Shown here piece by piece: positions 1 through 64,000 of a DNA stretch of 64,000 nucleotides (position 1 is its first letter; the number at the start of each line of letters is the position of its first letter). Source of the stretch: Centroberyx gerrardi (taxonomy: Eukaryota; Chordata; Actinopteri; Beryciformes; Berycidae). The DNA is taken from contig NC_135997.1 of assembly GCF_048128805.1 (NCBI RefSeq), positions 558,001 through 622,000 of the forward strand. The letters are read 5' to 3'. Position numbers and translations under genes: made by a program. Below the pieces are notes generated by a model, which searched no databases, had not been told where the DNA came from, and saw nothing but the letters and a program-made list of their open reading frames with translations.

Positions 1-641
1 CGCACACACTCATCTCACATTTCCTCATATACCGTTATTATTATATACAGTTATTAGTATTAAATAATAGTGAAATAACCAGTATGGATAAGATTTGTTT
101 AATGTCAACTGTCGATACTTTTATGAACAAACTCATCTCCTCATTTATACAACTATGGAACAAGATATTGGTTGATTTTAGCAAAATTATAATCACATAT
201 GAAGTAAAAAAAAAAATGTTGACAATAAAAAGTATAAAATAAAATGTTTGAAACTGTGCTTGTTTGAAACCAGTACAATCAGACAATGTTAATTTTAACT
301 TAAATTGTTGGAAACATGATAGATGTTTAGCTTGGTGTGACATTAATAAAATACCAAATAAAACAAAGGTTCATAGGAAAGATATTTTAACCTGTCAATC
401 ATCAACAACAGACTCTCAGGTGAACAACAATCATTTAATTCTGTCTGGTTAAATATCTCATTCATTTCATTTTCCAAATAAAATTTGGAATATCTGTTTT
501 CTTGTACATGTGTGATATGAATGCAAACATTAATATTCTCATTTTTAAGGAATAGCTGTGTGCGTGTGGTCCTGTACAGAGTGAACTATCATGTCAGCAG
601 CTGTGTTTGGTCAGCAGTGTGAGTGTTTCTCTCTCCCTCCT
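1..641. other. AT-rich flank downstream of the NLR gene
   Basis: I see no coding region with codon structure or splice signals here. The stretch lies 3' of the NLR stop codon (minus strand) and probably includes its 3' UTR. I found no clear minus-strand AATAAA. Short open frames in it are AT-rich and match nothing I recognise. Confidence 0.5.
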
Positions 642-8280
<7,639 letters not shown>

Positions 8281-8756
8281 AGTGGAGCGAACACCTTTAC
8301 ACAAACACACCCAACATGCTGTTAGATGGACTGATTCATTAGAATAAAGTTTCCTTTACAGGATATATTACTTAAAGTGCTGTGATCACTCTGTCAGTAA
8401 CATGTCACATATACACTGAGTGTACAAACCTCAAACCTGCAGGCTGTGTCCTGATTAAACACGTTCAGAAAGCAACACGTCAAATTACTGCTACTACTTC
8501 TGCTCTTATTAGATGACTTCATTAACACTCAAACACTAATATGTTGGAAAACCGTTGGAAGTGCTGAGTTGTGTTTTGAACCTAAACTGCTGCATTTCAG
8601 ACAGACGCACTTTCCTCTTTTTACAGGCTAAATAAGATAATCGCATGCGGTAATAGTATGATAAAAGATATGCTGAGTCTTTAAAATATAATACAGTGTA
8701 AACTGTCACATAAAATGTTGCTTACAATACCTTTTGTCGTCAAATAATCTGCGTCC

Positions 8757-8778
8757 GAAAAGTGAAAGTGAAAGTAAC
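8757..8778. promoter_or_regulatory. ISRE/IRF-like motif upstream of the NLR
   Basis: Contains AAGTGAAAGTGAAAG, three GAAA cores spaced as in interferon-stimulated response elements and IFN-beta PRD elements. It lies about 480 bp upstream of the NLR start codon (minus strand) and about 580 bp from the WDR88 start. The motif works in either orientation; assignment to the NLR is inference. Confidence 0.5.
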
Positions 8779-8784
8779 AGCTTC

Positions 8785-8788
<4 letters not shown>

Positions 8789-8873
<85 letters not shown>
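8789..8873. repeat. (GA)n microsatellite
   Basis: About 85 bp of pure GA in the spacer between the NLR and WDR88, 11 bp after the IRF-like motif. Confidence 0.95.
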
Positions 8874-8875
<2 letters not shown>

Positions 8876-9259
8876 CTGAAACTTTGCCTTCGTATTAGAA
8901 GACAATTACTCTGGTATCTGTTTCTGGACAAAGTCATTCTGAGGCAGCTAAGCAAGGAAGAGGAGGACATTACAATCTGAGATCACAAAACTATATTTCA
9001 TATCATGTTCCAAATATAAGAACTGAATTTGGAAAACATGCAACTTTTCTTGACCAGGGCCCACTTGAAAAAGAGATGCAAATCTCAACGTGACTACCGG
9101 TACTCTGCTTAAATAAAGGATACATAAAATCATGTGCATGTAAACTAGAATTTAAATGGTCAATGTCGAAAATAATTGGAGTTATCATGTGTTATGTTAT
9201 GTTATATTTTTGGTTATTTCCCACAGCACCTGAACGCAGCATCACACACCTTTCAGACT

Positions 9260-9273
9260 GTTGCTATGGTAAC
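9260..9273. promoter_or_regulatory. RFX X-box upstream of WDR88
   Basis: GTTGCTATGGTAAC matches the imperfect-palindrome X-box bound by RFX factors (two GTTGC/GGTAAC half-sites around AT). It lies 84 bp before the WDR88 start codon, a usual distance for a promoter X-box of ciliary or spermatogenic genes. Confidence 0.6.
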
Positions 9274-9356
9274 TGTCAGCATCGGCTGCTAACAGCAGAG
9301 AGCTAAGCTAAGCTAAGCTAGCTTCTTCAACACGAACTTTCTACAAGTCTGGAAAA

Positions 9357-12300
9357 ATGGCTTTAAAAAACATCGACCCTTTATCACTGGATGATCCCAC
9401 AGAGGGAGGAGAGGAGGAGGAAGAGGAGGAGGAGAAGAAAGAGGAGGAGCAGGACCAAAAGGAGGAGGAAGGAGTATGGGAGCGTGAGTCTCAGGTAAAA
9501 GTAACATTAGCAGTTAGCTAGCGGAGAAACGGAACTCCTCCAACTCTGTCTGGCAGAAAGATTCAAACGTGGAAATAACCAGCAGAACCAGGTAGTTAAA
9601 CACCGCTAAATGTCTGTCTGTGGCGCCCATTCTAAACATGTTAGTTACATTGGCAAGCAGGGGAGAAAAGACTACAAAACATTCAAACAGAAGTGCTGTT
9701 ACTTTGCTGACATTTCACTTTAGTACTGGAGTAAAAATAAAAAGCAAAAGGTAGCTTAGCTCATTTAAAACGTACTAGTATGACCTTTCCCAAACCAGGT
9801 TCTGTTAATTGAAACAACAACAACAACAACAACAAAATTAATTAACAAAGTAGCTAAAGTATGAATCAACACAATTAATTAAACATTACAACCGGACAGT
9901 TTCTGATGCAGTGCTTATGGAGAAGCTGCACAATATCAAACATCATAAGGAGGCAAAAACAAATGTCACATGATGAAGAAATATCTATCAGACAACACAC
10001 ACACACATATAAATGCAGAGTGATTTGTGTCTGTAACCCACCATTTGAAGCAGTGTAAACTGGTTTGTAATATTTATTTGTCGATAAATGCTTTTCACTT
10101 TTCATTAATACATAAGCTTATTGCATCTAGCATTTGTGGATTCCTTGGTGATTACAGGCTAGAACAATCTCAAAATAATCCACACAAATAGGCTGTGAAT
10201 ACAATTAAGCTATGCAGATGGACATGTTTGTGTGAAAATATTGAAACATACTGTATTTTTAGAAATTTTATTGTTTATGTACAAATGAAAATTGAAAAGC
10301 TTTTGTTCACAAATGTTTTTACATATTTGCAAATCAGTTTACACTTCAGGCATTTAGCAGACTCTCCTTTCCAGAGTGACTTGCAACAGTAAAATAAGAA
10401 CATTCCTCAAGCATGAACAGGGTGCCATGAAAACTGAAAGTGCCACAACAAGAAAAGTGAAGTAAAAGCATCGCTCCTGTCAGCAGTTATGTTAAGTTGA
10501 CGTTGTTTCACACGGCGGGTCACAGATACGGATCCTCTGTGTTTGTTTGTGCCTGTTTTGCCTCTGCAGGTCCCAGTGAAGGTGCTGAGAGCTCACAGCG
10601 CCGGCCTCACCGCCGCACACCTCTGCTTCCACGACAGCCGCATCCTCAGCAGCTCCTCCGACTCCACCGCCGTCCTCTGGGTAAACTCCTCCTCCACAAG
10701 TGATGTCACTTCCCCTGCTGCTGTTATAAACTAGGCCGCGAGTCTAGGCTGAAACCTGATTGGATGTGAGAGGAGAGGGGTTTGCTGTGATTTATAATTT
10801 ACACACCCTGCTGCTCCTCCCACCTCCTCCCAGTCTCCTCCCAGTCTCCTCCAACCTCTTCTCTCCTCCTCCCACCATCTCCTGTCTCCTCCACCCTCGC
10901 CTCCTCCCTCCTCCTCATTCCTCCTCCCACCTCCTCTTTCTCCTCCATCCATGCCTCCTCCCTCGTCCTCATTCCTCCTCCTACCTCTTCCTGTCTCCTC
11001 CATCCTCGCCTCCTCCCTGCTCCTCGTTCCTCCTCCCACCTCCTCTTGTCTCCTCCATCCCTGCCTCCTCCCACCTCCTTCTGTCTCTTTTCCTTTCTCC
11101 CAGGCTCCTCCAACCTCCTCTCTCCTCCTCCCACCATCTACTATCTCCTCCTCCCTTCTCCTCCCTCCTCTTCATTCCTCCTCCCACCTCCTCCTGTCTC
11201 CTCCATCCTGGCCTCCTCCCAGTCCCCCAGGCTCCTCTCACTTCCTCCAACCTCCTCCCACCTCCTCTATCCCTCCATCTTCCCAGTCTCCTCTCACCTC
11301 TTCCACTCCTTCCTCTCCTCAGTCACCCCGGCTCCTCTGACCTTCTCCCACCTCCTCCTATCTCCTCGCGTCTCCTCCCATTTCATCCTCCCACCTCCTC
11401 CCAGTCTATCTGGCCTATCTCTGATCCTCATGTTCATTGATCAATAGGAATGGGACGAAAAATGTGACAATACGTATCGTGGGGCAGAAAAATGTGTAGC
11501 GTGTAGAGTCGAAATTATCAAATCTAGAATTTAGTAAAGGTATGAAAATATGAAACTTTGATAAAGATATCAATTTACACTCGTAAGGGGCACCACCTTC
11601 GTAGATGAAGGACCTTTACTTATACTAATCAGTCATCAGTCTAAAGATTGTGAAATCTTTTCAATACAGGGATTACTTTACTCTGCAAGTAAGGAAACAC
11701 ATAACAACTTCTCTGTAATAAATGGGAATATTTATTTAACTATACAAGCATAACAAATTCAATGAGATAAGCAATATAAGGTACGTATATTGATCACCAG
11801 AATGAAGCACGGAAACTATAGACTAAAAATAGACATGAAATGCAATGAAACAAATTAAGAATGAAAGGGAAATGATAATGAAATATGGGAATAAGAATTG
11901 GCAGCAGTAAATGGAGGTATGTATGGATCAATCAACCAGAGAAACGAGGCGGAAAGCTACGGGGCAACTAGACTATAAAAGCCTAACTTTTCTTGATCTA
12001 TTTAAGTAATTTGAATCTAAACTTTTGCATCAACTCTCAGCAGTAAAGACGTGGATAATCATCACTTTGTTCAGTTGAGAAGTCCTGCCGGTCGGGTTGT
12101 CTGGTCCCGCTGAGCTCGGAGAGACGGACTCGGCGTGGCCAGTTACCTGGCAACGGCAGACACTGGTGGAACAGCTGGTCTCTGATGTGTTATCGTCACG
12201 TCGAGGCAAGCAGCGCTACTGGCTTTTCACAGCTGTAGACAACAGGCCTCTCTGGATGTGGAACACTGCGGCGATGTTGAACCAGTGTTTGACTGCTGGT

Positions 12301-15300
12301 CTTGGAAGAGTTGACGTTTCTAGCTCTGCTAACTGTTATAAAACTAAATGATCTCGTTCCTAAATAGCTTCGAAAATGATCTTCGCTTGGCCGAGCGTTG
12401 ATAACTTCTTAACTATTAGACGCGAGGTTCAGACTTCATGTACACGATTCTTAAGTTCATCTGGAGAAGACGTCTCTAACTCCAGGTTCAAACTCTAAGT
12501 TTCAGCTAAAGTCGAATTGTAGCTAAATTGTTGATCTTGGCTTCAGCAGGTTTCTTGGCGAGGGCGGAATGTTGAACTCTCTGAAAACCCAGATAAGAAC
12601 ATTTTATAGCTCTTTGAATTCTCAGGCGTGGTTTGCCATGCAAATCACGCTTCGCGCTCTTTTTCTGTTTACTAATTAATTTCTTTGTTTGAGAAGATTT
12701 CAAGGGAGGGGGGAAAGGAATGCAAGAGGAATCATTCCTCTAGTCTATTTTATTTTGTTATCTATTACTAAGTGATCTTAATAAAGATTCCTTTTAAAAT
12801 AATATGTCGGTATTTTACATCTCCACCAATTACTGTTGTCAATTGATCGAAATAATAAAAACCTGTTAACTTACATTCAAACTTATATAGCTAGCACATC
12901 AATATAAGGACATCAAATAAACCTTCCTGGTACAATCTGTGGCTATAAAGTCTCCATCAAGTTAACTCATATATGTGACTTGTGTCTCTAACTGCGTGAT
13001 CAATATGAGAAAAATAATTTAATCATTTAAGACATTTGGACGCACTGACATTTTATACTGACATGTCGTTGCTATAAATGACCACAAGGTGGCAGTGTAG
13101 GACCATGAAAATAGGAGAGTGTCTCTGGACGAATATCTGATACACTTCAATCATTTAACACATCATGGTCTATGCATGTAACTTTAGCTATTGAACATCT
13201 TCAACATATATATGGGCCTAAGTATGGATGTGTGATTGTATAGTTCACTAGTATTCCTGAGTTCTTGAGTCCTTCTCCTCCTGATGGCTGAAAGATAAAG
13301 GTCGTTAATTGTGGAATGTGTGATGGCGTTTCAAACCTCTTCGCCGGGTTGGTATCCTGTCGTTAATTTCCTGAGCTGTCCTGTGGAGACATCTCTGGCT
13401 GGCATAGACTCAACTCCTTGAGCCATGGACTGTGTCCATTCGACACCTTATGGCCACTTGTTGTGATAGGCCATTTGGTGTTGATTCAAGAAAGCAACAG
13501 AAAGGTTGTGGGCTTTCTGCAAATGTCTCCCTGGTATCGCTACAAATGAATCACGATATTATCTAAATTTTATTCTGCTGTAGTAATCACAAATGAGACG
13601 CTTGACCATCACAATTTCACAAGCTCTCCATCCAAATTATATTATTTGTGCTTTGACATTTTTGTGTGACATTTTTAAATTGTTGTTTACATTCTAGCAG
13701 CCAATGCCATCGCTAGGAAAAATTGTGGCTCAGAAATAAACAGAATTCTGCACAGTCAGACTTTGTTGTCACTGAACCTTTATTTATTACATCGTATCGT
13801 GAGATAAGCATGCCATCGCTTCCCTATTGATCAACCCCTCTGATTGGCCCATGGAGCAGTGAGGAGGCTTTTTATTGGAGGTTGTACTGCAGGTGCTGCG
13901 GTTGGGAGGCGGGGGTGTAGTGTGGTGGGTGGGTGGGTAGGGGATGTCGCCATTGTGGGTGCATTCGTCTAAGGGCGCCTGGTATCCTCCCAGTCACATG
14001 ACGAGTGACACAGCCTACTTCTCTGTTCTAAGAATTCACACGTAACTTACATCACAAATATATCTACATGGCTTTATTATAGGTCTTGGGAGAAAAACAT
14101 CAAGAGAAAAGGAAATGTACATGCACTTTGAATGTTTTTTTTAAATGCATTTGGTCATCGAAGTGTTTACTGGTCAGACTTTTTTTTGTCAAACTTTACA
14201 GTTTCCCCTCCATTTTAGCCTGACATGAATCTTTATGATGTAAATTCATGGTGTAAATCATATTAAGAGGTATCAAGCTGAGGGTAAAGGGTAAAAAAGC
14301 ATAAATTGATGTTTTACTGACTGTTTTATGTTCAGATTGGTGGTTGTTTGACTTATAATAACCATTGACTGGCGGTCATAGTTTAACCACTTTAACTTTC
14401 CAGCACATCACTGCTCTGAACTCAGCTTTCACGAACACACCCATGGTAATGTTGTTAATAGCTGCGATGCTGACAAGGAGCTGAAGTACGTCATGTTGAC
14501 CTTTGACCTCTCCAGGACGCCGAGCGCTGCGTCCCGCTGAGGGTGTTTGATGGAGGTCATGGAGCTGCCATCAGTGAATGTGCTGTGATCCCAGACAGGA
14601 ACAGGTGAGTTTAGAAAAATCACCCAGAGCGGCTTCCAAAAGTCACCAGCCACTTTCACTGTTTCACAGCCAGACATGCCGTCACCACCCTCCCACCAGC
14701 CCAGCCACAGTTTACTAAGGAGGAAAATGACTGAGTGGAGGTTTATTAAGGAGATGTCAAACCAACTAAAGAAACGGGATAGAGCTGCTCGAAGAAAAAT
14801 ACAACTATTAATAGTATTTCAATCAAGGAAGACACAAAAGGTGATGCACAAAAGACAGATGTTTATAATATATAAGACAAGAGCTTTGGTGTTGACCGCG
14901 CCGCAGGAAATAATTTATAGGAGATAAAACCCTGTAAATAAATGCTATTCCGAAGATTCCCCCTGGGGAGCCATGGATGGGAAACAAACACTGAAATGAC
15001 AGCAAGGAGACGTAACAGGTAGGCAAGGTATCACCCGCCAAGCAAGATCATTGGCTGACAGAAAGCCTGAGAGATAACCACAGGTGTTCACTGGATGACA
15101 GTAACTGTGAGCCAGAGACCCGGTGTGCGAAGAGAGAGCGAGAAAGTGAAAGGGATTGTCTTCCTGCCTGAACTTCTTGCACTAAGAGCTTCATTAGTAA
15201 TACTGTATGTACTGTATGTGTGGCTGTGGGTGGCTCACTCTTATTTATTTTTTTATAAAATCACTATTAATTGGGCCTGTTTCTATACTCAAGTGAATGC

Positions 15301-18300
15301 CTCTTGTAGTTGAGCGTTTCTTCCAGTTTGATTCAGTTTTAACAGAAACCTGTTAAAACCTCAATTGTTGGATTTCCAAAATGCCTGGGCAGCAAGGAGA
15401 CATTCCTCCTCTTCCTCATCCCTGAAACACTGACTTCTTACAGATACAGATACAGTGGGTCTAGACATCAGGATCACAGCCCACATACTGAGTTACCTCC
15501 CCTTCTTCTGTCCGTGTCTCTGTGTCTCCTCTCCTTCATCACTGAAGGTTTCAGCATCCTTAATGAATTTAAAGATGGGAATTGCAAGTTTTGATAAAAT
15601 GTCAGTATCACAGAACTTGCTAACACTCTACATGAAGTGCGTAGATGCATTACAAGCAGATTATAAATCCATTAGAAGCAGAGATAAACTTTCTTACAAT
15701 ATAGTCGTCAGACAAACATCAGAAAATTACGTTCAATTTAACATCATATCATTTACTATATAGTTGCAACCCCCTAATTTCTTTGCACATACTAGTGCTG
15801 ATTATCATGCTCTGATTCTGAAAGATGTTTTCTGATGACCAGGAAGCCGATTTCTTCTCTTCCACCCAGCTGATGGAAACACAACTAATTCACTTTTTTA
15901 TTTTTGTGACATTTCAAAAGTTCACTTAAAATTTGCTTGACAGAACAAGTGAGTAGAATAGGAGTCAGTGTTGAATAGATTCTCTCTCTCTCTCCCTCAG
16001 GATGGTTACAGTCTCTTGGGATAAGAAGATGATTGCGTGGGACCTGGAGACAGGACAGACCCTGGTAACTCCTCTCCTCCTCCTCTCCTCTCCTCCTCTC
16101 ATCCTCACCTGCCACCAAGCAGACATAACTCCTTTTCAGCTGTGTAGTGTTTGTAAGTGTTTCTATGTGTGTGTGTAGCTTATATGTGTGTGTGTGTGTG
16201 TGTGTGTGCAGTGGACGTCCAGCCTGGCCGGCCTGCTGACCTCCTGCAGCGTGTCGTGTGACGGGCGGCTGGTAGTTTGTGCAGCAGATCTGCAGAGCGG
16301 CGTGTACGTCAGCGACGCAGCCAGCGGCCAGACGCTCCACCACGTCTCCGGTAAACCAGCAGCTCCGCCCCACACTGCACAAGCTGGATTTAGCTGCTTT
16401 ATTTTAGCTATACACCTCAAAAATGTTTTATAAAGACCATATCTATGTGAAATTGCTAAAGAAGATTAAAATATGGGACCTTTAACTAAATATTCAATTT
16501 TATTTAAGAGTATTTCAAATGGTTTAGATCATTTCCAGGTCTTGAAAAGTTTGGGAATTTGACAAAAATCCTGGAAAAGTCTGTGAAAATCATGTTCAGT
16601 CTTGCTGCCTTATGTCTGTGTACAGTATTATTATTATTACTGTCTTTAAGGTGGGTTTGTTTTCTATCCCAGATCTTCACCGGTCCACCGTCACGCGGTG
16701 CAGGTTTGACCCCCAGAGCCAGCGTATAGCCACAGTGTCTGCAGACAGGACCATCAAACTGTGGGACCTGGTGGCCCAAAAAACTACCGTGTCCATCAAC
16801 AGGTGAGGAACGGACAGAAGATCACAGACTGATCCGCACCAAACAGCATCACCTGCACAGGATAATTGATTGACAGCATAACATTTAAGTAATAATCCAA
16901 GTATTATATAAATAAATGTCAGTTCTGTTCCTCTCTATCTGACTGCTCTAACACAACAGCAACTCAACCTATATCCAGTTCATAAAGCTTCTCCTCTGTC
17001 TGTTCTAAACAGCCGGTGTCTGGTTGCTCTTTCCTGGGAAAAATCCTCTGCCGCACAGGAAGTGATGCGTTTTATGTTTCCAGTTTGTTTGGAATAAACA
17101 GAAGAAGAAGAAGAACTGGGTAGTTAGCATGAGCAGTGATAGCCACCATGGATGAACAGACAGAGAAAAGAGAAACTCAAACTGCATCAACAGCAAATCC
17201 AAGCTCTGCCCACACTGTTTGATTGACAGGTGATCTGTGGGAAGAGCAGAGCAGAAACACCACAGTGAGGCTGAGGGACAAAGATGGAGACTAAATAAAA
17301 ACGAGGATCTGTAGGATTACCACCTTAAAACAAATTGTAGCACTCTTTAAAGGACAGTAATGAGTTGGATGCTTGACTAAATGAAAACAACCTTTACAGA
17401 CTGAATGAAATGGATGGCAATTTGGAATAAACAATACAAATACAAGTGAAGTTAAATGAAGGCAGGGATGGGTCTGGTACTAACCTATATCACTAACCTT
17501 TCAACCCCATGTGAGCCAGAACCAGCTTCCTATTGGCTGTTCCAAAGTTCCAACAACAGGTGATTGGTTCTTTTCCATCAAGGCTTCTAGACTTTGGATC
17601 AGGCTGCTAAATCTGTATCATCTTTAAAATCACCTTTTATATACTTGTGTAATGATGTTTTATCATTGTTTTTGACCTACTTTACTTACTTTACTTTTAT
17701 GTTTCTTGCCTTGATTTTAGATTTCTTATGTTGCTTTCATTGTGTTTGCTGGGAATTTCAACTGTTTTTTATTTGTGGTTTTCTTTTACTCCTTGGGTTG
17801 ATGCTTAGCCCCGCCTCTCTAGGTGTAGTTAAATAAATACTACATAAATATTATTGATAATTTCTTCTTCTCTGTCTTTCTATGTTGCTGTTTTCCTGTC
17901 TTACTCTCAGTAACCATAGCAACGTCGTCTCCAACTGCTGCTTCACCAACAATGGCCACTTCCTGTCCACGGCATCATGGGATAAAACCCTGCAGCTTTG
18001 GGATCTGCAGACGGGGGCGTTCTGGTCCCGCGGCGGGGCGTCGCTCCGGACAGGACACGACGGAAGTGTCAGCTCCTGCAGCTTCTCTGCTGACGGTGAG
18101 ACCCAAGAGCAAGGCACCGGCACTGCCGGGGTCGAGGGTTCAGTTCCCAGACTAAACCTGTTCACTCTCACGGTGCTGAGGAGCTTCATGCTGCGTTCAC
18201 GTCGCATCGGAATAAGTGGAACATCGGGATTATATTTCGTTGCAACGTGTTTAACTCAATGGAACGCCCACATCCCAAAAAAAATCTACCAAAAATGAAC

Positions 18301-21300
18301 TGCAGCAGACATTTTTGTGAGTAGACTTGATTGTATTACTATGAATATCACTTAGATTTTTGATTTTTATTATCTTGGATTGCCACCATGGGTGGATGGG
18401 TGGTGTTTGCTGCCTGTGTTGACACACTTCACACTTTCTCCACCTGAAAGATTCAGATTCAGCGAATTTAGACTTTCCTGCACTCCTTCATGTTGTTCAT
18501 CTGATGAAATGCATCCTGTTATGTTTCCTCAGCAAATCTCCTGGTGTCCAGCTCCTATGACAGGACTGTTGCAGTCTGGGACATGTCCACCCTGTGCCAT
18601 ACTCTCATCCTGAAGGTGACTCACCACGGCCTGCTGGGCCCCTCTGCTCTGTCTGACCTCATGCTGTGTGCTGAACTCATCGTAGGAGGAGCTTGGATCC
18701 AAAACGAGCTATTCATTTAAAACTCCATGAAAAATCCATAAAACATCATTCTTTCAAAATGATCGCTGACATGAAAGTAAAATTTGCGAAATGGATGGGC
18801 GCTGCACTCTCTCTGTTAAAAGAAATATTTATTTTAACTAGAGACGAAAGAAACATTACATTTTGGCCTTCATCGGGACATTCGCTGAAGCTGATTTTAT
18901 ATGCTAAATACTAAAATAGTAAATACTAAAAACATGACATTTCGTCCTATGAAGGCCAAAATGTCATGTTTCTTTCTCCTCTAGTTAAAGGAAAATCCAG
19001 CCTAGAACACTTTAAAATCAGCTATTGGTGATGTACTTTGCGTTTCTGTGTCCATTTAGTAGTTTGGTCTATTTTGCTGAAAATGTTTCAGGATGTAAAA
19101 CATCAGCGGTAAACGTCAGGTTTTGGTGTCAGTCCCTCAGAATCAAAGAGCGAGGGCTTCTTTCTAGAGCCGCCATTTTGCACCAAGAGACGTTCAACAA
19201 TCATACAGGGAGAAATCCATCGTAGAAGAGGAGAGAGACCAATTTCTCCACCACAGGAGCAGGAGAGAGACACAAAGTTTTTTAGGATGGATTTATGGAT
19301 CTATAATTTTGATCTGCTGAGAGACAAATTTCAAGAAGCAATTTTTTCTCAAAATGGATATATGTAGGGTTATTTTGGAATGAGAGCCATCATATAATCT
19401 GTTTATGATTTTGGATGCTCGGCTCATATTCTGCTTCTCTGACTTTGTCATAGGGCCACAGTGATTGGGTGACAGACGTGTCAATCAGCGCTGACAAGAA
19501 GTGGGTGGCCTCCGCCTCCAAGGTACCAGTCCACTCTGCCCAGACTCCCAGCACTGGGAGTGTTAGAGAAGTTACACACACGATTCCCAGTGAGCCAGTG
19601 TCCAGCTCTGATCAGATGGATATGATGCACTTTGATTACATATTTATGATTGATGAATACTACACTGGGATTCCATACCAGTATGCATTAATGTTTTATT
19701 ACTGTCATTATTATTATAAGAAGTAGCAGTAATAGAGGTTTAGTGTCCCATGATGGTCTAAGTGCTGTTAAAGAGACTTTTCCATCCTGACATGGTTAAG
19801 TTCAGGAGGAAACACTGAATACTTTTTAAGCCATTTTTTTTTATTTTTCTGGCATAAAAATTGTCAAACTTAGATAAGATACTGAGTATTGGTGGAAAAT
19901 ATCAGCTGTTGGCAGCTTCAGCCCAAAAAATATCAGTTTCAGTCGAACCCTAGTTACAAATATGATTCCCAACATCCCAACCCGACTCCCACCTCTGGGA
20001 ATGTTGTCCAGTGGTTACAAGCATAATTTCCAGTGTCCCAGTATCCCCACCTGCAGAAACACAACACAGTAACAACATGCTGAGCTGCCATTAAGTTTCA
20101 CAAGTTATGATCCAGGAAAAGGACGCTATTCAGCACAGTGAGCCATAAGCCTACATTCACTACTCACATGATGGATGAAACTGGTCACATTGTTGGTGAT
20201 GATGATGATGATGATGATGATGAGGATGATGAAGAGAGTGAAGTTCTCTCTCTGCAGGATGGCACTCTCAGGTTATGGAACATAGAGAACTTGGAGGAAA
20301 CCCCTGAGGTGATCGAGAAGAGGAGGAGTCACGGAACGGGAATTCACATCGTCATGGTCGGAGTGTGAAATTCCTTCATATCGCTGAAAATCTCTTTATG
20401 CTTTGTCTGGTTTGTCATTTATGATCCTGCTTACATAATCAGTTATTTGTGCATCATGTGTTTATATCATTGGGTACTGATGGTGAATCTGACCCTTGAC
20501 CTCTTTACTGTTGGTTGCTTGTGTTGGTGATCTGGGAAAGTTTATTCTACTGTTGCTCTGTCTGTAGCACGAGATAGAGTGATGTAGTGGAGAGTAAACT
20601 CACCTTAACTGACTTTACCCTCCTTTTAAAGCTGATGTGAATCTTTATGACATCAAGTCACAGTACACATCAGAGTTAATAGTATTTAACTGATCTACTG
20701 ACCTACTGGAGGTCATGGTTTTATTCACCATCAGATCACTGCCTGAATTAGAGCATCAGCTAACTACGGAGCCCCTGGAGTGACATGCTGCTTTTTTTTT
20801 TTTTTTTTATGTGTTTCTGGTGCATACGAGAAACTATCTGGTGCACAAGAGAAATCATTTCTGGTTGTTTTGCAATAGGCCAGTGGTTTTATTTGTGCAT
20901 GTCAGGTCCCTTATTTCTCTGCTATTTCAGTGTTTAAACTTTAGGGATGATAATACATCAGTTGGTAGTCATGTTTTCAAATTCCATTTTTTTTTTTTTT
21001 CAATTGTGCATCACAGTCTTCATCAGCTAAGCCTTTTAATAGGAATAAGTAGCATTTGTTGAAATGTTTTGTTTTGTTTTTTTATTTAAAGAAGGGTAAG
21101 AAGATAGGTTAGTTCAAGAGGGAATCCTCCGCTTCCTCAACAGCACTTACTGTAGGACCTACGGAAGCGTAATGCATTCACTTGAGAAAAAAAAATTTGC
21201 CGTTTTTCTGAATTAACGAGATAATTATCTCAGAAAAACAAAGCAGATTTTTTTTTAATTTTTTTTAAATGCTCTGTTTTTCTGAATTAACGAGATAATC

Positions 21301-22225
21301 TCAGAAAAACAGCAGAATTTTTTTTTTTTTTTTAAATGCTGTTTTTCTGAATGAACAAGATAATTATCTTGTTCATTCAGAAAAACAGAACAGACTTTTT
21401 TTTTTTCCATGAAAACTTTTCTCAGAATTCTGAGATAATTATCTCGTTAATTCAGAAAAACAGGGCAAATTTTTTTTTCTCAAGTGAATGCATTACGCTT
21501 CCGTGGAATGGCTCCCCAAGCTCACAGCAGCATCTCATATCAGTTGACAATGCAGTGAGGAAATAGTCTTTTTAATGCACTGGTCACTTTACCCCAGATC
21601 TTTATTATACCTCTAAGGTCATCTGCCACTTGGACACAACTCTTGTGCTTTTCATGCTTTAAGTCTTACATCTATGGATGTATGCACCTTTCTAATTATG
21701 AGGCGGGGTGGGGTTTTTGTCATGTATTTTATCATGTGCCTTATGTGCTTTTGTCATGTTTGTATGTTATATTATGCTTGTGGTCCCAGTTGTTAATGTT
21801 CTGTTATGAGCACACTGAGACAAATTCCTTACAAATAAGGTTGTATGGCAATAAAGTATTGAATCTTGAATCTTGAATCTTGAAATTGCAGTGTTCCGAA
21901 GAAGGCGAACAAATCTTCCTCCGCTGCCATTCTGGATAAGATTCCCACATATGCACATGCTTGGGCGGGTCACACCAGAAATTCTCATCTGCACCAGAAG
22001 CGCATAAAAAACAAACGCACCATGTCACTTCAGGGGCTCCGTAGCTAACTGACTACAGTACAGCTAGAAACTAAAACCTGTGTCTGGTTTCAGTGTGAAG
22101 AGTGTGGAAAGCCGTTCTCTGTGTCCAGGCTGGAGACTTCAGAGCTGCTGACCAAGTGTGTTTTCTGTCGGCTGAAATCACCGACCAGATACCGACCGCA
22201 GCCGCCTCCTCTCATGTCCCTGTGA
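9357..22225 (+). CDS. wdr88: WD repeat-containing protein 88-like, seven WD repeats with a C-terminal zinc-ribbon-like tail
   Basis: Eleven exons: 9357-9494, 10570-10680, 14516-14604, 16001-16064, 16212-16350, 16673-16802, 17911-18095, 18533-18615, 19454-19522, 20258-20356, 22094-22225. Together they encode 412 aa with phases agreeing at every junction. An acidic, Glu-rich N terminus (residues 10-43) is followed by seven WD repeats, for example SDSTAVLW, SWDKKMIAWDL, SADRTIKLWDL, SWDKTLQLWDL, SSYDRTVAVWDM and DGTLRLWNIE. The last exon adds CEECGKPFS and CVFC, a pair of Cys-X2-Cys knuckles. WD proteins are scaffolds; no enzymatic motif is present. WDR88 is poorly characterised and, as I recall, testis-enriched, which fits the promoter X-box. 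The symbol rests on the repeat count, the C-terminal Cys motif and length (human about 470 aa). The donor of exon 10 (ATG|GTCGGA) is weak; reading through adds VGV and a stop, which drops the Cys tail. Confidence 0.8.
10340..10440 (+). repeat. Fragment of an interspersed fish repeat
   Basis: GGCATTTAGCAGACTCTCC followed by CCAGAGTGACTTGCAACAG resembles a segment widely scattered in fish genomes. It lies in WDR88 intron 1, and its ends are not clear. Confidence 0.35.
10795..11415. repeat. Pyrimidine-rich (CCTCCTCCC-type) tract
   Basis: About 620 bp almost devoid of A on the plus strand apart from scattered CA/AT steps, built from degenerate CTCCTCC and CTCCCACCTCCT units. It begins about 115 bp after the donor of WDR88 exon 2. 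The long open frames on both strands here are a by-product of the low complexity. Confidence 0.9.
11437..13834. mobile_element. Putative transposon-derived segment with short inverted ends
   Basis: TTGATCAATAGG at 11437-11448 and its reverse complement at 13823-13834 bracket about 2.4 kb in WDR88 intron 2. Just inside each end are related ATACGTATCGTG and CGTATCGTGAGA stretches in inverted orientation. The interior is non-coding. The middle (about 11590-13550) may be a separate nested insertion. No transposase is visible, and 12 bp is a short match, so this is tentative. Confidence 0.35.
16183..16209 (+). repeat. (TG)n tract serving as the polypyrimidine region of WDR88 exon 5
   Basis: A TG run lies directly before the acceptor GCAG at 16208-16211. 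There is no ordinary pyrimidine tract between it and the acceptor. Confidence 0.85.
17910..17923. promoter_or_regulatory. X-box-like motif spanning the WDR88 exon 7 acceptor
   Basis: GTAACCATAGCAAC is an RFX-type palindrome that begins on the last base of the acceptor CAG and continues into codons for N-H-S-N. Because the bases are coding, this may be chance. Confidence 0.25.
18830..18990. repeat. Inverted repeat (hairpin) in WDR88 intron 8
   Basis: Arms of about 50 bp: TTTTAACTAGAGACGAAAG at the left and its near reverse complement ending CTCTAGTTAAAGG at the right, both containing ATTTTGGCCTTCAT. This is typical of a foldback MITE. Confidence 0.6.
19079..19272 (+). repeat. Interspersed repeat, copy in WDR88
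   Basis: About 190 bp is almost identical, in inverted orientation, to 34279-34472. Shared signatures are ACATCAGCGGTAAACGTCAG and GAGCCGCCATTTTGCA. Confidence 0.8.
19738..19945 (+). repeat. Interspersed repeat containing TAGTGTCCCATGATG, copy 1
   Basis: Shares TTTAGTGTCCCATGATG, a GACTTTTCCATCCTGACA block and GGAAACACTGAATACTT with 22335-22560 and, inverted, with 35833-35957. Non-coding. Confidence 0.65.
21161..21504. mobile_element. Foldback MITE, AT-rich palindrome
   Basis: The termini ACGGAAGCGTAATGCATTCA and their exact inverse enclose about five alternating copies of TTTTTCTGAATTAACGAGAT and its complement. The whole 344 bp can fold on itself. I saw no direct-repeat target duplication. 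Confidence 0.8.
21560..21886 (+). mobile_element. LINE 3' end with (TTGAATC)n tail
   Basis: GCACACTGAGACAAATTCCT, then GGCAATAAAGTATTGAATC and four TTGAATC repeats. This is the usual 3' terminus of a fish LINE; its 5' limit is approximate. Confidence 0.55.
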
Positions 22226-24308
22226 CGCCCCCCTGCCCCCCGCTCTGCTCTGCTCTGCTCCTTATGCTCTCATCTCCCTACCACTGAACAGACGTGGTGG
22301 GTCTCGCTGCCTTGAAGAGCTGCTAACCCTAAAAGAATTTCATCAGTCTGGTGTCAGTGGAGAGTTTTAGTGTCCCATGATGCTCTAAATGCTGTTTCAG
22401 AGGCTTTTCCACCCTGACAGGAAGAACATTCTGGGGGAAACACTGAATACTTGTCATTTTTGGGAATTGTGTGGCATGAAAATGGTCAAATTTAATGACA
22501 TTTAAAGACAATATCGGCACAAAATATCTGATATTGGCAGCTTCAATACAAGAATATCAATGTCGACCTTCAAAATCCCAATACCAGTCAAACTCTACTT
22601 TGCAAAAACATGGATTTGTTTTTCTCAGACAGTAAAAGGAGAAGATCGCCTAATCCTGGCACTTCTTCTCATAAAACTGATGAGTCACGATAGATATCGT
22701 CTGTGTTTTTGTATAATGACGAGTTGACTGAAAATTCAAACATAGACATTTATTTTTTACATATGGCACGTGTTGACTATTCATTCAGTATTTATTTTGT
22801 ACTGTACATATAGCACATCCATAGAGAGTTGTTCTCCCTACTGATTTCAATTCATTATAGTACAGTGTTTTCACATTCAAAATCATAGCCCTGTAATTGC
22901 TGTAGGACATGTATCCAGCAGTTTAAGATGTAAGGCCATTGGAAATATGAAATGTCTCTTGCACGAAAGTTGCATGGTTGCAAGATAATTATTAATTTCA
23001 AGAGAAAGCTATTTAAACGTCTCCTACTCTCCAGAAGATAAATAACCAACAGGTTTATATCACTGATTTCTGTAATGTTAATTTAAAGCTACAATATGCC
23101 ACTTCTGTCACATTAAAATAACAATAAACAGGATCTATTCTACATTATCACTCTGTGGCTCAGGCCTAAATCCCCTGATTGCCTGTAATTGTATTTTCAG
23201 TGATGTTGGGACGTTTTGGGGCGTAAACCATTTGCTGTGGGCGGGGCCAGCGGTGAGCCGGTTGTGTCTGTCAAGGTGAGGCGAGCGGCCGCAGAGCAGG
23301 AAGTGACAGCAGCAGCAACAACGGAGGAAAGCAGGAAGAAAAGAAAGAAGAGCGAAGCGAAAACACTCAGAAACACGGTGAACATCAGCGTCAGATCGGC
23401 TGTGGAGGCTTTACGCTGCCGGTGACCTCAGCCTCAGGAGAGATGACATCATCAAGATGACTGACAGGTGGTGGGGCGGGAACTTGACCAACTGAGGAGG
23501 AGGAGGAGGGCGGGGCTTTCCTGTCTCAAGGAGAAAGGTTGCAGATTGTCGCTGCTCATATTGCTCACTGAGGCTGTGATCAGACAGGAGCTTTTACCTC
23601 CTGCTCAACTGTGAGCGTCGTTAGTAACACAGAGAGCAAGAGGTCAAAGGGCGCAGGGAGCATTACATCATTCTGGTTGCTATACAATTATCTAATTAGT
23701 GTTAGCTAGCTAACCTGAAGAAACAAAGGGGATGACATTGCTGAAAGTAAAAATGGAAAACAGAAAGTTAGTGGTTGTTCTGCTTCTTGAGAAGAGGATG
23801 AGCAGCCCGTTCTGAAGCGGAGGACGTAGCTAAAGTTAACGTTACTCTCCAGGAAACTGTAAGAGGCCGCTTACTATCCAAACGCTGCTAATCTTTTCTC
23901 TGTCTGGCACTGATGTAATGTGCAGCACGGCACGTCACGTTCAGCTTGTAGCCAAAACGCTGCATTCAAAACACCAGCCGCATAGTCTTAGAGGCGATGT
24001 GTGCCTGCTGCCAGCGAAGCATTGAAAATAACTGCAAAAGGCACAGACATGTTGAAAAACACATCGCATGTGATCAGCTTCTCTGTGCATCAGAGGCTCA
24101 GATCAGTCACATCCATGGAAGTACATCCGCGTCTACAGCAGCGTTCACCGACCAAACTTCCCCTCCCTCTGAAGCGCGTTCTAAAGATCACCCCTCTTTC
24201 AGAATGTGCATTTGTTTGTGTATGTGTGTGTCTGTTGTGTGTAGGTGTGTGTGTGTGAGAGAGAGAGAGAAACCGTGTGTGTGTGTGTCTCCATGCTGCC
24301 TCAGAGAG
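22226..24308. other. Convergent spacer between WDR88 and WDR59
   Basis: Contains the 3' UTRs of the two converging genes, an interspersed repeat (22335-22560), an AATAAA at 23123-23128, a GC-rich patch near 23215-23480, and TG/GA microsatellites near 24218-24290. No additional exon could be supported. Confidence 0.5.
22335..22560 (+). repeat. Interspersed repeat containing TAGTGTCCCATGATG, copy 2
   Basis: Same family as 19738-19945. It includes AGAATTTCATCAGTCTGGTG, found inverted at the other end of the 35833-35957 copy. Confidence 0.65.
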
Positions 24309-27300
24309 TCAGAAAGTGCTCTGCAGCAGACACTGGCAGCCGCAGCCGGCGGGGCATTCGTCCTGGCAGCGGAACCAGTCCATCATGTGGCTGGTGTGTC
24401 CTCCGTGGCCGCAGCTGAGGCAGAAGTTGGAGGAGCCGCGCACCGCCACGTGGCAGATGGCGCACTGGAAGGTCAGACGCTTACACACGGCGCACTGGGT
24501 GCCGCGGGCCTGGCTTCGGCAGTGACAGCAGTACAGCCCGAACTCTGGGAAGGACATATAACAGGAATCCACATAAAAAGGCAGCGGGAAAATCGGTTCC
24601 CAATGAGTCAGAGGATATAAAAATAGGAAAGGTGGGAAAACTTATAATGCATTATACGTTTTCCCACCTTTTCTATTTTAAGGAGATATAATATACAGTG
24701 GTGAGGGAGGAGTGCAATTAAAAAGAAAGGCAAGAGAGCAGAGGAAGATCTAGATATCTTTATAAAGGACTATGGAAGAAGCAGAATTTAATTACAGTTC
24801 TGCTCTATAAAGGTAAAGAGCAGCAACATTTTTTGTGTGTTTTTCAAAGGTCATGACTCAAGTTTAGATTTCATTTCAACAAAAATTAAACCCATAGATG
24901 CTACTGATTAATAATAAATATTATCCGCTTCTGTACCTAGAGTAGTTTTGTAAGGACAGAAGATAATGAAGTCACTTTTCTCAGTCTTGGTCTTATGTAG
25001 TTGCTGCTCTTTAGCTTTGTAGGACAGGATTTATAGCCTAGCAAGCTAAAATTCTATTTGAGTGAGGTCTAATGAGCAATGCTAATGATCTTCCACTAAG
25101 TTTTAGGGCTAAATAGCTGCCAAATGATCTGAAATGGATGCCAAAAGTCAGAGACCGAGTGGAAATTCTTTTAATCGCAGAGAGGCTTGAATGCTGAATT
25201 GACTACACTCCCTTCCTTCCTCTTTAAATAATTATTTTTGTAGAGTTTCTGACTTTTACAACTTCTCCGACGTTTGACATCCCTTTGAATGTGTAACCCT
25301 CTTAATGTGAATCAGTTGGAGTCCAGAGGAAATACCAGCTGTTGTTGGCGACATTCAAGCAGCTTCACCGACATCTCCCAGAAAAAATATCTCTGTTTAA
25401 CACGTTAACAAATATTGAGAATTCCCAGTAATGTACCAATGCCCTTGTGAGGTTCAGGAGGGCAGGAGGCGAACTTCAGCACATCGGCTCTTTTCTCCCG
25501 CAGGCCCCAGCGATGGAGGATTTCCCCATAACACTTCTTAAAGTCGTCAAACTGTAACGTGTTGGCCGGGTCCAGGAGTCTGACAGCAGGACAAGAAGAA
25601 ACGACAATGGGACATGAAGTAGCACACTGCGGTCCAGGATTCAGCTCCTCACTGTTAAAGAGACACAATTAGAGACAACTGTCTAACTGCAGGCACGACT
25701 GCATTACCTCTTGTTCATGTCGTGCTGCTCCCGCTCTCGTTCGCGCGGATCTGAGTAAGCCTGGTTACCGTAGCGATAGTCGTCAGGAGAGGATTCGCCC
25801 CATGGGGTGGCATGCTCCGAGTCCCGGCCTGAGGAGAAACCATCAGAGAACAGTAATCAAACACAACAAACATGTTTTATTTAAAATGGGCTCGATTAAG
25901 TCTTGCACAGTTGCACCTAAAGCAGAACTCCGGCCATTTTGGACCTGGATCCTATTTTCCCACCATTTTCTATCAAACCGATCGATTCTGACCAAAATCT
26001 CATCATTTGCTTCACTATAGAGTTACCTGCATCTTGCTTGCCTGGGTGCGGCTCTCCAGCAGAGTCCTAACGGGCCAATGGACAAAGCCTGTCTTTTTTA
26101 ACGCATTGATTTCTTGTGTATGTTTGGCCATTTATCCACAGGAATAAGAAAAATACACCACTAAACAACTAAATGGGTACAGAAATGCCAATAGTTGGTT
26201 TTAACAGTTTTAAAGTGTTTAGGGTGGATTTCTCCTTTCGGCCATTGAAGGCCTTCTTGGCTAAAACATTTTTTAGATTCTCTTGTTAAATTAAACATTT
26301 CTTTTAACAGAGAGATTCTGGCGCCTATCCATCTCGTAAATTTTACTTTCATGTCAGAAATCATTTTTAAATAATGTTGAAAGTAATAATGTTGTTGAAG
26401 TGTTTTAGGGTCAATCTTTCTTTTAATAATCCAAATCTGACTTTTTTATTGTTTGTCAAAAGGTTTGTCAAAGGTCATGTCTGATCTTATTCATTGCTTA
26501 TCTTATTGGATATAATTTATGATTGTTTTGGCGTCTAAATGCTTTGTATTTTCATTTAATTTTTAAAAAGTGCTATACGAATTAAGTTTATCATTGTTAT
26601 TATTATTATAAAATGACTAAATCTTGCCAGTAATTACCCTTGACATAATAAGTCTTTTTTTTTTATCCTTGTTTGTAATCCTGTCTGTTTCCTTACATTT
26701 TATTTTATCTTTATCCTCATGTCTGATTTCATTTGTCTTTTATGTCTTATTTTTTATATCGGTTTGTAACCCTGTCTGTCTCCTCATATTCTTATTTTAC
26801 TTTATTTTATTTTATCTTTACTTCACGTCTGGTTTCATTTTTAATCTACTCTTGTTTTCTGTTGTATGTACTCACTCAGTGTATTTATTTAGCTTAACTG
26901 TTTTGGAAAGCACTTTGTAGCAGTTGTTTTAAAAAGTGCTATATAAATAAAGTTTATTCTTATATTACATTATGCTACAGTAGGACTGGAGTCGTGTCTC
27001 ACCAATGTTCCAGGTGGTTGTGGTGATGGAGTCCGAGGTGCTGGAGCAGGAGCCTGAGGTGACGGAGCTGGAGGTGTAGCTGGGCTGAGACAACAACAGG
27101 TGGAGTACATCAGGTCTCCAACCCGACCACTGACATGTGAAGACTTCAGTACCGCTTTTAAAGCGATTAAAACCAGAACAGAAACGCACCAAATTGACTT
27201 TAAATAATTGGAAAAACCTCACATTAAAGGAATAGTTCACCCAAAAATGAAAATTCAGTCATTCTCTAGTGAGTCAGTCTAGTCAGTTTGGGATCGGTTG

Positions 27301-30300
27301 GCTTCAGGAGACGTGGATCATGCTGGACGAGCGGTATGGAGCCATTTTATGGTTATTTTCCGTTATTTTTTGAAGGCTGAAGACCTGAAGTCTGAAACGG
27401 TCCTCAGCAACCTCAGTTGTTTTGGAGAACTCTGCAACTTACTTCACCTGGAGCCTAAGGGAAGCTTGTATCGACTAAAAAACTTTACCGCATTTTCTAC
27501 TGGCATGGGGGTGAGTAGATAATGACTGAATTTTCATTTTTGGGTGAACTATTCCTTTAAAGCTGCATTAGGCAATTTTTTTATGATGAATCCAGCGGTC
27601 TTATCTGTCTATCACTAATTAGAACTGCAGAGAACAGAGAAGAGCGTCCCGTCCCACTAAATGGGATGCTGGTTCACCATATTTTGCCCAAATGAAATTC
27701 TGGTGTTGCGTACAGTCGGTTCTACACCCAAAGGAAGTGACGACCTGAAACTTTAAAAGTAAAATCCAAAACTGTCTCCTAAACAGCAGTGAGCAGAGAA
27801 CGCTGGTCTCACCAACATTAGATCTTTTTCCTCTTTCATTCCTTTGGTTTCTTTTAGTATAAAGCATCACAGACTGGCTGTGGCAGTTTACTGATGTCAC
27901 TTTACAGGATTTCTGGGTATTGAAGTTAAAATTTGTCAAACAGCGACCACTTGCTGCCATTTGGAGACGCCAAAGTGCGAAGTTGCCTAATGCAGCTTTA
28001 AGGATAATTATGAGGAGTTGGAGGAGGCAAAAGTCTAATGTTAGTTTAGTTTATTCTGAATATATTCAATCACAATTCCAGCAGACAGTGAAATAGCCTC
28101 AGACTGGTATCAAAATGCTTTCACAGGACATGAGGCACAAAACTGAGGAGGAAGGACAACATGAACTAAGCTTTACTGAGGAAGACAGAGGAACCACCTG
28201 CCAGGACTTACATAGCGGGAGTGGTGGGGGGGGAACATGGAGGACCGTGAGGGATGGTGTGTGTAGAGGGAGAAGCAGTCTGGAGGAGGACCTTGGGCTT
28301 TGAACACGCTGCACAACATGGCCAGGGTCTGGACGTCACTCATCTGGCTGTAGTGGTCCAAACTGGGGAGGAGGCAGGAGGACAGAAGCAAAGACAGATT
28401 CGGTTTGGGCTCTGAATCCCTTGTAGAATCCCCCTGAGTATTTCTAAATCCAATGTATTACCATCATCTTTTCTTTTTTTCATTAGAATAGCATAGTTCC
28501 CTCAGTGATGTCTGATTCCCAATATCCAGACTCCCACTAAGTCCACAAGGCTTAGTGCTGTAAAATCATCCAAGTGCTTCGGGTCTCTGATGTGAACTAT
28601 TGGAGCTGTCCATGCAGACTTTTCAGAGGGAATTGCCCATAATTCACAGCATCAGTGACATTAATAAATAAAAACACTGGGGAGTAAGCAAGGAAATGTT
28701 TATCTGTAAATTTGACTACATCTTGCTAGTGTAGTGTTTCATACATTTGTAAGTATACAGTTTGTATCTTCAGACAAACGTTTTGAACATGACTTCCAGA
28801 TCTGTTTTCATCTGATCGATGAAAACAGATGGTCAACTACATCTAGGCTTTCCACATGAGACAGCAGTGTCGCTGTCTCCATGACAACATGTGATGTCAT
28901 CAAGCCTGTCTCGTTTCTCCTTTTTTCACCCTCGCACACCACGCTGAAACCGTCGGTGACGTCACCCTAAGTCTGTGAGGAGTCCAGAGTCTGGACAGCG
29001 GGATTCAGCCGTAGTTCACTCTAATTTAAATACGACTGGAGAGAAGGAACGGGCTGCTGCTCACAGAGTCTCCAGCAGGTGGCGACCGAAGGGATGTCTG
29101 GCCCAGGGAGTGTCAGTGTCTGGGTCAGGATCCGGACTCAGGTCCAGACTGGTCGCTGCAGATGCCAGGGCCCACACCTACACACACACACACACACACA
29201 CATGCACGCACACATTTGATGGGATGGAAAGGTTTGTGTCAGTTTGTGTGACTACTAGTTAGCTGACCAGATACTATGGTTAGCTAACTAACAAGCTAAA
29301 ATTATCTAGACACAAAATCAATCAGAGGTATCGGGGATGAAATGATCAGTTCCCAGTCAAAAACAGACAGAAATTAACTGTTCAATTCTGTTGAGACGGA
29401 CAAGTTGTACGTTTAGAAACACAATCAGCTGTTCACAGAGCTGAGGGCCTCCAACATGGCCACCAGAGGGTGTGTTACATCACAGTCAACATACTGTAAG
29501 TTCTTTGAGTTTGAATTTAGTGGGAACAATATCTATGGGGGGAGTGAGTGGAGGACAGTCTCACAGTATGCCCCTGACTTGCCTAGAAATTAGAAATCAA
29601 AATAAGGAAATCAGCTCCTCTGAATAACAAGCTCTCGGTAGCGGACGTCTGACAGGTTTAAAGTGAGCTGTACCTTCGCCACGTCCCTGCGGCCGACTGT
29701 CAGCGCTGCGGCTGCGTTCTTCTGACACGTGTCTTGGATGTCATTCACATTCAGACTGAGGAGGAAGATCAAATGCATCGTGTGTGGAAGGACAATCATG
29801 TGAAACTGTGTGTTCCTGTACAGTAGGGCTACACTCTGCAATATCTATTATCATACATGGAGTCAGAGCTTTTTCTATTGAATTTAGTTTTTTTTAGCAC
29901 ACTACTACATCATGTGACTGTAGTTTGACAATAATTAAAGATCTCTGCTTTTCAACTTTCAAGGATTCTGCACACTATCAACATATTGCTAAGAAGTACA
30001 ACTGAAATACTTTTTTTCTGTTTAAAGGGGCAATAATTTAGGTTTTTTCTGTTCCATAGCACCATAATATATCTGTGGGGTTTGATTGACTTGTTGATCA
30101 ATACCAATGACCCAACCATTACTTGGCCAGTTACTGACATTTCTGGCTTGCAAAAAATGTCTTCTGCTTAACGATGGAGGATGATGGAGGAAGATGGAGG
30201 ACGGTGCTATGAGCGACTGACCGGCCTCGCAACACATTTCAGCTACAAAGTTCTCAAGCCAAAACAGCAAACAAAAAGTATTATTATTCCAGTATTTAGC

Positions 30301-32637
30301 ATGGTGACATATTCCCTCTTCACTAAACAGTTCTGTTTGATCTCTGCTGTAGTTTCGCTAGCTTACTGCTCCATGTATTTCCTGTTGTGAAACAACAGTC
30401 AAACGTCTGAAGACTTCCTGGCCTGATAAGTCGTTCAGTGGGATGAAGCCACTCACATGTAGCTCTCTCCCAGCGCCTTGTGGACCGGCAGCAGACAGGA
30501 GATCTCTTGGATGATGACTTTCCCAGCCAGCTTGATGGGCCGGTTGCCGTAGTCCGTCCCCTCGCGCTTCGTCTTAAACCGCCGGGATTTCTGACGGACA
30601 GACAGGAGGGTGGAGACAGCGGGCCCAAAGGAATGAAGCACCACTTGATTAAAAGTGGTCTGAATGACAAATTAACAAGGTGTTCACACTGCGAGCAACT
30701 TGGCTGATGGGCCGTTCTATTCTGACTGATTGTGGGCGGGGCTACAAAGTCTTCAGCTACAAAGTTTTGAACAGGCAAATCATGTATTTTTACTGCTCTG
30801 CTATTGCCTGTCATAATGTTGCATCAATTTAACGAATTAACATTGCTAGCTAGCAAGTGCTAATTATGTAATTAGGTAGCATTAATTGAAAATAAACAGA
30901 AAAAACTCTTTCTTTCTTCTTCAGGTTTACTATCCACCCCAACGATGGATGCAACTGTTGAAATAATTTGAATAATTTAAAATAATAGTAATAATAGAAC
31001 TGGGAAGCTTTGAATGGCTGGAATTAACTTCTCGTCCGTTTTGCACTTGTCAGGCAGAACTATTGTTTATGAAACAAAATCACATCAGTAGAGAAACAAG
31101 GAAGCACGTAAATCTGATTGGACGTTGACGGACGATGACCCGTGGCGACAGACTTGATGAGCGTCCAGACCGGCCGCTCGGCTCCAGAGGAGATGAAGGG
31201 ACTTCTGGTGGCTTGTTGATCGTGTTGCTCACAGTGTGAACGGATGGTTGGTTTTCAGTGTATGAATGAATTGACGTGTTGCCCAAACAACTAAATTATA
31301 TCAAACAAAATGGTTGAAGATGAAATAAAAATGACCAATAGAAATTACTTTGAACACATTTGTGCACTGGCAATCACACAACCTTACCTTATGCTGTCGT
31401 TACATGCTTAGTGTACATTAAAAGCTTAAGCCAACATTGGGGACAGACGGAGGAAAAGTGTATTGGACGAGTCAGGCAGCAGTGTCAGTAGGAGTTACTC
31501 CAGCGCAATTACAGTGACGTGCAAGAGAGACAGAGAGAGAGAGAGAGGGAAGGGTAAAATCCCACAGATGTGACATGGAAATGCCCAAGATGGGAGGAGG
31601 AATGAAGGAGGTAAAGATACAGAGACTGGGAACGATGGAGGAATAGAGGGACGGATGAAGGGAAGGAGGGAGAGAGCTCAGTACCGGGCAGTCATGAATG
31701 GTCTGTACAGACCAGCGGCGGGAGGCAGAGATTGGGGGCTTCTGATTGGAGGAGAGTGGGAGGGAGGAGTGGACCGCAGCAGCAGGGGGACAAGAGATTG
31801 GCCAACCACAAAACAACACAGAGAAAAAAAGCCATCAGGCAGACAGACAGGGAGACGAGGATGGGGAGTATGCACAGATAACATGGATGACAGGACACAC
31901 GGGTTAGACCAGATCTGTTTTACATATCAGATATCGGCCAGTCAGTCCACCTCTGATATGATGCAGGTTCTTCCTGCACCAGAGCTACAGAAACACAGTC
32001 TGGAAAACCTGCTATAATTTTTTTTCTTTGCACATTTTATTTCTGTAAATTAATTCTACATTTAAAGGCAGTAATGCATCCCAGAGAATTGTAACCATAG
32101 CAATGTAAACAAATCCGGTCAGCCTCTAACCAGCAATCTCTCTGAATAAATTCAAAGTAAGATTGTAAAAATCTTCCATGTTTCTAACCTCAGTTAGCTC
32201 AGAGTTTGTCTGCAGTAACGTCTGTTTGCTGCAAGGTGGCGCCGTTACATCATTAGAAATCAACAAAATGGAGCGGACTGCAGACTGATATGATCAGATG
32301 TGAAACCAATGCCTTCATTGGCCAATCGGAAGTGAGTATTCAACAAAACCATGCAATAAGCATATAGTATATGAAACCACATACAGTATGATTTTCTGTC
32401 TTACCTTTTCACTAATCAGTGTGATGTAGCGACTTTCTCCACCGTTCAAGTGTGTGTGTGTGTGTGTGTGTGTCTCACCCGTTCTTTGTAGTAGAAGGAG
32501 GAGATGGAGACGGTGTCTTTGTCGGAGCGAGTCGGGCTGCCGCTGTACAGCCTCAGTGTGCTCTGAGACTCTGTACGCATCTTCATAGGAGTCAGTACAC
32601 CGCTGTGGTAGGCCGACAGGGCCGACAGGGACCTGGA

Positions 32638-32671
<34 letters not shown>

Positions 32672-35093
32672 AGTCTTTAAAGAGTAACTAAACACCAAAC
32701 CCAAATCTGTGTAAAGCCTGACATCTAATAGTAAAAAGCATGCTACTGAAATTTCCATCTGCTACTGGCTGATCTTTAGTGCTAGGTGATCACCACCTGT
32801 TGTACTCTATAGAAGGTGACTCACCTGTCACCAAAAATCAATCAGAGGCACAATATCAAAAGTTGGTCAGTGTATATAAATGGATCTAAATGGATCTCTA
32901 ATGCGCCTGATGTTGCATCACATCATGTCTGTAATGTGGAGATGTACAGACAGCAGACCAGCAGACTGAACTCAGTCCACAGAGTCTGAACAAAAGTGAA
33001 ACTTAACTTTCCACAGTCAGTAACAGGGATTTGCAGACAGTAACTCGTCTTCTGCTGCCCTACAGACTTTAATGGTAGGTGACGTCATCTTGTGGTATTT
33101 AAGTAACATTAGTGGAATTAGGTAATTTAACCGTGTGGCAGTGCTTTAGTGCATGCAACTGAACAGCGCCGTGGGTCAGTACAGGATCTGTTCTTGTTTA
33201 CCATTAGATGTCAGGTCCATCCTTCCCAAGTATTTAGTTTTTGAAGAAGAGAGAAGATAAGATAAGATTTTATTGATCCCCTCTGGGAAATTCAGGAGTG
33301 TAAAGGGAAGTGTAAAGATGAATGTGACAACACAGTTAGGGCCTTTTAATTTGAAGCTTTAGTTATAGCACCCTCATTATGTCAATCAGTGTATTTAAAA
33401 AAAACAAAAAACAGAACACAGTCATGGCAAATGCATCATCCCTCCAAGTTTCGTCAAAATCAGACCAGTGAAATCTTGGGGTCGGATTTGATTTTTGGGT
33501 TGAAATTCATAGCAGCCGTGGAGTCGAGCACACGTCTTGAGTTGGGTCAGCCTCTCAGGTGAGTTATCTCACAGCTGCTGGAAACTGGATGTTCCAGCAG
33601 TATTAGTACCACATCATCTCACCTGGGAGTGGGTTCGGTGGGGGGGGCGGAGCGGTGCATGGTGATGGGCCGGGTGAAGTAGACCAGACAGCCGGTGCCA
33701 CAGAAACGAGCTCCTGAGGTCCGAGGGAAGGGAATGTTGGCGTCCTGGGAGGAAAATCACCAACAACCAGACTTGATGTCAAAAGGAGGTTAATGGATTA
33801 TTTCTCTAAATACACAGAGATGAAGAGGTGCAACTACGGTGCAAAACTATTCCTACACATGGTTAACATTTACAAGGACAAATGCCATGTTGCAAGTGAC
33901 AGCCTGCAAGACCCATTTTAAAGGAAAAATCCCCCTCTGATCCTCTTCCTGTTAGATCTCATCAGTCTGTGATGTTCAACACATTCAGGAGATATTTTGT
34001 GATGAAGTGTTGTCATTTACTGTTTTTGGTGAACTCACTTTCTCTCAACCTGCCTCGTCTACTTCTACTGCAGTTAGTGATTTCCTACATTTCCCAGGAT
34101 GCCTTTCAACAACCCTCAGAGAGGGGGTGTGAACTTACTGTTTTCGATCAAAGCTGGGCGTGTGGGGATACTCATCTACCTAGGTAGCCAACTAGTTTGT
34201 GCATGTTGGGGTGTGCTTATAATTATGGCTACGCCCCTTACTCAGAACCCAATCTGTCTTGATGCTGCAGTGCATTCTGGTCTCTCTCCTGCTCCTGTGG
34301 TGAAGAAATTGGTCTCTCTCCTCTTCTACGATGGATTTCTCCCTGTATGATTGTTGAACGTCTCTTGCTGCAAAATGGCGGCTCTAGAAAGAAGCTCTCG
34401 CTCTTTGATTCTGAGGGACTGACACCAAAACCTGACGTTTACCGCTGATGTTTTACATCCTGAAACATTTTCTCATATCAAACTCCATTGTAGCTGCTGG
34501 AAATATCTGGAGGTGACGTCACCTCATCTACGATTGGCCAGTTGGCCACGGGAAGAAGAAAAATACACCAAACAACTAAATGGACCCAGGAATGCAAGTT
34601 TTAGGGTGGAGTTTCGTCCTGTCAGACAGAGCTGCGCTGCACCTGGTACGAGCCGTAAGTGTTGGTGACTCTGGGGAAAGCTGGCAGGGCCGGCGGGACG
34701 GGGTTGGACAGGACGTAGGGACTGGCGGCCGGGCCGTCCTCCTGCGTCTGAAGGGAGGGAGGAAACGAGAGACAGAGGAGAGCGCTATGAGAGAGAAGAT
34801 GAAACTTTATTGATCCCTGTGGGGAAATTAGGTCGCTGCCATGACAACATGTTAAGTAAACTGTAGAGCAGGATGTAAGTAAAGTGTATTTAAATAAAGT
34901 ATGTAAATTATGTATAAATATATTTGCTGTAAATGTATAAATGTCAGTATGTATAAAATACCATAATATCATTAAAAAATATCATTATGTATTCGGTATG
35001 AAATAGTGGAAGCATTATGAAAATGTAAATATAAATATAAGTATAAATACTGAAACTGAGGTAGTAGATATATGAATTTAGAGCAAATATACA

Positions 35094-35136
<43 letters not shown>

Positions 35137-36513
35137 ACTCCCACCATGTCCGACTCCAGACAGGAAACCAGCTGTCGAACACACGGCTCCAAACAGTTCT
35201 GGTTCCTCTTCACCTTCTGGAGTGACGTATCTGTCAGAATCTACCGAGAGGAATCACACAGTCAGGACTCTTCTCAACAGTTCACCATCCTATCTTCATC
35301 ATCATCATCATCATCTTCATCATCATCATCATCATCATCAATGTCTAAAAATACAGTAATTCTGTTAATGGTATGCAGTAAGTGCTGGCTCCATGCATGT
35401 CCAGCCAGTGTCTGAAATTAAGTTGTGAAGATAAAAATATTTACCTGCTGAGAAGAATTTTTACCGGCCAAAATAATGAATATACATTTTTCATAGAAAT
35501 ATATGTCACCCGACCTGTTTTTTTATTGCTGTTTCACGTGTAGAATCAGGCGCTGTGTGTTCATTTAAAACTTGCTCACTCACTTATACAGCGGATCAAT
35601 GGATCAATAAGTGCAACAGAATTTGAACTAAAAGAAAGCATTGTGAAGCTCAGGTAGCATTATGCTAATTAGCTATTTGAGAACAGGCAGACCAAAGACT
35701 GTATATAACCGAGATATTCAAATGTTATCGTCTCAGAAAGTCAGCAGTCAGAGTGACAGTGACTCTTAAGTGATTTATCCTCCAAAGAATAATTTTACCA
35801 ATTTGGGTTTTTGGAGTGAAGCTGCCAATAACTGATAATATCTTTTAATTTGATAATCTAATGCCAAAATGCCCCCAGAATTTGGTGGAAAAGCCTCTCA
35901 AACAGCATTTAGACCGTCATGGGACACTAAAACTTAGTCTAATGAAATTCTTGTAGTGTTGAATGAAGAAGCAGTTTACAAAAAATATTTAACATTTAAA
36001 TGAATCAATAACATGTGCAAAGAAAATCAAATGTCATGTCGCTGTTGTCATGAGGAACCTCCATCATATCAGAGGTGGATGATATCTGATATTTAATAAA
36101 AGCCCAATATTGGCCCATGTTCTAATGTTACAATGTAACAGTTTATAAAGCCTTTGTAAACAGTTTTCAGAGTGTTTTGTTACCTTCTGTATCTTGGTCC
36201 TCATGGCGGATGGGATGGTGGTGGGGGAGACGAACTGGAAGGAGGGGGCGGCGTTGTTGGGGTAGTGGGCCGGGAACTTCACCACCAGCCGAACCTGATG
36301 GCTCCCAAAGTGGGCCGACACCACACAGCTCCGGTTCACTGCATCCATCTGGACACACACACACACACACACACACACACTGAATAAATTAACTCAATGT
36401 CTAATTTAACCGTAGTCAAGGTCAGTTAGGGTTGGGTGTACATCCTTCTATCAAGGGATCATCATCACACATATCGCTGATGTGTTTGTCTCTACACACA
36501 CGACAGATGGACA

Positions 36514-36553
<40 letters not shown>

Positions 36554-37496
36554 AGGTGGCAGTGTAGGCGTGATGACTTGAATTGAAATATAGCTTCTAA
36601 ATGTTCAAGATTTAGGCTTCAGGAAGGCTGAAGAGCTCACCATGAGTGCAGCTCATCAGTCGGGACTGAAGACTAAAACTGTGCTTTTGCCTGAGGAGCG
36701 TAGGCTTGCTGAGTCAGCATCATCTTTTAAATCACTTCTTAAAACCCACTTTTATAGACTTGCCTTTATGAAACTGCTTTTGCTTTTACTATTTCTGGGG
36801 CTTTTTTTTACATTTATTAGACAGCTCAAAGCAGAGAGAACCAAGAGACACAGAGAGGGGATGACATGCGACAAAGGTTCCAGGTCAGATTAGAGTCCAG
36901 GACGCTCAGCCAACTGAGCCACCAGGAAAACTTTGTGGAAAGATTGGTCATTGGAAGAACTGATTAACTTTTCATACCAACTGGCCAAAGGGGGGCATGG
37001 AGGTGGGCGTGACTTCTCACAAAAAGCCATATAATGTACAAACGGATTCACCTAACACCATCAACCTCTGTGGCCAATCAGCAGACAGAAGAAGAGACCT
37101 TGCCAATTTTTCTAAAACCTGGTCCCGTGGTAGAAGGGCAGCTCTAATGGAAACTGGACAGATAAGGCGCTGATTGGCCATGTGGTGCTGAGATATTCGG
37201 CTAAAATGCTTAAAAGTGACAAGAATGTGAACAGTCAGATCTCATGTCCCAGTTCAGCTCCAGTCATGAAAATGTGAAACAAGTTGCTAATGTGGCATGG
37301 AAGAAATTATTATCTTTTGGTGAAAATATCTTGACAATTGCATAGTGTTGATAGAGGTATGCGCTCTACTCCATCTAGTTTCATCAATGTATTTATTTAT
37401 CCTCCTTCCAATGTTTTTACTATTGCTTATGTTTTTATGTCTTCTTCTAAAGCACTTTGTAAACTCTGCTTTTAGATAAGTGCTATATAAATCAAG

Positions 37497-37530
<34 letters not shown>

Positions 37531-40500
37531 GGGCTGGGGTTTGTCTGACCTCTACGTTGACGTTCCTGATCTGCAGGTTGACCAGGGAGAACTCCTGCTG
37601 CAGGGTCTGCGGCAGACCGGGACCCGGGGCTTCATGCCGGCCGCTGGAGCTCAGAGCGGAGTGAACCCCGTCCGGGTCTGGGTAACGACGAGGAGACACG
37701 TCAGGACGTTACTGATACATGTGAGATATACATGATGAGGGAAAATGTATCTTGGAAACTCGATTTGACTTAAACTAATGTGCATCAATTTCTCTCTCCA
37801 CAAAGGGAGAGAGAGAGAGAGAGAGAATTAGACTGTCCCACTACTGCTGCACAGCTCCAGACACCCTGAATAAGGACCCACATATTCATTAACACATTGG
37901 GAAGACAGACATTATCACAGGAGACATTATATTCTACTAAAGCAAAAAAACAGCACAGAATTGAACATGTCTATTCACTTCTGTTGAGATGAACAAGTTG
38001 TACTTTTAGAGACACAAACAGCCACTGTTGACCAAGAGCTGAGGACTTCCAACATGGCCGCCAGAGGGTGCGTTACATCACCTGAGAGCCCTGTATCCAT
38101 CTATCACTACCAGGTAACATGAGGCGTAGTGAAGGAGCGGCCAGCTGCTGCTCTCACCCTGCAGGTCGTCGGCTGACAGGCCGGTGGTGTGCTGAGGCTC
38201 GGGCTCCTGGGAGGACAGGGTCTTCTCCGACTCCATGGTCAGAGACATTCCCTCCATCAGCTCCTCCACTATGTCGTTAGCACACAGCTAAACAACACAC
38301 ACATCAACATGAATACACACATTCCAAGGAAAACACATTTATGTCAATTTATTTCTGCTCTGAGGATGTGACTGATCTGGACTTACCTTCTGCAGCTGTG
38401 GATCAACTCTCCATATCCTCAGAGTCTGGTCTCTGGACCACGTAACCAGCTGGTAATCCTTGGAGCCTGCAGACAGAAAACAGTCAGGCCTAACCAACAT
38501 ACAGCTGTCAGGCTTCCTACGCCGCTTCCATTTCATAATCCCATACTTTTTCACCCTGTTCCCCATTGATTTCACCCTGTTCACATTTTTTTCTTTGAGT
38601 TGTCACATGTTCACTTGTGAGTGCGACTGCTTTCCCCTGTGGGCCAGTGTAGATGGTTTGTGAGAGCTGATGACAGGACAAATCTATCCAGTGGATTCTG
38701 GCTGAGAAAAATATTGCGGTTTCTGATCAGAAAACCAGCGAGTTCGCAGCCTGAAGCAGTAGCAGTAAACGTGGCACCACACAGCAAGCAGGGGGAGAAA
38801 ATGCCGACCAACACAAACCACTGCAGCAACAAAAACTAAAACAACCGATATGGTAAAAAACAGCAGGAGGGTGAAGATGGACGGGATGGGGACAGACAGT
38901 CCTCTGGAAGGCCTGCTGCCAGGTTCCAGCCAGGGGAAAGAAGTTAAAACAGATCTTAGTGCTGTAAATTGTGTGTTCATTTACCAGCATGCAATGCAAA
39001 TGTATTATGAAAAATAATATAAATTGCCCCCTAGGACCAAAATGCCCCTAAAAATCAGATCGAGGGAAAGAAATGCCCTCAGGACCAATGGAGTCGACAG
39101 AAGTTTTCTTAGCATGAGATTGAAGAGAATAGATTGAAGTAGAAGTCTGTTTATATATATATAAAATCAGTCAATCTCCTGTGACCTGGCACCGAATAAT
39201 CGTCTGGGATCAGAGCGCCACTTCTCCTTCACCTTCTTTCTGCGGACGCCACTGGAACTCCAGCACCACGTCATCGTGACCCACGAAGGCGTGGACGGGA
39301 CTGTTGAGGTCCAAGGTGCTCCACAGCAACAGGCTGTTCTCTCTCCGCAGCTGGGGAACCATCACCGTCACCAGGCCGCTGGAGAAGGGCTGGGGGGGGG
39401 GGCACAGAGGCAAGGTTAGCAACACACACCCAACGCTAGTCTAAGACCATGTGTGGTCTCCTGTAGGTCTTTTGTAGACTACTTAATGTGAAAACGATGC
39501 ACATTTGCACATCATGTAGATTGCTGTAAATTCACATACTTGTTTCTTCAATTTTCACATCTCTCCCTTATTGTTATTCATCGCTGTTGGGTGAAAACCT
39601 CGTAACTCCAATTTTGATCATTTTTATGTTTCAGCTTCAACTGAATAATTACATAATAATAACTTTGTTTATAGAGCAGTTTTCAAAACAAGGTTACAAA
39701 GTGCAAAAAAATATATAAAATATGTAAAGCTGGGAAAAAATATAATAATAAGAAAATGGATTGAGGAACCCATGCTACCATCCTTTGTCTGATGAAAGTT
39801 TCAAAACTAATTGGATAAACTCAAAAAACCATCTTGGTCAAGCTAAAAACAAGGCTGTTTTTCTTAGACATACTGAGATTTTATTACGTTATTTTTATAC
39901 ATATGTTTATCTAAATAGCACATATTTCTAATTTAGTAATGCATTTTTAAGTAAGCAATCGTGACTGCTAGCAGCATCGGTAATCAACAAAAGTCAGTCT
40001 GTGATCTTGGACACAGCACAGTGTGTGGTGGAGTCATGGTGAGGTCAGTCAGAGGTCATGGTGAGGTCAGTCAGAGTCATGGTGAGGTCAGTCAGAGTCA
40101 TGGTGAGGTCAGGCAGAGGTCATGGTGAGGTCAGGCAGAGGTCATGGTGAGGTCAGTCAGAGTCATGGTGAGGTCAGAGCAGAGTCATGGTGAGGTCAGG
40201 CAGAAGTCATGGTGAGGTCAGGCAGAGGTCATGGTGACGTCAGGCAGACATCATGGTGAGGTCAGGCAGAGGTCATGGTGAGGTCAGAGCAGAGTCATGG
40301 TGAGGTCAGTCAGAGTCATGGTGAGGTCAGAGCAGAGTCATGGTGAGGTCAGAGCAGAGTCATGGTGAGGTCAGAGCAGGGTCATGGTGAGGTCAGGCAG
40401 AGGTCATGGTGAGGTCAGTCAGAGTCATGGTGAGGTCAGAGCAGAGTCATGGTGAGGTCAGGCAGAGGTCATGGTGAGGTCAGGCAGAGGTCATGGTGAG

Positions 40501-43500
40501 GTCAGAGCAGAGTAATGGTGAGGTCAGGCAGAGGTCATGGTGAGGTCAGTCAGAGTCATGGTGAGGTCAGGCAGAGTCATGGTGAGGTCAGAGCAGAGTC
40601 ATGGTGAGGTCAGGCAGAGGTCATGGTGAGGTCAGGCAGAGTCATGGTGAGGTCAGGCAGAGGTCATGGTGAGGTCAGAGCAGAGTCATGGTGAGGTCAG
40701 GCAGAGTCATGGTGAGGTCAGTCAGAGTCATGGTGAGGTCAGAGCAGAGTCATGGTGAGGTCAGAGCAGAGTAATGGTGAGGTCAGAGCAGAGTCATGGT
40801 GAGGTCAGGCAGAGGTCATGGTGAGGTCAGAGCAGAGTCATGGTGAGGTCAGAGCAGAGTCATGGTGAGGTCAGGCAGAGTCATGGTGAGGTCAGGCAGA
40901 GTAATGGTGAGGTCAGAGCAGAGTAATGGTGAGGTCAGAGCAGAGTCATGGTGAGGTCAGGCAGAGGTCATGGTGAGGTCAGAGCAGAGTCATGGTGAGG
41001 TCAGAGCAGAGTAATGGTGAGGTCAGGCAGAGTCATGGTGAGGTCAGGCAGAGTCATGGTGAGGTCAGTCAGAGTCATGGTGAGGTCAGTCAGAGTAATG
41101 GTGAGGTCAGGCAGAGGTCATGGTGAGGTCAGGCAGAGGTCATGGTGAGGTCAGGCAGAGGTCATGGTGAGGTCAGAGCAGAGTCATGGTGAGATCAGGC
41201 AGAGGTCATGGTGAGGTCAGAGCGGACTCACGGTGTATCTGGCCTTCCACACCGGAACCTGGCAGGACAGGATGTTCAGGTACTTCCTGGGCTGCCTGTA
41301 ATCCCAAAACTACACAGACAGATGAAGGTAGAGTGCAGTGAATGTTGAAGGCGGTATGAATGATCAGTGAAAATGTTTTGACAGAAAATATTGATCAGCA
41401 TGGCACCTTGCCGATTTTCAACCTGTCGATATTGTTTGGAAGGATGGAATGACACTGGAATACACTGGAATACCAGCCACAGCAAACACTCAGCTGACTG
41501 AGGTTAGAAACATGGAAGATTTTAACAATATCACTTTAATTTATTCAGAGAGAACCAAACTTTTAATTGGTAATTATTGGCTGAATGGCAATCTGACCGG
41601 ATTTGTTGATGTTGGTATGGTTCCAGTTCTGCTAAAGCATAGCCATGGATGCAAAACCAAAAACCTTCCATGTTTATAACCTCGGTTAGCAGAGCATTTA
41701 TCTGCAGTAACGTCTTTATGAATCAACCAAACGAAGCGGACCTCTTCACTGCAGAGTGATATGATTGGATGGAACAGTATTCTGTTATTCAGAGACACCA
41801 GACCTCAGAATGCCTTGATTGTCCAATCAGAATTGAGTTTTCAACAAAGCTGTGTAATAATTTGCGATAACGACCAGCTGGCTGTCCGTTACCCCTGACC
41901 TGGGACCCCCCTCGTCAGGCCGGCGGTGTGACTGCAGGGAGGTGAGCTGGTCTTACCCGGACAGAGTTGTCCTGGCTGGACGTGGCCAGGATGAACTCGT
42001 TGTCTGGATGCCAGTCCAGACCGTGGATCTTAGACAGGTGAGCTGCTACGTATTCCACTGCTGTGTTCGGTTTCTAGTAGCACCAAACAGGAAAACAAAT
42101 CAGGAAAATAAAAAGTGCAACAAATACAAGTTTATAGTCAAATAGGCGTTTCAGAAAATGTATTTATAATTAATTTTTTTAGCCTCAACTAGGAGCACAA
42201 AATGCCATACATTCTATTAATGAAATGATGAATAAAATCTTTCTTTATTACTACAACAGACTGACCAATAAAGTCACAACGAAACATTTTGATAGTATCT
42301 TGCATATTTCCAGTTGAAACAAGTTGTTGGGGCGGGACAGACGTGGGTCAGCGGGTCGGACCGGGACAAATATGGAAGGTGACTTTGCTCATAATGAGCT
42401 TCACAAATTCCAGATTCCACCATGTTGCCACTCTGTTATTTTGAACATTGTCATGTTGCAAGTTTTATATGCAGTAAGTAACCACTAATGATATGTAGTT
42501 TTCCAGGAAGTACAAGTATTGGGATTTTGATATCAAATCCAAGAAAACAAAAAGTTTGTAAATTTTTTTGGCATTTATTGTTAATAGTTGTACGCTATGA
42601 TATGGAGAATTAGCCAACAATGTGAAAAAAGTAATTTTTCATTTAACTGTGACTTTAACAAAGCAGTCTGCTTGCTCAGACACTGGAGTGAACAGCGTTC
42701 AGCTTTTCCTGACTGATACTCAAGTCAGCCACTCACTCTTTTATCCCAGATTCGTACGTCACCATCATGACTGGAGGCGAGGAGATACTGGTTCCTTCTG
42801 TTCCACTTGACCTGAGACGCTCCGGCTGCAAGAAAAACAGAGTGACAGGAAAGAGAGAGGCTGACGGAGAAGGCTGGATGACAAGAAGAATATTAATCCA
42901 ACAGAGACGATAACTTGGATCCTCCAAACTGCCTGCAGACTCACCGACAGCAGACAGAGCCACCGTGGGTTTCCGCGTGTCTCTGTGAAAACAAACAGGC
43001 AGATTAAAAGCCTCTTCCTACAATACATACAGTGCCAACTACATCGTGTCATCTGCCTTCTTCTCAGGCTGTCTCATCACACTGAGCTCTCACCTGGTGT
43101 CCCAGATGTAGATGTAGGTGTCCACTGAGCTGGTGACGAGGTACTCAGGCTCAAACCAGGACCAGTCCAGGTCGCTGGAGGCAACAGAGTTTGTATTGTT
43201 AAGGAAGAAATGGAAAAGTACCTATAATAAGCAACATTCCTACAGTATATTCTCACTTAATATGTATTCTTTGACCCATATTTTAGTGCCTAAAACTCCA
43301 GAATGCTGAATCTGCTTCACCGTTATAAGATGAAACTCTACAGTAACATCTTGTGTGTTTCTCACTGAACTGAGGCTGGAATGTGCAAATGAACAAATCT
43401 CATATAAACACTGACAAAATAATAACTTGTCTTCTCCTTAAAGTGCTAGAACTATAATTATCATTGGCTGTTCAGTCTTGTTCATACAACCTTATACTTT

Positions 43501-46376
43501 GTGACCAATAGCTTTATTATATTCTATCTGTATTAACATGATCATGAATATTCAACACTATAAAACTCTGTGTAATCATCCAGATTTTGAGTTCCTTGGC
43601 TCTCAACCTGCAGATTGAATAAACCTGTCAAACTGAGTTTTCTTCCACAGTATGAAATCAAACTATGTGAATATCCTGTATAGGAATCATGATGACCAGA
43701 TTGTCATTTAATAAGAGCGGAGTTACCTGATGACTCGTGTGTGTCCCTGCAGGGACGTGTGGACTTCTCCACAGCCATCTCTCCATATGTACAGGTCAAC
43801 TCGCTGGTTGCTCTGCAAACACAAAAAGCTCAGCAATGTTCATCAGGCAGAGGCTTCTGTTTCCTTTCAAACTGAGTACCAAGCTTGAGGAATATCTAAC
43901 TTCATGATGTGACACCAGCAGGGTCTGAATTCCCCCCTGCTGAGCGCCAAATGCCAGGAAAATTAGAAAATTAAATCAATAAGAGTCTCCGCCACACCGG
44001 CCGCTAACTTTATGAGTCGATAACATTGAAACGCCTTGGTTATATTCAGTCTTTCGTCTTTGTTAAGTTTAATTTTATTTGTCATATGTAGGTTAACACA
44101 GGGTCAACAACACAATAAAAAGTACTGGACGACAGTCAGGTCAGCTCAGCAGATAAGGCGACACAATAAGCAAAAATCTTTTACAAAATATAAGCTAAAT
44201 ACTAACAAAATATAGCAAAATATCAAAATATTCAAAGAATATATACAAAATACAAAAATAGCAAAATATTAACAAAATATATACGCAGCAACGTTGGTGT
44301 TGTTGGTGTTGCAGGAACAACAGTGCATTTGCGTGTGTGTGTGTGTGTGTGTGTGTGTGAGTGTTTGTGTATGTGTGCAATGTCGTTTGAAAAGTTGGCT
44401 ATTTTGTGGGTGAGTATGTCTGTTCTCAAACTTTGTCCTTACTGGCCACCGTACACTCTCTGTGTGTTAAAGTGTTTTTTTGGGGGGTATTTTTCCTTTA
44501 AAATAAGCCCAAATTCTTTTCAAATGACTGAACGATTGATGAATGATTCTTTATTAACACGAGTGAGCCTCACAGAAGCAGCGAAGACGTGGGACTCTGA
44601 TCTGTGTGGATTCCACTGTACGGTTCCCACATCCCATTTGCTCTGGCGTCCGATTTTGCGCGGAGCTTCAGAGGGAGCCTCCAGATTCACCATGTAGAGA
44701 AAACGTCGCCTGAAACAAGAGGAACACAAAGGTTAGAAAAGCACTTTCTCTGTTTGATATCACACATCTGTCGTGTTTAGATGTCATTTTCCTCTCCCTC
44801 ATTATGTCAACAACACTACTTCTTCCAAGATGTAAACATAACAACACAGGTGTGACCAAGTCAGTCTCACGTTTTGAGGCACAAGTCTCAAGTCAAGTCT
44901 CAAGTCTAAATGTAGAACAGCAAGTCAAGTCAGAACAAATCAAGAGTCCAGTATCAATTTAATATCTTAAAGAAAACTAAATATCTAGGACTTTTCAATG
45001 CAATATGGTTTTAATAGGATAAAAACTTGGTAAGAGCATCATGAGTTTGATTTCTATAATCAGTTTCAACTTCAATAAATTCAATCATTCCATACAAATT
45101 CAGAAAACAATTTAAATTCAGTCGTCTGCTGGAACAAATCTCATCACTTTCAATCTAAGTCATTTACACAAACACAAGATCTCAAGTCAAGACTTTAGAA
45201 ACCTTTTCAAGTCATCAAAGCACAAGTCAGAGTCAAGTCCCAAGTCACCAGAACCCAAGTCAAGTCGAGTCTCAAGTCTTCTCTTCATGCATCAAGTCAA
45301 GTCTCAAGCAATTAAAACTGTGACTCGAGTCTGTGATCGTGCTCCGTACAGCTGTAAGTCGAGCTGAGTTAAAAGAATCAGTCTTTCCACCACTAAAACA
45401 ACTATTTCCATTAAATCCGATGCGACGTGAACGCAGCATCACTTGCAGTGTGTTCAGGCTGAACTCACCCAGACAGCACAGCATGGGACCCCAGGCAGTC
45501 CACTGACATGGCGGTGGCCTGGGAACAGACAAGGTAAAAACAACAAGATCCAGCTGGGCGATAAGGTTGAAATCAATATCATGATAATCATAACGATTTA
45601 TTCCGATATCGATATATATCACGATATGGCTCACGTATGCAAACCCACAAGCATTTGCACACTATGCAACAACAAATTGGAACAAACTACCCGATGGTAT
45701 TAGATCAAACAGTCTTTAAAAGCAGGTTAAAGACTTTATGTTGTGTCTGGCCTCTGGCTGACCCTGTCAGTTGGAGCCAGTTTCTAACTGACTTTGTCTT
45801 TTAGACTCAAATTGTATCTATTAATTATACTTTGTGTACTATGCCTTTTATCTGTTTTATTTATTTTATGTTGTTGTAATTGCCTGAATAAAAGACCTAA
45901 ATATCTGGTTTGACGGTGTGATAAATGAGATATAAAGTCGAAGACCTCGAGCCTCATGACACAGGGGAAGGTGTTTGCAGGAACAGTTGGACATGTTGGT
46001 GTGTGTGTGTTAGGCTGCAGTTAAAAAAGTAACAGTCATCCAAGATATTAAGTAGAATATACGGGTTGAATTTAATATTTTCTGTATGTTAGGGTGCAAT
46101 TGAAATGTGTGAGATGTCCAGAATATTAATTTGAAACTGAGAACACGAAAAGTAACGTGACTTCAACTTTGAGTGTGTTTTTGAGTTGTGTGTGTTTGAG
46201 TTGTGTGTGTTACAGTATTACAGGTGAACTCCTGCCGCCTGCCGCTGATCAACACTACTTCACATTTTATGTTCGCCTTATGTTCTACATTCACTTTAAC
46301 GCTCTATGCTCATCTGAAATACCTGGGCATCTCGAAATTCAACCACCACCGTCTCACTGCTCCAGCGGGCCGCCAT
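24309..46376 (-). CDS. wdr59: WDR59, GATOR2 complex subunit
   Basis: WDR59 is part of GATOR2, which relieves GATOR1 inhibition of mTORC1 at the lysosome when amino acids are present. Twenty-six exons from 46323-46376 (MAARWSSETVVVEFRDAQ) to 24309-24544 give 975 aa, against 974 in human as I recall, with all phases consistent. Other exons, high to low: 45469-45518, 44574-44709, 43727-43812, 43094-43174, 42945-42982, 42737-42825, 41957-42073, 41232-41309, 39233-39389, 38387-38466, 38158-38287, 37550-37677, 36184-36348, 35145-35240, 34643-34747, 33623-33744, 32479-32632, 30457-30590, 29674-29755, 29065-29177, 28212-28362, 27003-27084, 25708-25828, 25437-25579. An N-terminal WD propeller (exons 2-11) is followed by an RWD domain (exons 13-15, SFQFVSPTTIP) and a C-terminal zinc-binding RING-like domain (CCHCRSQARGTQCAVC, CGHGGHTSHMMDWF). 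Confidence 0.97.
26740..26965 (+). mobile_element. LINE 3' end
   Basis: Ends AAAAGTGCTATATAAATAAA then GTTTATTC, the common 3' tail of fish LINEs. A second, older tail (AAAAGTGCTATACGAATTAA) lies at about 26565-26590. Confidence 0.5.
27224..27560. mobile_element. TTAA-flanked MITE 1
   Basis: Inverted ends AGGAATAGTTCACCCAAAAA are bounded by TTAA on both sides (27224-27227 and 27557-27560). TTAA targets are used by piggyBac-like and Kolobok-like elements. Lies in WDR59 intron 22. The open frame across it is not coding. Confidence 0.75.
27557..28001. mobile_element. TTAA-flanked MITE 2, sharing a TTAA with MITE 1
   Basis: Inverted ends AGCTGCATTAGGCAA are bounded by TTAA at 27557-27560 and 27998-28001. 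The left TTAA is also the right TTAA of the neighbouring MITE. Confidence 0.72.
29178..29212. repeat. (CA)n at the WDR59 exon 21 acceptor
   Basis: A CA tract on the plus strand, TG in the WDR59 transcript, which runs into the acceptor TAG at 29178-29180. Confidence 0.85.
30690..30890 (-). repeat. Interspersed repeat, copy in WDR59 intron 18
   Basis: Inverted match to 62905-63150. Shared stretches include TTATGACAGGCAATA, ATGATTTGCCTGTTCAAAAC and CCCCGCCCACAAT. Confidence 0.7.
32451..32473. repeat. (TG)n just past the WDR59 exon 18 donor
   Basis: On the transcribed strand this is CA and begins 6 nt after the donor GTGAGA of exon 18 (32479-32632). Confidence 0.9.
32640..32668. repeat. (CA)n just before the WDR59 exon 18 acceptor
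   Basis: On the transcribed strand this is TG and ends about 8 nt before the acceptor CTCCAG. It is complementary to the CA tract beyond the donor of the same exon. Confidence 0.9.
33250..33320. repeat. Interspersed repeat end (TTTATTGATCCC type)
   Basis: AGATTTTATTGATCCCCTCT with GGGAAATT recurs as ACTTTATTGATCCCTGTGGG at 34800-34830. This is a familiar terminal segment of fish retroposons. Confidence 0.5.
34279..34472 (-). repeat. Interspersed repeat, copy in WDR59 intron 16
   Basis: Inverted and nearly identical to 19079-19272. Longer flanks (AACAACTAAATGG at about 34575 and 26165) suggest that a related copy also lies near 26150-26360. Confidence 0.8.
34795..34850. repeat. Interspersed repeat end, second copy
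   Basis: ACTTTATTGATCCCTGTGGG followed by GAAATT, matching 33250-33320. Confidence 0.5.
35098..35134. repeat. (TG)n downstream of the WDR59 exon 15 donor
   Basis: On the transcribed strand this is CA, beginning about 10 nt after the donor GTGGGAGT of exon 15 (35145-35240). Confidence 0.9.
35296..35340. repeat. (CAT)n trinucleotide tract
   Basis: ATC/CAT repeats in WDR59 intron 14. Confidence 0.85.
35833..35957 (-). repeat. Interspersed repeat containing TAGTGTCCCATGATG, copy 3
   Basis: Inverted copy of the family at 19738-19945 and 22335-22560 (reads AGTGTCCCATGACGGTCTAA on the minus strand). Confidence 0.65.
36353..36380. repeat. (CA)n before the WDR59 exon 14 acceptor
   Basis: TG on the transcribed strand, ending in GTCCAG at the acceptor of exon 14 (36184-36348). 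A second CA tract lies at 36515-36551. Confidence 0.9.
37381..37532 (+). mobile_element. LINE 3' end with (TTA)n tail
   Basis: AGCACTTTGTAAACTCTGCT, then AAGTGCTATATAAATCAAG and GTTTATTATTATT. It ends immediately before the donor of WDR59 exon 13 (37550). Confidence 0.55.
40026..41224. repeat. Minisatellite of about 21-bp units in WDR59 intron 9
   Basis: Nearly 1.2 kb of GTCATGGTGAGGTCAGGCAG-type units, about 57 copies. Three variants recur: GTCAGA, GGCAGA and AGCAGA in the middle. The array ends 7 bp from the donor of exon 9 (41232-41309), so the intron starts almost directly in the repeat. Many units contain AGGTCA. Confidence 0.95.
44334..44360. repeat. (GT)n microsatellite
   Basis: About 27 bp of GT in WDR59 intron 3. 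Confidence 0.85.
44871..45335. repeat. Degenerate CAAGTC repeat region
   Basis: Clusters of CAAGTCTCAAGTCAAGTCTC at both edges (about 44880-44935 and 45180-45310) surround a non-repetitive centre in WDR59 intron 2. The hexamer occurs more than ten times. Origin unknown. Confidence 0.7.
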
Positions 46377-46380
46377 CTTC
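46365..46380. promoter_or_regulatory. YY1-like motif over the WDR59 start codon
   Basis: On the minus strand GAAGATGGCGGC contains the AAGATGGCGGC form typical of YY1 sites that sit at the 5' end of housekeeping genes. The ATG within it is the WDR59 start codon. Confidence 0.5.
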
Positions 46381-46770
46381 CTTCCACAACGTCAACAAAT
46401 CGTCACGTGACCTATTGGGACACACGCTGCGTTCAGGACCCATGGGAAAAACGGGCAGACATAATCGTCCCACTTGAAAATAAAGTTCACCTCAGCTTTG
46501 TGCTGCTAAGTACTACTAGAAAATACGCTTAAAACATTTTGAAAACAAATTTAAAGACCGATAAGACCTTAAACATTACACTGCAGCGATATTGGGCCGA
46601 ATGTCAAGATTTCTTTGACTCCAAGACCCAAAAAATAAGGTTTCTCGGGGTTAACTTGATGGCGGAAGTAAACAGGAGTGAAACCTCTCGCTTTGCGTTT
46701 ATACTCTCTGCTCTCCATGAGACTGCTATGCCTTTCCTGATTGGTTGGTCGAATTGGTCCTTGATCCAAG
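46377..46770. promoter_or_regulatory. Bidirectional promoter of WDR59 and NOB1
   Basis: Only 394 bp separate the two start codons, which face away from each other. The region has an ETS-type GCGGAAGT at 46662-46669 and no TATA box that I could place. Both start codons carry a YY1-like AAGATGGC context. Transcription start sites cannot be placed from sequence. Confidence 0.65.
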
Positions 46771-46776
46771 ATGGCT
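46764..46776 (+). promoter_or_regulatory. YY1-like motif over the NOB1 start codon
   Basis: CCAAGATGGCTAC includes the AAGATGGC core, and its ATG is the NOB1 start. Confidence 0.4.
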
Positions 46777-49700
46777 ACTGCCTTGGTGGAGCATGTTGTC
46801 GCAGACGCTGGAGCATTTTTAAAGAAAGCGCCTCTCCAGGTGAGAATTTATTCACGTTTGAACCTCTAGAGGCTTTAAATAAACCAGATCATCCCCAGAA
46901 AAGGTTGCAGTCCACCGTGGGACCGTTAATCAGACTGTGATGACTGCTAAGCTAGTCGCCACAAGGGGCCACGCCAGTCAGTTGTGCTTGCTCTTTAACA
47001 CCAAAAGCAATATTAAAGGAGAATACCAGTCATTTAGTTACAGCCAGTTTACTTCTGGCTATGCGTCTAATTCATCACTCTGCAGTATATGCCGTGTGTA
47101 AACATTTATTCTGTTTTAACTCTGTTCAAACGTCCCGGTGGCAAACCAAATGAACTGCTGTCCCGACTAACAAAGACATCCTAAATAAAGAGACATGGAT
47201 GTGTGTGTAAAGTTTTAGAGGCGACATGTTTTTGAGGGATTGTGTCCTGGAGGAGACTTCCATTTCTTAACTGAAAAACAAAATTAAGTTTTCATCTTTA
47301 CTGTGATGGATTCTCTCTCTCTGTGGAAGTTTGTTTTTCATCCTGGACAAGAATGAACGGCAGCAAATGTTTTCTTCTTCTGAAGGAGGAAAACGAGCGC
47401 TGATATCTGCAACTATACTGACTGTGTGCAGAACCAGAGAGGAATTATCCTTTAAATGACACTGATCATTTGTGTTGATTTGACTTGTTGTAGGAAATCG
47501 GACAGAACATCTACACCCTGAAAGATGTGGTTGATGAGATCCGGGACAAACCCACCAGGAGGAGTCTGGCGTTCCTGCCGTACCAGCTGAACTTCAAAGA
47601 GCCTTACCCCGAACACATCAGACTGGGTAAACCTCCCGCCGGCCGCCACACTGCGCTGAGCTTCCCTCCTCCGCAGCAGATGGTCTGAGCTCTCTTGTGT
47701 TTCTCCTCTCTGTCCAGTGACCGAGTTCTCCAAGAAGACCGGAGACTACCCCAGTCTGTCGGCCACAGACATCAAAGTCCTGGCTCTGACCTACCAGCTG
47801 GAGCTGGAGCACGTCGGGGCCGAACACCTGAGGAAAGAGCCAGAAGTCAAGGTAAGGACAGCAAGTCTAAACGCCCGTTCACATCTAGAACGAGAACTAC
47901 AAACTGTAACGAGGCCCTGCTGCTCAAGCTTCACACTACAACATACATTTTGGTGCATGTTTTGATCAGTAAGGCCTGGATAATTTAGTGGCACTGGCAG
48001 CTGCCGACACACTGTGGCACTTCCACTGGATCTGTGGCACTTCCGCTGGATCTGTGGCACTTCCACTGGATCTGTGGCACTTCCGCTGGCATGTCAACTA
48101 ACAGCGGCACCTTGGTGGCACCTACAGCGGAGAGTGGGAGCACGGCACAAGCCACTCTGCCCAGCGGCACTGGCCATTGTGTGCCATTGTTAGTCTATTC
48201 TACGGCTGCACAATAATAAATAAAATACAGCTAGGCTGCAGCCTATGTACATTTTTAAAAATAAATACATAAATAAAAGGACTCGCCTACATGACCAAGA
48301 AAGGGAAGCCATTGCCTACAAAACTTCCAGAATTTGAACTAACTTCAAGCTATAAAAGCTTTCATTTGGTTGTCTTTAATATAAATAATGAAAAAAATCT
48401 TAAAATATTTTCGTAAATGAAGCTTATAGGTGGAAGCACAACATAGCATTAAGCATCAAACATTAGATTTTATTCAAAATGTTTTCATTGTTCTTCCTTT
48501 ACTTTGTTTTCATTTACAAAAAAGTGTTTAGACGTGCTATAAATGACTCTGTAAAATTAATGCAGGCCTTGAAAAATATGTAATTACAAAATAAATTAAA
48601 GCTGCAAGCAGCGATGATTGGGCCCTCGCACTTTGCGCACATCGGGGTGTGCCGCAGCCACGGCATCGTTACTGGACACCGACCGGTCGACGTGGCTCTG
48701 AATTTTCATTATAAAACATGTCATTTCCTTTTGCCAGTAGGTGGCGCTATGACTATGATTGAAAATTGGCCTGTAGATGTGTTCAGGCCGGGACTCTCAT
48801 CAAACGTGTGAAGTTTGGGGCAGATTTGACCATGTACAGCTGAGTTCCAAACCACTTCCTATGTTGCCAGTAGGTGGCGCTATGACCATAAGTAAATATT
48901 GGCCTGTAGTTTTGTTCAGGCCGGGACTGGCATCAATCGTGTGAAGTTTGGGGCAGATTTGACCATGTACGGTGGAGTTACAGAGCACTTCCTGTGTTGG
49001 CAGTAGGTGGCGCTATGACTGTAATTGAATATTGGCATGTAGATGTCTTCAGTCCGGGGCACGTATCAAACATTTGCGTTTGGGGCAGATTTGACCATGT
49101 ACAGTGGAGTTACAAACCACTTCCTGTGTTGCCAGTAGGTGGCGCTATGACTGTAACGGAATATTGGCCTGTAGATGTGCTCAGGCCGGGACTCTCATCA
49201 AACGTGAAGTTTGGGGCAGATTTGAGCATGTACAGTGGAGTTACAAACCACTTCCTGTTTTGCCAGTAGGTGGCGCTATGACTGTGATTGAAAATTGGCA
49301 TGTAGAAATGTTGAGGCCGGGACACTTATCAAACATGTGAAGTTTGGGGCAGATGTGACCATGTACAGTGGAGTTACAAACCACTTCCTGTTTTGCCAGA
49401 AGGTGGCGCTATGACTATAACTGAATTTTGCCATGTTGATGTCTTGAGGCCATGACACTTATCAAACATGTGAAGTTTGGGCCAGATTTGACCATGTACG
49501 GCCGAGTTACAAAGCACTTCCTGTTTCGTGGCGAAACATGGAAATTCGACGCCTCGCCACGCCCACGCCGTTCGAGGAAAACTCAAGCTTTTAATAACTT
49601 TTCATCGTCAAGGTCTGTTATATACGCTGAGCAAGTTTGAGGTGGATCCGATTAACTGTCTAGGAGGAGTTCGTTAAAGTATGACCCCTGTAAATGGGCA

Positions 49701-52700
49701 AAAACGCACAAAAATGCCACAATCAATTCAAAATGGCTGACTTCCTGTTGGGTTTAGGTCATGGCACCTATTGACGTTTTTTGTAGGTCTGGACATGATA
49801 CATGTGCCTACCAAATTTCGTACATGTAGATCAAACGTAGAGCGATGAGTATTATTTTGAAATTTTGTAGGGGGCACTATTGAGCCATTTTGCCACACCC
49901 ATGCGCGAGACCCATAAAATACGTAATTTTTCAGCACTTCTGACGTATGTGCAAATTTTCGCAACTTTTCCAGCACCTTTAGCCCCTCAAAAATGCGATT
50001 CATTGGAGGGAAAAATAATAATAATTAAAGCTGCAAGCAGCGATGATCGGGCCCTCGCACTTCGCGCATGTCGGGGTGTGCCGCAGCCGCGGCATCGTTG
50101 CTGGACACCGACCTGTAGACGCGGCTCTGATTTTCTGTATATAACGTGTAATTTCCTGTGTTGCCAGTAGGTGGCGCTATGTCTATAACTGAATATTGGC
50201 CTGTGGATGTGTTCAGGCTGGGACACTTAGCAAACATGTGAAGTTTGGGGCAGATTTGACCACGTACAGCCGAGTTACAAACCACTTCCTGTTTTGCCAG
50301 TAGGTGGCGCTATGACTATGACTAAATATTGCCATGTAGATTTGTTCAGGCTGGGACTGTCATCAAACATGTGAAGTTTGGGTCAGATTAGACCACGTAC
50401 AGCCGAGTTACAAGCCATTTCCTGTGTTGCCAGTAGGTGGCGCTATGACTATAACAGAATATTGGCATGTAGAAATGTTGAGGCCAGGACTCTCATAAAA
50501 AATGAAGTTTGGGGCAGATTTGACGACGTACAGCCGAGATACAAACCACTTCCTGTTTTGCCAGTAGGTGGCGCTATGACTATAACTGAATATTGGCCTT
50601 TAGATGTGTTCAGACTGTGACACTTAGCAAACATGTGAAGTTTGTGCCAGATTTGACCACGTCCAGCGGAGTTACATACCACTTCCTGTTTCGTGGCGAA
50701 ACATGGAAATGCGACGCCCCGCCCATGACTATAACTGAATATTGGCCTTTAGATGTGTTCAGACTGTGACACTTATCAAACATGTGAAGTTTGGGGCAGA
50801 TTTGACCATGTACAGTGGAGTTACAAAGCACTTCCTGTTTCGTGGCGAAACATGGAAATGCGACGCCCCGCCCATGACTATAACTGAATATTGGCCTTTA
50901 GATGTGTTCAGACTGTGACACTTAGCAAACATGTGAAGTTTGGGGCAGATTTGACCATGTACAGTGGAGTTACAAACCACTTCCTGTTTCGTGGCGAAAC
51001 ATGGAAATTCGACGCCCCGCCCATGACTATAACTGAATATTGGCCTTTAGATGTGTTCAGACTGTGACACTTAGCAAACATGTGAAGTTTGGGGCAGACT
51101 TGACCATGTACAGTGGAGTTACAAACCACTTCCTGTTTCGTGGCGAAACATGGAAATGCGACGCCCCGCCCATGACTATAACTGAATATTGGCCTTTAGA
51201 TGTGTTCAGACTGTGACACTTATCAAACATGTGAAGTTTGGGGCAGATTTGACCATGTACAGTGGAGTTACATAGCACTTCCTGTTTCGTGGCGAAACAT
51301 GGAAATTCGACGCCTCGCCACGCCCACGCCGTTCGAGGAAAACTCAAGCTTTTAACAATTTTTCATCGTCAAGGTCTGTTATATACGCTGCGCAAGTTTG
51401 AGGTTGATCCGATTAACCGTCTAGGAGGAGTTCGTTAAAGTATGAACCCTGTAAATGGGCAAAAACGCACAAAAATGGCACAATCAATTCAAAATGGCTG
51501 ACTTCCTGTTGGGTTTAGGTCATGGCACGTATTGATGTTTTTTGTAGGTCTGGACATGATACATGTGCCTACCAAATTTGGTACATGTAGGTGAAACGTA
51601 GAGCGATGAGTATTTTTTTGAAATTTTGTAGGGGGCGCTATTGAGCCATTTAGCCCAACCCATGCGCAAGACCCATAAAATATGTAATTTTTCACCACTT
51701 CTGACGTGTGTGCAAAGTTTCGCAACTTTCCGAGCACGTTTAGCCCCTCAAAAATGCGTTTTTTTTTTACAAAGAAAAATAATAATAATAATAATAATTC
51801 CTTGAAATACAATAGGTCCTCGCACCGGACGGTGCTCGGGCCCTAATAATAATAATAATTCCTTGAAATACAATAGGTCCTCGCACCGGACTGTGCTCGG
51901 GCCCTAATAATAATAATTCCTTGCATTACAATAGGTCCTCGCACCGGTCGGTGCTCGGGCCCTAATAATAATTAAAGCTGCAAGCAGCGATGATCGGGCC
52001 CTCGCACTTCGCGCATGTCGGGGTGTGCCGCAGCCGCGGCATCGTTGCTGGACACCGACCTGTAGACGCGGTTCTGAATTTTCTGTATATAACGTGTCAT
52101 TTCCTGTGTTGCCAGTAGGTGGTGCTATGACTATAACTGAATATTGGCCTGTGGATGTGTTCAGGCCGGGACACTTAGCAAACATGTGAAGTTTGGGGCA
52201 GATTTGAGCACGTACAGCCGAGTTACAAACCACTTCCTGTTTTGCCAGTAGGTGGCGCTATGACTATGACTAAATATTGCCATGTAGATTTGTTCAGGCT
52301 GGGACTGTCATCAAACGTGAAGTTTGGGTCAGATTGGACCACGTACAGCCGAGTTACAAGCCATTTCCTGTGTTGCCAGTAGGTGGCGCTATGACTATAA
52401 CAGAATATTGGCATGTAGAAATGTTGAGGCCAGGACTCTCATAAAAAATGTGAAGTTTGGGGCAGATTTGACCACGTACAGCCGAGATACAAACCACTTC
52501 CTGTTTTGCCAGTAGGTGGCGCTATGACTATAACTGAATATTGCCATGTCGATGTCTTGAGGCCATGACACTCATCAAACATGTGAAGTTTGGGGCAGAT
52601 TTGACCATGTACAGTGGAGTTACAAACCACTTCCTGTTTCGTGGCGAAACATGGAAATACGACGCCCCGCCCATGACTATAACTGAATATTGGCCTTTAG

Positions 52701-55700
52701 ATGTGTTCAGACTGTGACACTTAGCAAACATGTGAAGTTTGGGGCAGATTTGACCATGTACAATGGAGTTACAAACCACTTCCTGTTTCGTGGCGAAACA
52801 TGGAAATGCGACGCCCCGCCCATGACTATAACTGAATATTGGCCTTTAGATGTGTTCAGACTGTGACACTTAGCAAACATGTGAAGTTTGGGGCAGACTT
52901 GACCATGTACAGTGGAGTTACAAACCACTTCCTGTTTCGTGGCGAAACATGGAAATGCGACGCCCCGCCCATGACTATAACTGAATATTGGCCTTTAGAT
53001 GTGTTCAGACTGTGACACTTATCAAACATGTGAAGTTTGGGGCAGATTTGACCATGTACAGTGGAGTTACATAGCACTTCCTGTTTCGTGGCGAAACATG
53101 GAAATGCGACGCCCCGCCCATGACTATAACTGAATATTGGCCTTTAGATGTGTTCAGACTGTGACACTTATCAAACATGTGAAGTTTGGGGCAGATTTGA
53201 CCATGTACAGTGGAGTTACATAGTACTTCCTGTTTCGTGGTGAAACATGGAAATTCGACGCCTCGCCACGCCCACGCCGTTCGAGGAAAACTCAAGCTTT
53301 TAACAATTTTTCATCGTCAAGGTCTGTTATATACGCTGCGCAAGTTTGAGGTTGATCCGATTAACCGTCTAGGAGGAGTTTGTTAAAGTATGAACCCTGT
53401 AAATGGGCAAAAACGCACAAAAATGGCACAATCAATTCAAAATGGCTGACTTCCTGTTGGGTTTAGGTCATGGCACGTATTGATGTTTTTTGTAGGTCTG
53501 GACATGATACATGTGCCTACCAAATTTGGTACATGTAGGTGAAACGTAGAGCGATGAGTATTTTTTTGAAATTTTGTAGGGGGCGCTATTGAGCCATTTA
53601 GCCCAACCCATGCGCAAGACCCATAATATATGTAATTTTTCACCACTTCTGACGTGTGTGCAAAGTTTCGCAACTTTCCGAGCACGTTTAGCCCCTCAAA
53701 AATGCGTTTTTTTTTTACAAAGAAAAATAATAATAATAATTCCTTGAAATACAATAGGTCCTCGCACCGGACGGTGCTCGGGCCCTAATAATTCCTTGCA
53801 TTTCAATAGGGCTTCGCACCGGTCGGTGCTCGGGCCCTAATAAAACTATGATTTACGACAACCGACCTGTCCTGAAGACAAACACTTGCATATGCAAATC
53901 TGTGTCGGTTCATGCCACTGTCTTGCCCCGCCCCCCTTTCCAAAGTGCCGCTGCAGCGGACTGGCAGCAGAAAGCTCACAGCTCTCACATCTAGATCAAT
54001 AACTGTAAAGATAATTATAAACTGTTAACGATACGTTTTTGCTGAAGCATTCACGCTGCGATCAGTTCCTCAGCAGACTAAACATCAGTGAGCTAATTCT
54101 CAGCGCCCTTCTTTTGTTACAGCTTTTATCTGATTGGTTGAAAATGTTTTATTGTTGTCTCTGCATCCAAAAAATCGCTCTGAGATCAAACCAAAAATCC
54201 AGTTCTAGTGATGGTTTTGGATGTTTTTATAGTTATCGTTGTGTGGGACCACAGATATGCTGAGAGCGATTTAAACCTTTTTATTGTTCTAGATGTGAAC
54301 GGTCTTCAGGGTGTGATCTCACCTCCAGCTGGTTTTCTTTTGTCCGAACCAGACTGGAAAAGTTGACTTTGTTGTGTTTTTGTATTCGGTTCGTTTAGGT
54401 TCACACTGTCCAATTACAAGCCAACCAGAGCTTGGAAACAAAAGTCACATGACTCACAAGGAGCTCGTTTATTGGACAGAGTTTTGGTCACCTGTCATTC
54501 TGCAGGTTGGACATTTTAGTGGCGGGACGGAGTCAAAACAAAAATGATTCCAGTCTCTGTAACTTTATCTCAGCATGATGGACTTGTCTGTCTCTTCTTC
54601 TGTGGTGTTCATACCAGTTAAGAACACATGAAGCAGAACAGCTGAATATGAGCATCAGTCCAGACTTCATTCTGTTCTGCTAGGCTTTCCGAGCACAAGG
54701 AACCACATCTGTCTCCTTCTACCCATAATCCCTTGTGTTTTGGGGTAGTTGGATGTAGTCGGTTGGATTTCGTTCTCGCTCCTAACGAACCGCACTGCAG
54801 TTCTCTTGTTAGAGGACTGAGACTCTCGGTGCCGTTACTTGGTTCAAAGGTCATCGTTGAACGCAGCCTAATTTAACTTGTTAACTTGGTAGTTCCAAGC
54901 GACAGTAATAATCTGAACATTTTCTCCTTTAGGTTCAAATTCAAAGCACACAGCGCCACCCAGAGGCTCCGGTTAATGTTGCAGGATTCCACTTTCCCTC
55001 CAGGGTAAGACTGATGATGTCATTCTTAGTTACTTATCCATGAATTCTTTAAACATCTTATTAAGGAGTAAAATAAAATGTACTTATAGTTGTGTAATTT
55101 AGTCTAAAGCATCTTTCTCTTATGGTTGGCGGTCCTTGTAGAAGCCAGTGGACGGTTCATCCGGCCGACAGACTCCAGCTCAGTCCCAGACCTCCATCCC
55201 CGCTGAGGAGTTTAACAGCTTCCAGTTCTGGAGGAACCCGCTGCCTTCCATCGAGGCGGACCTGTTGGACTTGCTGGTGAGTTAAAGGTCCCATATTGTT
55301 ATTATTCAGATTCCATGATTTTGTTTCAGATCTGCTCTGGCTCAGGATGAGAGTAATGCTTCATGGTGTTTTGCAAATAAATGTAGTTTTAGTTAAAAGT
55401 AGGGCTGGGCAACAATTAAATATTATTGTTCATTGTCTTTCAGTGGAATCATATCTTGATGATATGAAAATATTTTGATATCATGATGCACAATTCTGTT
55501 GTTTAAATTGATGAGAACAAGCACATTTTATTTAAAAACTCTGACAAAATGAAGTCTGACACATTTTAAGGAATCTTGTTTGAAATGTCAGTTTTGTTTG
55601 ACATCACACTTAACATTAGTTCAACGTGATGAAATAATCAGTTTGATTATTTAACATGTGATTTAGCATACATAAGCCATATTGCAACGTATATCAATAT

Positions 55701-58193
55701 TGGAAAAAATCCTTATGATTATCAAATGAATTTGAAAATTAATTCCTCACAATACTGGGCCCTGATTGGCCGACAGCAGCAGCTCCAGTGTTAAAGTGTT
55801 TTCCTTTAACATGGACAGTCGTTTATTCACCTGTCTGTCTGACAGCGTCCTCGTCTCACGCAGCGCCTCATGTTGTCATGACGATGTTTGGTTGTTTCTT
55901 GCAGAATGTGGATGACATCACTGTGTCAGACAGCAGGTCAGAGGTCGAGACGCTACCAGAGACAGAGGAGCAGAGAGAGTCTGAGGACCAATCAGGGGAA
56001 GAGAGCGGGGAGGATGAGGATGAAGAAGAAGAAGGTGATGATGACGATGATGATGGAGGTGGTTGGATCACTCCTGGTAACATCAACCAAGTTAAGATGG
56101 AGTCTGGTGATTGGATGGCTCCAGCTGATGTCAGAGTGGGATGTCTGACGACTGACTTCGCCATGCAGGTAACGGAGGGCGTCGACCGCGGCGTCACCGC
56201 CTCATATCTGTTAAAGTCACAAGGAAAACGGCATTTCTTTGGCCTCTTGATTCCATAATTCAATATGTTTCCAGTTGAAACGGGATGTTGGGGCGTAACG
56301 CAGCGAGGGACGCTTCAAAAGTCTTCAGAAATGCTTTTTTCATAATCTTGAGCCTCACAAATTCCAAAATCTGTGATGGTTTTATAGTTGAAATTTTTTA
56401 TGTTGATACGACATGTAGTAAACAACACAAACACACTGTAAATGCATAAGAAAAGGACTAAAATCTATTGCCATTTATCGTTAAATGGGTATATTTAATG
56501 ATATTGAGAATTAGCTAATGAGATAAAAAGTTTCATTTCATTGTGACTTTAACTGAGGAAAGGCAGAAGATTAAAATGCATCACAAGTAAACAATTTCAC
56601 CTCACTTGACATATCGCTGTTGTCCTGTGAAAGTCTTCTAAATCCAGTTTTGGTGATTTTCATGTTTTAACTTCAGTTGAAGGATTAAATGCTCCTCTAT
56701 GGGTTGAGAAAGTTCTGCCACCTTTGGTCTTATGAAACATTTACAAAACCCCACTGGATGAACAATGCATGATGGTCGAACTGAAAACGAAGGCGTCTCT
56801 CTCAGTTTTTGAAAAGTTTACATTTTGGAGATCCAAGGTTTTCACTGGACACTAACGATATGATCTATGTTGAACCTCAAGCCATGTGACATATGACCTG
56901 AACTATGAACCGTACAACCTCGACTGAAAGCAGTTCTTCTCTTTCCAGAACGTTCTCATTCAGATCGGACTACATGTGCTGTCTGTCAATGGCATGCTCA
57001 TAAAACAAGCCAGAAACCACATCCTGCGATGCCACGCCTGCTTCAAGTGAGTACGATCAAGTCGGGTTCAAACACATCTCTGTCAAAATGTTGATTAGTG
57101 TCGGCGCTAAATCCATTTTCATTTCAGGACCACAACCAACATGAACAAGGTGTTCTGCTCTCACTGCGGCAACAAGACACTGAAAAAGATCGCAGTGACC
57201 GTCAACGAGGACGGAAACATCCAGATGCATTTGTCCAAGAACCCCAAAGTGCTGAACCCAAAGGGACTGAGGGTGAGAGGAACCAGGGACTGTGCTGCCT
57301 TCATATGACATGTGATTCCCCACCAAATATTAATTGTAATGCCTAGTACTGCTTATACTGCAAATAAGCCAGTACCCAACTTCAGAAAAATACAGTATGA
57401 AATATAATACCCACTTAAATCAAGTTCATTAAAACTATTTAAGTGGCAGATTTCAATAAACCAGCCACTGGAAAGGTGTCGATATATCTGTTGATTTATT
57501 GTATTTGTCCTTTTGTCACTCTGTAGAACCAGTGATTAAAGGGGCCATGTGTAACATTTTTAAACATCAACATTTCATCATCAAATTAATGGTATAATTG
57601 GTATATAATTGGTATAATCACTGTAAACAAATGAGGGCATGGTGGAGATGATTGGTCGCCTCTATCTCACATCAGTGGTTTTGTTAGTGCTTCTCCAAAG
57701 TAAGACTACGTTTCCCATAAGCAATCCAGCAGATTTCTCTCCAAATCTGACCCGGTGGCACACAATGGAAAATGCAGTTTAGAGGCTGTCGGTCTTCTGT
57801 TTACTGTAATTATACTAACATGTAATGATTTATTGATGTGAAAAAGATGCACGTAGCACCTTTTAATGAATGAAGACAGTGAAAACCTTGTGTAAACCTA
57901 CCGAACCCTGATCTCCCTTGCAGTACACGTTGCCCACGCCTCAAGGAGGGAAACATGGAAACAACCCCCACCTGGTGGAGGACCAGCGCTTCCCCCAGCA
58001 GAGGCTGTCCCGCAAGGCCCGGCAGAAGACCGACGTGTTCGACCCCAGCTACGCGGCCGGAGCCTCGCCCTTCTGCGAGAACGACATCTACAGCCGCGCC
58101 GCCAACCTGCAGATCCGGGACAGCCAGTGTGGCGGCGGCAGGCGGAGGGCCAACCCCAACGCAGCCCGCAAGAAGTTTGTCAAAAAGAAGTGA
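46771..58193 (+). CDS. nob1: NOB1, 18S rRNA D-site endonuclease
   Basis: NOB1 cuts the 3' end of pre-18S rRNA at site D in late cytoplasmic 40S particles. Nine exons: 46771-46839, 47494-47626, 47718-47851, 54933-55004, 55142-55276, 55905-56168, 56949-57046, 57128-57272, 57924-58193, giving 439 aa (human 412 as I recall). The N-terminal PIN domain starts HVVADAGAFL with the catalytic Asp and continues to GDYPSLSATDIKVLALTYQL. An acidic linker (exon 6, EDEDEEEEGDDDDDDGGG) leads to GWITPGNI. A zinc ribbon follows (RCHACFK and CSHCGNKTLKK), and the tail ends in basic RKKFVKKK. All splice phases agree. It shares a promoter with WDR59 and converges on COG8. Intron 3 is 7.1 kb and mostly repeats. 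Confidence 0.97.
48013..48092 (+). repeat. 20-bp tandem repeat (TCTGTGGCACTTCCACTGGA)
   Basis: Four copies with C/G variation (TTCCACTGG or TTCCGCTGG) in NOB1 intron 3. Confidence 0.85.
48598..50025 (+). mobile_element. Composite repeat, copy A
   Basis: Starts TTAAAGCTGCAAGCAGCGAT, then GGGCCCTCGCAC. It holds six 131-133-bp units with the CCAGTAGGTGGCGC-type motif and then a long unique-type tail (AAATGGCTGACTTCCTGTTG and others). It lacks the GGTGCTCGGGCCC hairpin end seen in copies B and C and runs directly into copy B. Older than B and C, judged by mismatches. Confidence 0.75.
48734..52522 (+). promoter_or_regulatory. Array of CTCF-core-like motifs
   Basis: CCAGTAGGTGGCGCTA fits the CTCF consensus CCASYAGRKGGCRSYR at all 16 positions. 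Exact matches start at 48734, 48867, 49132, 49263, 50164, 50297, 50430, 50561, 52245, 52376 and 52509. One-mismatch forms start at 48999, 49396 and 52112. All lie on the plus strand, spaced 131-133 bp within each block. Whether CTCF binds is unknown. Confidence 0.6.
50026..51966 (+). mobile_element. Composite repeat, copy B
   Basis: Same head as copy A, four motif-bearing units (50164-50574), then about four 149-bp units of a second type (50690-51290, with GTTTCGTGGCGAAACATGG), the shared tail, and three serial copies of the end module TTCCTTGAAATACAATAGG ... CGGTGCTCGGGCCCTAATAA. Confidence 0.8.
51967..53840 (+). mobile_element. Composite repeat, copy C
   Basis: Head, four motif-bearing units (52112-52522), four to five 149-bp units (52630-53240), shared tail and two end modules. 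It is nearly identical to copy B through the tail, so one probably arose recently from the other. It ends CTCGGGCCCTAATAAAAC. Confidence 0.8.
55395..55750. repeat. Possible degenerate MITE (AGGGCTGGGC ... GGGCCCT)
   Basis: AGGGCTGGGCAACAATTAAA at the left and ACTGGGCCCTGATTGG at the right bracket an AT-rich, ATATC/GATAT-rich interior of a kind widespread in vertebrates. It lies in NOB1 intron 5. The ends match only loosely. Confidence 0.35.
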
Positions 58194-58890
58194 AAAGAAG
58201 ACTGAAACCCCATGAGGAGGAAGGAGGAAGGAGGAAGGAGGAAGGAGGAAGGAGGAAGGCGGCTGTCGCAGCAGCAGCAGCAGTCTGAGCCTCCTCATTA
58301 CAGACAATTTTGACGTTAAAGATGTTAAGACATTAAATACAAAACCAGTATTTTCTGTCTCTGAAAGTTTTCTAAAGTTAACATAATTTCATAACTAGTT
58401 AAATGTCATACAAACTACTACATTAAACCCAACATGAAAGTGTTCAGACTGGGCTTGTCAATATAATGTAACTATTAATACCCAAATAAATTTTGAAGTT
58501 AACAGTTGTTTTCCACTGATGTTGCAGTAACAAGTACTGGTGAAATGACAGGAAACTGTTCAGATTTAGCAGATTTTAATTATTGAATCTTTTGCCATAA
58601 ATATAAGATTTAAATGTACAGACTGTCAGACTTCTTCTTCTTCACCACAATACCCTTTATGGTTTTCAGATAATCCACAAACCACATCTAGAAGACAGTA
58701 TAAAAGCAATGCTTTCCCCGACTTGGCTATATACACTTATAGTGACTATCATGATTACAACCGATATTCCAATCAGCCTCTTCCATAGGTGGACATGACA
58801 ATGTTTTTGACACCCATCCTATTGTAAACGATAGTCGCCAGCATCATAAACCTCAGGAGGACAGTTTGAGGCCGGCGACAAGATGAGGCG
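58194..58890. other. Convergent 3' UTRs of NOB1 and COG8
   Basis: Holds a (GGAGGAA)n tract at 58212-58258, possible NOB1 poly(A) signals ATTAAA 58332-58337 and AATAAA 58485-58490, and a possible COG8 signal (minus-strand ATTAAA) at 58575-58580. No further coding region is visible. Confidence 0.5.
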
Positions 58891-61800
58891 TTACTCCAGA
58901 GAAAACTCATCGCTCTGTGTCGTTTCTTCATCTTGTGCCCCAGACTTGGGGTCGTTCAGTAAAGCGTCCAGCTCAGGGTCAGAGAAGCCGGGAGCTGATG
59001 CGTCAGGACGTTTCGGTTGTTCTGTGAGGTCGGGCTCTTTTATTGGTTCTTTAGTTTGCGGCTCTGGGTTCGGTCTCAGGGTGTCGCTGACAGCGGGCTC
59101 GGCTGTGGTCAGGCCGCTCAGCTCGGCACTGATGTCGACCAGCGGCTCCACGGTCTCTCTCTTAGGAAGCACAAAGTCCAGAGGCTCCAGGACTGTGCTC
59201 GCGTCGATGCGACCCAGGCTGCCGTACTTGTGGACTTGTGTTGGAGGAACACCTACAAGACAGACACAGAGAGGAATGTGGACATGTTCCAAAACCCTGC
59301 AAATATAGTCACAATTCTTGTATTTTATCTCAGCTTCATATTTGTTACAGCGGCCTGAGAGACGACATTTCTCTTCAGATACGTTGTTGTATTCAGCACT
59401 AGAGAGGTAACGGACTAAAGCCGAGGTCAGACTACCAGCCTGTTCAAATCTGACGAGATCAGTTCAGACTAAAGGACCAGTCTGCTACAAAGCATCACAC
59501 ACACACTGATTCTGTCAATCAAAACCATTTTCCCATTCGTCCAAAACAGTTCACTGTAAATACAACAAAATATCTGTTCTATTTTTTTTTTTTGCTTCAT
59601 CATACATAAGCTGCAGTTTACACTATATTTACATTACAAAGGTATTTTGAAGTGACATAATTATACGGATAACATTAATGAAAAATTTTGTGAGAGATTT
59701 CTTTCACTTAATTTGTAATTGCATAGTTAGGTGGACTGATCCAGGCATGTTGCCATGTTATACAATTTTATGTATTCCTCCAAAGAAAACTGTACAGAAA
59801 CTTATCAAGAGTGGAGGAAGTGGAGTTAGGAGTCTTACTGACGTTAAATATCTTTGTGATGGGAGCTGTTTGAAAGGGATTTCTCCTCCAGTTCGATCTC
59901 TTTTTTCTTCCTTCTTGAGCTAAACTCCTATTGGCTGTTGACAGGTTTGCTGTCAGACCGCAGCCAGACTGGACCGACCAAATTAAACATGTTGGACAAA
60001 ATCTTGTCGGGCCAAAGGACCAAAGCCTCCAGTCTTGAACTTTTTCAGACTACAGGATAATCGGACCCCTCCTCATTTTTGATTCCACAGACATTTTATG
60101 AATTTTCAAAGGCCTTTTTATTTGCATACTTACCCAGAATTAGAGCCAGCTGGGCCGGAGGGAACAAGACCTGCAGACAGCGGTTCAGGAACGGCACCAG
60201 GTCTTCTGCGAAAGCGCAGCAGAACTGGACGAACAGTTCCTTCTCCCGGCTGCTGAAGGCCGACTCCTCGGCCCTGTGGAACACCAGGATCAGCTTGGTC
60301 ACCTGAGCAAAATAAGAAAAAACACAACGTCGTTATTACCAGTGCAGTACACAGAACCTACAGATCCAACAGCAGAGGAATGCATGGGTTTCCTGCATAA
60401 AGAATATTTGGAATAAATGGAATAATGGATGAGTTCATAACTAGCAAGACTATCTAGTAGCCAATTTACATCCAGGCTAACTAATACCTTGCTAACACAA
60501 AATTATGCAAACTTCTTGACACATGGGACTTTCTTCCGGTTTAGGTTGTTGCTCTCTGGAGAAAGAGTAACACAGAAACAGCCATTCAAAATACATTTAG
60601 ATTTTTCCCAAATTCCATGTTGTGTTTCACCCCATTTTCAGGTTTTCAGTTCCTTCTTCCCAAATTGAAAATTTTACATTTCTTTGTCCTAACTGACATT
60701 TCTATACTTACTCAAGGGAATAAAACATTTATCTTTCCACATTATTATTATTTTTACATTATTTGAACAGGTTTCTATGACCATTGTGAGGCTGATGGTG
60801 ATTAAAATTATACCACGATGAACCAGGGCCAAAACATTTCACACATCAGAGGCAACAGTAGGCTTTATCCGAGATGTTACTGTTAGATGAACATGTGTGC
60901 ACAGCGTTACTTACAGCTGGTCTCAGACAGTTTGAAAGTGACTGTATGCCTAATTTGGAAAATCTTTGTGGATGATGGCAGATGGCAGCCTTCTTCTAAA
61001 CTGTTGGTGCTATTGTTGAGCTCTGAATAAATGTATAGCATGACAGAATATTTAGGCTGTATATGTTTCCACGCCTGGCTACTAGTCATCCTTACCATCA
61101 TAAGGGCATCTTCTAGGTATTTGGTGACGTCCTGGGCCAGTCCAATGGGGCAGCACAGTCGGAGGTCGTTGAAGGCGGTCAGAATGTTGTTGAGGAAGCA
61201 GGCCAGGGGCTGGAAGTCCAGGAGAGACATAGGAGGCTGCAGGGTGCCGGGCTGGGTGCTGGGTGCTACAGCCGGGATGGTTCCCCCCAGCACCGAGGGC
61301 AGAGAAATGAGCGTGTACAGGTTCATGTCCTCCTGGAACTTGTCCACCGCCTCCTGGACGGCTTTGTGGAAGGTGTCCGCCGCCACTCTCTGGAACATGG
61401 GTGCCAGCTGCCCGCGGAAGTCCGCCCCCACTCTGCTGAAAGACAGGCCAAAGTACATACACTGTCCCAGCAGGGAGTCCAGGCGCCCCCCCACCCCGCG
61501 CTGCAGGTCCCTGTCCAAGGTCTCCAAGAACTTGGCCACCTTCTGCACCACCCAGCCGTGGAAGATGGCGCCCTCGTTGACGGTCGGTCCTCCGGGGGGC
61601 ACCAGCGGGTCCTCGTCAGAGAAAATGGCCCGGTACTGGGTGATGATGTCGAAGAGGTGGACGCGGCAGGCCTCGATGGTTTTGGTGATGTGGAAGTAGG
61701 GGTCGTCGTCGGGGATGGCAGCGAGGATGGAGTGCAGCCAGGTGCCGCGCGCCTGCAGGAATTTCACCCGCAGCTCCGCCTCTGTGAACACGTCCATCCT

Positions 61801-63771
61801 GCGCAGGTAGCCAATCACACGAAGGCAAATGGGAAGCTGGGAGTTGCTGCGCAGCTGCTGCAGGAGCTGGTTTAGCATGAGCTGAGTCGACTGCCGTACT
61901 TCATGGACGATGCCCTTAGGACGAAAAAACATCTCGTCTTACACAAAGCAATGAATTTACCAAAAAATAGGTTTCACTTGAATTAGAATCTACATTGTCT
62001 GACAGGCTCTTTTAAAAGGAGGATTCAGCATTTTTGAAAAGACTGTCCTATTGTTCCCCAAGTGTTTCAGAAATTGTAACCTGACAACTGTTCGCATTTC
62101 TTAGCAATGCTAGTGCAAGTAAAACAAAAACTCTAGTGTAAAACCCTCTGAATATCCTAAGTGAGGGCTCTATTACAGGTTTCATTTGGATCTTCACTCG
62201 AAGACACTAACATGCCGACAGCCTGTACTGAGTCTTACCTGGATAACTGGGAGTGCTGAGTGCTTCTTCTCCAGTCTCTTCACATAAGCTGCCAGCTCCA
62301 GTGCCTCCTCATAGTAGCCGTTGCGGACGCAGGTGTCCATAAGCTGAGGGATCTCCAAGATTTCTAGGATTTCAGTGTGACGATTCAGCGTGAGACTGTT
62401 CATCCGACGACTGGCCCCAATATCCTCCGCCTCCTTCATAAACCCCCTGTATTGAAACAAATACAAACATTGACTTGTGTGTTCACACCGCCAGCAACAC
62501 AATCAACAAGTCACCAGAAGTCATTTCCTATAGACCTCAACAACCAGGGAAACCTGGCCGATGTGTGGATGATCAACTGCCCAGTTCTCTACAACTTTTA
62601 TTTGAAAGACTACAGGAATAAACGTTTCAAACGATGCTTGAAGAACCGTTGCATCCATCGTTGGGGTCGATGGTAATTTTTACTGAGTTTTTTGTCCCCC
62701 ACAATGAAATGGAACTATGGATCGGCCCAGGTGCGTCCATCCATCCATCACACACAATATCTCAAATGTCACATATGATTGTGGAGTGCTGTACTGTGGA
62801 GGGAGCGCTACAACGTTTGTTTACTTGTTGGATTTTGTCGAAACTTGGGAGAATGATGCATCTCATATTTTCAAAATTACAGTGACCAGCCTGTTTTCCA
62901 TTCATTTTTGCTTAATGCTACCTAATTAGGCTTGTCTTGTTAACTTGTTGTTGAAACGTGGTAATGTTATGACAGGCAATACTGGAGCGGCAAAAATCCA
63001 TGATTTGCCTGTTCAAAACTGTGTAGCTGCAGACTGCTACATAGATGCAATCAGTCTCTGGCCCCGCCCACAATTGGAACAGAATATCGGTCAGAATATC
63101 GATCCGAATATCGGTCAGAATAGAGCAACACATCAACCAAGCTGCTGCAGATTACTGAGAGGGGAAAAGGGAAAACGAAGTGGAGATTATTAAATAGTGG
63201 GTGATTATCAAGAGGGAAAACCGATGGGAGATTATGTGAGGGTAATGATTATAGGTGAGGTTAACTGATTATCATTATTAGAGGCTTTTACATTATGATT
63301 TGTTGTATTATCATAACCATTCGTCTTACAACCTTTTCCCAGTATTGTCGTTTTGTCAGTATGCCATACAGTGTGAACGGCCTGTATCGCGGTCTACGGT
63401 GCTGAACCTAACGATATGTCACTGTGATCGTTCAACACTGACCTGCATTTTTCACCAAAGCTCGGGAGCTTGTCCAGCAGTCTGGACACGCTGCTCTCCA
63501 CGCGGCCGAAGTCCCGGTAGATCTCCTGCGTGCAGTCCGCGGTGCGGATGAAGGTCTTGTAGTTGGAGAAGGCCAGCTCCCGGGTCTGCTGCAGGATCTG
63601 AGCCCGCTCCTCCGCCAGCCGCTCCGGCTCCCGGTTCAACTTCTCCACTCCGTACGAGCTGAGCTCCGACAGGTAGGCTGCGAAGTCCGGGTTGTCCCTC
63701 CAGTTGTCCGGGAAGCTGTCTTTAAATATTGAAGCCAAAATACTCTCGTCTTCCACGTCTACAGCTGCCAT
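58891..63771 (-). CDS. cog8: COG8, conserved oligomeric Golgi complex subunit 8
   Basis: COG8 belongs to lobe B of the COG tethering complex, which guides retrograde vesicles within the Golgi. Five exons: 63443-63771 ([18 protein letters not shown]), 62239-62446, 61096-61914, 60134-60302, 58891-59252, giving 628 aa (human 612 as I recall). The Dor1-family core is well conserved: [93 protein letters not shown]. The C-terminal tail after [10 protein letters not shown] is proline- and acid-rich and poorly conserved, ending DEFSLE. All phases agree. The ATG sits in CCAACATGGC context. In human COG8 lies head-to-head with NIP7, so a divergent gene may start just past the window. Confidence 0.97.
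62905..63150 (+). repeat. Interspersed repeat, copy in COG8 intron 1
   Basis: Inverted relative to 30690-30890. Its right part has a short tandem (CAGAATATCGGT, CAGAATATCGAT, CGAATATCGGT at about 63080-63122) absent from the other copy. Confidence 0.65.
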
Positions 63772-64000
63772 GTTGGCTCCGATCCGTCAGGGAGAAACTC
63801 GGGCTGCTGACGCGCTTTGTTAATATCCGCTACGCACATGAAAGCGCGTCATAAAAAAATATTTGTGATGTTGTGGCTTAGAGAAATCTGGCCTAAACTG
63901 CCTCCGAAAGTCTGACTGACAATCATTAAGCAGTGCGAAGTTCAGTCTGTATACAACTGACAGACGCAGGGTTTTCTTCCTCTTCCGGTCTTCTTCTTCT
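63772..64000. promoter_or_regulatory. COG8 5' flank
   Basis: The 229 bp upstream of the COG8 start include an ETS-like CTTCCGG near 63981. No TATA box was placed and no other gene start is visible before the window ends. Confidence 0.4.

Follow-up and report, generated by a model that had tools for sequence, protein, structure and literature searches.

CTCF-type motifs arrayed within NOB1 of Centroberyx gerrardi form the central tandem repeats of a HINE-like transposon

The NOB1 array and its repeat structure

The window, i.e. the whole 64-kb stretch of Centroberyx gerrardi DNA that was analysed (C1:558001-622000 in an assembly of 779 Mb), contains coding exons of NOB1, as assessed by match to the human protein. 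A peptide resembling NOB1 exon 1 is found near 46780, residues 22-66 are encoded from 47494 on, residues 66-112 at 47714-47863, and residues 152-176 inside 55142-55285. Judging from these flanking frames, the array of 14 motifs noticed in the preliminary description lies in intron 3, as stated there, provided that no short exon was missed. A scan of the window allowing three mismatches recovered 14 motifs, 11 exact and three differing at a single base, every one of them on the + strand between 48734 and 52524, and with the spacing of 131-133 bp within blocks that had been claimed. The chance expectation, determined with 100 shuffles of the window, is a mean of 0.19 matches and a maximum of 2.

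Rather than being a device of the NOB1 locus, the array forms the central tandem repeats of a non-autonomous, HINE-like transposon, which we named family A. Although the motifs span the interval originally reported, the whole elements are larger, and the region from ~48595 to ~53840 consists of three family A copies arranged head-to-tail, the second and third of which are 96.5% identical. The features are as follows, in window positions.

47494..55285, + strand: NOB1 coding exons on both sides of the elements (match to human NOB1)
48595..50023, ends approximate, + strand: element copy 1, with head, six 133-bp motif units, right segment and (AAT)n; the head of copy 2 follows with no terminal hairpin unit in between
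48600..48631, + strand: head, consisting of palindrome GCTGCAAGCAGC and subterminal repeat GGGCCCTCGCAC; recurs from 50029 and 51976
48734..49411, + strand: six CTCF-type motifs, starting at 48734, 48867, 49000, 49132, 49263 and 49396 (18.96-24.2 bits, reconstructed matrix)
50024..51965, + strand: element copy 2, with head, four motif units, four 149-type junctions, right segment and three terminal hairpin units
50164..50576, + strand: four CTCF-type motifs, starting at 50164, 50297, 50430 and 50561 (mismatch scan and reconstructed matrix)
50576..51319, + strand: 149-bp-period block without the motif, in which a unit end is fused to a right-flank piece (period 149, 5.0 copies, 96% matches)
51786..51972, + strand: tandemly arranged hairpin units of the 3' terminus, separated by TAA-rich spacers
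51971..53840, + strand: element copy 3, with head, four motif units, four 149-type junctions, right segment and two terminal hairpin units
52112..52524, + strand: four CTCF-type motifs, starting at 52112, 52245, 52376 and 52509 (mismatch scan and reconstructed matrix)
52524..53267, + strand: 149-bp-period block without the motif in copy 3 (tandem-repeat detection)

The order of parts within an element is head, 133-bp unit block, sometimes 149-bp units, right segment, (AAT)n, and often at least one 3' hairpin unit ending in CTCGGGCCC-TAA. Among 39 sampled loci, we found 53 complete elements, defined as extending from the head through the right segment. All 53 contain motif units on the same strand (2 to 9 each, mean 4.42), with at least four in 45 of them, which bears out the proposal that the motif is carried by the repeat. 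The 149-bp unit had been described as having lost the motif. This is not a matter of decay: in the 149-bp unit, the final part of a 133-bp unit is fused to ~32 bp of the right flank of the element, and the fusion point is the base directly 3' of the motif. Such fusion units are also present in 15/53 complete elements, never upstream of a motif unit. In each 133-bp unit, the motif is directly preceded on its 5' side by the box ACTTCCTG, which we take to be ETS-like and which is likewise well conserved.

The fit of the motif to CTCF was scored with a reconstructed CTCF matrix, and the consensus is that given in the preliminary description. All 16 bases of the motif agree with this consensus, and TTGCCAGTAGGTGGCGCTA reaches 24.2 of 28.3 bits, which makes it a very strong CTCF-type sequence by the reconstructed matrix. 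With the same matrix, the top score among 2 million random positions is 22.4 bits, all 14 sites of the array score at least 18.96 bits, and the core of the right segment, GTAGGGGGCGCTA, scores just 3.5 bits. Outside the repeat, only two window positions score at least 18.96 bits with the reconstructed matrix, single CTCF-like sites at 13079 (22.0 bits) and 29069 (19.3 bits). Elsewhere in the window, a minisatellite with a period of 22 (GAGTCATGGTGAGGTCAGGCA, ~55 copies) occupies 40031-41235. A search of the 64-kb window for RNA families gave no Rfam match at gathering scores.

Class, relatives and genomic distribution of the element

We class family A as HINE-like, an assignment that is unproven. 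Read on the opposite strand, its anatomy agrees with the description of HINE/DINE-1 non-autonomous Helentrons, with which it shares subterminal inverted repeats, end palindromes, a microsatellite, central tandem repeats and an AT-rich insertion; the distances at one end differ (PMC4067079). The subterminal inverted repeats of family A are GGGCCCTCGCAC near the head and GTGCTCGGGCCC at the tail, which pair at 10 of 12 positions. The head copy of GGGCCCTCGCAC lies 20-25 bp from the end, versus the 38-60 bp stated for HINEs in the same source. Short palindromic sequences are found near both ends, GCTGCAAGCAGC at the head and the hairpin CACCGGACGGTG at the tail. Target-site duplications are not consistent among eight isolated copies: a 14-bp repeat, lying within a CAAAA tract, is present at one of them, and the other seven have at best 3-7 bp (64 trim choices). 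Their 5' flank is ~60% A.

The Helitron Rep domain (PF14214) has 129 matches in the genome, with open frames of up to 2,481 aa. As compared by eye, none of the 29 Rep matches on C1-C3 has an exact head at a distance of 10 kb or less, and a weak 15-base head-like match occurs in five of the loci L054-L061; among these 29 matches and eight loci, we found no Rep-bearing partner with family A ends. Many Rep matches (e.g. C1:40208, C2:82370, C4:34365516 and C21:22429974) have identical scores, frames of 1,152-2,481 aa and, in several cases, positions near contig ends, so Helitrons may have been recently active in this genome.

A related element of ~1.16 kb, family B (exact tail word 143+165 in the genome), shares with family A a tail (74%, 6e-7) and a right segment (66%, 1.5e-6), and its own subterminal inverted repeats, GGGGTCCTAGCA and TGCTAGGACCCC, pair perfectly. 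It has two weaker CTCF-like cores (16.0-16.3 and 12.7 bits, reconstructed matrix), both oriented against its own head. Both are invariant in seven distinct copies, which is no evidence of constraint because 188 of the 1,088 windows of the element are equally unchanged. The sequence surrounding the stronger of the two is similar to an inverted family A unit (TAYAAACC..AYTTCCTG..TTGCC followed by the core), and since 17/1,000 shuffles were as good, we regard this likeness as suggestive only. At C2:5737162-5738041, the 3' hairpin unit of family B occurs alone, in a run of many copies spaced by ~52-73 bp.

Counted genome-wide, as had been proposed, family A has 475 exact heads (221+254) and 124+143 exact right-segment words. 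The exact motif word occurs 1,691 times (787+904; its reversed control, 0), and 948 exact pairs (436+512) lie 131-133 bp apart on one strand. The strict 16-base CTCF consensus, CCASYAGRKGGCRSYR, occurs 4,094 times (2022+2072), as compared with 17 (11+6) for the reversed pattern. Hence, one of 256 possible words makes up 41% of the strict consensus words, counted wherever they lie. The HINE-like element thus seems, as far as motif counts can tell, to have spread many CTCF-site sequences through the genome.

The uniform direction noted in the window holds more widely. The first 100 of the 475 exact heads form 41 clusters, 22 with more than one element, and all 59 neighboring head pairs point the same way; these counts take four duplicated loci separately. 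This one-way result concerns exact heads: when up to four mismatches are allowed, one head on the opposite strand appears, in locus L013. Motif-like matches on the opposite strand, at the same tolerance, occur once each in L011, L012 and L021, and those in L018, L019 and L023 are at least partly family B cores. Of the 30 clusters on C1-C3, again from the first 100 heads, 26 are no more than 6 Mb away from a contig end, in zones that make up ~0.31 of the length. On C2, whose right end is telomeric TTAGGG, 26 of the 31 listed heads fall in the first 6 Mb.

The four duplicated loci, L014-L017 (C2 near 1.21, 1.36, 1.83 and 2.53 Mb), represent one stretch of >5 kb in four copies, flanks included, with 98.7-99.9% identity. 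Two copies lie in each orientation, which points to recent segmental duplication. Composite transposition of two elements was considered for their identical layouts and rejected because the flanks are duplicated too. A search of a viral contig collection for relatives gave no match to a 24-mer, and a genome contig collection gave no match either. A single 18-mer match, at locus L083, was judged to be due to chance from the surrounding sequence.

Conservation of the motif relative to the rest of the unit

In the window copies of the motif 16-mer, which add up to 224 letters, 3 mismatches occur, against an average of 20.9 for the 16-mers of the unit. For a wider sample, loci were drawn from the first 100 listed places of the exact motif word and of the right-segment word, and units were located by a box 75 bp downstream. 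This yielded 314 units at 43 loci, of which 251 contain the motif, 59 are fusion units and 4 others were dropped. After excluding L015-L017 as duplicates of L014 and merging identical units, 205 distinct motif units from 41 loci remained.

Compared with the other positions of the unit (2831/20910), the motif (48/3280) has ~9-fold fewer shared variants, a ratio of 0.11 that is given without a P value because the counts ignore tree structure. In contrast, private substitutions are not reduced (11/3280 versus 59/20910; ratio 1.19, 95% range 0.59-2.13, from small counts). In loci picked by the right segment together with the window (125 distinct units), the corresponding figures are 27/2000 versus 1681/12750 for shared and 9/2000 versus 59/12750 for private changes. 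The motif ranks third and fourth of 125 windows in the 205- and 125-unit sets, respectively, and only windows overlapping it are ahead. An upstream anchor was also used: 384 of 1,195 anchored places passed a mid-unit filter (225 motif, 59 fusion and 100 neither, which were dropped), and in the resulting 176 distinct motif units, all mismatches amount to 50/2816 in the motif versus 1696/16896 elsewhere, and private changes to 11/2816 versus 55/16896.

The preliminary description had raised the question of whether the motif decays like neutral sequence, and the answer is split: after insertion it changes as fast as the remaining unit sequence, whereas across element lineages it hardly changes at all. 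Since shared variants are rarer in the motif and private ones are not, constraint acts on the spreading element, with none seen on inserted copies. Element lineages thus retain the motif, and inserted copies seem to lose its bases like any others. Host-level constraint, looked for as fewer private changes in the 205- and 176-unit sets, was not found; weak selection on inserted copies may still be compatible with these counts. Repeated coding is no explanation because a unit of 133 bp does not comprise a whole number of codons.

Interpretation and comparison with known systems

We put at about one half the probability that the motif arrays of this HINE-like element are bound by CTCF and useful to the element, the NOB1 array being an incidental passenger. 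CTCF would bind motif units where their CpG is unmethylated, and bound sites would aid the element by providing open chromatin or insulation for its own transcription or copying, such that lineages keeping the motif would spread. Several close same-strand sites would make a one-way stop for cohesin, and the passenger array in NOB1 may halt cohesin arriving from one side. A benefit to the element is proposed because the motif is conserved at the lineage level, with the Drosophila gypsy element as the model.

Several observations count against a CTCF role. A second box, TGAAGTTTGGGGCAGAT, at +75 from the motif start in each 133-bp unit, is nearly as conserved but does not fit CTCF, and 149-type units have multiplied without the motif (59/314 units). 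Variants within the motif fall on bases critical for CTCF (nine changes of the first C to G, and ten of the CpG cytosine to T or A), and a CTCF-tolerant pattern of variants, looked for among the sampled units, was not found. The motif may have been kept for another function of the element, whether as a target of a transposition protein or of another host factor, or as a small hairpin (GCCA..TGGC), its likeness to a CTCF site being coincidental. We consider this somewhat improbable: the second box and the extension of conservation beyond the CTCF core into TATGAC speak for it, but coincidence would have to account for agreement at 16/16 bases, for a score exceeding those of all 2 million random positions (reconstructed matrix) and for the cores of family B.

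That the apparent conservation reflects recent bursts, segmental duplication or gene conversion rather than selection appears unlikely. The near identity of copies 2 and 3, the fourfold stretch at L014-L017 and the fact that several sampled loci adjoin each other would all fit such a history. However, the same units are 10-14% off consensus outside the motif, whereas conversion would even out whole units, and the duplicates and identical units had been removed before counting. Least probable, and very unlikely in our judgment, is a CTCF boundary exapted by the host at NOB1. One intron does hold fourteen strong one-way sites, by motif, but they lie within a gene, the element has hundreds of exact heads genome-wide, and private changes are no rarer in the motif than elsewhere in the unit, a family-wide figure that is not specific to the NOB1 copy. 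For these reasons, the boundary between WDR59/NOB1 and COG8 once suggested here is unsupported, and nothing shows that the host keeps the NOB1 copy. In zebrafish, CTCF motifs are preferentially convergent at domain boundaries in one study and another data set has no such enrichment, a disagreement that counts against a CTCF explanation (PMC8438036).

If the arrays are indeed bound by CTCF, they would provide natural one-way arrays in hundreds of copies, with the motif-less 149-bp units as built-in controls. Such arrays would make it possible to study how the arrest of loop extrusion depends on the number and direction of motifs, and what leads transposons to retain CTCF sites. The arrays also carry a warning, as a single repeat family can dominate strict CTCF-motif counts in a fish genome. 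A literature search (titles and abstract openings) found no paper on the family A repeat, nor were sequence strings of the element found in papers.

Mammalian SINEs carry CTCF sites. In zebrafish, SINE3-1a and HATN9_DR are credited with 1016 and 647 CTCF sites by ATAC footprint (PMC9341505). As in that case, a transposon family distributes CTCF-type sites across a vertebrate genome, but family A has a tandem same-strand array in each element, a single word accounts for a large share of the strict consensus words, and its sites are known from sequence. The DXZ4 macrosatellite similarly has CTCF sites in tandem units, which are multikilobase and located at an X-linked locus, in contrast to the 133-bp units of dispersed family A elements (PMC8662614). 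The Drosophila gypsy insulator consists of twelve repeats bound by Su(Hw), of which at least four close sites are required for robust blocking (PMC2493044). In gypsy and, by motif only, in family A, a mobile element contains tandemly clustered sites for an architectural protein of the zinc-finger type; gypsy is a retroviral element using Su(Hw), whereas family A is small, without evident genes, and has a CTCF-type motif (PMC2493044). By this analogy, family A may tentatively be viewed, as a possibility that we rate at somewhat less than even odds, as a vertebrate counterpart of gypsy: a transposon lineage with its own multi-site CTCF insulator, selected in the element and neutrally lost after insertion, which would have left one-way arrays in hundreds of copies.
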